From positions 3,782,001-3,846,000 of the forward strand of contig JBANDB010000001.1 of the NCBI GenBank assembly GCA_037576215.1: 64,000 nucleotides of DNA. The letters are read 5' to 3'. This stretch comes from Armillaria gallica (lineage: Eukaryota; Basidiomycota; Agaricomycetes; Agaricales; Physalacriaceae). The first letter of the stretch is position 1; every line of letters begins with the position of its first letter. Of the stretch, positions 1-64,000 are shown piece after piece. The notes beneath the pieces are model-generated. The model had not been told where the DNA came from. It made no database searches and was given only the letters and a program-made list of their open reading frames with translations. The position numbers were made by a program, and so were the translations under genes.

Positions 1-680
1 TGAATCAGGCCCTCAAAATTGTGAATTGGCCACAAAGATTTCATGAATTGGTGTGACTTTGCGGGGTCCAGGCACCAAAAATTGTGAATTGTGGCAAGAC
101 TTTGTGCTTGAGTTTTGCTGTCACACAGCATCATGGCCCACCAAACTGGGCAGGACCACAGTTCACAGTCAGATTCAAACTCCGACCAATTCACAGAAGT
201 TCGCTAAAGAGCATTCAGGTCATTGAGATGACGAGTAATCTAGTCCTTCTGTGTTCTGCTTTATGTTTGTAACCTATCTTGATGTGTCCCTTGGTTCTGA
301 CTGTAACTAGTCTTGTTTTGGGCAGGGAATAGCATTCAGTATTGAAGGCTTATAGAGTTGACTCGTCTAGATGTTGCTTCTATGTCTGTTCTTATACTGT
401 ATTGCTCACTATCTTATGTAGTATTCTAGCCATCAGTGTAAAGCCTTCACTATAGCTCTCTGTACTGCTTGTAGACTGTGTTATGGTCCATATTCCACCC
501 TCTGTCACTGAAACACCTTCACTATTCCAGAAAGTACACTGCAATACTATGGTTATGATCCTGGTTTCTAATAAGTGCAGGTATATAGTTCATGCACATG
601 ACTTGTTATCATCTTGGCCTGAAGCAAGGGCCTTATAGCAAGAAAATGCTAAAGCAATTGCGGTTTGGTTCTTTGAGAAT
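1..680. other. Gene-free AT-rich stretch
   Basis: I see no convincing reading frame, RNA gene or paired repeat here. The only texture is a repeated short phrase containing 'attgtgaattg' near positions 17 and 78, which suggests decayed repeat DNA. It directly precedes the gypsy integrase remnant and could be an unrecognised part of the same element. Confidence 0.4.
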
Positions 681-2560
681 GTGATATGCAGGTGGGGCTG
701 TCCCAATGAAATAGTAACTGATAACGGTGGACCTTGGGTCACAGTTATACAATGGCTAAGTGACAAGTATGGCATCACCAGCATAAAGATCACTCCTTAC
801 AACTCACAAGTGAACAGAAAAATTAAAAGTGACCATTGGGACCTTCATCAATTGCAATTTAAGGTGACTAGTGGCAACCCAAAGAAGTGGTTTTACTTCT
901 TGCCACATGTATTGTGGGTGGTGTAAGGCTAGCAAACTCTCTGGTAAGAGAAAGTTGCGTCTGCATCTGCAAGATCTTTTGTATACGCAAGGAGGGTTAC
1001 CATCCACTCTGAAGGGATCCGATAGAATCCACTCCATCTGTGGATACAATAGAAAGAAGTAGTCCAAGCATCTGCTTAGTATGCTGAACTGAGAGCGGTT
1101 GTGTGAAGATAGTGAGAGAAAAGGGGAATTCCTGGCAATCCATTCACAATGCTAGGCTCAGAGGCAGCTAGATATGCTTAGGAGAGTAGCAGAATTTATT
1201 CCTGGAGTCTGCTATGAGCAAGTGAGATTAACTGTTTTTCTAAGTACATTATGCATGCTTATATAGTAGCGGATCTGAATCCAGCCCCCGCTTCCACACC
1301 TGCCCACTCCAATAGCCCTGAATTTACCTTCAAAGCTGGTATTTGATATGAGCTGTCATGCTGAAATCAGCTGCGCAAGCTACTCCAGCGTCATCGAGCG
1401 CACTCTGCAACACCTTTCTCATCCGGTCTGGTTCGAGAATAGCCATATATGGCTATCTGCTGTCAGCCAATTTGTCCACTCTTTCAAGGATGATCCTTCT
1501 GCCATCTGCTGGCACAGGTGCTTCAGGTTGATAGCTGTCAGCTCCTGGAGCCTAGGCTAGTCAAATTCCCATGAAATGAGGCAGTTTTGTGGCAGATAGC
1601 ATATGGCCAGGTGGACGATATATCACTTGGTGGATGTGAAGTGGATGGGCAGATGCCTGGGCAGATTCCACAGGAATTCCGTTTTTGAATGGTAAGAAAG
1701 TGCAATGGAGGAGCAGCAAGCGAAAGTAGCTGTAGCATAGCACTTAGTTGCTGTATCAAGGTGAAAGCTAAAATTTGCTAAAATTTGGTGCACACATAGA
1801 TGTGGTGCAGCACAGCAGACCGTATCACTATCAAACATGGTACTGGTTGCTCATCATATTTCATGGCACTAGGTGCACATCCAATAGTATCTTTTCACAT
1901 AGTTGAAGCTACTTGGCTAGTCAAGCCTCCAAGTGGAATCTTAAACACCACAGACCTTATTGGTATGAGGGCAACAGCATTAGCCAAGCATGCCAAATAT
2001 GTAATGGCCATGCGACAGAAAATTAATAAGAATAAGCTTGATACAGTACTATGCTACCAATGCGAGCACAAGGCCACTATTGTAGATTATGACTTCAAAC
2101 CAGGTTGACTAGTGCTTATGCAGAACATGTGAGTTAAGGAAAGTCTCAATAGCAAGATGAAGCTGAGGTACTTGGGACTGCTAGTCATTATCAAAAGAAC
2201 TAGAGGTGGTTCTTATGTCTTAGCAGAGTTGGATGGATCCCCAGTGGGTGGCACAGTTGCTCAGTTTAGAGTAATTTCATACCATGTGAGGCATAGTATT
2301 GAATTAATAAGAAAATCCATGATTTGATTGATGTAAGTCCCCAAACTCTTAAGGAGTTTGTGACTAGTGACAAGTCTGTCCCAACAGAATATCACTATCG
2401 ACCCTTAAGTAAGAAACTATATGGTATAAACTGAGTTAGGCTACAACAGAGCAACACTAGTGAGTCTGACAGCAAAGATTCAGGTTCAGAGGCTGAAGGA
2501 TACCTTCAGCCTGACAAATATGATAGCAATAGTGATGAAGACAATGAAGTCCCCATCACT
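681..2560 (+). pseudogene. Ty3/gypsy pol 3' part (integrase core to tail), broken
   Basis: The stretch 681-920 translates to an integrase-core segment with the ITDNGG-type motif (VTDNGGPW), followed by a typical ITPYNSQ-like block. The same polypeptide resumes at about 1,808 with ADRITIKHGTG, then YDFKPG and the YLGLLVIIKRTRGGSY and FRVISYHVRHSIEL blocks that follow the integrase core in basidiomycete gypsy elements. It is interrupted by an 878-bp insertion at 924-1,801 and has several stops and frameshifts between 2,100 and 2,560. No reverse transcriptase is visible upstream, so this is a 5'-truncated dead copy. Family assignment rests on motif order, not on a search. Confidence 0.75.
924..1801. 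mobile_element. 878-bp insertion inside the gypsy integrase
   Basis: The integrase reading frame is split here and resumes immediately afterwards. The hexamer GTGGTG occurs directly before (918-923) and directly after (1,802-1,807) the inserted block, as a target-site duplication would. The insert has no long ORF and contains a TATA-like 'cttatatag' at about 1,259. Solo LTR or non-autonomous element are both possible; I could not identify terminal repeats. Confidence 0.5.
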
Positions 2561-4572
2561 AGTTGACTTAGAAGCTCAAAAACTGCAGTCTAGAATAGTC
2601 AAACACACTTTATATTGCTAAGTAACAATGGTGTATGCTAGATACTGTATCTAAGCAGTTGGAAATCATGAGAAACAACAGACTAGTGATTGAAAACTTG
2701 TATATATGGTGACTAGTACTAGTCAAGCTTGGAACTAGAAGCAACAGGAGCAGGAGAATTGTCTTCCATAGGTATTAGAAGATGACTTTTGAGCTGCTTG
2801 ATAACTTGGCAATGATGAGTGACCACAGTACTTGAGCAAGTACTCGATCTTGTGGGTTGTAGTGATCACATTGTTGCAAAAATCAGCCTCTCTAGAGCAC
2901 AAAATGCTCTTGGAGGGATTGACATGATCTCCAGCACTGACTAGCATGGCCACAGCATTGATAGTGCTTTGACTAGCCTCATTGTTGATAGCTAAGTCAG
3001 CTGCTAGTAAAAGAAAGAAGGTTAATAGCACATCACAAAGCTCACTAGTAAGCACATACCAGCAATAGTGAAAGGGGAATCTTTGAAAGCATGGTCAGCT
3101 GAGGCATAAGGACACCTCCTGGCTTGGATAGCAGCCTTATTGACCTTCTCTTTGGCGATAATCATTTCAGCAGCCTGGTAATTGTGTAAAGATGAGTCAA
3201 AGTCAGCTACTAATGATATGAAATCACCTGAATAGCTTCTGCATGATGCTCTGCTTTCTTCTTTTCCCTCTGAAAGAAAACCTTAGACTAGTAAAGAAGA
3301 AACCTGACTAGTAGACTAACCTAAGCAGCCTGAGAAGCCTTCTTATTCTTGAGGAACTTTGGAAAGCATAATCTTGTGCCCTTCGACAATGTTACCAGAA
3401 GTAGGGTCACGATTGACAATGACATCAACATCTTCATTGATATTTATCTGTTCAAACTGTGATATGACGGTATCAGCCTTGCGATGAACAGTAGTTAAGG
3501 TAAACAATACCAAGTCAGTTTCCTGCAGCACATTGGAAGCATCAGAGTTACCCATGACTATATCCTTCTCAGTTGCTGCAACAATGCTAGCCTCTTTGTT
3601 GGACAAGTCCTCAATAATAGCCTGTGACTTAGCAAGATGATGGCTTTGTTTAGCAGGCTAATGGTCAAAACAGTCAGTCAAAAAGTAAAAGAACAATAAA
3701 TAGTGAGGTACTCACTGCCTTAGAAGCCTTAGCCTTGCCACTAGTAGTCACAGTTTTGGCAGGAGCAGCAGGAGCAGGATCAGGAGCGGGAGGAGTGGTA
3801 ACAGTGGAAATAGCACTCGCTACAGCTGCCAACTGCTTTTTATGCTCGCTATGAATAGTCTCAGTAAAGGAATGAATAGTGTGGTAATCCTTGAATGTTG
3901 GAGTTGTCAAATGCACATTAAGGATGTGCTTGAAAACTTGCTCATGCAAAAGCACATATCTTCAACCTTCGGGTCACCTATTACAGTGGTGGGATGCTGA
4001 ATAACAAGCTCTGCCTGGGGCATTGGTTAGTGAAAAGTGAGTATGTGAATGGCTAGTGTTCACATACCTCAATAGTGCAAACACTCTTGCACTGATTAAT
4101 AATAGTCTCCAAGAGTACCCCTTTGTCCTTGAGTCCCCACAATGTATCAGCTGATTAGATGGCTTTATTGTCTTGAGCAACCAAGAGAGTGATGCCAGCA
4201 GGATTAGACATGACTAGTGATGAAATTTTTGAATAGAAAGTTTGAAAACCTTTTGAATGATGAAGCTAATCATGAAAAGAAGTCCACTAGTGAGACGACA
4301 ATTACTAAAGTCCAGACCATGAGTAACACTGCTCATGCAATATCTACCTGTCAAAAAGAATACTCAAGTCGAATTGAAATGACTAAGTGATGAAGAAATT
4401 GAGCTTAAGATCTAATCAATCGCCAATAGTGCATCAAGATCAGCCACTAGTGGAAATTCTAAGTCACTAGTGGACTTGTAATTTTGACTAGGTTCACTAG
4501 TCACCAACAAAGGATCACTAGTGGCCTGGCACAGAGTTTTAAAACAGCTCATGGGGGCAAGAACTTCACTAG
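2108..4572. repeat. Cluster of ACTAGT palindromes
   Basis: By eye I count about 18 copies of the 6-bp palindrome ACTAGT in about 2.5 kb (for example near 2,108, 2,361, 2,454, 2,556, 2,674, two adjoining copies near 2,711, 3,042, 3,286, 3,307, 3,739, 4,212, 4,287, 4,445, 4,465, 4,495, 4,518, 4,568). Fewer than one would be expected by chance. They occur in introns, in intergenic sequence and in the tail of the gypsy remnant, usually as cACTAGTg or gACTAGTg. I know no element with this signature. Confidence 0.6.
2735..4211 (-). pseudogene. Multi-exon gene of unknown function, with in-frame stop
   Basis: On the minus strand an ATG at 4,211 opens a coding stretch beginning MSNPAGITLLVAQDN. It can be followed through several short introns with good GT...AG borders: exon 1 ends at 4,068 (GTATGTG), exon 2 runs 4,014-3,716 (GTGAGT), exon 3 starts at 3,657. 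Further exons lie near 3,330, 3,270 and 3,180, and the last exon ends at a TAG at 2,735. The product would be a mostly hydrophilic, helical protein with an Ala/Pro-rich segment (about 3,720-3,830). One TAA interrupts exon 1 (AI*SADT), probably from CAA by C to T. I do not recognise the family. It may be a passenger gene of a mobile element or a decayed host gene. Confidence 0.5.
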
Positions 4573-4783
4573 TCTCACTGGAAGAGATTTAGGTATTCTT
4601 TGCAAATGGACCTCATATCACACAAAGAGAGCAAGCATATGAAAATATTTGTATTTAAGTGCCTATCCACACTTGTGGCACTGACTAATGTAAAATATAT
4701 ATATATATGCTCAAAGAGCATGTACAGAAAACTATAGTAAACTATAGTAAAATAGCCAGATTGAAAAGTCCAAGGCTGGCAGC

Positions 4784-5930
4784 TCAAGCAACCTCTGGTG
4801 AATCATCAGGAGGAGGACGAACAGGGGAGCTTGTAATTTGATCAACAAAGGTGTCAACTTCATTGCCCAAGTCCTCTTTAGCCACCACACTAGCCTCCTG
4901 AGACAGAACTGGAAGGGTAGTGATCCCAGGACCCTTAACAACAGGAAGGCAAGGCGGTTCGCCCCTAAGCATGGGATGGTGGAAAGGTGGAGCAGTGACA
5001 CTCTCAAATGAGGATGTCCTGGCAGCTATGAAACAAACTCAGTGAAAGGACAAGACTTGAAGGAATGGCAATTATACTGTTCAAAAGAGTGGATGGGGTG
5101 GATGAAGACCTGTTTAGCTTGAGAAGAGCAATGCGAAGCTGGTCCTCGAAGTCTGTGTTCTTAAAGACAATTCTATGAAGAGCACCCCTCCCTTCACTGA
5201 TGGCAGCATCTAGACAAATGCTGAAGGTCTCCTCCAGGGAGGCACAGTACTGCTGAGCAGCATATGCAGCGGTGTTTGCGCAGCTTTCAAAAACTTTGAG
5301 AGCAGTGTTGGTACAGCCAATGGAAGTGCAAACATCTTCATAACAGAAATTGAGAAGTTAGCACAGGGAAAAATTAAAAGTGAACAATGCACTATCTGGC
5401 ATTGCCTTAATAAATTTAGCCAGCTCTTTATGGGCAAAGTAGTGTTGGACAGGCTCCATCTGGAAGGAACAGAGGCTTTTGGTGGCTGCCTCACAATTGT
5501 TACAGTGTTGGTCCTATCCCAGGAAAATGCAGGGCTAGTTCTGAATGCTGGAGAAACACTGGGCACACCCATATTGAGGCTAGCAAGACAAATAAAAAGA
5601 AAATAGGAATATGGTAGAAGAAAAAGAGTGTGCACCACAGCTGACACCTGCACAATGGTTTTGATTTCTTCATCTTTGACCGGGATAGAAGCTTCTCTCC
5701 CATACTTATGCACTGAGTACCCACTAATCAGACTCGAAAAGAAAATGAATAGGTAAGCAAGACCTACTTTTGATGGCTGGGTACTTTTTGTGCTTGACTG
5801 TTACGGTAGTGTGAGCCTTTACCTTCGATGAGATAGCTAATGGTTTCTCTTCCTCCTCAGTGCAGAAACACTTCGAGGCCAGAGGTTTACTAGAGCTACT
5901 AGCTACTGGCTTCTAGTTAGAGGATTCCAT
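4784..5930 (-). pseudogene. Cysteine-containing multi-exon gene, unknown, decayed
   Basis: An ATG at 5,930 (MESSN) opens an exon ending near 5,768 at GTAGGT. A second exon resumes at MHKYGREASIPVKDEEIK and ends before a GTGTCAG intron. The next exon reads PQYGCAQCFSS followed by CNNCEAATKSLC, giving a CxxC...CxxC arrangement. Further segments follow (VCTSIGCTN; AAQQYCASLEETFSICLDA) down to a TGA at 4,784. Three internal TAG stops fall where C-to-T or G-to-A changes of Gln or Trp codons would create them. It lies just upstream of, and in the same orientation as, the unknown gene at 2,735-4,211, so the two may form one mobile cassette. The family is not recognised. Confidence 0.45.
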
Positions 5931-6519
5931 GCAACAGAAAATGTGAGGTTAACAAAATCAATGCCAGACATGAATGTCATGCCACCCAATTCAAGTAATA
6001 TTAGTCATTTTCAAAGTGAGAACAAGGAGGACAGGATCTATATATAGTATAGTCAGTATGCTGAACTTAACAGGTGAAAAAGTACAGTTGTTTTGCAGGT
6101 ACAGGATTTGAAGGGATGAAAGGAGATGGATACTCATTTGTGCCATAAGATTAGTTTGATTATAGTATTATAATGTGGCCAAGTCTGCATGGTCTTGGGA
6201 TTTTGGCATGTTGGGAAACTGTGCACTGCATTAATGTCATATATAGGACAGTAGCTATACTGTAGGTTACAGTTAAAATAGTACAGGAACTAGTGCAAAT
6301 GTACAGGATTGGACAGGATGAAAGGAATTGGATACATATCAATAAGAGCTCTTTGATTATAGTATAATACCATAACCAGGGTACATGCTGACTATTGAGA
6401 GACAGTTATGGTAGTTATTAAGTGGGGACTAATCATTCCATTTCACATATTTGTGGTCTTCTGAGTCTTGTTCTAGTTCTATAGATTTCCAGGTATGTGG
6501 ATATATATTCTGACTTTCA
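5931..6519. other. AT-rich sequence without recognisable content
   Basis: Only short frames are present, including a minus-strand frame at 6,160-6,342 that looks random. Two similar phrases containing 'acaggat..gaaagga' occur near 6,104-6,125 and 6,302-6,325, which suggests a short degenerate local duplication. Confidence 0.3.
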
Positions 6520-7470
6520 TCAGACAGGTTTGGATGAAGAGTCCAGCACTTTGTGTACTACAGGTGTAATGTAGAGAATCGGCAGAACTTCTTTAAGTTG
6601 AGAAAATCTCTCAGTTCCTCTCACAGGGCCAGAACCTGCCATGCAATGTACATTCACAGTGTATGAAGGACAGTTTTCTTTGAGAGAGTGCATAGGCACC
6701 CCACTAAAGAGTATCTGAGAGGCATTGTACATTGCCAGGTGATTACTTCCAAGTGAAAAGCTCATGACAAGTCTATTAAACAATGGTGTTGTTTATTAAA
6801 TGCTGCAATTCTATAGGCAAGTTATTCAGATACAGTGTTAATAAAAGATAATTGGAGTGCCCATACATCAGATAAAAATATAGTTTGACCAATATATGAT
6901 CCACCAAACTGATATGCAGAGATTGTGGAATAGGATTACAAGTTCTCATTATATGCCAATGAATGGCTTTGGGTTTGATTGAACATTCAGAGATTGCCTG
7001 TGCAATATCAGAAGCATCGTTAAAATGAAGCTCATCAAAGGTGATAAACCATATGTCTGTTTGTGTTTTCTCTCTTAAATTGAAAAATGAATCATTCTAT
7101 CAAGGTCTGTCAGCACTATCCCCTCCAATGATTAGAATTGAGTCAATGTATGGCAACAATAACACATTGAAGGCATTATGAGTTGTTATGATGCAATTTG
7201 TGAAAGTAAATCAAAGAGAAAGAGTGGTTTTACTGGTCCAAGGTAAATTGAACATAGAAAGACTTGTGTTTTTGATATGTATCTCTGCAAGGTTGGGAAG
7301 CAAAGTAAACAAGTTGCTCCAATTTGCAAAGCCATTATTGTGTTGGATCATTATGTTGATTTTGATCTCCTCAACCCAGCTCATGTGCAGGCTTCGTTTC
7401 TGAAAATAGTTGATATAAAATGCCATCTCCAACAACTATATGACTGTAACTTTTTGAAGTATAACCACAA
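6520..7470 (-). pseudogene. Degraded unknown coding sequence
   Basis: Minus-strand fragments with protein-like composition run from about 7,435 down to 6,520. They include a stretch ending LPIELQHLI at about 6,810 and an 87-codon frame at 6,783-6,520, broken by stops and frameshifts. The LPIELQ-type phrase resembles the start of an F-box, but in this decayed setting I do not call one. The E-family solo LTR at 7,475 is inserted immediately upstream, and similar minus-strand sequence continues at 8,006-8,176 on its far side. Confidence 0.3.
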
Positions 7471-7474
7471 ACCC

Positions 7475-8000
7475 TGTTACATGCATGCCATGAACCTCCA
7501 CTTTACACTGACTTCAAGCATAAACTTCACCTCAACAGATCACACTATCAGACCTCTGTGGCCTGTGGCCGCTTACTATTTACTTACTCCATTTAATATT
7601 TCATTTTTGTTTCATTTTACTATTTCACATATTCAATCTAGAACCTGAATTTAGTAGCAAACAGACCTCTGTTGGATTCCATCGGACTCTGACTTGGATT
7701 ACCTACTCATATATATACTGTAGAATTACTTGTAAATACTCAGTTTGAATATCAACTTAGTTTAGCCAAATCTGTCTCTGACTCCAAGTCTAATCTTATT
7801 TGCTTTCACGTCTGTGGCCTCCGCTCTGTTGGACTATCTCTACTCTATCCAAATCTTCACTCTCTGCGGACTCCATTCTGCAATCCAATCTTAGGGCTTC
7901 AACTCAAGGGTGGCATTGCTAATAGCTTCATCAAAGCCCACGTACTCTGCAGACCTCAGCTCATGTGAGTTACCTTCATCTATTTGGCATGTCCCTAACA
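7475..8000 (+). mobile_element. Solo LTR, E family (copy A)
   Basis: A 526-bp block runs from TGTTACATGC to CCCTAACA, bounded by the 5-bp duplication AACCC (7,470-7,474 and 8,001-8,005). It aligns along its length with the two LTRs of element E, sharing the blocks around 'tttaatatttcattt', the 'actcatatatatac' box and the 'gctaatagcttc' tail. Internal retroelement sequence is absent, so this is a recombination-derived solo LTR. Confidence 0.88.
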
Positions 8001-8199
8001 AACCCACAATTTCCCCATTGTTTGCAAGTCAGTTGAGAAGAACATAAGTCCTGTTGCAAGAGAGTTCTGGTTTTCAGAATGTGAATGATGATTTCTGAGA
8101 GGAAATTGATTGTTGTTTCTGGGAAGAAGTTAGCCATTGGAGAAGGAAGATAGTAGAACTCCCATAACCAACACATGTTATATTTATTCCTGATGTCTA

Positions 8200-10392
8200 A
8201 CTACAACAAGGACCACAATCACAGAGGTAGATTTAATCTTAGTATAGGTGAATAGGGACCATCAAATGGTATATTCAGTATAAACATAGAGGGAATATCA
8301 TGATCCTTCCTCTAATCAAGATGATCAACAATCTTGAGTAATTGAATCAAACAGGGGTCCATTTCTCAGAAAGTTTCTGATTCAACATCTCTGATACCAG
8401 TGACCACAGAATGAACAAAGTCTTAGTTCAGATAATTTTCAAGATGCTTTTCAAAGACATCAATATTGATTAGTGTGGTGAGTTTGAACAATTGAAGATG
8501 GTCTTCAATTGTCTTGATTGCCTCTGCATTTTCAAATTCTCTAGCAGAAGGCCACAGCATTGGCAACTCATATTCCATGCACCTGGCAGCTTGACTCTTC
8601 CTGGTATCCAACACTAAAAAAATGAACCTCTTTTTGTACTTAAGTGCAAAACTTGTATCTCCCTTTTCTCAGTCTCTTCCCTCACCTCCTTTCTCAAATC
8701 TCCCCCTCCCTTCCAAAATCCCACTCCTCCTCTCAAGCTCTTTCTGGACAAGTGGAGATGGTGTGTCCTCCCTTGCAGTTGGAGCACACATGCTTATATC
8801 TGCATTTCCCATTTGAGGATGGGCATACCCCAGCATTCCATCTTCTACAAGCATCAAAGCTTTATGCACATTCCTCACTCTTTGTCTTAGATCTGAACTC
8901 AGCATGATTTTTTTCAAATTCCTGGTAGGCGAGATGTGCGATCACTCAAGATTTCTGAACTTATTCATCTCTGAGAGAAGGATATTGTGGCATCTTCCAA
9001 CTCTGTTTCAAATAGCTCAATCGAGAATGAACACATAACAGTGGAGAGGAAGTGCAGTTGTTCTAAAGAAGAAGGACATGTATTGCTGATAGAAGGCAAG
9101 CTCTCAGTGCTGATGCAGGAAAGCAAGAAGGACTGCTTGAGAGTATATGTACCAGGTTGTCGTCTATTCATCTGCATTGCTGATGATTCTTTTGGCCTCA
9201 GAAGAGTTGGACATGTTTTCTGTGAGGTGGATAGCAATTTCTTCAGATATTTTGTGGATCTGGACTTTGTTGATTGATGTGAAATGGTCAGCAGCAAAGA
9301 TTGATGGCTTTCTCTGCTAGGAGGGTGAGCCACTGCTCTTCAGAAAATTCTGAGCATTTAGGAAAGTTGGTGAGGCTTTGTCTGGCAGTCTTGAGATTGA
9401 GAGTATAGTTTTCAACAAGTTCAAGGGTGTGCTGCAATTCAGGATGAAGGAGTACTCTGCTAATCTCCCTAACAGGCTGCCATGGAAATTGGGATTTATT
9501 AATTCATGGCCTTTTTATAGGGCTTGGTCCTTTGTCAGCATCTCCACCATCATTTGACTGTTTTTCAGGCTCGGATCCCTCTCCTCCTCTATCTCTTTCA
9601 TCATCCTCTTCTTCATGGAAGTTAACAGCTCAAGGTTGATCTGGTTTTCTCTCTTCCATTTCATTTCCAGTTCTGGCTCGCAACTGGTTCTCTCCCTCAT
9701 GATGGAGGACACATTGTTCGTTCTCATAGTTGTCATAGTTGTCAAGCATCTCGATATAGACTTAGAGGGCATCATTAAAATCTTTGTCATATCCAGGCTG
9801 GGCATTGAAGAAGTCTATGAGCATGCAGATGATTTGAGTAAGGACATGCATCACACTGAATGGTGACTTAGGCCTGGGGAGCATCTAGGGAAGCAGATGA
9901 TCTGCCAGGGCTATGGGAGTGTCTGGTGCTTCTGATTGTCACTGTTGGCTGAGTCAAGCCTCCAGTGGCAGGCATGTTGTTTAAGAGTTAAATAGATGCA
10001 TTAGATTCAGAGGCCATAGTCTGATAGCTAGTAGGCTGAGTTTTAGAGACGATGAAGAAACTTGTTTATTAAGTGGTACAAGAAAAACCATGCTCTATCA
10101 AGAGCCCAGGTGAGTCCATGAAAGATCTACATAAGAAAGAAAGAGTTGCACCTAGTAGTTCAGCAAAAGTGGTAAGTGTTCATGCTGAGACTACCAGGTA
10201 TATATAGTCCAAAGGAAAGAGAGACTCACTAGTGAGATAGCTAAGACTCCTGAAGAAGGCTCTCATGGAGAGGCTGAGACCACATATCCTGAATATGAGA
10301 GATTATGCATGCTGGAGTGACCAACACCTGTAGTAGGCATGAGGAAAGGGCAGAGAGCCAAAATGCAATGACCTCTTACCAATTAGACTTGT
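8200..10392 (-). mobile_element. DIRS-like retroelement remnant K1 (ORF1 and RT start)
   Basis: On the minus strand, an ATG at 10,017 (MASESNAS) starts an ORF1-like stretch matching copy K3 at 30.5-33.5 kb. It continues through the acidic, low-complexity segment (about 9,800-9,515), the helical core (about 9,330-8,965), and a cysteine/histidine stretch ending in SMCAP..AREDTPSPL (about 8,800-8,740). It then enters the RT leader with AREFENAEAIK (about 8,530). Homology to K3 stops near 8,390, so the RT domain is lost. The shared 5' flank extends to about 10,392, ending at 'ccaattagact' in both copies. There are many stops and frameshifts. Confidence 0.6.
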
Positions 10393-12204
10393 GTATTTTC
10401 TTCACTCATTCTCTTTCTTCTCACTCAAATACCCCCTCCCCTCTCCCACTCCTCCTTTCTAATTCATCTGAGATTGAGACTACTAAACAATCTCAATATA
10501 CAATCCATGCTAATCAACACACATCATCTTATTTGTATTGATAATGTTTGCATCTGCTTTTCTTGATTCCAATGGATCTTTTACAATGTGACTATTACCT
10601 TCATGCTTAGAGTATAAAAGACCTTTGATCACAGACAAAGACAATGTGGACAATGATCAGAATATGACATCAAGTAATAATAATTTCATATTCTCTATAC
10701 CCTTGTACATCTCTTAGTATTTGAGTGGTAAAACTTGACTCTTTCCTTTACTAAAACAGAGTGGAAACCTCACATAACAGATTTTTGAATTCCAACAAGA
10801 AATCTTGCTTATTGAGATTGTTGTTGTTGCTTCCAGGACCTCCAGAGCCATTTAAGCTACTAGATTGAGAGTTAGGTTTGTCACCACCATAGTTGCACTG
10901 ATTTTAGAGAAGTGGGGTGTCAGTCTCACTTTTGGATCTGTCAGAATCCAGAGTGTCTGGTTGCTCCCCTGTTACATGCATGCTATGGACCTCCACTTCA
11001 CACTGACTTTAAGCACAGACTTTACCTCAACAGATCACACTATTAGACCTCCATGGCCTTCAGCTGCTTATCATTTACTTACTCTATTTAATATTTTATT
11101 TCTATTTTATTTTACTATTTCACATATTAAATCTAAAACCCAAATTTAGTAGTAAACAGACCTTCATTGGATTCCATCAGACTCAGACTCGGATTACCTA
11201 CTCATATATATACTGTAGAATTACTTGTAGATACTCAGTTTGAATATTAACTTGGTTTAGCCAAATCTCTCTCTGACTCCAAGTCCAATTCTATTGCTTT
11301 CAAGTCCATGGGGTCATGTTGCTAATAGCCTCGCCAAAGCCCACACACTTCACAGACCTCCACTTGTGCAAGTTACCTTCATCTATTTAGCATGTCCCTA
11401 ACACCCCCATTGGATGTGAGTTAAGATGCTGGAGTGTGTGGATTTGAGTCATCTTGAAACCTGTCAAATATACTGGTCCTTTGATAGCATGAAACATTAT
11501 CTGGTGGGAGAGAGCCAAAAGGGCTAAAGGATTTGCAGCAATTGGATTGTTGGATAGTAAAACCAGAGTAACTATAGATTTTCCTATAAGATGATTATCC
11601 TTTAACAGAGGCCAATCCAAAAAGTTTAAAGTTTTCTCTGGATGCAGATGCTGCTATATTCTCTATAGAGAATATTGATGTCTTTCTTTTTTAAATCTTC
11701 ACCTGTTTCTGAGAGATAAATGTGTGTAATAGTTATGATTTAAAAATTTTTGACTCAAGGGGTTGAGTTCAAATACACTGTTAGAAATGTGCCAATTAGA
11801 TCAAGATAACTTGTATAAGTGGAGCCTGACAGAGTGTGTTGGCTTTGGCAAAGCTATTAGCATTGTCACTCTTGAGCCAAAGCCCTGCAGTTAGATTATA
11901 GAGTGAAATCTATAAAGAGTAAGAGTTTGGATAGAGAGTTAAAGATAGTTTTATGGAGCAGAGGCTATGGACTTGAGAGTGATAGATTAGACTTAGAGTC
12001 AAAGAGAAATTTGGTTAAATCAAGTTGATATTCAAACTAAGTATTTGCAAGTAATTCTACAGTATATATATATGAGTAGGTAAATCTAAATTGGAATCTG
12101 ATGGATTCAGGTTCTATAATTAATATGTGAAATAGTAAAATAAATAATAAATGAAATATCAAATAAAGCAGAGTAATAATAAGTGGCCAGAGGCCATGAA
12201 ATCA
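10393..12204 (-). mobile_element. Broken E-family gypsy copy C (5' LTR plus gag fragment)
   Basis: Minus-strand E-family LTR sequence runs 12,204-11,779 and ends at the TGTTAG/CACTG boundary. It is followed by the same leader seen after the 5' LTR of E (containing 'gaactcaaccccttgagtc'). A gag fragment then matches the E gag start, from about 11,720 to 11,404 and again from 10,964 to about 10,740, the two parts being separated by solo LTR B. Similarity to E gag fades below about 10,740; sequence down to 10,393 is unassigned. Confidence 0.65.
10970..11403 (+). mobile_element. Solo LTR, E family (copy B), nested in copy C
   Basis: The block starts TGTTACATGC and ends CCCTAACA, with internal deletions relative to the 526-bp copies. 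The flanks TCCCC (10,965-10,969) and CCCCC (11,404-11,408) are near-identical. Joining the two flanks restores the E gag reading (minus-strand 'ccaatggggagcaa'), which proves insertion into element copy C in opposite orientation. Confidence 0.8.
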
Positions 12205-12295
12205 GTTTAATCTATCACTCTCAAGTCTGTGGCCTCCACTTCATGAGACTATCTCTAACCTAATAGTTTTGCTAAAGCCCACACACTCTGTTAGG
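12205..12295 (+). repeat. Plus-strand E-LTR shard fused to minus-strand copy C
   Basis: Immediately after the minus-strand LTR sequence breaks off, a plus-oriented piece of the same LTR follows. It contains the region 'taatctatcactctcaagtctgtggcctcc' in shortened form and then the 'gctaaagcccacacactctg' tail, with the intervening part deleted. The two halves form an inverted arrangement, so this end of copy C was rearranged after insertion. Confidence 0.6.
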
Positions 12296-12909
12296 TGTTG
12301 TATATCTCTATTTATTCATGGACAATGCCTACTTTCTATACTTTATATAATTTAATCTCCACTTAGACTTCTTTAAGAATGGTCACCTTCCTTATTAGGT
12401 CTATTCCTTCTTTCCTTAGTTGCTTATTCTTAACAGATTATGAGCCCTGAGTCCACTTGATTGTTTGCTATTTGTGATTGATTGTATCATACATCTCTTT
12501 TATTTTTATTTGCTCTGGATCAGTTTTTGCTCACTCATAAAGCTTATCAGCTGCCACATCATCAACTTCTATCACTTTTTCCCTTCCACCAGCTCACTCA
12601 ATTTTTTCTGGCCTGCTTCCTAATTATCATCTATCATGTCTACTGCTGGTACTATGTCTGCTATGCCCACACCACCTACACTACCTACTTTCTTATTGAT
12701 TTCCTCTGGTTTTGCCAGCCTCTTTTTGAGAGAGAAGTATCTGATGTTTTGAGATACTGAGAATTACTCTGCATAGTCTCAAATATTCATCTTAGCTACT
12801 TAGAGTGCTGGTCTTGATCTTTTCAATAGAAAGATTCTGAAGCTGTCATCATCTGACCTGGATAAAGAGGGATTGTGGTTTTAAATAAATTTTTTTTGTC
12901 TTTTTATGC
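12296..12909. other. AT-rich stretch without recognised gene
   Basis: A 92-codon plus-strand frame (12,482-12,760) exists, but its composition is dominated by Phe, Leu, Tyr and Cys, as expected from T-rich noncoding DNA. No splice-consistent gene or repeat partner was found. Confidence 0.35.
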
Positions 12910-13236
12910 TCATGCAGAGTATGAATCAGAGCCTAGTATTAAAGATCTATAAGATGCTTTCAGAAAGCTATCAACTATCTTAATCTCACCACTTTCATCA
13001 TTCTTGAGCTCTTTATGTTTGCATTTCTCATTTTGACACTTCCATCTGAGCCTGATGATTACCACACCTGGTTCCACTAGGTGTTTGGGTTCAAGCTTGA
13101 ACTGAGTATCATTACACTTTCCTCCATCATCACCTCCATCCTTGAAACTGATTGTATATGCTGTTCTAGTGAATCCAATGCCCAGAGCTCCAGCACTATT
13201 AAAGCAGCTTTTGCTACCTTTAAATATGATGTTCAT
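12910..13236 (-). CDS. Hypothetical 108-codon ORF
   Basis: This is an open frame from an ATG at 13,236 to a stop at 12,910. The product is soluble-looking, with a Gly/Asp-rich patch (KDGGDDGGKCND) and a CxxEKC-like pair (KCQNEKCKHKE) near the middle. I do not recognise it. Upstream sequence (13,240-13,700) is poorly coding, so it may be one exon of a decayed gene. No neighbour suggests a function. Confidence 0.3.
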   Translation of the reverse strand: MNIIFKGSKSCFNSAGALGIGFTRTAYTISFKDGGDDGGKCNDTQFKLEPKHLVEPGVVIIRLRWKCQNEKCKHKELKNDESGEIKIVDSFLKASYRSLILGSDSYSA

Positions 13237-13970
13237 TTCAAGAGTAAGTAAGACTATTCTATGCAGGGGTTAAGTAACAGACTCTATAATCTTACCTACA
13301 GTCTGGCCTCTAGATTGACACTATATAAACAAACAATGGCAAAAAGATTACTTGATGAGAATTGATGGAGATTATAGCAGATTCAGAGTATCAGAAAGAG
13401 ATGATGAGATTGCTGGCAGAAAAAGAGGGTCCATAGAAGATCCTTTAGTAAGATGTGTTTTTCTGAATCATTCTTAAGAGGCACTGATAATAGATTTCAC
13501 TATAGCTTAATCTAGTGCATGAAAAGGTGTGTTATAGAGATGTTACAGACTGCCAAAGCTGCAGGGCAGTTGGTCACTATTCAAGCTAGTGGTTTGTGCC
13601 CTAAAGAGTCAGTTCCTTACTTGTACTGGTGAGCTATCCTGCATCACACTGACATTGATGTTGTAATATTGACAAAACTAAAATAGACAAAGTGAGGCTG
13701 ATTCTCATGACAAGTATGAAAATCAGATCACAAAATCCTTTGCACAGTCCCTAACTTTTGCTTTCCATAAGTCTGTTGCATTTCAACAACAAGATAACTC
13801 TTGACTGTGCTATTTCTTTACCAGCCCCAGCTTGATATGAAGCTTACCAAGAGGAATGCACTAACTCAGCCCCAAATAAGAAAAGAAAGGCTACTAGTGA
13901 GGATTTTACTGATGGCAAAGTGGATATTAATTAATTAGTTATTGGAAGCATAGGTGATCACTTAGCTAGA
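13237..13970. other. No recognisable feature
   Basis: Reading frames are short and interrupted on both strands. Some of this may be the degenerate far 3' end of the integrase remnant that begins at 14,580 on the minus strand, but similarity is too weak to place. Confidence 0.3.
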
Positions 13971-14580
13971 AACTTGTGGACTGATTCTCTTTATTTTTTG
14001 AACATCACACTGAGATACAATATAACTCAACACAGTGTTGATGATCCTGGCATAGTGTTGGCTAGGTGCATTCAAGATCTTGGTGCAGAAATACAAATTC
14101 TACTACAGCCCAGCAACAATATATTTTTCTGCTCCCACTCTAAATCTCAGAATCCAGAGACCCCTGCTTTTCTGCTAATGGCAATTCTGCTAACACAATA
14201 GAGCAAGAGAATCCTTTGCACCACTGAAATAGAGAATGACTTGAATATAGAGTTGACTAAGGGCTGGTAACCCCATTCAATTGGTGTGTTACCCTCAGGA
14301 TGGTAAGCTGTTGAAAAAATTACTACACAGTTATATTAATCTCAAAGCAAGATAGTAACTTCACCTTTAAATTCAGCTCCTCCATCAAAAGTAAAGATTG
14401 GAATATATCCAAACTGCTTTTGAGGTTAGCCACTTCAAGGATTGCACTTCAGACCAAAGAATTGTCCTCTCTATTACTTGAACAATGTATTTGACTCTGC
14501 CCACACCTGCAGGCATGTGGATACAATCAAAATCAAAATGTCAGAGTAGCAGTGCTTGCTATGACTCAGCATAGGGAAGA
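13971..14580 (-). pseudogene. Ty3/gypsy integrase core remnant
   Basis: Minus-strand translation from about 14,580 gives a segment like MPAGVGRVKYIVQVIERT, then ..SKAVW.., then FDGGAEFKGEV, then a YHPEGN-like phrase after a frameshift. This order (catalytic-core entry, second acidic motif region, conserved H-P-x-x-N phrase) is that of a gypsy integrase core. It is broken by frameshifts and stops, and the downstream part (to about 13,971) is barely readable. It abuts the recombinase remnant of another element at about 14,600. Confidence 0.5.
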
Positions 14581-14599
14581 AAAAGACTCATCTTTATGG

Positions 14600-15950
14600 A
14601 CTTCTGGCACTCTATGCATCATCACATGAAATCTAGCAAAAAGAAAGCATATCTTTCTAGCAACCATTCAACACTCGTTCTGTAGATGATTTTCCTCCAA
14701 TTCTGTGACTTTTTTGAGTTGGGCATGCTTAGTTCTGCAAAACACAAAAAGGCCATTGAAACCAGTAATAAGTAGAGCAAGAAAGAGGCAGTTGTCATAG
14801 TCTGAAGACTGGCTGAGAGTGTTGATTGCATGGCAGATGTCATTGCGTGATAGTGGAGATTTGCATTTGACTTCAGATCCTTTGAGCCTCTTGCAACTCT
14901 TCAGTGTGTGGCTGATGATTGGTGAGTTCTTGACCTTGTGAATGTTAGGAAAGAAGTTCTCAAGGCAGTTACAGATCCTGGACAAGTAAGTGGATACAGA
15001 TTCTGGTTTGATGTGTGCAGACATGAATACAATAAAGTAGCTCATGATGTCTCCTGTAGATTTGATGGGAAAGTTATGGATTTTGCAGAATGTGATGTAT
15101 AAATTCAGAAAATTGCAGAGCCCAGAGCTAGGGACCACTCATGATAGAGCTTCTTCAGAGTCCAAGGTTCACAAGCCTTTTGTTTAGACTCTGAAGTGAC
15201 ATCGATCAACATTTTGATGCCTCCAGCATGTTGTGAGGGGGTTTGAATGGCAGAATGAGCAGTTAGAGTACCAAGTCCTGAGCTCTGGAGAATTGTGAAC
15301 ATGGCAAAGCATCTGTGACATCATTCTCAGAGCCTGGAATGTAGAATATGTGCAAGTTGATACCTTGGGTGACTATAACGTCGATAGCAGACTTCAGAAT
15401 CAGGTTGTAAGTTGGTGCAGCTTGGAACATCAATGATGTTGGTGTTGTCAGTGAGAATAGTGACCTGTTTCCTAAGCTCAGGGAACAAGATATTCACAAT
15501 CCAGTGGATGGTGGCACAAACACAAAGCTTCAAAGAAGAAGATCACTTTGTCACCTTCTGGTAAATTAAGCGTGGGGCAAATGAACCCACATATTATTCT
15601 TGGGACCCAAAAACCCATTCTGTCAAGACATATATCGCACGGTACTGTGATGGTCACATTTAGAATAGGGTCCCAGTCAACCACATCAAAGCAACAGACC
15701 CCATTCAAGATTTTGATGTGGTCAATGAGCCAATGGAGATCATCTTTAACAGCATTGTTGAGAGTTATTTCTGCAAAAGGATTTATTTTTTATCTTATTT
15801 TCACATATATATTACATAACCTGGGCTTCAAGAGAGGAAAAATATTGAAGGACCCATTGGCCCATTCTATGATCTGTTGATATTTCTGCAAGTTCCTTCA
15901 GTTTGAAGCTGAAAAATGCTGGATGGTGAGGACAAGCTTGGCCTTTGATT
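14600..15950 (-). pseudogene. DIRS-like element 3' part K2: RT/RNase H end and tyrosine recombinase
   Basis: From 15,950 downwards the minus strand encodes an RT thumb/connection-like segment (INPFAEITLNN; DDLHWLIDHI). An RNase H-like part follows with VTILTDNTNIIDV (about 15,450), with frameshifts between pieces. A tyrosine-recombinase N-terminal part starts at about 15,140 (SGLCNFLNLYITFCKIHN) and continues through the helical SAM-like region to ALLITGFNGLF (about 14,760), where the first catalytic Arg box should begin. The remaining catalytic boxes are lost at about 14,600. The domain order RT, RNase H, tyrosine recombinase is diagnostic of DIRS-type elements. It may be a separated 3' half of the same family as K1 and K3. 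Confidence 0.6.
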
Positions 15951-17930
15951 CTTTAGGCATAGTGGCTCACCTATAGTGACAGGGATTTTGCATAGCTTCT
16001 GGAGCTAGCCAGAAACTGGCTAGGTCTACATTCTTACAAGTGACCTATATTTCCAAAGTGGTTGGCTTTGTAATCATTCAAAAACACAATCACAGCCAAA
16101 ATAGCCAGCTCAATGCTTGGCATGGCATTGAGCTCAATTTTGCATCCTCCCACTCATTGCTAGAATGGGCAAAAAAATGTGTGATTTAAAAATATATTTT
16201 AAAACACACTCTGTAAGAGATTTATGCTAGCTCTTTGTGCTGGTACTCCTGTGTGTTCTCTCCCTCTCTATCTTAGAGGGATTTAAACACAAACCTCCTC
16301 AGCTACAATTGTATTAAAGCATGAAAGTTAACCACTTTACCAAATGATCTTACCATATTTATAAATTATATTTCTTCTGTATATGTAATACAAATATTTC
16401 TGAAATAAAAAAAATTAAATACTACTGCTCTGAGCAGCAATAGGGCAGGCAGCAGTGACAGGCACACAAGGTATGCTAATTGAGGGTGTGGGCATTTTGT
16501 ACATCCAAATGAATGGTCAGGGGGTTGTTGTGGCTGCTAGAACATTTGTGGTATGGAAAAAATAGGTGGGAATGTGTTGGTGCTGTTTTCATGATGATAA
16601 AGATGTCGGAGAGAGAAAAAGACCTCACCACTGGATTTCCCGATGTCAAAAACAGGGGTGGTGAGGTCTTGGTAGTGGTTGCTATGTCATAGGGATGGAA
16701 CATGGGTTGGAATAGGTAGAGATAGGGACTAGGTCATGACCCACAATGACTGGCATTTCGGGGAATCTGGCACACACTGGAGTTGTGTTTCCCAGCACAA
16801 ATAGTGGGGGATACACAACTCTTGGGTGACTGGGGAATATTCATGACATAGGGGATGCTGATGTTGATGTTTAGCAAGGCAGGCAGCAGTGGGCAGAGTA
16901 ATTATTGTACAGCCATCCTCCTCTCCTTCAGTATTAGCTCTCCTCATACCAATGCCAGGGCCACACCCCAGAGAAAAAGTTGCTTCTCCCACATTGTTGT
17001 TATTGTTATTATGCTTAGCTTTTGCATCCTTGTCGTCAGTTGTGCATTGTGTGAGCCCTCTCATGTTGAGATGGTAAGCGATATTGAATCCCAGGGCATA
17101 GTATATACTGTTGTGGTGTGCAGAAGTTGTGGTCAGCAGCAATTAATACTATTCAAGGGCTGACATAGGCGGTGGTGGGAGTATGCACATCATCCAGGGC
17201 TGTTGAGGCCACCAGATGTGTTGAAAATAACTAAAAAGAAGTCAAAAGTAATAAAATAAATGAAACAAACCATATCAAATCAGATTGAGCACAATTTGCA
17301 TGCTATGCAGATGTGGGTGAGAGGGAGAAAAAGAAGCCACACAGCCACCCGATTGCTGTGTAGACTTATGGTCCAGGGTGATTGAGCAAATGGGATCAGC
17401 ACTCAGAATGCTTCTGCTGCTCGATGTATGTATTCTGAAGCCCCAGATATTATCAGGAATGTATTTAATATACATATGTTACACACATATATAGTTATTT
17501 CTGAAGCTCCACACTAGTACAGCATGATAATTCCCATTTATTCTGAATTACCCCACATTTTAGTACTTCTTGAAGCATATATTCAGTTTATGCACTTCAA
17601 TATTGCTTGTATCAGCATATTTTCTACTGGAGATACTTTAATATACATTCTAGTAAATAACCTATGTGCCTGATCCACTCTGATCTGCTGCTATGCACCC
17701 CATTATCCACCATATTGCTTAAAGTGATAGTGAATTCAATGTGAATATCAGTATGATCATTTTGCATTTTGAGGGCCTCACAGTACATTCATTTCAGGGC
17801 AGGATCTTAGAGAGATATAAAACAATGATTAAATAGTGCAATGCATCCTCATTTGAGCCAAATATTACCATCTGGATGTACAGAGTAATATATACCCTCT
17901 AAAACATCAAATTTAGGTGGTTCTAAGTAT
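15951..17930. other. Unassigned repeat-like DNA with short ORFs
   Basis: A 137-codon minus-strand frame (17,142-16,729) contains a run of Asn codons and a Cys-rich end (LCIPHYLCWETQLQCVPD). Smaller frames lie at 16,703-16,476 and 17,475-17,275. None is recognisable, and none shows splice-consistent extensions that I could follow. A tRNA-like/SINE-like piece lies at 16,275-16,352. Otherwise I see only AT-rich sequence up to the TSD of element J. Confidence 0.35.
16275..16352 (-). repeat. tRNA-derived SINE head or tRNA pseudogene
   Basis: On the minus strand TGGTAAAGTGG fits the pol III A-box consensus, with the GGTTAAC extension common in tRNA D-arms. About 53 nt further lies TGTTTAAATCC, a B-box/T-loop-like sequence with two mismatches from the consensus. 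No clean cloverleaf or acceptor stem is evident. The sequence then continues into AT-rich DNA with A/T runs (16,140-16,210), as expected for a SINE body. Confidence 0.4.
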
Positions 17931-18524
17931 ATTTTTGTTACGATTTTCACTTTTTCATTTTCCTTTCTTATCTTATCTTATCTTGGCACCTCGGCATACC
18001 ACGTGATCACCAAATGTCAAACTGAACAGACCCAACATTGTTGGGGCAGAACACCTGATTATGAGACAAACTTCCATCTTATCGAATAACTTGCTAGCAC
18101 GTTGAAGAGACTCTGTGTGCACTGGCTAGAAATGCAGCAGTGTCAAAGACACTGATCACACTCACACCCAACACTACACACACAAACCCTCAAGTTCTTG
18201 AGGGGATATTATGCGATAGAAGCAGATTGAAGCAAAACAACTAAACTCTCAGAATATACGATACACATGTATAGCAATAGCGTGCGTCACATATCTAGAT
18301 CTCTCTAAGTCCAAAGGCTTTTATAACAAGAGGGGTGACCAAGGTTGCCGGGCCTCAAGGCAAGGTGTACTACAATACACGATATGTCACCACACACCGA
18401 CAAAACTCTCAATAAGCCTCATGTGACACACCTAGGTGACCACAAGTAACTTAAACACACCCTAAACACAACTCAAAGCTTGCGCTCTAAGCAGAAACCC
18501 TTCAAAAACATGTCCACTCAAGCC

Positions 18525-18870
18525 ACAGGATTTGAACCCATGTGCTCAAGCTTCCAAACTGATCATAGACCCACAGGGTTTGAACCTGTGCCGATCCAGA
18601 GAAACAATAACCAAATAAACCCCGTCCGACAAGCCAAAGGGTTTGAACCTCTACGGCTTGCGGAAATGAGAACCCTCAAGCGTGCACTAATCAGACCACA
18701 GGGTTTGAACCTGTGCCGCCTGTAGCACTGCGTGTTAGAAGAAGGCCTCTGTACGAACACTAATCAGACCAAAGGGTTTGAACCTCTGCCACTTGCGGAA
18801 TGGTATACCCAACTAAGCATGTGCTAATCAGACCACAGGGTTTGAACCTGTGCCACCTGTAGCACCGCGC
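18525..18870 (-). repeat. Tandem array of about six B-box/T-arm-like units
   Basis: The core GGTTCAAACC (minus strand) recurs at about 18,578, 18,642, 18,705, 18,777 and 18,841, with a variant (GGGTTCAAATCC) near 18,532; most spacings are 63-72 bp. In the clearest units the core is flanked by CACAGG/CCTGTG, giving a 6-bp stem around the 7-nt loop TTCAAAC, the shape and consensus of a tRNA T-arm and pol III B-box. Two kinds of unit alternate: CACAGG stems and AGAGG stems with a G-T pair. On the plus strand they would read as repeated GFEP peptides, which is a translation artefact. Confidence 0.65.
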
Positions 18871-19320
18871 ATCACAAGAAACTCTCAAAACTCAAGAGTG
18901 TGTCCACAACCACACAATATCTCTTATTCTCAGGGTAGAGCGCAGTCAACCAATCACTCAAACCATACACAAGTCCCCCACTAGGCAAGTCCCCTGCTAA
19001 GCAAGTCCTCTGCTAAGCTTTCTATGCCTCACGCACAACTCAATTCACTCGGTATGATATCAATTCTAGGTTTATTCTCTCGCTCGAAGTTACAAACTAA
19101 TCCTGCTGCTAGGGCATCAAGCTGGAGGCTTGCGCATGACTACAACAGGGGTCTGAAACTTGTACACTATTACTATTACTACACTACGGTATTTATACTA
19201 TGCGCTCTACATATTAATACAACCTTAAATAGTAACTTTTGACTGGTGGAACTTCCTTTCCTGAGTCCCGGGCATGTTGCCATAATCATGCCATTGCTTG
19301 GCACTTACTCAGAGCTCTGG

Positions 19321-19382
19321 CTTGGGGCCAGATCCTGGTCTCTCAGCTGCGTGACATCAGTTAACCGCGCTATCCATGCGTA
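19321..19382 (-). repeat. tRNA-like segment (A-box, weak B-box)
   Basis: The minus strand reads GGATAGCGCGGTTAACTG, resembling a tRNA D-arm/A-box, followed about 38 nt later by AGGATCTGGCCC, a poor B-box. No acceptor stem is evident. Together with the T-arm array in the same insertion it supports a tRNA-derived origin for part of this DNA. Confidence 0.35.
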
Positions 19383-20121
19383 CTGACATCGCCTAGCATT
19401 TCCTTGGAGTTATAGCCTACCCCGCAACTCTTCTTTATAGTAATAATATCTTCTAGTGATTTCCATGGTCTTCTAGGACCACCAGCATCCAGTCTAGGCC
19501 TTGCGCACATTGGCCAAAGTCAGAGACATCAGTCTTACTTCAATTCTATACATTCTGAGGTCTAGAGCGCTAGTTCCCCGCATGGCAGTGCCTCATGCGT
19601 CATAGATCAAGGTTGCACAAAGTATCAATTATCTCTTGAGCTTCGCTGGTTCCATTCTTAGCACGTGTCTTCCGTGCATTGTCAGTGTACTCAGTGTCAA
19701 GTGCTGGGGCTTTAGACTTAGTGTGACCCTTATGGTATCACTCTGCAGTTAAGCCTTGCACTCCACCAAGCATCACTCAAGGAACTTCATTGTCTGCACT
19801 TAGTACACTGCGCTCTAAGGTATATCTCATTGCTTTGGTATCTAGGTCTTATAGAATGTATGTATTGATACATTTCGCGAAATTACACATGTGAACACTT
19901 TTCAAGCGTGTCAACATGGACACGTATATATTTAGAAATGGACAGTATATAAGTAGAATAGCTCTCAGCCCTGTACTCCAGCTTTGAGCTAAGTTTAATC
20001 CACCCAGACTTTACTCTTACTGCTAGCCAAGAGTCTAAGTGTTATACCACCTCGCTGTAGTAAACTCCATGGTACTATCGACCTGCTCAAAGTGAGAGGC
20101 AGTGTTCATTAGTCGCCTTGT

Positions 20122-22727
20122 TTGCTATTCCTGAGTCCATCCCTAACAGTTAGCTCAAAGCTTTCTACTCTGCTTTCTTCCATGCGAGCCGCAAAGATAG
20201 CACCTCTCTTAATGACCCCCGACCTGACCAACGAACAGACCATCGCATTAAGCTCTGCCATTGTTGGAGCTACCTTCCTTTGTCTTTGCATGGCAGCACT
20301 CATCCTCGCATACGCAGAACAGATCAGAAGCTTCCTCCACCGACAGAGGGTGCTGGTAGTACCACCCCCAACCCCTGTACCCACTCATTATGTCAAACTC
20401 CCCCAATTCGACCCCACAACCGTCTGGCCGGGGCTCCGGGCCCAGAATGCAACCACCAGAAACCGACGAAGGGAGACAGCGACTGTCTACTTTGAATCCA
20501 ACCAGGAGTTCTTCGAGAATAGGGAGGAACTCCGAGTGATACCAACAGCATCCACAAGCACTGCCCCCACGACGGAACTACACATATTACGGCCTGAGAT
20601 CCCCGACACCCTCCCTCCACTCTATCACCCAAGAAGCTGAGGAATGGCAAGGGGAAGACTTCGGAGGGTTCTCCCTCTTCTGGGAACCCCTCAGAAATGA
20701 TCAATGGCTTATTGAATCGGACAGCGACCCCAACATCCCCATCATCACCATCATCAATGACCGAATTTCACACACCCCTGACGTCTCCTGAAGTATCTCC
20801 CCCGAACCCATTAGGGTCAGGATACCACAGGAGCTGCCCCCACGAAATGACGATGATCCACTCAATCCCCACAGAAGGGATTACAAGTGGCCTGCTCTTT
20901 TGAACACTGACATCAGAATCCTGAGACCCGCAAGGAGCAAGGCCTGGGAACTACGATGGCAGGACCTTGCCCAACGAGCTGGATTCAGGGCCCCTGTCAG
21001 AGAGAGCATGGACTTCTACCTTGCCACTAATCAAGGGGATCCGCTTCCTCAGTATGGAAGAGACCGAGTCATCGATGCCTGAATCTTCGCCAACAGAGAC
21101 TGAATAGAATACCCCCTGTCCATGGGCCAGCTGGTCCAGCACATCCGCCCCTGCAATGAACAGGAACAGGCTGCCTTGGAACGCGCCCTCCTACCCCTCG
21201 CACAACTCCAGGGAGACTGACCAGACTTGGATGGGGTATCAGACCAGGACTGGCGAACGAGCCTCTAGATCCATGGGGGCCTTCCGCCATGAACAAGCAT
21301 CGCTTGACACTATCCTGCTCTCCTCATTCCCTAATGACTTCAGAGTCGGTCCCCTTCCCGACTCGCCTCCCGCCTGAAACCCCAGGAGTCGCGAGTATCG
21401 GGGAAAGTGGACGAGTAGGATAATAGCAGGAGGGGAACCAGACATGGAAGGCATGGAGGCAGAAGGAACAGGAGGACTGACCCAATCCACCGTGGAACAA
21501 ATCACCCAGCTTGAAGCGCAGGCAGCACAAATACGCAATGAAAACATCTGACTCCATGAAGAACTCACCCAAGTCCATCAGGACAAGAAGAAGCAGCCGG
21601 ACAGGGGTCAACCTCCATGCCCTGGTTCATGCCAAGATCAGTTCTTGGTCCCACAACCCCCAGGATATAGTGGACTGCCCCCTAATGGACCCCTAGGAAC
21701 CTGGAACCCTGAAGACCTCCCAGAAATGATGGAAGTCAAGCCAATCCTCATTAAAACACTGAGACCCTTCAAAGGGGTGCACGATGACATTGAACACTTC
21801 CTAAGGGACTGCACTACATACTTCAAAAATTTCTGACGTTACTACCAGGGAATACCATCCCTCATGATTCCCTTCCTCGCCTCCCATCTCAAAGAGGATG
21901 CTGAGGAATGGTGGGTTCACCTACAGGATGACTATTGGTATGTCCCGCTGGAACCCAAGTATGGCGCCACCGAAGAAGAGATCAGGGATTACAATGCGGG
22001 ACCCTGATACCGCTATCCGTCGTGGGATGACTTCATGGAATTATTCCATAAACAGTTCCGAGACCCCGCTATGGAACTCGTCCATGAGAAAAGGATGAGG
22101 GAGCTCAAAATGGGGACTGACCCCACCCACATGTACTTCTGGAAGCTCAAACAGGAAGCCAAGCTGGCCAATCGACTCACCAATGAAACTGACAACGGCG
22201 TTCTCGTCCGAGCAGTATGAAAGGGAATCCTCCCTAGCTACAGGACCACCATCGCCAACATTGGTTTCGGAATCCCACGAACCTACCCTGAATGGAAACA
22301 GTGCATCATTCAGATGTATGAAGAACGACAGAAGCAGTGGGTCTTTGAACAGACCCAAAACATCGAGCATTGCCCTGACAAACACCCCCAAGGGGGTCAG
22401 AAGCCTACCACCACCAGCCACAAAGACATGGCAGGTGGCACGACAAGTTCCTCGGCTCCCAAGGGGGGTGCCAATGAGAAGGGCCATGACCAAGGTGGAC
22501 GGTGGGTACCCATACACCAGAAGACATACGGTGGCCAGGGGATACCAATGGAGATTGACTCTAAGAAGGCGAAGCAGTGTGCGGAGGGAAGGTGCTTCCG
22601 GTGTGATGAGAAAGGGCATCTCAGCAAGGATTGCCCACATAAGAGAGAGAAACAAGAGGTGCACGCCATGGAAGTGGCACCGGAGCCACTCTCCAACACA
22701 ATGAGGGTTGAGGAGGTAAAAGAGTAG
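20122..22727 (+). pseudogene. Element J gag with N-terminal hydrophobic segment
   Basis: Starting at the ATG at 20,122 (or 20,180, MRAAKIAP) the product has a hydrophobic stretch of about 22 residues (IALSSAIVGATFLCLCMAAL) that looks like a membrane anchor, which is unusual for Gag. After one frameshift near 20,630 the frame continues through a helical capsid-like region (about 21,700-22,330). It ends with a CCHC zinc knuckle, CFRCDEKGHLSKDC (about 22,590). Internal stops at about 20,790, 21,080, 21,100, 21,220, 21,835, 22,005 and 22,218 are TGA, each where an Arg codon CGA fits. It is followed by TAG at 22,725 and then by the extra ORF. Confidence 0.75.
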
Positions 22728-22860
22728 GTCACCCAGGTCCTGATTCGCCTGCAACGACCAAGGATTTCCCTGGTGCGCTTCCCCTTCCTGCTGAGCAGTT
22801 GACTTCTTCTTTTATATATACAGACATTCTACACACGCATTCAGCTATACCCCGGTCCCC

Positions 22861-24093
22861 ATGTGTGGGTCAGTTTTTACTTACACGACTTCTAATACAG
22901 ACAATACATGGCCTACGTGCCTGTTTATACCAACTTCATCATTGCACCCAGTAACAGAATCAGCGAACCGATATGACATCCTTTGGGACTTGACTAACGA
23001 ACCTTTAGATGTATGTCCCCCAGAAGGAGGGATAGCCACAGGCCCTCACCCTCCAATGAAGCCTAGGGTGGAGGAGACAAGGGAACAAGTGCCTTCACTT
23101 GTGAAGGGCTATGCCCCCCTTGACGAAGCGGCCTCCTGGGTATGGAAAATAGCCATGGCAAAATCTGTCCTGGACCAGGGGAATACCGCAAGGAGTACCA
23201 GTAGGAACAAGACCCCCAACAATGAAGGCATCCAGGGGGAAAACCCTGAGGTGTATTCCACTTCCTGAATCGGAGGACCTGGGGACCTAGGATTGCGATC
23301 TGACACGAGCACCACCGCAGACCAAAGGAAAAGGGACCGGGCTGGTAAGACCATTCGTTCGGCACAGGTTGAGTCTGCTGTCTCCACACATATTAGTGGC
23401 CAAGATCAGGATGGCTCCTTTGGAACAAGCTCTCTGGTCTGACCAAATGAGTCCCTGGGACACCCCGAGAACCCCACAGGATCAAGCACCAACGGTGGCT
23501 ACAGAATCCCCCTTGGGGGACATCTGTCAGCCTTGGGCAAGACTGCTGAATCAGAGGAAGCCACTAGCACCCAGGCAGTGAAAAGAGAGCATCAGGTAAC
23601 CATGATCGAAGTACCAGACAATAAAGATCACACAGCCTTTCAAAGATGGCTTGCCACCGGCAGCCCGACTACTCTCTCCAGACCTCACGATACGGTCATC
23701 CCGACACTGCTCAAATTGCCCACTAGGGCAACGAAATTGCTCCCTAATAAGGGGGTCAAGGTGACCTCACCAACGATAGCCATGCCTAGAAAGGTCAGCA
23801 CAAAGGTTCAGGAGGTCCCTCATCAATGGATAAAACCATTTGAAGTTGACTGGACGCTTTGGTTCATACGCGAGGCACTGACAAATGACAGAGCATGCTC
23901 CTGTCTGTGCCTCTGAATTCACCGAGACCGAATCAGAGAGCTCACTGACAAATTGCTTGAACAACTCTGAACTGAAGACTGGGAGCTAGCCTGCAAACAG
24001 CTATACAAACTACATGAGCCCATCTGATATATTCGCAGCTTGACCAGTGACCTCATGATTCCGGTCACCCTGGAACCCTGCATGAGATGCTGA
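22861..24093 (+). pseudogene. Element J extra ORF between gag and protease, unknown
   Basis: One frame can be followed from the ATG at 22,861 for about 410 codons with TGA stops at about 23,266, 23,440, 23,914, 23,970 and 24,028, each consistent with a former CGA. The product is hydrophilic and Thr/Ser/Pro-rich in the first two thirds. It ends in a basic helical part (IHRDRIRELTDKLLEQL; DWELACKQLYKLHEPI). No catalytic motif, zinc finger or membrane segment is visible. The frame stops exactly where the shared repeat H begins at 24,091. Coding-like sequence resumes at about 24,440-24,700, so the ORF may originally have been longer. Standard gypsy elements have no gene here. Confidence 0.5.
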
Positions 24094-24440
24094 TGAGCCT
24101 CCAGGCTCTGTACGCTCAGAATTCACGGATTTTGCCTGCTAATTAACACTACTGTCCCTTCAACAGCCTTTCAGCAAACCAAAGATTGCACACATAGTGA
24201 TACCACTTTTATCCTGCAGCAACCACTCCTCATGCACTTTGTTATCCATCCCATTTTGCCATGCATCATAATTGCTGTACTTCATCATGGCAAGGCACCT
24301 TCAATCGACAATCATCCCAATACAGAATTGATGCATCACTCAGAAGCACCAGTTGACATGCTCATTGATCACTTAATGAAAATGATGTGATTGATGTGAG
24401 TACCCTCCCAGCTACAGCAACTACAGACCATGTTTACTAA
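24091..24440. repeat. Repeat H, copy 1 (shared with 38,957-39,370)
   Basis: The block from 'tgatgagcctccaggctctgtac' to about 24,440 is similar to 38,957-39,370 inside element G. Shared landmarks are the 'catcactcagaagca' phrase and 'gattgatgtgagta.cctcccagcta' near the end. The two host elements are otherwise unrelated here, so H behaves as a separate small mobile repeat of about 350-410 bp. No terminal repeats were identified. Confidence 0.6.
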
Positions 24441-25618
24441 GGCTGTTACTTCGCCAAGGCTTCAAGAAAACATTACCCCACACGTACTCCTCAGCACAAC
24501 AACTATCGCTCAAGTAATCCACAGCTAAACAGCACCCAATGATCTGTGCATCGCTCAATGACCCCATACGGTTTGCATCCATACACGGCAATGTCAACGA
24601 GTTGCTGTTACTTTAGAAGACGAAGTACCATATGTTTCCTCCGAATTTTACAAAGCCAAGGCCTTACAGCCTTACTAAGTCTCATGTATTTACTCTATTT
24701 ATAAATTCATACTTGTAGTATAAAAACTAGCTAGAAAATGTAGTTACAAAACAGTTCATCTCTAGTTGTCCCCAGACTACATCAATTATCATCTCACACT
24801 AGTCTATCACCAGTAAACCACATCTATTCACCATTCTACAGCAATATACCGTTTACCCCAGCATATTCTCAATTGCATGTCGACTCTTGAGCTCACCAGA
24901 GTTATTCCACAGTTTTTAACTGTGAAGAGTCCTTCACTACGTGCTCTTTGCTCTTAACACTATTGGTGCATGCTCATATTGTGCCAATACATGATTGCTG
25001 TGCTATACCTTGCCCCCGTTATCTTTTATAGGCCGTCATCGTTTCACTTTCACACTATTGGAGTTTTTACCGTTTCACTTTTGCCATCATTATTGTCGCC
25101 CACTTGGGTAGTCTCCGAGCAGACTTAGGATCAGTTTCAGCCAGTTTTCATATAGTATCAGTCCCTCGAGTGGACTTGAAGGTTAGTTTGACATAGGATA
25201 GGATCATTTCAGTACCAGACCAGTTTCGACATCGACTCAGCACCATCGCATTGTATAGGACCAGTATCATCGCCAAGTTTTTGTAGTTCAATGTTTTCTC
25301 TTGCCAGCCCCCCTCAGCACCTTGTTCCACATTTATTTCACCACTCGCAGTCCCCACACCGTTTTCTCATCACCTCGCTCACCCATAGACTATTGTCGAC
25401 CGTTTAGTCTATTCCCCATTGTTCACCCTGCTCCGATTACCGTCAAGCGATGTTTTCTAGTCTTGTCTCGCATTTTCGCATATGGATTCATGGTATTCAT
25501 GTCATACCCACTTCTGTTCCCTCTCACTTCGAGAGAACCCTACCAGCTTATAGCCTTCGCATCTAGTACTCAACTACCAAGCAGTACTACTTCGCAGACT
25601 TAAAGTCGCAGTGTATTC
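24441..25618 (+). other. Element J spacer between extra ORF and protease
   Basis: The first about 260 bp look coding in the frame of the extra ORF, with TGA or TAG interruptions. The rest (24,700-25,618) is T/C-rich, with repeated 'atcagtttc'-type phrases and no persistent frame. It could hold a decayed terminal portion of the extra ORF or another insertion. Confidence 0.35.
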
Positions 25619-28600
25619 TTGCGTATAGAGGAATTGTTCTACTGCACGGAGGTGCCCCAAACCACTCGCACACACGATCGCCTTGATTGCTGTGCTACTA
25701 CGTTAATTATCCAATCTCATTCCAAGTTGGTGTTGCTGTTGCCACAGAAGTCTAAGGCTCATCAACGCAAGACCTTGAGTACAAAGGCCCTCATTGACAG
25801 TGGGTGCACTGGGAGTGCGATCAATCGTGCCTATGTACTAGAACATGGACTCAACACAAGGAAGGCATTAGTATCCATCCCAGTGTATAATGCAGACAGA
25901 ACCCGCAACCAAGGCAGGGATATCAACAAGTTCGTAGAATTCTGTGTGACGATTGACAAACACCATGAACGTATCGACCTTGCAGTCACCAACCTCGGAA
26001 AGAGGGACATCTACCTAGGACACGACTGGCTCAAGCGCCACAACCCCATCATCAACTAGAAGACCGGGAATATCATCTTCAGACGCTGTCAGTGCGTCAG
26101 AAATCATATTGAACTCCCTGACGCAGACCCAGACGACCACTGGGACAAAGAACTTGAAGAAGGCGACACCATCCTCACTATACGAATGGAGGAGGAAGTA
26201 GTTATCCACTCGATGCATCACGCAAATGACCTGGCAGCCAAGGCTAATGCCGACAAGCCCAAAAGGACCTTCAAAGAGCTGGTGCCAGGACATTACCACT
26301 CCTTCCACGACTTATTCACCAAAGAAAGCTTTGACAAACTCCCCAAACGAAAACCTTGGGACCATGCCATCGAGCTCATCCCAAATGCCAAATCAACCTT
26401 GGACTGTAAGGTCTACCCCTTGAACCGAAATGAACAGGAACAGCTCGACAAGTTCCTTGATGAGAACTTGGAGTCTGGTCGAATTCAACCATCCAAGTCT
26501 TCTTTTGCCTCCTCCTTCTTCTTCGTCAAAAAGAAAGATGGCACGCTTCGACCTGTACAAGACTATCGCAAGCTCAACGAGATGACCATCAAGAACTGAT
26601 ACCCGCTACCACTCATCTCTGAACTCATTGACAAGCTTCACGGTGCCAAATACTTCATGAAGCTCGACGTTCGGTGGGGATACAATAACGTCTGGATCAA
26701 GGAGGGGGACGAGGAGAAAGCTGCCTTCCGTACGAACCGGGGACACTTCGAGCCAACTGTCATGTTCTTTGGGCTCACCAATTCGCCCGCAACGTTCCAG
26801 TGGATGATGAACGACATCTTTAGGGACCTCGTCGCTGAAGGCAAGGTCACCATCTATCTGGACGACATCCTGATCTTCTCCAGAGACTTGGGGGAGCACC
26901 AACAAATCGTGAAGCACATCCTCCAATGGCTGCAAGAAAACAAGCTCTTCCTCAAAGCGGAGAAGTGTGAATTCAAAGTACTCAAAACAGAGTACCTCAG
27001 CATCATCATCAGCCAAGACTCTATCTGGATGGACCTCATCAAAATCGCCGGGGTCATGGAATGGCCCATGCCCCGATGAAAGAAGGAGCTCCAATTGTTC
27101 CTTGGATTTACTAACTTCTATCAGAAGTTCATCAAGATGTATTCGAAGGTTGTTAAGCCCCTCACACAACTCACAGGCAATGCAGAATGGAAATGGGGAG
27201 ATGCCCAGGAGAAAGCGTTCCAGGATTCGAAGTGACAGATGGCGGAAGACATTGTCCTCGCCATCCCAAATGATGATGACCCCTTCTGAGTCGAGGCGGA
27301 TGCCAGCGAAGGAGCGGTCAGCCCTGTTCTTAGCCAACAATAGAATGGAGTCTGGTGCCCAGTGGCATTTATGTCGAAGTCACTTAGTGCCATGGAATGA
27401 AACTATGAAATCTACAACAAGGAGTTGCTTGCGATCATGCTCGCCCTCTCAGAATAGCGACACTACCTCATGGGCACCACCAAGGACATGGAAACCTGGA
27501 CAGATCACCAGAACCTCCAATATTTCTAACTTCTGCAGAAGCTGAATCAACGACAGGCCCGCTGGGTCACTGAGCTAGCAGAATACCATTTTAAGCTCTT
27601 CCATAAACCTGGCACCCAGAACGTAAAGGTCGACTTACTCTCCTGACGCATCGACCATGATCAAGGCTCGAGGGACAACGATGACATCGTCATTCTACAA
27701 CCAGCCCATTTCCGTGCCCTCATTATGCCAACCACTACCGAAGTACACCGGCAAGTCGAAGAAGCGACCTGACAAGAAGAATTGTGGGACAAGGACATCG
27801 CTGCATCCCTTAATCATGAACGAGGAATATCCCATAGAGGAGGAGTCCTCTACTACGATGGCCGAATCTATGTACCCTGCAAGAAATCACTATGAGGCGA
27901 GATCATCTCCCAATATCATGACCACATCACCGCTGGCCACTCAGGAATCAAGAAGATGAAGGAGCTCGTGCTCTGCGATTACTGGTGGCCAAAACTCAGG
28001 AAGGACATTGAAGCCTATATCAAAGGCTGCAAAATGTGCCAAAGAACGAAATCAGACACCCATGCCAGGGCAGCACCACTACACCCAAATGAGGTACCAG
28101 TCGGACCGTGGACTCACATATCAGTTGACATGGTCACCGGTCTCCCTGACTCAAATGGCCATGATGCAATGCTCGTAATCGTCGACAGGTTCTCGAAAGC
28201 GATCATCCCAATTGCCTGCAATGTTGAACTCTCAGCCAAAGGCTGGGCCTGACTCCTACGAGATCACATCTACACATGCCATGGTATGCCCCAAGTCATC
28301 ATATCTGACTGCGGCCCACAGTTTGTTTCCAAATTCATGAAGGAACTATACCGAATGCTCGACATCACACCAAACGCATCCACCGCCTTCCACCTGCAGA
28401 CAGACAGTCAAACAGAACGAGTCAACCAGGAAATTATCAAGTACCTGAGAATCTTTGTAAACCACCAACAGACCGACTGGAGCGATTAGCTCCCCCTTGC
28501 CAAGTTTGCACATAACAATCATATCCACAGCGCAACCAACAAAAGCCCATTTATGATACTATATGGCCAAAACCCTCGAATCCTACCTGACTCCCCATGC

Positions 28601-29212
28601 TCCTCACCATTCTCCAATCCTGCTGCTGAGGACTTCATCAAGAATATGACTACCGTCCACGCTGAAACCCGAAAAGCACTCAAAGAAGCTGCCAAAAGGA
28701 TGAAGATGCAGTACGACAAAAGGAAACATGCCACACACCCCTACCAAGTAGGTGATCACATGTGGCTTGATGCCACCAACCTTCATCTTCCATGACCAAA
28801 GAAGAAGCTCGATGACAAGTGAGTCGGTCCTTTCTTGGTCCTCAAAAAGGCAGGAGCGAGTGCATATAAACTCAAGTTACCACCACACTGGAAGATCCAC
28901 CCACGCTTCAATGAGAAGCTCTTGACTCCATATACACCACTGGCATTCCCTAATCAGGAACTACTGCCTCCACCACCACCTGACCTCATCGAAGATGAGG
29001 AAGAGTACAAAATTGAAGAAATCCTTGATGCTCAACCACACCAAATACGCAGACGACGAGGGCAGAAGTCATGAACCACTACCGACTACTTTGTCAAGTG
29101 GAAAGGATGGACATGGGAACACAATTCCTGGGTCCACAAGGAGGATATGGAACATGCACAGGAAGCAATAAAAGATTACGAGGAACGTCACCATCCCCAT
29201 AACGGGGGATAG
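25619..29212 (+). pseudogene. Element J pol: protease, RT, RNase H, integrase, chromodomain
   Basis: Protease: ALIDSGCTGS active-site motif (about 25,790) and the DIYLGHDWL flap/end region. RT: KKKDGTLRPVQDYRKLN, then the catalytic IYLDDILIFS (about 26,860). RNase H: VEADAS (about 27,290) and later the LLAIMLAL block. Integrase: zinc-binding H-H-C-C region with C-x2-C (GCKMCQRTK, about 28,025), catalytic core with VDMVTGLP and IISDCGPQF. The C-terminal chromodomain (YKIEEILDAQ to YFVKWKGWTWEHNSWV) places it among chromoviruses. Stops at 26,597, 27,077, 28,250, 28,793 and 29,072 are TGA for expected Arg; 26,057 and 28,487 are TAG for expected Trp. Frame is otherwise maintained over about 3.6 kb, so the element was intact until recently. 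Confidence 0.93.
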
Positions 29213-29429
29213 CTGTGGGCCCCCACACAAAAGAGCACCTCCTCACCTCTCCCACAACCACCCATATGAAATACCTCCCCTTCATTTGGCCTTTCTGTGT
29301 AAGGACAAAGAAAAGGGGATCGCAGATGTCTGGACTGTGGCACTAATGTTGTGTCTGGCATTGCGGTGAAGTAAGTCAGGGACTCAAATCATACAGGCAG
29401 TTGGGATGCCTGCCTTAATGAGGAGGTGA

Positions 29430-29827
29430 TGTTACGATTTTCACTTTTTCATTTTCCTTTCTTATCTTATCTTATCTCGGCACCTCAGTATACCATGTGA
29501 TCACCAAACGTCAAACTGAACAGACCCAACATCATTGGGGCAGAACACCTGGTTATGAGACAAACTTCTGTCTTATTGAATAACTTGCTAGCACATGGAC
29601 ACATATATATTTAAAAATGGACAGTATATAAGTAGAATAGCTCTCAGCCCTGTACTCCAGCTTTGAGCTAAGTTTAATCCACCCAGACTTTACTCTTACT
29701 GCTAGCTGAGAGTCTAAGTGTTATACCACCTCGCTGTAGTAAACTCCACGGTAGTATCGACCTGCTCAAAGTGAGAGGCAGTGTTCGTTAGTCGCCTTGT
29801 TTGCTATTCCCGAGTCTGTCCCTAACA
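29430..29827 (+). repeat. 3' LTR of element J
   Basis: This is a 398-bp LTR starting TGTTACGATT and ending CCCTAACA, preceded by the purine-rich tract 'aatgaggaggtga'. It contains the TATATAA box in the same place as the 5' copy and lacks the 1,815-bp insertion. Confidence 0.93.
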
Positions 29828-29832
29828 ATTTT

Positions 29833-30523
29833 TACTATCATCTGCCCTTTGAATTGATGCTCCTTGACTGAAAATGATATAAACAAGTCTTACAATCCTT
29901 CTTTCAACTGTCTATGATATTTATAATGTAAATAAAGCCTGTGGTATACTCAAATGAGGAAAAGGTTGCTTCCTGCCAGCTATTGTAGATGTCTTTGACA
30001 AACTCCAAAACTCACTGAATTGCTATTTTTCTCAATCGTTTCTCATGTTTGAAGCAAACACAATGCTAGTCTCACTAAATAATAATAGAGTAAGTTAATG
30101 TATATAAATTTACATAATATTCTACTGCTATATAGTATTCTAGCCAAATTGAGCCCAGTTTTCAAAATTGAGTAGCTATTATATTGAGCATGATATTTTC
30201 CCATAAGTGAGTACATCCAGAGTTGAATTGGCACATCCAACTAATATAGGCACTGGATTGATGAGGTTGGTGTGTAATCTAAAAATATATTATTTTCTAC
30301 TCCCAGAGAATTTTTTTATATTCCAAACAATGAGTAGGAGAGTGCAATAGGTGGCCCCAACAGCTCCAGAGCACATTTGACTCAAATGGGAGGTGGCAGT
30401 GTCCCAAGATGATTACAAAGCATCTAGTCCAATAATATTGGTGAAAATGCATCTGGCTAACTCCCCAGAGGATTTAATAGGTCTGCCTGGCTAGGACCTA
30501 TAGGCCAAGGCAAAAATCTACAG
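29833..30523. other. Flank of element J, no gene recognised
   Basis: The sequence is AT-rich with no convincing frame. It separates the J insertion from the RT end of element K3. The expected RNase H and recombinase part of K3 is not here. Confidence 0.4.
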
Positions 30524-33505
30524 CTAGGGCCTGGTGGCTGTCATAGCATTTGAATCAATGTTGAACTTTATGATCACCAACTGCAGTCCAAACAGCTGCT
30601 TCAGTTTGCTATGTGGCATGCCCAAACAGTCCCACAGCTTGAGTAATCTTATCTGCTTAGAAGGGTAGAAGATGTCATATGGCATATAATACTCCAGTTT
30701 TCCCCATTTGTCAAAGCCAAAGTCATTGTTGATATAACAATCTAAATCTTCTATTTCCTCCATGTTGATGGCCACCCAAGTGACAAGCCCATTGACACTA
30801 TACCAGACTTGGCCAGACCCCCTCCTGCTGAAATTATTGTTGCTGTCGACAGTGCAGACTAACTAGCTAACAGAAGGCTAGTAGTGAGATACCTAGTTGT
30901 CACAACTTGTTTGAACTGCCAAAGTGGGTGCATTGGGCATAGTCAGTAGGCTTTAGACATGTCAGATTTGAAGGCTACAAGGATTTTGCTAGCATTCTCA
31001 GGAGATTTGCATCTGAATCACAAGATTGCTGAGAAAAAAGTATGAAGACCATCAAGACATGATCCTACAATGTCTAAGTGGAGGATCATTCGATTTAGTG
31101 CATACAGGCCAGCTGACATGTTGGAGACCATGTGGAAATCTTCAGAGTGAGGCTTTGGAACCACATGCATAGGAGTACTGTACATCCCTGGGAGTAAATC
31201 GGGTCCAAAACCTTTAGAGAAGCATCTTGCAGTAATTTCTTCATTGCAGTACTTGGCTATGAACTGCTGTTCCATACCAGACCATGGACTTGCTCTCACA
31301 TTGTTCCAAGTGATAGAAAAATCTGTTACATGGTGCATATCAACTTAAAGCCAAAAACCCTCTTTAAGAGTGGTCATGACTGAGCTGACAAATGTTGGAT
31401 TCAGATGACTCTCAAGGCATTCTCCAAGAATGTCAACCTTGATAGGAGTGACGATCTCAAAGAGATGAGGCTGATCTTTAATCATCTTGACTGCCTCTAT
31501 ATTTTCAAATTCTCTAGCTAGGGGATGTGGCACTGGCAACTTGTACTCTGTACAACCAGTTGCCTGACTCTTCCCAGTGTCGGCCATTGAAAAAATGAAC
31601 CCTTGCTTGTATTTGTGAGTAAAACCCAAATCCCCCTCCTCCCAATCTCCTTCTACATTCCCTCTTTCAAATCTCCCTCTCCCTTCCAAGATCCCTCTCT
31701 CTTTAGGTCCTCCTAGAACAAGAGGAGATGGAGTGTCCTCCTTTGCAATGGGAGCACACATGCTTGTACTGGCATTTTCCATCTGAAAAAAGGCACACCC
31801 CTCCATTCCAGCATCTGTAGGCATCAAGGCATCATGCTCAATCACTGTTCTTCCTCTTGAGTTTTGACTCGGACTGACCTTCTTCAAACTCTTGGTATGC
31901 CATCCTGACTGGGGAGATGTGTGATTATTCAAGTTTACAATATTTGTCAGTCTCAGAGAGGAGGATATTACAGCATCTTCCCACCCTGTTGCAGATTGCA
32001 TGATTGAGAATGAAGACATGACAGTGGAGGGGGATGGCAGTTGTTCTAAAGAGAGACACCATATACTGCTGGTAGAAGGCAAGTTCACAGTAGCAGTATG
32101 GGAAAGCAACAAGGATAGCTTGATTGTAGATGTGCCAAGTCATCATCCATTTATCTGTGTTTTTGATGACTCTTTTAGATTCAGAAAGGTTGGACAGGTT
32201 TTCTGAGAGTCGGAGAGCAATCCCTTCAGATATTTTGTGAGTCTGGACTTTATTGATCAAAGTGGAATAGTTGGTGGTGAAGATGGAGTTGAGGTTGACA
32301 GCTTTTCTAACCAAGAGAGCAAGCCATTGCTCCTTGGGGAATTCTGAACACTTGAGGGAGTTGGTAAGGCTTTATCTGGCTGCCTTGAGATTGAGGGTAT
32401 AGTTTTCAACAAGCTCCAAGATGAGTTACAATTCAGGATAGAGGAGAGCATGGCTAATCTCTCAAACAGGCTGCTATGGGAATTGGAATTCATTGATCCT
32501 CAGTTGTTTTGTGGGCCCTGGTCCCTCATCTTCATCTGCATCATTATCTGATCCTTTTTCAGGTTCAGACCCTCCTCCTCCTCCTCCTCCATTCTCCTCT
32601 TCATTCTCTTCATCATGGAAATTGGCAGCCCTGGATCTACTGGGTTGTCTCTCTTCTGTTTTGTTTCCAGCTCTGGCTTGGATTTAGTTTTCTCCTTCTT
32701 GATGGAGGACTTGCTGCTTATTTTCATAGTTATCAAGCATCTTGACATAGATGCAGAGGGCATTGTTGAAATTGACATTATAGCCAGGTCAGGTGTTGAA
32801 GAAATTAGTGAGTATCTGTATGATCTGCACAAGGACATCTGGTTTTAAAGGATTGATGCCTATCTAGTAAATCTTGACAATAGAGTCGCACTAGATAGTG
32901 ATCTGAGCTTTGAAAGCATCTAGTAGAGCAGGCAACCCCCCAGTACTACTGGAGCATCAGGCACTACTTGTAGAGGTGATTGGTTGAGTTGTGCTTCCAG
33001 TGGCAGATGAGTTGTTGGTGGGTTGAGAGGATGCATTGGAGCCAGAGGACATAGCTAGTTAAGTAAACAATTGAGTCTGTAAGGATGATGGAAGAAACTG
33101 GTTTATTTAAAAGCATGAAGACAAGTGTGCTCTGTTGGTCCAACGAGAGCGATAGTAAGTTACTATAACATACATGAAAAAACAGAAAGTGCATATCTGG
33201 CAGTTCAGTGGGAGTGACAGGTGTTTGTGGCTGAACCCACTATATATATATAGTCCAAAAGAAAATGAGACACAGGGAGGAAACTGAAAGGCTGTTAGAT
33301 TCCATGCTCTTCAGAGACAATGACACATATTCACAGATGAGATAGCCTAAGACTCCCAGGGGAAGGCTCCTGTGGGGAGGCTGAGACTGCATATGATGAA
33401 TATGGAAAGTTATATGCTATGAAGCAGCCAACACCTGAGAGCAGGCATGAGGAAGGAGGAAGGTCTAAAAAAAGAGATCTCTTACCAATTAGACTCATGT
33501 AAACA
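30524..33505 (-). mobile_element. DIRS-like retroelement K3: promoter region, ORF1 and RT
   Basis: An ATG at 33,052 (MSSGSNAS) starts ORF1. An acidic Glu/Gly-rich stretch lies at about 32,600-32,520, followed by a helical region (32,493-31,925). A cysteine/histidine block (GGVCLFSDGKC, HACSHCKGGHSISSC; about 31,810-31,730) resembles the zinc-binding end of DIRS ORF1. The RT leader (AREFENIEAVK) follows. RT motifs include GMYSTPMHVVPKPHS (about 31,190), SDMSKAY (about 30,960), SAGGGLAKS, a degenerate YxDD box read as YINND (about 30,735), and ending ..NAMTATRP (30,530). A minus-strand TATA-like 'tatatatata' at about 33,240 sits upstream of ORF1. RNase H and recombinase parts are missing. Stops and frameshifts throughout. 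Confidence 0.7.
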
Positions 33506-34078
33506 ACCTTTCTTTAAACCCAATTAATCACTGGTGCATGCACATTGACAGCAAAGCTGGCAGTTTATGCACTATTAGCCCTCCTCACAACCTGTTTCTT
33601 ACTGCCAACAAGAATGAGCTCCTGTATCATGCCACATCTCTGATACCGAGAATCTCTCATTTCTGGGTATCACCTTTTGTTAGCAGAAGTCCATAAATTG
33701 TCTAATCCCACTCATGTGTCCCTTCATTGTTCCTGGTGCCCATGCCAGTCTTAGTACTGTTTGCATCTCTGCTATTGGTCTCTTTCCTTGTTAATGTGCT
33801 CTGTTCGGAAGGTTGGTGACTGTTCTGTAGTTTGTAATGTAGTGCATAGTGGTATGAGGTTTGGTTGTTGCTTTCTTGGTGGTGTGTTTGTGGTGCCAGA
33901 GGTAAGGGCAATATGCTGCTATGGTAGTTATAGATCAAGATGTTGTTGTGGCTGTGCATCCCTCATTTGATGATAATTAATTTGCTATTTTATTCTGAGG
34001 ATATTGTAGTCTATGGAATGCTTTACATAGGTTTTCAAATGTAACAGTATCTTTGGTGAGAATGGCAGAAGATCTTTC
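33506..34078. other. Unassigned sequence between K3 and solo LTR D
   Basis: No gene is supported. Short frames at 33,702-33,959 (minus) and 33,761-33,970 (plus) overlap each other and neither looks protein-like. Confidence 0.35.
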
Positions 34079-34083
34079 TTGTG

Positions 34084-34599
34084 TGTTAGAGACATGCCAA
34101 ATAGACAAAGATAACTCACACAAGTGGAGGTCTGTGGAGTGCGTGGGCTTTGACAAAGCTATTAGCAACGTTACTCTTAAGCTGAAGCTCTAAGATTGGA
34201 TTGCAGAATAGAGTCCACAGAGAGTGAAGGTTTGAATAGAGTAGAGATAGTCTGACAGAGTGGAGGCCACGGATATGAGAGCAAATAGGATTAGACTTAG
34301 AGTCAGAGATAGATTTGGCTAAACTAAGTTAATATTCAAACTGAGTATCCACAAGTAATTCTACAGTATATATATGAGTAGGTAATCCAAGTCAGAGTCT
34401 GATGGAGGTCTGTTTGCTACTGAATTTGGGTTCTAGATTTAATATATAAAATAGCAAAATGAAATGAAAATGAAATATTAAATGGAGTAAGTAAATGGTA
34501 AGTGGCCAGAGGCCATGGAGTTCCGATAGTGTGATTTGTTGAGATGAAGTCTATGCTTGAAGTCAGTGTAAAGTGGAGGTCCACAGCATGTGCATAACA
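34084..34599 (-). mobile_element. Solo LTR, E family (copy D)
   Basis: This is a 516-bp minus-oriented copy: the plus strand starts TGTTAGAGAC (the reverse of GTCCCTAACA) and ends TGCATAACA. TTGTG flanks it on both sides (34,079-34,083 and 34,600-34,604). No internal element sequence is attached. Confidence 0.88.
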
Positions 34600-34638
34600 T
34601 TGTGTCTGAATTCTCCTCAAGATGGGTTGTCTGCTAGA

Positions 34639-35435
34639 TTATCCTTCATTGATATCCAAACAGTTGAGAGCTATATTCCAGACTCCTGCATCAAGAAAAC
34701 TATGGCATAGGATTGTATTCTGCTGTGTGTTGCATGAATATCCTGCTAACAGTGCTCCTACCACTCCTTGGTTGTTGGAGCGAATGTCAATGTGATAGTC
34801 TTTGAGTTCTTTTGCGATGAGCATTCACAGCCCAAGCTCAATCACCACTATCTCAGCCCAACCTATATCTCTCCCATCTGATTTTCAGCCCTTTATGAGC
34901 TCCCAGGCCAACCATTTTCTATCAAGGACCAGTCTTAATCCCCATGATGTTGACATATTAAAAGGTTCAGCTAGTGTGATAATTGGTATCCTTAGAAGAT
35001 CAAGGCTCAGCTTGTGTTTCCACCAGGCCAGTTTTTCTGCTAGCATGCTGGAGATGGTGTGCTGTATGAAGGCTGGATCATTCTCTTTGAAGGATGCATG
35101 AAATCGGTAGAGTGTCAGCATGTGTGAACATCTGTCTGGTACCATTAGGCAAATGTGGTTCAGAGTCCCTATCACTGATTCTGCTTTGCCTTTTGTCATC
35201 TTCATCTCTGCCTCCCAGGATACCAGCTTTGTCAAATACTTTTCTTTCTTTACTTGTGGTAGTGATACAGATTTTGCTTCAATGTCTCACCAGAAACCAA
35301 TGTATGGGAATGCTGTGTCAAAAGGTATGAATTTTAATCTTGCCCTTGGCTAGCCCAACTCATCTGCTATGCTCCAGATCAAGTTGGCTCCATATGAGTA
35401 TGTGATCAACCTCTCCTCTGATGTCTTGGCACTGC
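34639..35435 (-). pseudogene. Retroelement L: RT thumb and RNase H remnant
   Basis: Minus-strand translation from about 35,235 gives a conserved-looking block (SVIGTLNHICLMVPDRC, HMLTLYRFHASF). An RNase H-like part follows: STSWGLRLVL near 34,950, DIGWAEIVVIELGL near 34,870, and SNNQGVVGALLAG near 34,765, where DN is the family norm. It continues the RT found on the other side of the MITE at 35,438. It is broken by frameshifts. The lineage is DIRS-like or a related RT family; no recombinase was found attached. Confidence 0.55.
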
Positions 35436-35437
35436 AT

Positions 35438-35684
35438 GGAGAATCCAATATTTTAGCTTAGAATATTGAATTCTATAACTATTTATTTTTTCAATGTGTT
35501 GGCCTGAAATATTGAGAGATTATTTTAAATATTATTCTGATATTCTTGTACATTGAAAAAATATTGGAAATTTCTCAAATATCACAAATATATTGAAAAT
35601 ATTATCTTAATATTTCAGGCCAACATATTGTAAAAATAAATAGTTATAAAATTTAATATTCTAAGCCAAGATATTGGATTCTCC
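35438..35684. mobile_element. MITE with about 75-bp terminal inverted repeats
   Basis: This 247-bp AT-rich element begins GGAGAATCCAATATT and ends AATATTGGATTCTCC. The inverted repeats extend inward about 75 bp (including 'aactatttattttt' and 'ttggcctgaaatatt' with their complements), leaving a roughly 100-bp AT-rich centre. AT flanks both sides, a possible 2-bp duplication. It interrupts the RT of element L right after its WVDDFVFF-type catalytic box. No transposase is encoded. Confidence 0.85.
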
Positions 35685-35689
35685 ATACA

Positions 35690-37802
35690 GTGTGGGAATC
35701 AGAAAAAGACAAAGTCATCCACCTATTTTATTAGTGCCTTGACTCCCTTATTGAGGAGAATCTTGACCATTGCATCAGCTATTCATCTCCAAATACCTGG
35801 GAGAGGAGATGCTCTGAAGTTTAGACAGGGATCAAGGTGGATGAGGCCATTGAGGGAGATGGCAGTGAAGGGTGGGTTGGTACATTCCTGAATGCTGATT
35901 CAGCATCAAATACTGCCACTTGGGTCCTGCTTGATGCATTTGCAACCTTCAAATAGCATTCTAAAAAAGTGCCCCATGCACACTGGAATTTCTTTGAATC
36001 TATTATTGCATTAATTGAGGTTGTTTTGAGGATGATAAGAATAGAATGTAAGGTATCACTATGTATGGTATTAAGGTCTAGTGGTGTCACTGAGTGTGGG
36101 AAAGATTGATCTACAATGGCTCAGAACTTTCTTAGTTTCTGCAACACTAAGTGGGACTGTACAAAAATGTCCTGGGAAATGTGTTAGCTCTGCTTTGGAG
36201 TGAATATGGTTTTTTTTACCTATCTATGATTCTAATAAGATGGGGTCATATCCTATTGAGAGACACCCAAGTTTTATCTCTTTTGTGTATTTCTCAACTA
36301 GAAATTTATGGTGTGCTGGTAATGTATAATGGTTTCATAGTATAAAGGTATGGTCTAGTCTGTAATTTTCAAAGCCCATCAGAAAATTCTCTTTAATGCC
36401 TTTGGAAATGTCTGTAAATTTGTCGATAGTGTTTGCTTTGATAAGGTATAGGGTCCAGATCTCAATGTTCTTGGTGGCATTGGGGCAGGTTCTGAAAGAG
36501 TGGGAGCCTTTGTCTTCACAGACCATGCAGATGTAGTCAGGTGTGACGATGGTAGGTGGTTTATATTGGTGAGGTTCAACTGTTGACTAAGCATTCGTCA
36601 AGTCACATTGGCATGTGGTGCCCTTCCCATTCTGTGACTTGTAGTTCTGAAACTCATTCTGGAGTACTGCAAACTTAATGTCATTGTCTACAGCCCTTGC
36701 TTTAGCTACTACTGCCTCATTGAGATTGTACTCTGTTAGATAAGAGTTCCAGGCTGTAAGGTTGAAAGTCTCACAAGCCTATGTTTCTGTTATTATAGAT
36801 GTGTTGCCAGAAACCTGAGTTGTAGGCTCTGATGACTGGAAAAAGCTCTCTTGCTCAAGGGAGTTGTATCAACTGACTCCAATGACTACATACCCCCATG
36901 ATGAATTCCATTGCCCTAGGTCCTTGGATGTTATCGCCAAGGTCAAGATCATCCTTCAACCCTTGAGTCATCTGGATAGTGAGGCCCAGCCACTCATCAT
37001 ATATCTTTATCAATTCCTCTAATGCTGCCTTGTGTGATGGTACTGAGAATTTAAGAGTTTCTCCTGCCCCAACAAAGCACTGCTGTTGTTTTCAAGGACC
37101 TAGCAACTTCATCACATCCTCTTGGCATGCCTCTAGTAAGAAAGAGGTGAGGTGTGGGTAATGGTGCATGTCATGGCATAGGTTATGTTTGACTTCTCAG
37201 AGTAAGTTAATGACAGTGGGATTGTACATTGGGACAGCCTGATGGCCTCTCACTACCAGCACTCTTCCATCATGGCTGAAGAGAGTAGCTACTGCAGGCT
37301 CAAAATTATTTTCTACTGGCTGGTGCTAACATGCTGCTTGAAGGTTTTTCATCTCTTGCAAAAGTTCCTCATAACTTGGGTGTCCTTTGTGTGAGCTATT
37401 GATGAGCATCTGACATGTGCTATTAGAGAAATTATGCCTAACTGAACTCAACTTCTCTCCATAGTCGCTTGTCAACACAGACCACAAGATGCCTCATGCC
37501 AACTGACCCTGAGCAACTTGCATTGCTGGGGTGGTCCACACTGAGTGCCTCGAAACAGCACTAGTAAATAAATGTGCTAGAGAGGGATAAGTCCTATATG
37601 AGGTTGAAGGCAGGATGGTGGGAGATGGCAGTGGAGGCAGTGGGTGAGTGCTTCCCATATAGACTATGGAAGAATCTGAGTGTGCTGAGGATGGTTGGAG
37701 AATACTAGCATGGCTACATGCTGAGGAGTGTTTAGTGGTATTGCTGTCTCCACTTTTGGTGCGTTGATGAAGCTGGTGATAGGCACCTGTGAAACTGAGC
37801 AT
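35690..37802 (-). pseudogene. Retroelement L: gag and RT palm
   Basis: From an ATG at 37,802 the minus strand encodes a Ser/Thr/Pro-rich Gag start. A helical part follows (about 37,160-36,600), then a zinc knuckle CMVCEDKGSHSFRTC (about 36,525), where spacing from the second Cys is one residue longer than canonical. RT sequence then has FQCAWGTF and VAVFDAESAFRNVP (about 35,910), and after a frameshift IADAMVKILLNKGVKALIK*VDDFVFF (about 35,770-35,700), where TAG replaces the expected Trp before VDD. The MITE separates it from the RNase H part. Confidence 0.6.
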
Positions 37803-38555
37803 GGCCTAGTGTAAACACACACCAAACCTACACTCAATCCCACTAAACACATATACACACAATCTCCTTAAGTGTGGATGGGAGCAAGGAAATTAATTCC
37901 ACTTGTGCACTGACAGTATCTCAATATATCTCAGTGAGCTCACAAGAATGATGCATGTAACAACATATAATTATCAAGCCAATCTCCAATTCTCTGTTTC
38001 CTTGAAGCTTTTTACAAGAGAGCATGGCAAACCATGCAACCCTCAAGGCAAAGAATATTTCAATAAACAATACATATGGACATGCAGATCCACAAAACAA
38101 CCAAGTCTGGTCAGTGAGCTCACTAAGTACAACCCACCACCAGATCCAATCTATGCACAATGCCACCTTTCTCTTAGTTGCTAAACCTGACTTTCAAACT
38201 TGTCACAATAAAGGCCCTCAGCACTCTCAATCAAATCACAATTATTCTCAGGAACTGTCCCCACAAGTCCTCACACACAGTGTGCTCACTCTAACAATGG
38301 TGCTGTGAGATCCAACTGTGCACACCTGTCACACTTTGTGCAACTGCTAGAACAGCTCAATCTGGCTGATTTCCTTGCAACTACTTCTAGACCTACACAG
38401 ATGCCAGCACAATACAATCTCTCTCTCTTACACTGAACTAGAAAAGGAACAGAGCTCTCTCTCAGATCTAACCAAGTAAACTTCTCAAGACAGGCACAGT
38501 GTCACTGCCTCTGAATCTCTTTCTTATCTCAAGTAAACCGAAGTTTGTATCTAAA
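37803..38555. other. Probable 5' LTR/leader of element L, cut by element G
   Basis: No ORF is convincing. Its position immediately upstream of the L gag start, and the clean interruption by G at 38,560, suggest it is the L LTR or leader, with the remainder beyond 51,550. Repeated 'gtgagctcact' phrases occur at about 37,932, 38,113 and 51,570. I could not find a second L LTR to confirm. Confidence 0.35.
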
Positions 38556-38560
38556 ATTTC

Positions 38561-38755
38561 TATAAAGATTCCTTAGTCTTGCATCACACAAAGTAGTGTA
38601 GACCAATGTATATGGTAAACTACTTGCATATACAAGATGGTAAAAGAATAAAAGACAAATTTCAATAAGAAATTTGTCACGACTTAAGTACTACTAGATA
38701 AGATCAAAGATAAGATAAGATGATATAACTTAGTGGCATAACCACTCCCATTACA
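38561..38755 (-). repeat. 3' LTR of element G
   Basis: 195 bp; near-identical in sequence to the copy at 51,355-51,549, with differences mainly transitions. The first plus-strand bases are TATAAAG instead of TGTAAAG, so the terminal CA of the LTR has become TA. Confidence 0.88.
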
Positions 38756-38792
38756 CACCCCCAGTTGGGATTGCCTCTAGGGAATCCTATGA

Positions 38793-38956
38793 TCAATCAA
38801 GGGGAACAAACATCTCTTCATCCACCTTGGCAACTACATTGGTCATGTTGGAGGGACTGGGGTTATTGTTGGGGACATTATCCGTGCTAGAACCGATGGT
38901 TTGCCCAGGGTCTACAATGATGGATAAATGGGTAATGTCCACATCTAGGGATCCAG
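38793..38956 (-). pseudogene. Element G C-terminal coding tail
   Basis: A frame reading GSLDVDITHLSIIVDPG and ending EEMFVPLD before TGA lies between repeat H and the polypurine tract. It follows the protease in the same direction and is probably the end of the gag-protease polyprotein. No domain is recognised. Confidence 0.45.
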
Positions 38957-39370
38957 TGATGAGCCTCCAGGCTCTGTACACTCAGAATTTGTGGATTTAT
39001 CCATTCATCACCCAATACCTTCAAAACAATGCCATTATAATCCTCACATACTCCATAATACTGCCAACACTCAATAATACCACAGATTTTCACAGTATAA
39101 GCCACAAACACCCAGATACAGTCCTAAAACCATGACATCCACTCCTCACACACTCTGTTATCCTTCTCAGCTTGCCTCGCATCACAATTACCGTATCTTA
39201 TCACGGCAAGGCACCTTTGATCAACAATCATCCTAAAATGGGGTTGCTACATCACTCAGAAGCATCTGGTTGATGTGCTCATCAATCATTTAATGAAATG
39301 ACATGATTGATGTGAGTATCCTCCCAGCTACAATAATTACAGCTACGGCAACTATAGACTGCATTTATCT
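38957..39370. repeat. Repeat H, copy 2, inside element G
   Basis: It is similar to 24,091-24,440 of element J, beginning at the same 'tgatgagcctccaggctctgtac'. Here it interrupts the G polyprotein directly after the protease, where the frame shifts from HGVILD into unrelated sequence. The copy has diverged from that in J. Confidence 0.6.
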
Positions 39371-39562
39371 AATATTACCCCATGCCATTGCATAAATGGG
39401 GTACCTATCAGCAAGTCATACCTATTGATATTTACTACATCCACATATTTAGTGGACATAGTTCCTGCTAATTCCATTTTGGCCATAGTACCAAAATTGA
39501 TCTTGGAGTGGCTCCCTACAGTTCCCAACTGTAAGGTTACAGGCTCTATTAGGTTGAATACC
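39371..39562 (-). pseudogene. Element G protease, C-terminal half
   Basis: The minus strand encodes NLIEPVTLQLGTVGSHSK through YDLLIGTPFM and HGVILD, the second half of a retropepsin-like domain. The first half with the active site is at 48,285-48,400, on the other side of element E, whose insertion split the gene. Confidence 0.8.
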
Positions 39563-39567
39563 AGAGC

Positions 39568-40093
39568 TGTTATGCGCATGCCGCTGGCCTCCGCTTCACA
39601 CCCATTCCAACTTCAATTGTAACACTAGCATTCCTCACTATCGGACTCCATGGCCTCTGACCGCTTACCATTACTGTTCCATTTGATATTTCATTTATCA
39701 TTTCATTTTACTATTTCACATATTAACTCTAGAACCCGAATCCAGTAGTGAACAGACCACCGCCGGAGTCCATCGGACTCCGACTCGGATTTACCTACTC
39801 ATATATATACCATAGAAATACTTGTAGATACTCAGTTCAAATATCAACTTGGTTTAGCCAAATCTCTCTCTGACTCCAAGTCTAATCTATCGCTCTCCAA
39901 GTCCGCGGCCTCCGCTCCGTTGGACTACCTTTACTCTCTATCCAAACCTTTGCTCTCCGCGGACTCTGCTCCGCAATCCAATCTTAGGGCTTTGGCTCAA
40001 GGGTGACATTGCTAATAGCTTCGCCAAAGCCCACGCACTCTGCGGACCTCTGCTTGTGCAAGTTATCTTTGCCTATTTGGCACGTCCCTAACA
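39568..40093 (+). repeat. 5' LTR of element E
   Basis: 526 bp, TGTTATGCGC to CCCTAACA. Compared with the 3' LTR, the differences I see are transitions (for example GCGC/GCAC, CCGC/CCAC, CCGG/CCAG). The immediate downstream leader 'gtatattcgaactcaacc' is conserved in copy C and should contain the primer-binding site, but no standard tRNA 3'-end match (TGG...) abuts the LTR. Confidence 0.93.
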
Positions 40094-40138
40094 GTATATT
40101 CGAACTCAACCCCTTGAGTCAAATTTTTTCTCTAAATC

Positions 40139-41700
40139 ATGACAACCACATATACTTACCCTCCAGAGACAGGCAAAGGCCTGAAACGAAAAACACCAAT
40201 CTTTTCCATGGATGACATAGCAGCATCCACATCCAAGGAAAATCCAGAGCTTTTCGGATTGGCCTCTGTTGGAGGACAACCATCCTGTAGGGAAACCTAC
40301 AGCCACTCCAGTTTCACTGCTCGTCAATCCGACAACTACGGTTCTCCTAACCCTTTCAGTACTCCACCACCCGATGACCTTCTACATCACTGAAGGACAG
40401 GCATATTCGACGGATACCGAGAAAATCTGGATCCACATACCCCAGTACCTCAACCCACCTCCAATGGGGAGCAAACGGACACCATGGCATCCGATGATTC
40501 CAGAGGCGAAACCAATACCCCCACTCATCCTCTGAATCGACACAACCAGGGTGATGATAGTTCTGACTCCCCAGGTAGCCTGAACAGACCCAGAGGCCCC
40601 GGAGGTCCTGGAGGCCCCAACGGACCAGGTGGTCCTGGTGGTCCCGGAGGTTCCAGAGGGCCTGGAGGTCCCAATGGACCAGGAGGACTGGGTGGACCCA
40701 ACAACAATGTTCCCAATGAGCAAGAATTCTTACAAGAATTCATGAACCTGTTGTGTGGGGTTTCCACTTCGCTAAACAATCCTTGACCCAACAACATCTG
40801 TACCAAGGTCAAAGAACCTGATACATTTGATGGCTCCGACCTGTAGAAGCTTAAGGCTTTCATTGTCTCCCTCCAGTTGAACTTTAATGACAGACCCACT
40901 GCTTTTGCAGTGGATGCCAGTAAAGTCAACTATGCCATCTCCTTCCTTTCTGGCACCGCTCTTGACTGGTTTGAACCAGACATCCTCCGTCTCAATCCGT
41001 GGAATCTGCCAGCATGGCAATACTCTTACGCCGCCTTCCTTGATGAACTTTGAACCAACTTTGGTCCTTTCGATGCCATAGGAGATGCTGAGGATGCCCT
41101 TGAACATCTCTGTATGTGCGACGGAGACCAAATCATGAAGTACATGGTTCAGTTCAATCAATACGCCTCCCAAGTTGGCTACGGCAACAATTCCCTTCAC
41201 CATGCTTTCTACCGCGGACTTTGTACACGCATTAAGGATGATATGGCTCACCACGGAAAACCTAACAATCTCCATGATATGTGCTTCCTAGCCCAAGAAC
41301 TCGATGCTCACTATTGGACTCAGAGGACTGAGATATCCCATGAAAATCAGGAAAACAAGTCCTCTGGTTCATACTCCAACAACCCTAAATCCAAGGGTTC
41401 CAATTCCAACTCCAGTTCTTTGACTTCCGGATCAGCTCCGAAGTCTTCCAATTCCAACTCCTCGGGATCCACTTCCAACCCCAAGCCCTATGCTGATAAG
41501 CTAGGCAAAGATGGCCATCTTACTCAAGAAGAAAAGGACTGCTGCTGAAAGAACAACCTCTGTATGTTCTGTGGAGGCAAGCACAAGACCAAGGACTGCA
41601 ACAAACGCAAGGCTGCAGCTCCCACTAAAGGCCGTGCTGCAGAAGTCAAAGAACCTGTACCTGCCTCTGAGGATCCGGCCCCGACGGAGCCAGAAAACTA
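40139..41700 (+). pseudogene. Element E gag with Gly-Pro-Gly repeats
   Basis: The ATG at 40,139 (MTTTYTYPPE) opens a frame continuing, across stops, to a TAG near 41,698. At about 40,590-40,705 there is a collagen-like run of repeated GPGGPGG. A capsid-like helical region follows ([19 protein letters not shown], then FLDEL.TNFGPFD), a Ser/Asn-rich linker, and a zinc knuckle CMFCGGKHKTKDC (about 41,560; C-x2-C-x3-H-x4-C). Stops at about 40,391, 40,784, 41,049 and 41,546 are TGA at likely Arg codons, and 40,843 is TAG for likely Gln. Protease is in a different frame, so a frameshift or ribosomal slip separates gag from pol. Confidence 0.85.
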
Positions 41701-41721
41701 GAGGGCAGCCCTGTATCCTCC

Positions 41722-44700
41722 GTGCGAGATCAGGGTTGCATTGACTGTAATCGCACACAGGAGGTTGTCACCCTCAACACCGCCGCTCTTTCCAATCATT
41801 CACTCACTGTACCACTCTCCTCTGAAATTGGCTCCGGTATGGAGTCTGACAATTCTCCAATCATTACTATCCTTCGTTTCCTTGCCTTGGTTGACTCTGG
41901 TTCTAGCCATTGTTTCATCAACTCCAAATATGTTGAGGATCACAACCTTCCTACCAAACCTATCCCTCCTGTCCAACTTCGGCTCCTTGACGGCTCCGCC
42001 GGATCTCACATTTCTCAATCCATTACCCTTCCAGTCCGTTTCCCTTCTGGAGACATCATCTCTATCGACTTTTATGTCACTCGTCTAGATTCATCCTGTA
42101 ACATTGTTCTGGGATACAACTGGCTCTCCCGCTGCAATCCGTTGATTGACTAGGCAAAGCACAGTATCACTTTCCATTCACCATTACCAGGTGTTTCTCC
42201 CCCTGCAAGCGCTTCCGCGGTCTCCAATGCAACTGCATCTAACCACATGGACATTCCTCATCCAACCCCTATTCCCAATTCCACCCTGGCTCCTAAGCCA
42301 ATTCCGAGATCCCAATGAACTCCGCTGCCATACGAACCCATCTATTCCTACCCTACCATTCCTTCCTTTTCTGCATCGGTTACCCCAAAGATATCTATCA
42401 TCTCCATGGCCTCTTTTGTTTGAGCATGTGCTGAAGATGGAGCTCAACAATACACCCTCCAACCTTCTGCACCTAGCATCAGCGGAATGGCCAGTTCTGT
42501 GGCCCCGCCAGATATGACAGATGTACCAGCAGAATATCACGACTTTGCTGATGTTTTCAGTGACTCGCTCTCTGAGAAACTCCCTGAGCATAGACCATAT
42601 GACCTCAAGATCAATATTGAGGAAGGAACATCTCCTCCGCTTGGTCCAATTTACTCCCTCTCGGAGTCCGAGCTCAAAGCATTACATGAGTTTATTGACG
42701 ATAATCTCTGTAGTGGATTCATCACACCTTCACATTCTCCCCACAGAGCTCCGGTGCTTTTTGTCAAGAAAAAGACCGGAGAACTCCATCTTTGTGTCGA
42801 TTTCCATGGCTTAAACAAGATATCCAAGAAAGACCGTTATCCCCTTCCACTCATTTCCGACCTCCTAGACTCTGCCCGCATCTATACCAAACTTGATCTT
42901 CGACATGCCTATCATCTTGTATGCATAGCTGAAGGTGATGAATGGAAAACAGCCTTCTGGACCCGTTACGGCTCTTTCGAATGGTGTGTCATGCCTTTTG
43001 GGCTTACCAATGCTCCCGCAGCATTCCAACACTTCATGAACGACATTTTTGCTGACATGCTTGATGTTTCCGTAGTCGTATACCTTGACAACATCCTCAT
43101 ATATTCTGACAACTCCATGGAGCACTTGGAACACGTACGCGAGGTTCTGCGCAGACTAAGAGCAAACGGGCTCTACTGCAAAGGATCCAAATGCGAGTTT
43201 CACCAGGACTCCGTGGAATATCTAGGCTACATTCTCTCACCGGAGGGCCTCCGCATGTCTGAAGACAAGGTCAAGGCCATTTTAGATTGGCCAGTTCCAC
43301 AGAAAGTTAAGGATATCCAATCCTTCCTTGGCTTTGCCAATTTCTACTGCCGTTTTATCCACGAGTACAGTGACATCGTTATTCCTCTAACTCGCCTCAC
43401 ACGCAAAGGAACTCCATGGAAATTCGATGACAAATGCATGGCCGCTTTCAATGAACTAAAGCAAGCCTTCACTCATGCCCCTATCCTCACTCATTGGGTC
43501 CCTGACCGGCAATTAGTTGTGGAGACCGACGCCTCCAACTACGCCATTGCTGCTATCCTCTCTATCTACCTTGACGATGGCGAAATCCACCCTATCGCTT
43601 TCCTATCCCGGAGCCTACACAATGCTGAACTCAACTACGACACCCATGATAAAGAGCTTCTAGCTATCTTTGAAGCCTTTAAATACTGGCATCACTACCT
43701 TGAAGGCTCCACGGATCCGATCGACATCGTAACAGACCACAAGAATCTGGAATATTTTTCAACCACCAAGATTCTCACCCAACGGCAAGTCCGGTGGTCT
43801 GAATACCTATCCCAATTCAATCTAGTAATCCGCTTCCAACTGGGGAAACTCGGAGGAAAACTGGACGCACTCACTAGACAATGGGACGTCTATCCAAAAG
43901 AGGGGGATAGTCAATACGCAGCAGTCAATCCTCATAATTTCCGTCCTGTATTCACTCAAGAACAACTCTCCATGTCTCTCCACGCTACTTTCCTTGAAGG
44001 CCCTACCCTCTGTGCTAGTGCTATAATGGATATTGACAAGCTCCATTTAGATATTAAGCAAGCACAATCATCTGACTCTGTGGCTTCCAACAGTTTCCGT
44101 CAGGCCAAATCCTCCACTCCCACTTCCCCCTCTCGGTGGTCTGTAGATGAATCAGACATTCTCCGTCTTGATAATCACATCTATGTTCCGGACTCCAAGG
44201 ATCTCCATCTCTGTGTCTTACAAAACAATCACGATCACATCTTGGCAGGTCATTTTGGCCAAAATCGGACCTTGGAATTGGTCTGACAGAACTATACCTG
44301 GCCACAGATGTGTGAATATGTTCACCACTATGTCAAATCTTGTACAGTTTGTGGTCGCAACAAGACACCTAGACATTGTCCCTACAGGTTACTTAAACCC
44401 CTGCCAGTTCCGGAATGCCCATGGGATTCCATTTCAATGGATTTCATTGAACAGTTACCAGACTCCAACGGATTCACTGCTATCCTTGTAGTAATCGACC
44501 GTGCAAGCAAGCAAGCCATCTTCATCCCTACACACAATACCATTAATTCCGAAGAACTCACCTGGTTATTCATCATTCACGTTTTCTCTAAACATGGCAT
44601 CCCTAACCACATCACCTCTGACCGTGGCTCCGAATTTGTCTCCCAATTCATGTGTGCCCTTGCCAAAGCCCTCAACATGGAACTTCACTTCACTTCCGGA

Positions 44701-45520
44701 TATCATCCAGAGGCCGACGGACAAACAGAATGTGCAAACCAAACCTTGGAACAGTACATCTGCATCTATTGTTCTTATCAACAGGACAACTGGGATTTAC
44801 TACTACCCATTGCCGAATTTGCATACAACAATGCTCCGAACGTCTCCACCAGAATCTCTCCATTCTTTGCCAACAAAGGCTATCACCCTAATATCACTGT
44901 TCACCCTGAACGTGATATTGCCTCCGCTTGGGCCCGCGACTTTGTAGTCAACCTAGATGAACTACACCAATTCCTATGCGACGAAATCACTCAGGTGCAG
45001 TCTCACTACAAGATCCAAGCAGACAAGCACAGGAATCCAGCTCCCCCCTTCAAAGTAGGTGACAGGGTCTTCCTTAGCTCCAAGCATATCAAGACTACTC
45101 GTCCTACCATGAAATTCGCAGAGAAATTTCTTGGCCCATTCAAAATCATAGCTCAACCTGGCTCCCATTCCTTCATGCTCAAACTCCCATCGGACCTCCA
45201 TGCCATTCATCCTGTCTTCCATGTATCACAACTTGAACTGGTAGAAGAAAACACTATTCCCAATTGCACTCAACCTCCGCCGCCTCCAGTGGAAGTCGAT
45301 GGTGAAGAGCAGTACAAAATAGCTCAGATCCTAGACTCCAAGATTGACCGCCGGTTCCAGTGTCCCCTTCTCTACAGGATTCAATGGTTAGGCTATGAAG
45401 GAACTGACAAAGAATTTGCATAGTTACCGGCCACCAAGTTCTCCACGGACAATTTCATCGAGGATTTCCACCGTCACTATCCAGACAAACCAGGACTATT
45501 AGCCAAAGTCACCATCTGAA
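41722..45520 (+). pseudogene. Element E pol: protease, RT, RNase H, integrase, chromodomain
   Basis: Protease LVDSGSSHCFI at about 41,890. TAG at 42,151 replaces expected Trp. The longest open stretch, 42,487-44,286, has RT motifs (KKKTGELHLCVDFHGLNK; VVYLDNILIYS, where the usual second Asp of YxDD is Asn; LGYILSPEG) and RNase H (VETDAS, TDHKNLEYF). TGA at 44,284 replaces expected Arg, then 44,308-45,423 encodes the integrase zinc region (CTVCGRNK), core (SMDFIEQLP, ITSDRGSEF, EADGQTE) and the GDRVFLSSKHI tail. A chromodomain (YKIAQILDSKID, YRIQWLGYEG) is cut by TAG at 45,421 for expected Trp. The YLDN substitution is D to N (GAC to AAC), another G-to-A change, and would itself inactivate RT. 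Confidence 0.95.
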
Positions 45521-45830
45521 AATCTACCATTTAACTTCTCCCTCACCTGTAACATTATCGGTCTCCACCAGCTCCGACCTCTCTTATTTCAAACAGAATC
45601 CACAAAACCTATTGCAAATTCATTTCCTAAATGGGACTGGCCTCCAGCGGAATCCATATGCTGTATTTCATATTCATTTCCTGCTCTCTATTGCAAATAG
45701 TCTTCTCATCTCCCACTTTATTACAAGTCAACAAGAATTGGGGCCCCACAGGCCCTGGATACATTCAAAACATACAAAAAAATCTATATACGCATGTAAA
45801 AAGTCCAAGAAGAATGATGTCCGGAGGTAT

Positions 45831-47591
45831 TTAAGCATCGGAACCACCCACAGCATTTGCTGCCCCTGCCATCTCCACATCCCATTCCCCTGCCGGCACT
45901 TCTCCCTCCTCTGCGGAATCTGACTTCTCTACGCTATCCTCATCCTTGTCCTCTCCACTGGAAGCCGCCGCGGAATCCGACTCCAAGACGAATAGGTTAT
46001 CGAGGGCAGGAATGCCCAAGTCATCCCCGTACAGTTTCCTCCCTTTCCGAACCGCACCATCCAAAATCTTCTCTTCCGGATCTGAATCCTCCACCATGAA
46101 GTCCTCGCAATGTTTATGTAGGTGCTCCTTCCAAAACTGCCATTCAGACCGGTGACCTCCCAACTTGTAGAACTCGTTCCTTGTAGCTTGGAACAGTTCG
46201 CATCACATCTTCATGGTCCCAATCATTTCTGGGCCACCGGTGCCATATCAGAACTGTTGATTGGCAATCTCGTATGGATCCTGGGGATCGACCCTCTCAG
46301 GCTCCAACAGACCCCCTTGCCTCAACTGCGCAATGTCACGGTCCAGCCAGAATCCCATCACCTGCCGGAGCGCCTTGCTATTCACCCCCTCTAAATCATG
46401 CAACTTGGCACACGACGCCTTCCACTCCTCTGTATCGGACTCCAAAAGAAGATCCCTTGGCGACTTGATATCTTCTATATGATAGTCGTTGCAGAGGTCG
46501 CCAACACAGCTCCAGAGAGAAGCGACTTCTTCTGTTAAACTGTTGACTTTCCCAGCCAGTACAGTCATGGTCACCACCAAATTTTGAAGAACCTCTGAAA
46601 CCTCATTGGAGCCGACGGCGAGCGAGGAAGTTGCTCCCTTGTTGAAAGAACAAGCAGATTTCTTGATCTTGCAATGAGAGCAAGTCTGCCCTCAGTTGGA
46701 CCTTTCGGAGGCCGGTTTCGCAAAACATCTGACATTATCCAGACGGCATCACATACAACGCTCTGAAACTGAAGTCAGTAAGCAATAAGCCACCGGAGGA
46801 AAACACCTACTAGTTCCCGAAAATTCATCTTCGCCCTCCGCGGGGCCTGTGACCTCCAACTTTACCCTCTTACTAGGGCCAGTCACCCCCTCCTCCCCAC
46901 TATCCACCACACTCGCAGATGTCACCGGCTGTTTCCTTTTCCTCACTTCCACAGTGGACATCACGGAATCTGTCGCCCTCCGTTTTCCTTCGCACTTCTC
47001 CTTCAATTGTTGAAGTACATGCGCCTTTGACGCCTCCGACAACTCCCCCTCACTATCACCATCAGTTCCCTTCTCCTCCTGCAACAACTCCACCGCATCC
47101 AGGAGTACGCCGGACTCCGTCACCTTCTTAGCCTTCTCTTGTTTCTTCTGTTCCTTCCTCAATTTCCTCGCAGCATCCTTTTTCTCTTTTTTAGCCAAGT
47201 CATCCTTTCTTTTCTTCTCTGTGGCCTCCTCAAGTTCCTTGGCCTTCAAATCCTCCAGCCTTTTCTTCTCCGCAGCATCCTCCTGCTCCTTCAACAAATG
47301 GAGCCGCTCCTCCTCCTGTCTTCTCTCCTCCACCTTCCTTTTCTCCTTAGCTTTCTGCTTCATAACCTCAACCTTCGCAGCCTGCGCCTCTCGCACCAAC
47401 CTCAACTTTTCATCCTGCTCCGCCGCCGCCTTTGCCTCCTTCCAAGCAGCATGTTTGGCCACGGCCTCCACATAATGCTCCTCTGCGGCAGCCCGAGCTT
47501 CGATCTCCTCAACTGAAATATCCTTGGGGGTCAGGGCCAACTCATAAGGCTCAGGTGTTACGGAGAGGCAGTATTCGACGGTTTGCGACAT
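45831..47591 (-). CDS. Antisense gene inside element E: coiled-coil, Zn2Cys6-like protein
   Basis: On the strand opposite to gag-pol an ATG at 47,591 (MSQTVEYCLS) or 47,696 opens a frame of about 260 codons. It holds a long Ala/Glu/Lys-rich coiled coil (about residues 30-150) and a basic, NLS-like stretch (KRRATD...VRKRKQP). A likely 42-nt intron (GTAGGT...TTCAG, about 46,812-46,771) joins it to a second part. There the cysteines are spaced C-x2-C-x6-C-x14-C-x2-C-x6-C (about 46,760-46,660), close to a fungal Zn(II)2Cys6 cluster. A helical domain (EVSEVLQNLVVTMTVLAGKV on) and an acidic Glu/Asp-rich C-terminus ending at TAA 45,832 follow. Four in-frame TGA codons occur, two inside the cysteine region, each explicable as CGA to TGA. 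It may be a DNA-binding or regulatory factor carried by the element. Function not shown. Confidence 0.6.
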
Positions 47592-47753
47592 AGTTGGCAG
47601 TGAGAAAGAGGAAATCCTGAAAAGAAGAGGAGATGGTGGTGGTTTAAAGTTAAGTGATGAAATTCCCATGCTCAAAAAATCTGTCAGGCTTACCATATTG
47701 ATCGGCCATCGGGATCAGTGCTCTTGAGGGCAAGAATGCTAAGGGGGGGATAC

Positions 47754-48279
47754 TGTTATGCACATGCCACCGGCCTCCACTTCACACCCATTCCAACTTC
47801 AATTGTAACACTAGTATTCCTCACTATCGGACTCCATGGCCTCCAACCACTTACCATTACTGTTCCATTTGATATTTCATTTATCATTTCATTTTACTAT
47901 TTCACATATTAACTCTAGAACCCGAATCTGGTAGCGAACAGACCACCGCCAGAGTCCATCAGACTCTGACTCGGATTTACCTACTCATATATATACCATA
48001 GAAATACTTGTAGATACTCAGTTCAAATATCAACTTGGTTTAGCCAAATCTCTCTCTGACTCCAAGTCTAATCTATCGCTCTCCAAGTCCGCAGCCTCTG
48101 CTCTGTTGGACTACCTTTACTCTCTATCCAAACCTTTGCTCTCTGTGGACTCCACTCCACAATCCAATCTTAGGGCTTTAGCTCAAGGGTGACATTGCTA
48201 ATAGCTTCGCCAAAGCCCATGCACTCCGTGGATCTCTGCTCGTGCAAGTTATCTTTGCCTATTTGGCACGTCCCTAACA
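47754..48279 (+). repeat. 3' LTR of element E
   Basis: 526 bp, TGTTATGCAC to CCCTAACA, preceded 3 bp upstream by the polypurine tract AAGGGGGGGA. Followed by the AGAGC target duplication. Confidence 0.93.
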
Positions 48280-48284
48280 AGAGC

Positions 48285-49020
48285 TTGGGATACGTCTGTG
48301 AAATGCAGTGACATTGCTGTGGACATGCTTCCACTATCCCATAATGTGAGTGCCATTATTCCATTAACGTTCATGTATGTTGACAGACACATTTTATCAG
48401 CAGCAGAATACATTGGTCGCTCTTTCGATTCCGTTGCAATCTTCAACTTGTATTGGTTGCTAGGATGCTCCTCAGATCTATTATCAGTCATGGCTGTCAT
48501 TTGGGACTGCTGTTTATGCATGATGCAAATAACGTGTTGGAGGTTAGGGCTACCTTCGTAGCACTGGTTGAATTCACGACTTGTTAAATATTGGATCCTG
48601 AAACCCTCATCTGTTTCTGATTCTTCTGAGCAGGGTTCATCGTCTGATCCTGAACTATGTTCAGATGATCCATCATATGGGTCTCCATCTTCTTCCCAAG
48701 CCATCCCCATGAACTCATGCTCTCCACCAATGTCTGAGTCATATTCTCTGCTGTATTCCTCGAATTCCACCTCCTGCCATGCAGCTTCGTAGTTTTCCTC
48801 CTCTTTGGAGGGTCCATTCTCAATGATGGAGTCATTGTCATTGTTGTCATCATGAATATTGTCACCAATAGTAGTATGGGCTGCACGAATTTGTGGATTG
48901 TTGTCCTTATTGTGGTGAGACACATAATGACCCATCTCACCACATTGAAAGCACTTAATGTTGCTTAGATCCGCTGGCTTGGAGGGTCTGGGTCTTACAA
49001 CATTGTTGTTATAAATGGGT
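48285..49020 (-). pseudogene. Element G gag end (zinc knuckle) and protease N-terminal half
   Basis: On the minus strand a zinc-knuckle-like CFQCGEMGHYVSHH (about 48,950) has His where the fourth ligand Cys is normal. It is followed by an acidic linker and the protease active-site region LWDSGSMSTAMS (about 48,330). Element E cuts the frame shortly afterwards, at 48,280. The second half resumes at 39,562. The frame is open for 228 codons. Confidence 0.8.
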
Positions 49021-51267
49021 TGTTAATTGAGGGCAGGATTCTGCACTCCTGTACCCATAGGATTTGACTGCTGTTGAGGAGGCGTCTTTGGTGTATTCTG
49101 GGGCAGACAATCACAGTTATTTGGGTGGAAGAATCTCCTGCCAGCCCATATAAACATACAACTATAAATTGGTCTCATGGATAGCCCAGGTTGATCCTTG
49201 TTTTCCACTGGGCAAGGCTTGTCTCTTGATGGAGTTTGGGGATTCATTCAGGTGTTCATCAGCATATCATTCGATGCGGTTATGCATCTGTCAACGATGG
49301 CCTCCAAGTGCTCATGCATTTTGCTCTGCACGATTATGAGAGCGGTCCGTTGCTTGAGTATCTTCTTGTGATTGTCTGTTTGGATCATAATATGGGTAAT
49401 CTCTCCAATCATCTTCATCGTTGGATTCGTCAGGAGCATCACCATTATTGGATCCTCCTCCAGATGGCGGTCCACCGCCCGGTGGTCCTGGAGGTGGTCA
49501 GTTGTTTGGTGGGGCACCTCCTCTTCCTCCTAATCCTCTAGTGGGATGTGGGAGACAACTGCCTTGTCAGGGTGGCCCAGTGTTAAGTGGATGACTAGGT
49601 CTACCACCTCTGGGTGGTCCCCCAGGTGGTCCTCCATTGGGTGGCCCTCCATGTGGTGAGGTGTGTGGTACTGATGGTCCCTATGTGGAACTAGCAGCAG
49701 TCGTCTTCGACTTTGGGGCTTGAGGTGCTGTTTTATGTGCTGTATTCCTCGTTCCAGGATTGATGCTTGGCACTGATGCCTTATTTTTATCACCAGGGGA
49801 TTTATTTTGCTCCTTTGAGTTGGCAATCCCCCCTTTGATGATGAATGTGTTCCCATCAATGTCAAGGAATATACCTTAGTCAGCAATTTCAGTATGACCA
49901 GTGTCAGCTAGGTTGTGAGCCCTCCATCACTGGAGGATTACTCTGTCCTTAATAGTCTTCCCATAACGGGGAGTAGGGCTTGGTTCGCCCAGATCCGCAG
50001 TATCATTTGACATCGCATTGGTAGGATTTTGTTCCTCATTCATCAGGGATGGTTGTTCACTTGGGCGTTCCACTTCTATGACCTGAATCTCAGGTGTAGG
50101 CAATGGAGGTGAGCTTTCCTCTTGTTTAATCAGATTCTTATCGGGGGTGGTGGTTGTAGATGTACTTCCCATCGTGGGTTTCTGCTGAAACTCAAAGGAT
50201 CGAATCCTATCAGTCCTGGTGCTGTTCGCAATTCAGGTGGCTATGTTGCATAGCTGATTGTTGAGGTCACCCAGATCATTACATGCAACTGGTTTATCAT
50301 TGGTCCCCATGACCAGTCTACCACCAACCATGGTAGTAATTACAATGTTGTATTGTTCCCAGTATATATCCGATTCAGGATCTACGTTCTCAAGTCCGAG
50401 ACATCTAAATATCAGGCCCAGTTGCCTGTGAGCGAGTACTCTTGTTACCGCTCATTGGTGATCACTCAGTTCATTTAGGAATAACTGTGCAGATCGCTCG
50501 TCCTCCATTGGATCAGTCCAAGGTCCCTTATCATTGTGGGCTAGCTCATATGCCAGTTCATTGTTTGTTAAAATGGCGCTATCGAACTCATTATCAGACA
50601 ATTGGTTGCTCCAATCGCCATCATCAGGGTTGGAATCATTGGTTAATCCCAGTACTGCAGCCAGAACAGTATGTCCAAGATCCTGATCATCGACTGACAC
50701 TATGTCATCTTCTGGTGACAAGGATCTGTTTGACTCAAATTCGGCTATACCAAATTCACTGTCCACATTGTCATCCTTTAGTACAGGTATGAGCTCAGGC
50801 TCAATATCCTTGTGCTTAGATTCCACAGTTGAGGAGGTAGGAGTTATTTCTATTGATGCAGTAGTAAGTACAGTTTCATCATTACCGGTGCACCAGTTAT
50901 GTTCAACTGTTGACTTAGATTTTTCTAGGACTCTCCACCTCCGGTCATTGGTAGAGTCAAATGTGCCTAGTAGCCTGGGGCTAGTTGTTGTGGTTGGCAT
51001 CGTCTCTCTATCTGCATTCACCTCTGGTGTTCCAGCCAGAGTCAGGGGGCTGGAGGCATGACACTCTGCAATCATGCTAGGATTATTGGCCTGGGCCTCG
51101 ATTGGATCAAGGTTAGCCCCTTGAAGCATTACAGCAGGTTCTGCCAATGTGTTCAGATTATTAATAGCTGTGGAAGAACCTTGTAGCAAGGTTTCTTGGG
51201 GGTCAACCGCAGTGACAGTCAGTTGGGTCCCCCACTTTTTCGATCTAGTAGTCATAGTAGTAGACAT
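49021..51267 (-). pseudogene. Element G gag
   Basis: The ATG at 51,267 (MSTTMTTRSKKWGTQ) opens 271 codons of acidic, Ser/Thr-rich protein to a TGA at about 50,452. The same frame continues (VTRVLAHRQLGLIF...; MGSTSTTTTPDKN at 50,172) to a Gly/Pro-rich segment (HGGPPNGGPPGGPP, about 49,650, and PPPGPPGGG, about 49,490). Stops at about 50,452, 50,236 and 49,927 are TGA in place of likely Arg; others are TAA or TAG in place of likely Gln. The large acidic N-terminal region is not typical of gypsy Gag. Confidence 0.65.
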
Positions 51268-51354
51268 ATTTTTGTGGCTTGTATCTCATTATTTGTTCCA
51301 TTTAGTTGCTTGTATTGCTTGTAGTCGCTGATATAGCTGATTACACTAAAAAAG

Positions 51355-51549
51355 TGTAAAGATTCCTTAGTCTTGCATCACATAAAGTAGTGTAGACCAA
51401 TGTATATGGTAAACTACATGCATATACAAGACGGTAAAAGAATAAAAGATGAATTTCAATAAGAAATTTGTCATAACTTAAGTACTACTAGATAAGATCA
51501 AAGATAAGATAAGATGATATAACTTAGTGGCATAACCACTCCTGTTACA
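51355..51549 (-). repeat. 5' LTR of element G
   Basis: 195 bp with proper TG...CA ends on both strands (plus strand TGTAAAGATT to CCTGTTACA). Flanked on the outside by ATTTC. Confidence 0.9.
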
Positions 51550-51554
51550 ATTTC

Positions 51555-52460
51555 TCTCTTATTCAATTTCTCTGTGAGCTCACTAAACTTGCATTATAGC
51601 TGAGACTCAAAGTTACTAACTCTTATGCGGTGCAACAAGTCCAGATCCAAACTGAAACTTTATTATGTTATGTAGGAGGTAGGTAGCTTGGCTTAATACA
51701 TGAAAATCTACTTTACTTATACTACAGGAGATTGATTGTTACAAATGGATTTTTAGTAATTTACTTCTTTTTTGGCCAGATATTCCTCGTCCAAGTTGGC
51801 ACAGCGCTCTAGGCAGTGTGCCACTTGTTCCTCTTTTTAGTAGTCTCAAAGAGCTAAGCAATATCGATGTCACTCACCCTAGCAGCAAAGTAGCCCATGA
51901 GCATGCACTCAATAGCTGCTTAATCCTTGATCACTGATCACACTTCGTATTTGGCTTTCAGGTCTGCTCCAAAGGTGACAGCATCATATTCTAGACCCAG
52001 TAACCAAGAAATGCTTCAGCTTCCCAGCCTGCTCACTATTTCCATTGGCCAAAGTTTATTTCTAGGCTATGCCCAGGGTTCTCTTGATTACCCTGCACAT
52101 GATATCATTTTTCCGGATCTTCAGGGACCACATGTCATAGATTACAGACACATCGTTATCTAAATTAGCCTTGGCCTGTGTACAAGCGCATCCCACTGAA
52201 GTTGAGTTCTCTATTGCAAAAGGGTAGTTTGGGAAGCTAGCTTGCCCTTCAGCCTTGTTGCTATGCATGCCCATAAGATACAGTGCAATGATGAAGTCCT
52301 TATGTTTTAATTCTGTTGCTTCTTTTTCTATTATAGAGCTCTCTACCTTGGTGACCTTGCTTCTTCAGGTGCCACTTGCACTGTCAGCCTGCTCATGATG
52401 CCTCTGCATTGCTAATGTGTAAGGTATGACATTTTTGCAAAATTACACCCTTAGACATGT
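51555..52460 (-). pseudogene. Unknown minus-strand gene remnant
   Basis: Protein-like minus-strand stretches run from about 52,430 (RSKVTKVESSIIEKEATELK) through MGMHSNKAEGQASF (52,274) to SLKIRKNDIMCRVIKRTLG (about 52,070), with a stop upstream and frameshifts below 52,062. I do not recognise the family. The first about 80 bp beyond the G target site may belong to the interrupted LTR of element L. Confidence 0.35.
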
Positions 52461-52478
52461 TGTGGCCATGACACTGTC

Positions 52479-53409
52479 TTGGAATTGTCAACTCCTTCAG
52501 AGACCTCAGAGTCAACACTAACATTCACACATATGGTGGACCCAGATGTGCCTCACCCTATGTTCAACAAGAGTGAGTCACTTCCAGGCATAGCATACAT
52601 GCCTCAAACCTTGGATGAAATCCTGGCAACTCTCTCTGAATGGCTAATCCAACCCAGGTATAGCATCACAGAGCTGGGAGACGTCAGGAGTGATGAGTAT
52701 CACTTCATTGCTACTATCCCTGAGGCACCAATAGTTAAATGGGAAGGGATTCCATGAGCCTCTCCTTACCCCATTGACCTTCTTTTGTGAGAGGAAGCTT
52801 GCTTCCCACAAACTTCTTACTCCACTGGCTCACTGGAAAACTTAGCATTCTCAGAGAAAGTGTGGTCATTAGGCCACATCATACTGGATCCTTATGCCGA
52901 GGCATGCTTGAGGTTATCTGGCCATCAAGGAGCCTGAAGCCACTAGTCTGGACAAGCTCTTGAAAAGTCTGATTAACATGGGTGTAGCCTTTTGGATAAT
53001 GTATTGTATGGCTGATTGGGAATCCTTTCACACCAAGGCTGAGAACATGGGAGGATCTGAGAGAACGTTAGCAGATGCAGCTCAACAACTAGGATACGAT
53101 GACCTCTTGATTTGGGATTGAGCGACTCTTATTGAGTTTAATAATCTCTATGGAGTGATGTGGAGCACTTTCTTCAAGAGTCAAGAAGTTGACCATCAAG
53201 TATTTCCAACTATACAACTACTCATAAGCCTATGGCTGGAGGATGTTTCAATCAGTTCCTTAGGAAAGCAGTATGGTGGTGTTTGGAATATACTGCTGGA
53301 CTTGGTTTTCCAGGCTATATACAAGGAGGTTCTTAATAGCTATCATCTGAAGGTCAGATACAAGAGTCAATGGGCAGACTATATTTATTCTTTTTTAAGA
53401 AAGAACTGA
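52479..53409 (+). pseudogene. Unknown plus-strand coding remnant
   Basis: An open frame of 92 codons (52,479-52,757) is followed, after frameshifts, by protein-like stretches (VWSLGHIILDPYAEACLRLSG; LINMGVAFWIMYCMADW; 53,155-53,409 with LLISLWLEDVSISSLGKQYGG). They read as one decayed gene of 300 codons or so. No motif identifies it. In-frame TGA at about 53,118 (IWD*AT) again suits an Arg codon change. Confidence 0.4.
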
Positions 53410-56400
53410 AGCAAGCTAATATTTATTTCCACAGAATCCAACATCAATCTAAGTGCTGCAATCCTGGGGCTAATGTATGCAAAATCCTAAAGTGGGCATA
53501 GCTTCAAAGAGCTTATTGTCCTGATAGACAACCTTATTTGATACAAAGACGTAAATGAGTGATAAAGCCTGGGGGGGCTATGTAAGATTACTATAGAGTG
53601 TGAAATTTTTATCTTGGACAGAAACAAAAACAATGGACATCTCTTTAGTCTTCACTGTGACCACCATCTGACCTGCTCCTGTCACCTTAATGCTCTTCTT
53701 CTGACCCAAATGCAAGAGCTCTTCTTGAGTTCCTGAGTACTTGTTCTTCTTTGGTCAGTTCTCTTTTTTCATAATACTTTCTATTTCTTCCTGGATACTT
53801 TCTGTTCCTTCCAATTCAATTCAATTATTCTGCCTCTGGAGGCCAGTCAGCAAGAGTCCATATAATGACCCTGTTTGTATCTTACAAATTTGTCTCTTTC
53901 ATTCACCAGGAGATTTTCTATTCCTTTCTGCTCACCTTCATACTATTCTCTTTCCCTCCCAGGGTCTACCCCCTAACAAGCTGCCATGTCTATCTTCTCA
54001 CTGACTGTTGCATTGTTTTTATTCATTAGCAGGTGGAGATTCAGCTGTGATCATATGTATTATATAAGCCACCTGATACAATTGTGCACCAGCTTTGCTG
54101 TTTGCTTCCTACAGAAGTCTTGCAGTGGTCTGAGCGAGATCTGGCCTATACATTCTGTGATTGGCATCTATGCCACTTCTGTCAAGTAGCAGTAGAGGAT
54201 GAGCCACATGTATTGCTCATTTGTGCTACTGTGCCCTATATGTCCATATTTGCATTTGGCATGGGACAGACTTGATATTGAAAATCATTTGGCTTGCCTC
54301 CTGCAGTTGCCTGCTGCCAATCCTCTATTTGCAGTTTGTGCATCATGTTTTTCAAAATCTTTCCTAGTGTCCTAGTGTATATACTGCCACTTAGTCTTTG
54401 CATGGCAGTGTCAGAATGAGGTGTGTGAATGTGGTGATCAATATATATTGTGTTACCATACTTCATAATGCATTCTGAGTTTAGCTTTGACTATGTTGTT
54501 GGATTGTAAATGGTCCCTGCAACACTTTTAATCTATGAGATGTTCTCAGTTGGCGACTGAGAGTATCACAGTGGCAAGGAGCATTGTAGTCTGTGACACT
54601 TTGGTGGTGGCACAGAACCCCAGTGTTCCTTTTTTGGACCTTGTCCAGTTATCTAAACTCTAAACTCTTTGAATAGCCTTTACCTCCTTCCACAGAATTG
54701 TATAACACAGTGCAAGAGGGTACAAGAATATTGGCCTGGCACACCAGGTAGGTAGGTAGGTTGGGCTAGCAGGTGCAAAAAAAAAGTTGACCTCTCTTAT
54801 TAAAGCCTAAAAATGACTTTTGGGGGATGTTATAGATAAATTTCAATGTAATACATATCATAGTGCATGCTATTTACCTCCATGAATATGACAACTAGCT
54901 TTATAGATATCTTCACTGGCACTCTTTGGCATTGATGCTTACTACATCATGATGATGTCAAACACCTTAATGAACCAATTTTCGAATATATGTCCAATAG
55001 GATACAGACTGTGTGCAAAAACATTAAGATATTTATCAAACAGATACTTTTGTGCAAAGAATGAGCCAAAAGCATCAGAATAAGCCTAAATTAGGTAGAA
55101 TGACATCATACAGGCCATGTGGAGGTAGGTAGGTCCAGCACTGATGCACAAAAATATTTAATTGATCCCATGGTTTTTTTTTTTTTTCATTCATATTCAG
55201 ACCCCCTTAACACAGTGTAGTCAGTAGAAACACATAGATAACTGACTCATACATCATTACATAATCAATCTTGTCTTACCTTTATCCCATGAGGATCTCT
55301 TTCGGTCGCAGTCCTGTGCCTCGAGACTAAGGTACTAGGTGACAGATTCTACAACTAATCCTTTACACCAATGACATCACTTGGCTACGCAATCTGGTAG
55401 CATGAATTCCTTAAGAACTACGAGAGTTCTTACAATTCCATCATCCATGGAACTGGAGATGCCCCTGGTACAGCAGTAAGTAAACAGGGCCAAAAGATTA
55501 AGCAGTCAACTTGGTATGAGGGAGAACAATGGGAATGATCTTAGAGTATGATATCCCCAAGATACCCCTTGTTTAGCTGTCTACACCTCACCACAGGTAT
55601 TATAATGCACATGGAAAAAAGCTGTTTACAAATACAATATGTACCATCTTCACAGATACTGTACTATTTTGACCTTAAGTTCACATAACGTGTCACAGAG
55701 GCCTGTGAAACGAAGATATGCATACCTCATAGCATGTCACAGCTTACAGTGAAGAGTTGAAAGAAAATTCTAAATTAATGCCATTTTTGAGCAAGGAATA
55801 ATGAAATACACATCTCTGAGTGTCTATACGCGTTCCCAGATGTTTCTGTGATACCAACAATTTGGTTTTATGATGTGGCCTTGACGAGACTATGAAAGTT
55901 GTTGGTATCAAGTCAGAATGCAGAAATAGCACCAATATTAGAAATTTAATTGACCTGTTCTCTTGCTGACATTCGGCCCTTCCGGCGAATTGTCTATTCA
56001 TGACATTGGCACCACTCGGCGCTGAGTGGTAAAAAAGTACATTTACAAAGGATTGAACTCACAGCCTAGATATTTAGTCACAAAAGATAACTACAAAGCT
56101 ACAATGGTGATGAAGATATACAATATGAAGATGGGCATTCCCTGTCACAGCCATCCATGAACATCTGCTCGGCTGAAGATGTTGCATAACATGTCACAAG
56201 TCATGAACGTAAGGTCGAAATAGTACAGTATTCACATTATGAATCCTTGTTATGTGTTATGTGAATACACAGTCATATTAGTACAGTATCTATTACACCA
56301 AAGTACCTTTGCTCATCACCAGTTCATACTTCAGTCTTCTAGATTTGTCTAAAGAAACACAGCCCATTTCCCTTGATAAAAAGGCTCCTAGTATTGTGAC

Positions 56401-56470
56401 TTTACAGTAGATATTGAGTACACTTCAAGTTAATCCTGCATTACATTGTCATACAAATGAAAGTCCTACA
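53410..56470. other. Gene-free boundary between repeat region and gene block
   Basis: No gene is supported. Visible items are a (GGTA/AGGT)n microsatellite at about 54,747-54,763 with a related piece near 55,124, an A-run at about 54,777 and a T-run at 55,172-55,187. Short frames at 53,741-54,275 and 55,744-56,001 do not look coding. Sequence becomes less AT-rich after about 55,270. The last about 70 bp before 56,471 should carry the fimbrin 3' UTR. Confidence 0.45.
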
Positions 56471-58693
56471 TCACTGCCCATTTGCAATGCTCATCAGACT
56501 ACCCACAAATGTCATAATCTACACCGAGATCAACAACGAAAGAACCCAGACAAATATGCTATAGACTCACCAGCTTCGGCCGAATATCAACAATATCTTC
56601 AGGGACCAAGAAGATCAACGCGTTCATCTTCCTCGCAATGGATATTGCCAGTTTTGCATTCTGTCTCCGGTCTTCGTATTCACCAGTCACATCGACCGCA
56701 ATGACCAACGCGGGGTCGACAATTCCCGGCCGGATGGCGTCTAGCAAATCGAGGAAGAACAAGCCTGTCGAAATAGAAGGATCCTTGAACGACCTGATAC
56801 TTCTTGTCCGAGCAACGGGATTCGCCGCCGTAGCGGCAGTAGCGTTGGCCCACTTGAGTATCTCGGTATCTGAAATAGGTCGCCCGCCAGTAGATTTGCT
56901 CAAAGATGTCAGCGTCTTGGTGATACTCAACCTGCAGAGGGTAAGTTTCACTAACGAAGGGACAGATGGGAAGTACAGACCTCATCAGCTGCCAGACTAA
57001 ACCGAGCACCAACGTCTTGTTCCCATCAACGATATCTGCACCTTGGATACCGACCATATGCAAGCCACTGCCCCTAGCGAGATCGACGGCATAGTTTGTG
57101 TTCTCTACAGCCTTGAAACGGCTCACACCCATCCCCTTGGACTGCATCCCGACATCTTCGTCTTCCTCGCCGACAGCCCCGCCGGACACATACGCGCCCA
57201 AATTTGCTCCTTTTCCTTCCTTGGGTTTCGACACCCGCCTCCAAACAACAACACCAGGACTAATTTTGTCAAACGCTTGGAGAATGACAAGTCCGTCCCT
57301 CAGATCCTCGACGAGGTTGAACACGCCTGGCTCGACACCCAACGAGTTCAGCCATAATGTGAAGACACGAGCTTCACGTTCGCCCTCCGCATCAAAGTCC
57401 TCCACGGCACCATAATCCGTCTTCTCGACTTCCGTAAGCGGGTCCAATCCAGGATGGGTATTGAACAGATTGGCAATAAAGGCCAAGTTCAAACGAGGGT
57501 TGCCTGCAATGAGCGAGGACGGCGTCAAGAATTTGCGGCAGCCAATCTTGTCAGCATTCGACAGGACCTGTTCCGCGCGCGTTCGAAGATCTGAAGTCTG
57601 CAGGGGAGCCAAAGAGCACTCTGCTGGCATAAGCTGATTGAGCAGCACGGTATAGTTTTCTGCATCGTTGACGTCCCTGCTAAAGTTGTTGACCCGCCTA
57701 TGCCATCCAGCCTTCTTGAGATGATAATTGAACCACCGCACGAGAATCTGATCTGGCGTGAGCCTCAAAAGATCCTCGATGGTCTCGCCCTCTTCACAGA
57801 GTCTCCCGAGCTCCGGATGGATTCTCAAATCCACGCCACTTAGCAGACCCCTCCGAATAACCTGCCAAATCAGCCCCAAAATGAGATGCTCCCTGCCTTC
57901 CTGGATATCGGCACTCCCGATGTTCACCACGGAGCACCCAATCGCTTTGGCGCTGGTAATCACGATGTTGTTATTCTCCGTCATCTGGAACGCATTCAAC
58001 GGCTTCTTCGCCGTCGGTTTGTTGAGGACACGCGTATCGATGGTATCCGGAACCGAGTCATTGATCAGCTTGCACAGCACGAGTCCGTCCTTGCATTCGT
58101 CAAAGAGCTGCATCGTATCGGTAGGAATGGGGTATCGGCCTGAAATATCAGGATCGTTCTCAAGGACCTGTAGAATTATGAGCATACACTCAGCATTCCA
58201 ACAGACGAATGGCTCACCAAATTGATATGATTCGTGAACTCGCGCCTCTCATCCTCGTTGATGGTATGGCTGACATTAGCATTGCTCCCCTGCACGGTCA
58301 TCTTGCCCTTTGCCGTCTTGATTCCGCCTCCAGTCGCTGTTTGCGAGCGTAATTTAACGTTGAGCTGTGGACCCTATTGAGCCGCAGTCCGCAAGAGTAT
58401 CCCCGAGTACGCACCTCTACCCAGTCCTCCAGCTCGACTTTGCCGCTCGCATCGACGCTAACGTGCTTGAGCGTTTCTCTAGCCTGGTCATAACTTTCGC
58501 CAGAGCTCTGCAGGGCTTGAAGAACGGCGGTCTTGTCGACACGGCCTGGTGAGTCGGTGGATATCGAGCTGTTCCGTTGTCAGCAAGACCGTGCAGCCCT
58601 TCCACCACGCACTCACTTGAATCGATTAATGAGATTAAACATTTCATCTCTGGAGACTTCTGGGTACTTTTTCTGGAGTCGAAAGGCGTCCAT
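56471..58693 (-). CDS. fim1: Fimbrin (actin-bundling protein), six exons
   Basis: Exons (minus): 58,693-58,617, 58,568-58,415, 58,373-58,218, 58,167-56,981, 56,931-56,571, 56,518-56,471. They sum to 1,983 nt, i.e. 660 residues plus TGA, and all five introns (42-52 nt) have GT...AG borders. Residues 1-75 hold an EF-hand-like region whose loops lack the usual calcium ligands. Residues about 130-365 and 390-655 are two actin-binding domains of two calponin-homology repeats each (for example DGLVLCKLIN, AVENTNYAVDL). The C-terminus MTFVGSLMSIANGQ is only recovered by splicing the last 48-nt exon. An acidic, Gly-rich insertion of about 30 residues (about 446-478) precedes the SRFKAVEN motif in the third CH repeat. 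The family cross-links F-actin in cortical patches and the contractile ring. It lies 209 bp downstream of the ATP-citrate lyase stop, same strand. Confidence 0.95.
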
Positions 58694-58902
58694 GGTGGAA
58701 TATTTACAGCGAACGTCGAGGTATGAGACAGAGTTATAAATATGGTGAAGTGGCTGTGCGATGACGATGACGAAGGACTGCGGAAAACTACGGCCAAGTT
58801 CATGAAACAGAGAAATATGCATTGCGAGTCATCTAATTACTATCTAAACTAAAAGCACAGGGAAAGCACAATAAAGGAAAACTTCTCAATCTACCGCATC
58901 AC
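58694..58902 (-). promoter_or_regulatory. 209-bp interval carrying the fimbrin promoter
   Basis: It lies between the ATP-citrate lyase stop and the fimbrin start on the same strand. It must contain the 3' end of one and the promoter of the other. I see no TATA box; a minus-strand 'cataTTTATAACTC' about 40 bp upstream of the ATG is the nearest AT-rich candidate. Confidence 0.4.
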
Positions 58903-61900
58903 TCATTGCATTCTGCCCAATACCCGTGGTTGGCTCACATCTGCCATGTTGATAAAGATATCATCTGCAGGGTGTCGGTATAGCGGCGCCCTCAGTCTCT
59001 TTTGGTCAAGATGATGTCCAATGAAACCGATACTCCTGCCAAGCACGAACAGGCCGTTCAATGTACCGATCTTTAAACGCAAATTATTATTAGTCAATAT
59101 CCCCGAACAGATACCGGGCATCTTACCTTGATGTACTCATCCGCCTCCTCTGGCGTGAACGCACCACTATCCCTCAACAGGTCGACAAAGCACACAGCAA
59201 TACATCCATCCACGTTCAGAATAAGGGTATCCTTCTTGCTCGTCGTCACCTTCTCCACAGCAAGCGCATAATCGAGCAACGAGTGGCTAGGGAAGTTTTT
59301 GCGAACGTACTCCTTGACAAGCTCGACACGCAAATCAGGGTTGTTGACGCTCTTGATCTTGTGTCCAATACCGGAGACTAAACCCCACATCAGCACTGTA
59401 TCAGATACTCCAAAAACGGAAACTCACTAAGTTTGTTTGCCTTTCTCGAGTTGTCGACAAACTCCCGCGGTGTCAAACCTGTGTCCCGCGCGCTGCTAAA
59501 CATAGCTGCAGCTTCATCGAGGGCACCACCGAACCGGCTACCAATCGTCAACAGACCGGATGCCAAAGACGAGATCAAGTCCTTGCCCGCTCGCGACGCG
59601 ACGATAGTGTTCATAGCACCAGACACCGCCGGTCCGTGATCAGCTGTGAGCATGAGGACCATCTCGATGAACTTGGTCGCCCAAGGCGGCAAGCGCCTCT
59701 TGAACCAAAGCAAACTGACAACACCACCAAGCCCGATATCCTCCTTGAACACATCACTGATCCTCATACCAGCATACAACAGTTCCTGACCGCGCTCATC
59801 GGAGATCGTCGAGATGAAGGCAGCAGGTTTGCGGATCAAGCCCAACTCCTGAGCCCACTTGTAGTCCATCGGAATAACAGGCGGGTCCCTCTCGGGCTTG
59901 GGCACAACAACACCCTTTGCGACGAGCGCGTCATACGTCTCCCGCAGGACAGTGGGCAATTCTTCAAAGGTCTCCGGAACGACGAACCCAGCCTCCCTCA
60001 TCGCGCGGTTCTTGGCATCGGCAGTCTCGAGGTCAGAGTTGGCCATACTTCCAGCGTGTCCGAATTGCACTTCGGTGGTAAACATCTTGGCGCAGGTACC
60101 GATGGCCCATGCAACAACGGGTTTCTTGATCTGCCCGTTCTTGACGGCCTCGATCACGCGGTACTCTTCCACGCCACCAACTTCACCGAGGAGGACGAGC
60201 ATCTTGCACTCGGGATCAGCTTCGTAGCGGAGGAGATGGTCGATGAAGGTGGTACCGGGGTAGCGATCACCACCGATAGCGATACCCTCATAAGTACCGT
60301 TGGTCGTAAAGGAAAGAATGTTGTTCAGCTCGTTGGACATACCGCCAGACTTGGAAACATAACCAACGGAGCCAGCACGGTAGAGCTTGGACGCGATGAT
60401 GTTGTCCATCATACCACCCGAGTTTCCAATCCTAAAGCACCCAGGCTTGATGCCTCCAACAGTGGCGGGACCAATGATCAACACGTTACGCTGCTTGGCC
60501 TCCCAGAGAATCTCACGGGCGTGTCTCTCGGGAACACCCTCAGCAATGAGCGCGATGCTGCGAATGCCGGTGTATCCACCCTTCAGAATCTCCATCGTGC
60601 TACCGAGCACGGATCGGCTACTGGCAAAGTTGACGACAACGTCGACATCAGGATGCTTGGCGACGGCCTCGCCGACACTCGTGTAAACAGGCAAGAGGGT
60701 CTCCTTGGTACCCCAGTAGAATTTTTGAATATGGTGACCGCCGAAAGGATAGATCATCGCAGCGACACTGGGTGTAGCGCGGCCACACGAGTAATCAAAG
60801 TCGAGCATGCCCTGGATGGCACGGGGCTGGAGACCATAGACGAAACTCCTCGTGTGCTCATCGAAAGGCCTGTAGCTAGGTCGGGAAGTAGGAGAGCTGG
60901 TGTCAAAGTGGACGATCTGGTCGTCGGCCTGGGTGCGCTCGCCAGATGGGTGGATGGTGCCGACGGCGGAGGGTTCAGACGTGACGGAACCAGAAACAGC
61001 GGGAGGGGGGGTTCCGGGGGCAGTTGCAGGAACGCTCTTTGGTGAGTGCGTCTTCGCACTGATGCCGAGAGCAAGAGGAACGATCTCTGTGATGTGGGTC
61101 TCGGGACCAAAGACGCGGATGGGAACACCAAGGGACTCTCCGAGCAGCCTCATTGCCTTGAGACCTTCCTGTACGGAGTTGAGCATGGATGATACAAACA
61201 CCGAACGGAGTCGGACGCACCTGGTAGTTGGGACCGCCACGTCGGACAAAGATCTTGACACCAGAGTTGATGAGCTGTTGCTTGTACTCTTTCAAAGCGC
61301 GAATGATGCCCTTGAATGTCGCAGCGACATTGGTGAAGTTGGCAATACCACCACCGATGATGAGAATCTTGCCTTCAGGACGAGGGGTACCACGGGTGAT
61401 CAAGTCGACTGTGAACGCGTTAGCAGACAATAAACAGGCACTGATGATCAGCACTCACTCAAGGTTTTGGCATACTCGTAGGTCTGGCCCTCGGTCGGAG
61501 CACCAGAGTATTCTCCATAGTTGGCGAGTTCATGTGCAAACCCACACGCGGCGATGGCATCACTGTAGACGACACTGGCACCACCACCTGCAACCATGGT
61601 CCAGACACGACCTTCGGGGTTGAGGACTGTCAGTTTGAGGGAGGCACCGGTGGACGCATCAAGTTTCTGGATGTATGCTTCCTCTTTGGTGAGAGAGCGA
61701 CCGAACGGCGCGGGGAAGACCATGGGGGGACCACGGTCGGCAGTGACCTTGCCGCCCTTTTGCACGACAGCAGCGCCGTCGTAAACGCTGAGGTCGCGAG
61801 CAATGGCCCACTTTTGTCCGCAAATGCTCTCAGCCGTCTGATCGAGCTTGGCAGCCATGTCCAAGTAGTGTATCTCGACCTTTCCGCTCTTGCTTTCTGA

Positions 61901-62693
61901 GGCACCGAGGCAGATGAGAGGGTTGATCTCGAGGTACGCAAAGTGAAGGTCGACGTATACCGAGTAGAGCCGGATGAGGAAATCGACGAGGGCGCTCTTC
62001 TTCTCTGCAGGGACGTGGGTAAGGAGGGTGGAGGCGATGGTCTCTTTTGAAGGGAAAGTGTTGGGTTTGGCGGATGTGGGGACGGGAATGTCTAGTTTGA
62101 GGGCCTTGGCATCGACGTCACCAACATCGACACCACCTTCGTGGGTGAAGAGGATGCTGTCGCCTTCACGCGACGAGTTGATGCAAACATAGTATTCTGT
62201 GTTTGAGGGATGGGGAAGGAAGGGTTCCAGGATGAAAGACACGAGCGGGCCGGAGACCGCCTCAACCTGGAAGAACATTTTAGCCGACGCGTTTATCGAT
62301 AAGAGAGTTGACGCACCTTTTGGACCTTGCCAGCCCTGTCACCGATCCAAGCCATCGCCTCGTCTATTGTCTTGTTGAGGGCCAAGAGACCGGCCTTGCC
62401 TCGACGCTTGATGAGCTGATCGGGCTTGGCGACGAGCTTGACGCCAGACTCCCTGGTCCACGCTGGGAGCTCAGCGAGGCCAGTCGTCTGCTTGGTCTCC
62501 TCATCAAAGAGGACCTGAGCGACACGAGGAAGAGCTGGGGTCGCACTCGTGCCGAGCTGGATGGACGAGTCGATGGTGGGCACACGAGTCAGCCAGTAGG
62601 ATAGCAGGAGCTTGGCATCGTATTCACGGATGGCTGCAACGACGGTGAGCAGGATAAAAAATGAAGAAAAATGAACGTACGTTTGGAGGACAT
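58903..62693 (-). CDS. ACLY: ATP-citrate lyase, single-chain form, seven exons
   Basis: Exons (minus): 62,693-62,681, 62,633-62,317, 62,266-61,459, 61,408-61,221, 61,168-59,428, 59,377-59,127, 59,070-58,903. They sum to 3,486 nt, giving 1,161 residues plus TGA, with phase kept across all six short introns. The cytosolic enzyme makes acetyl-CoA and oxaloacetate from citrate, ATP and CoA. Visible are the ATP-grasp part ([23 protein letters not shown]), [15 protein letters not shown], the first CoA-ligase block ([11 protein letters not shown]), a low-complexity Pro/Ser/Thr linker at about 478-545, [13 protein letters not shown], the phospho-histidine motif FGHAG (His about 813), and the C-terminal citrate-synthase-like domain ([25 protein letters not shown]). 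Animals and basidiomycetes have this fused chain; ascomycetes have two genes. No mitochondrial or secretory signal is seen. Confidence 0.97.
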
Positions 62694-62730
62694 GGCAGGA
62701 GTGGTTCAATCTTGGTGTTGGCTGATCTGC

Positions 62731-62750
62731 ATTTATATATATTTTGCCTC
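62731..62750 (-). promoter_or_regulatory. TATA-like element upstream of ATP-citrate lyase
   Basis: The minus strand reads AAAATATATATAAATG about 40-55 bp before the start codon at 62,693. It is a plausible core promoter, implying a very short 5' leader. Pyrimidine-rich plus-strand sequence upstream gives no other clear signal. Confidence 0.4.
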
Positions 62751-63076
62751 TACGCCGGGCCCCCAATTTTCCCACGATGGAGACTGGTGCGGTTAGCTCT
62801 CTTGTTCGTTGCCTGTTCTTGTGCGTCTCTGTCTCGCGTCTTTCCGGTCTGATTGATAGTCTTGCAGTGCTGGCTGTTCGAGCAATACAGCTGCTCATCG
62901 TCTTGCACGGTCCGGGCAATACGGAGGAATAGAGCCAATGAATGATGTCCGAATGTATGCGGTTTTGTAAGTGGATTGATTGCACGCGATTGGGGATGTC
63001 CACCCGAGTCCGGTAATTGTGTTAATTGTAATATCCAAATAAAATAAAAATACGCGTTATATCGTGTCGTCGTTAA

Positions 63077-63265
63077 TTCGAAGTTTCCTTTTCTTCGTCG
63101 CCCTCGTAAGGACTGCTCGATGAATTGATCCATTCTCCCAGCGCTTCTCTCTCTTGCGCGTCGAGCTTGCTCTTCTCCTCCTTGCTCTCGTTTGCTGTGC
63201 TCTTTTCATTGGCATCCCAATCCTCTGTTGTATGCCGGGTTAGGGTTCGCTCGCCTTCCGACATT
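63077..63265 (-). CDS. Hypothetical small hydrophilic protein, 62 codons
   Basis: The ATG at 63,265 (MSEGERTL) leads to a TAA near 63,077. The product is highly charged (EKSKLDAQEREALGEW, acidic end). Upstream on the same strand are two intron-like segments with good borders (GTAAGT...CGCAG and GTACGC...TGCAG) separated by tiny exon-like pieces, which would fit introns in a 5' leader. A longer uninterrupted frame reaches 63,714 but includes those intron signals. I recognise no family; coding status is uncertain. Confidence 0.35.
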
Positions 63266-63797
63266 CTATGTCTGCAATTAATACCAGTTCCAACAAGACA
63301 AGGTCGACGCGTACCTCTAAAATAACCCTGCGTAATCGGTGTAAATGTTCTGCAACTTTCCAACATAGGAAACTTACCTCTTAGATGTCCTGCAAAACAA
63401 AGCGAATTGCTAGCGGACAAGGGGAATGCAATCTCAGACAGTCCGTCGTCGTCGTCGAAAGACAAGAGATGACTTCGGAGATTGCCAAATCCGGTTCTCG
63501 TGACCGTGAGACAACCATCGCGTCGCGTCGCGTGAACTAGCTTGTAACTATCACAAAACCAGCCAAAAACTAGCACTGCCTTTTCATATGGAACGTATTT
63601 CTGGGATTTGTTCGCGCGCGCGCTGAGGGAAGAATATTCTTCCCATTTTCTCTTATGCCTCGAGGTCCTCCTAACAGTATCAGTACACCGCGAGCAACCC
63701 AACATACGTTTCATAGTACAGCAACATGGTCGGAGCTATGCTGCATCAAACGGGGCTTTACCCAAGCAAGGTGAAACACGGAACACTATGCAAACCG

Positions 63798-64000
63798 CTA
63801 ACTCTTCTTGGTGATGATCAATTTTGCGGGGTTATCGAAGTTGCGGATACTGCATCAAATCTTAGCTACCCTTTCAATATGATACGGTAGTCTCTCCACT
63901 AGCTTGCCCGCTGTAAGACCAAGCGATGACAGCGACGGAGGAAGGTTCGAAGTGTGCCTTACAACGGCACTACAAATTTTCGTCGGCTTTCCTCGGACGT
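63798..64000 (-). CDS. 3' end of an unidentified gene leaving the window
   Basis: Two exons on the minus strand can be spliced in frame: 64,000-63,963 (partial; donor GTAAGG) and 63,849-63,798 (acceptor TTGATGCAG, stop TAG). They give a C-terminus ending VVPFIRNFDNPAKLIITKKS. The 113-nt intron is longer than its neighbours. Too little is visible to name it. Confidence 0.45.

Follow-up and report, generated by a model that had tools for sequence, protein, structure and literature searches.

In several LTR retrotransposons, a gene lies between pol and the 3′ LTR on the strand opposite to gag-pol, and the role of such antisense genes is an open question, as stated in parts of two reviews (PMC7264820; PMC11963269). 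Examples at this place are the antisense genes of the plant elements Grande, RIRE2 and Retand (excerpts of PMC7264820 and PMC11963269) and that of the element Boty of Botrytis (passages in PMC7264820 and PMC8365987), and for gene23 of Grande, the available portions of PMC11963269 and PMC7264820 describe transcription from its own promoter and a nuclear product. The question is raised again by a locus of the basidiomycete Armillaria gallica, where an LTR retrotransposon, hereafter element E, carries a long gene on the minus strand behind pol. What does this gene encode, is it maintained, and what might it do for the element? The locus lies in a stretch of 64,000 nucleotides (the window; positions 3,782,001 to 3,846,000 of contig JBANDB010000001.1, assembly GCA_037576215.1), to which the coordinates in the following refer.

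Element E spans positions 39568-48279 and is part of a genome of 86 Mb (Table 1). It shows the hallmarks of Ty3/Gypsy elements, namely LTRs bounded by TG and CA, a 5-bp target duplication, and reverse transcriptase and RNase H ahead of integrase. Pieces of its pol matched the Pfam families RVT_1, RT_RNaseH, rve and SH3_Tf2-1, and its two LTRs of 526 bp each form a 527-base repeat that is 94.7% alike. A chromodomain was detected only below threshold, in L025, which is a sister copy (18.5 bits for Pfam Chromo, with a cut-off of 25.1; E 0.0019). Judged by these features, element E is a Ty3/Gypsy retrotransposon of chromovirus-like type.

Table 1. Features of element E in the window
Feature	Position	Strand	Remarks
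Target-site duplication AGAGC	left 39563..39567, right 48280..48284		5 bp
5′ LTR (TG...CA)	39568..40093	+	CGG-N3-CCG-type sites at 39585, 39642, 39764, 39774, 39906; TATA at ~39802
gag region	40140..41701	+	stop-interrupted
pol	41722..45519	+	RT + RNase H, integrase, chromodomain-like end; stop-interrupted
Antisense exon 2	45831..46762	-	six-cysteine cluster, coiled coil, helical domain, acidic tail; stop codon 45833-45831
Coiled-coil helix directly behind the cluster, possibly for dimerisation	46482..46610	-	placed by aligning the helix from models of relatives
Six-cysteine cluster	46650..46757	-	C-x2-C-x6-C-x14-C-x2-C-x6-C; second half C-x2-C-K-x-K-K-x2-C
Antisense intron	46763..46810	-	48 nt, GTAGGT...CTGAC...TTTCAG
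Antisense exon 1	46811..47591	-	start codon, long coiled coil (~47513-47118), basic stretch
Leader between antisense ATG and 3′ LTR	47592..47753		conserved PPT-side block, G run 47743-47749
3′ LTR	47754..48279	+	CpG-decayed CGG-N3-CCG-type sites at 47771, 47828, 47837, 47950, 48146; TATA at ~47988

A preliminary description of the window had reported one long minus-strand frame behind pol, kept about as well as gag-pol and broken by TGA codons only. Such a frame is indeed present between 45519 and the 3′ LTR. Its exon 1 has no stop in 260 codons and its exon 2 has four in 309, all of them TGA, next to five stops in the 1264 codons of the pol frame and six in the 520 codons of the best gag frame. 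Two details of the gene model had to be revised. The ATG at 47696, originally taken as the start, lies in the leader, which is out of frame or closed off by stops in most copies and changes frame from copy to copy. Among 19 aligned copies, 18 share the start codon at 47591-47589. Likewise, the intron, first predicted to measure 42 nt, has the length given in Table 1 once the copies are aligned, with the downstream AG as acceptor.

The signals of this intron are well conserved: all 23 aligned copies keep GT...AG, and 22 of the 23 have a YTRAY motif near the 3′ end. Its length varies between 46 and 54 nt and is not a multiple of three in 18 of the 23. The DNA of L038-L040 has, by eye, the same kind of intron, and the annotated Armillaria proteins P0003, P0004, P0006 and P0008 are spliced at the same place; P0001 and P0002, which come without source names, retain the intron stretch as coding. 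Retrotransposition does not remove such an intron, because the genomic RNA of LTR elements has the sense orientation, in which the stretch is no intron. The conserved signals therefore argue, indirectly but strongly, that transcription and splicing of the antisense strand take place, or did so until recently.

The preliminary description had made the gene depend on its presence in sister copies. At least 40 integrase places were found by DNA, and at 38 of the 40 that were scored (from 75 candidates), the antisense gene lies downstream on the opposite strand; within 3.1 kb around and beyond the integrase end, none was found at the other two (L034 and L037). The distance from integrase to the matched part of the gene is 630-698 bp in 28 of the 38 and about 2.4 kb in two. 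A downstream LTR was located in 21 copies (search range 1.2-4.2 kb beyond integrase), and in 18 of these the integrase end and the 3′ LTR are 2.17-2.39 kb apart. A free-standing host gene was considered and, for most places, rejected, as integrase lies no more than 5 kb away and on the side expected at 55 of 63 antisense places (63 of 78 antisense-match rows, the second pieces and weakest rows being omitted). The antisense gene is thus real and present in nearly every copy. As in genes of the aORF-3R kind, its place is behind pol and ahead of the 3′ LTR, on the strand opposite to gag-pol, and it occurs in most copies, conserved like the other genes of the element. In L026 and L041, the antisense genes are split by other inserted sequence.

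The frame is also maintained as a protein. The comparison of dN/dS, which had likewise been suggested, gave a median of 0.22 for exon 2 (5-95% range 0.15-0.33; 136 pairs, 17 copies) against 0.18 for integrase, and 0.23 for exon 1 (113 pairs drawn from 23 copies, with short or saturated ones excluded). In exon 2, the real frame has 0.28 stops per 100 codons versus 1.2-5.6 in the other five frames, and a ratio of proportions of 0.37 versus 0.44-1.40 (171 pairs), a control whose 19 copies were chosen by matches in the real frame and which favours that frame. The claim that the frame was under selection therefore holds, with dN/dS, frame control, cysteines and intron all in agreement: the antisense gene is under purifying selection as a protein.

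The cysteine spacing had been described correctly (Table 1). The translation also shows the coiled coil, the basic stretch and the acidic tail, and helices were modelled on the relative P0003. Conservation of the cysteines across copies, regarded as decisive from the outset, is high. Thirty-three loci were scanned, and all six cysteines are found in 24 of the 26 that have the second half; the pattern demanded KK and the second half, so this count does not bear on KK itself. The two remaining copies, L026 and L041, are both interrupted by other sequence. With a looser pattern, six cysteines were found in L022 and L035 among five further loci, and no match in L010, L031 and L032. The second half has the general form C-x2-C-x2-K-K-x2-C. 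Two alignments, of 11 and of 13 sequences, show no change in its KK; L035 has EK. The KK sits at the place of the KK in the first half of Gal4, C-x2-C-R-x-K-K-x-K-C (PDB 3coq chain).

Two types of the protein can be distinguished by the loop between the third and fourth cysteine, which has 14 residues in type 1, the type in the window, and 8 in type 2. Their exon 2 proteins are 31-37% identical between types, and type 2 copies (L038, L039, L040 and others) share the six cysteines, the intron and the coiled coil. In usual Zn2Cys6 proteins, this loop has about 5-12 residues, and type 1 lies above that range. The resemblance to Gal4-type Zn2Cys6 proteins comprises two C-x2-C-x6-C halves, the placement of KK, a coiled coil thereafter and, as detailed below, arrays of inverted CGG; the differences are that the half resembling Gal4's first comes second here, that the type 1 loop is long, and that no Zn_clus match lies above the cut-off.

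The last point concerns the window protein and all of the 18 relatives scanned, none of which reached the Pfam Zn_clus cut-off in the comparison that the preliminary description had suggested. Eight relatives gave no Zn_clus match at E<=10, and the other ten yielded three sub-threshold matches (E 1.3-8.1; best 9.7 bits against 21). One of these, in P0049, runs through the model; in P0039 (residues 241-256 to model positions 2-17) and P0064 (270-286 to 1-17), the second half is aligned to the model start, which agrees with the halves being in inverted order. Across the same 19 proteins, the Pfam scans returned no accepted family and no TRP28 (PF04195); the lowest E-value of all, a Cytochrome_C7 match of P0061 (E 0.0035; 17.6 bits against 24.8), also lies below its cut-off and is probably cysteine-driven. 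At least 11 relatives are named 'Zn(2)-C6 fungal-type' in UniRef (P0006 and 10 of the 72 rows listed). AlphaFold models of a full relative and of exon 2 have low confidence except in the coiled coils, with the cluster mostly at pLDDT <50; in models of relatives, a coiled coil directly follows the cluster. Searches of PDB sequences gave three weak profile matches to coiled-coil proteins (E 0.23-0.43) and one match of the cluster fragment (E 0.97), all of which we take as chance. We accordingly describe the cluster as zinc-cluster-like without assigning it to the Zn2Cys6 family (PF00172), because the Zn_clus cut-off was never reached; of the selected, zinc-cluster-patterned gene originally described, the selection and the cysteines stand, and the zinc cluster remains a likeness. 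The named relatives among the matches listed come from A. ostoyae, A. solidipes, A. borealis, A. nabsnona, A. gallica and A. mellea, with no homolog outside Armillaria among these named matches; many further matches are unnamed. By these names, the genome would belong to Armillaria or a near relative; for one A. gallica protein, P0085, the best match was 78%.

Zinc-cluster homodimers generally bind sites of the inverted form CGG-N3-CCG, and this form is enriched in the LTRs of the family. It occurs 2.11 times per LTR (range 0-5) versus 0.05 in shuffles across the 19 of 21 LTRs that exceed 480 nt, with at least one perfect site in 14 of the 19 and none in five. In the ten CpG-intact LTRs, there are 3.4 per LTR versus 0.23 expected from trinucleotide frequencies, and in these CpG-rich LTRs, the form ranks first by observed minus expected among 832 inverted trinucleotide-and-spacing configurations. 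Since LTR copies are homologous and hence non-independent, we place weight on several sites within single LTRs. When seven chosen LTRs were shuffled singly, the observed count was reached in 0/2000 shuffles for six; the seventh, the 3′ LTR in the window, has no perfect site and four sites of the looser form YGG-N3-CCR, a count likewise reached in 0/2000. For the LTR of L025, the looser-form count was reached once. Sites lie at about LTR positions 19, 66-76, 75-86, 189-200, 200-210, 331-341 and 385-395, five of them upstream and two downstream of a TATA-like box at about 236.

The density of CGG-N3-CCG is 6.4/kb in CpG-rich LTRs and about 0.02/kb in other window and flank DNA, a contrast that is inflated by the CpG depletion of this background; a fairer comparison is pol, with 0-1.2/kb in five copies. 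The spacer-antisense region shows a moderate enrichment of 1.95/kb. An exact double site occurs eight times in the genome, versus none for the reversed pattern, and by coordinates seven of the eight lie at or near copies of the element E family; one, at C13:805379-805396, lies away from the listed copies. Sites specific to one protein type were considered and found no support in four type 2 LTRs: those of L039 and L040 bear the same arrays, and those of L029 and L035, which are CpG-poor, have one looser-form site each. The observed/expected ratio of CpG is 0.0-0.25 in some LTRs (e.g. L022, L027 and L035) and above 1 in others. Decay of the RIP-like or methylation type would erase CGG sites with age. 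Elsewhere in the window, related LTR pieces (7472-8003, 10967-11404, 11779-12198 and 34081-34590) contain a few decayed sites of this type.

The copies differ unevenly along their length. When 17 of the 21 copies are aligned, integrase windows have a mean divergence of 0.09-0.13, compared with 0.16-0.27 in the spacer, 0.22-0.40 in the antisense gene and 0.09-0.17 in the LTR; it is 0.31 for antisense exon 2, 0.10 for the integrase tail and 0.12 for the LTRs. Median dS is 1.06 for the antisense gene and 0.34 for integrase, and antisense dS is more than 1.5 times integrase dS, or saturated, in 110 of 136 pairs, with the reverse in four. Pairwise distances correlate with r 0.82 between antisense gene and LTR, 0.69 between integrase and LTR, and 0.53 between integrase and antisense gene. 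Moreover, for 13 of the 17 copies, the data of either gene, antisense or integrase, reject the tree of the other (AU p 2e-46 and 3e-36), with several nodes of the integrase tree being weakly supported. The antisense divergence does not stem from CpG decay, because transversions at four-fold sites give the same contrast (0.22 versus 0.05 in integrase). On the same values, together with the low divergence of the LTRs, we reject fast mutation as the sole cause. Recombination, by template switching or gene conversion, appears to explain the pattern best: it would keep old antisense lineages on a homogenised backbone.

We propose, and give it a slightly better than even chance, that the antisense protein is a self-encoded dimeric DNA-binding regulator of the element's own LTRs. 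Its mRNA would start in or next to the 3′ LTR and then be spliced and translated. The protein would enter the nucleus and dimerise via its coiled coil, with its six cysteines holding zinc, and it may bind the CGG-N3-CCG arrays of the LTRs and so adjust the transcription of gag-pol from the sense strand, and probably that of its own gene as well. For this reading, we count the presence in copies, dN/dS, the intron, the cysteines, the LTR arrays and the Zn(2)-C6 names; against it, the missed Zn_clus cut-off, the lack of a confident cluster fold, the loop of 14, the EK of L035, the window's 3′ LTR without a perfect site, and the fact that the spacer-antisense region is also enriched. A host factor could be the binder of the arrays. 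More tentatively, the parts might amount to a circuit of an antisense Gal4-like regulator with inverted halves, an LTR operator array and a swappable regulator cassette, with ancient lineages side by side in one genome, a picture that we hold to be possible and rather doubtful.

As far as the available parts of the papers go, the plant antisense genes of Grande, RIRE2 and Retand resemble the gene described here in position, in orientation, in being suspected nuclear or DNA-binding regulators, and in their presence in most copies of a family. Unlike these aORFs, the gene here has a six-cysteine cluster and a conserved short intron, and it is accompanied by LTR arrays of inverted CGG; furthermore, Retand belongs to a plant, non-chromovirus lineage with a TRP28 domain, whereas element E is fungal, chromovirus-like and without TRP28. 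The antisense gene of Boty, or BcGypsy1, in Botrytis cinerea is reportedly called brtn and is said to have been described by Zhao in 2011. Boty, as portrayed in parts of papers that cite it, is likewise a fungal LTR retrotransposon with an antisense gene between pol and the 3′ LTR; its host is an ascomycete, and the likeness noted here is one of position. HBZ of HTLV-1 is a bZIP protein that dimerises by a coiled coil, and not a cysteine cluster. It is, as far as excerpts describe it, a functional analogue only, being an antisense-coded nuclear regulator. In HTLV, an antisense promoter lies in the 3′ LTR, and HBZ is encoded antisense (excerpts of PMC11963269 and PMC7264820).

The preliminary description knew antisense frames behind pol from some plant gypsy (Tat-type) elements and took one with a zinc-cluster pattern to be new. 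An antisense gene at this place is known in fungal Boty too, so that the idea is only partly new. What may be new is a zinc-cluster-like one with LTR arrays: in the titles and abstract beginnings of the literature searched, we found neither an antisense zinc-cluster gene in fungal elements nor a description of the element E family in Armillaria. The word 'antisense' is absent from the accessible part of PMC3248453. With a DNA-binding-like core and a candidate site repeated in its own LTRs, the element E family is a testable case, and several sequenced species of Armillaria are available for comparison. If the proposed function is true, element E codes for a regulator that acts in trans on the element's promoter, much like complex retroviruses. 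With cassette recombination, nature itself would provide an experiment from which to learn why regulators of this kind become diverse.

A different function, which we regard as unlikely, would be that of an integration or chromatin-targeting partner that attaches to DNA or chromatin of particular chromosomal zones, possibly centromeres, and, jointly with the chromodomain, directs the pre-integration complex. The family is clustered on contigs, as this explanation would have it: mean pairwise distance is 0.096 of the contig versus 0.333 under uniform placement (minimum of 2000 uniform trials, 0.225) and 0.335 for another Ty3 family, which is spread, based on 59 of 62 family places (three second pieces omitted), with C3, C9, C12 and C13 (7 places) left aside in the distance test. 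Moreover, Cep3, a protein of the kinetochore, has a weak zinc-cluster kinship to Gal4 among PDB sequences (E 0.069), an analogy only. However, the chromodomain-like integrase tail (sub-threshold) could suffice alone, places are spread on C2, C9, C13 and C19, and the site arrays sit in the LTRs and hardly in other local DNA. Zones of the family lie at 3.1-4.7 Mb on C1, 1.5-2.2 Mb on C14 and 4.0-4.15 Mb on C8, and also on C4-C7; such clustered zones would fit a centromere-like pattern.

We also consider it quite improbable that the protein works against silencing by the host, or in competition between elements or self-limitation, so that the cassettes reflect an arms race. The excess divergence of antisense exon 2 over integrase tail and LTRs and the conflicting genealogies would fit such a conflict, and many LTRs have lost CpG, which hints at silencing by the host or at mutation. 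Yet, at about 0.22, dN/dS gives on average no sign of positive selection, the high dS speaks for old lineages and not for fast amino-acid change, and the cysteine core is conserved.

Compared with a regulator acting on its own LTRs, two further explanations dispense with the protein altogether. The antisense transcript alone might matter, as dsRNA or through transcriptional interference, with the frame as a by-product, and antisense transcription is discussed as a silencing route for plant elements (in parts of PMC7264820); this is very improbable in view of the purifying selection on the frame, the few stops, the conserved cysteines, and splice signals maintained at introns whose length is in most cases not divisible by three. 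Finally, a functionless open frame that arose by chance or as a shadow can practically be dismissed, for although the lowest ratio among the other frames, 0.44 in the reverse-complement frame rc1, is also lowish beside that of the real frame, rc1 has 1.93 stops per 100 codons, and the intron, cysteine and copy data as well as gene models in several Armillaria species speak for a genuine gene.
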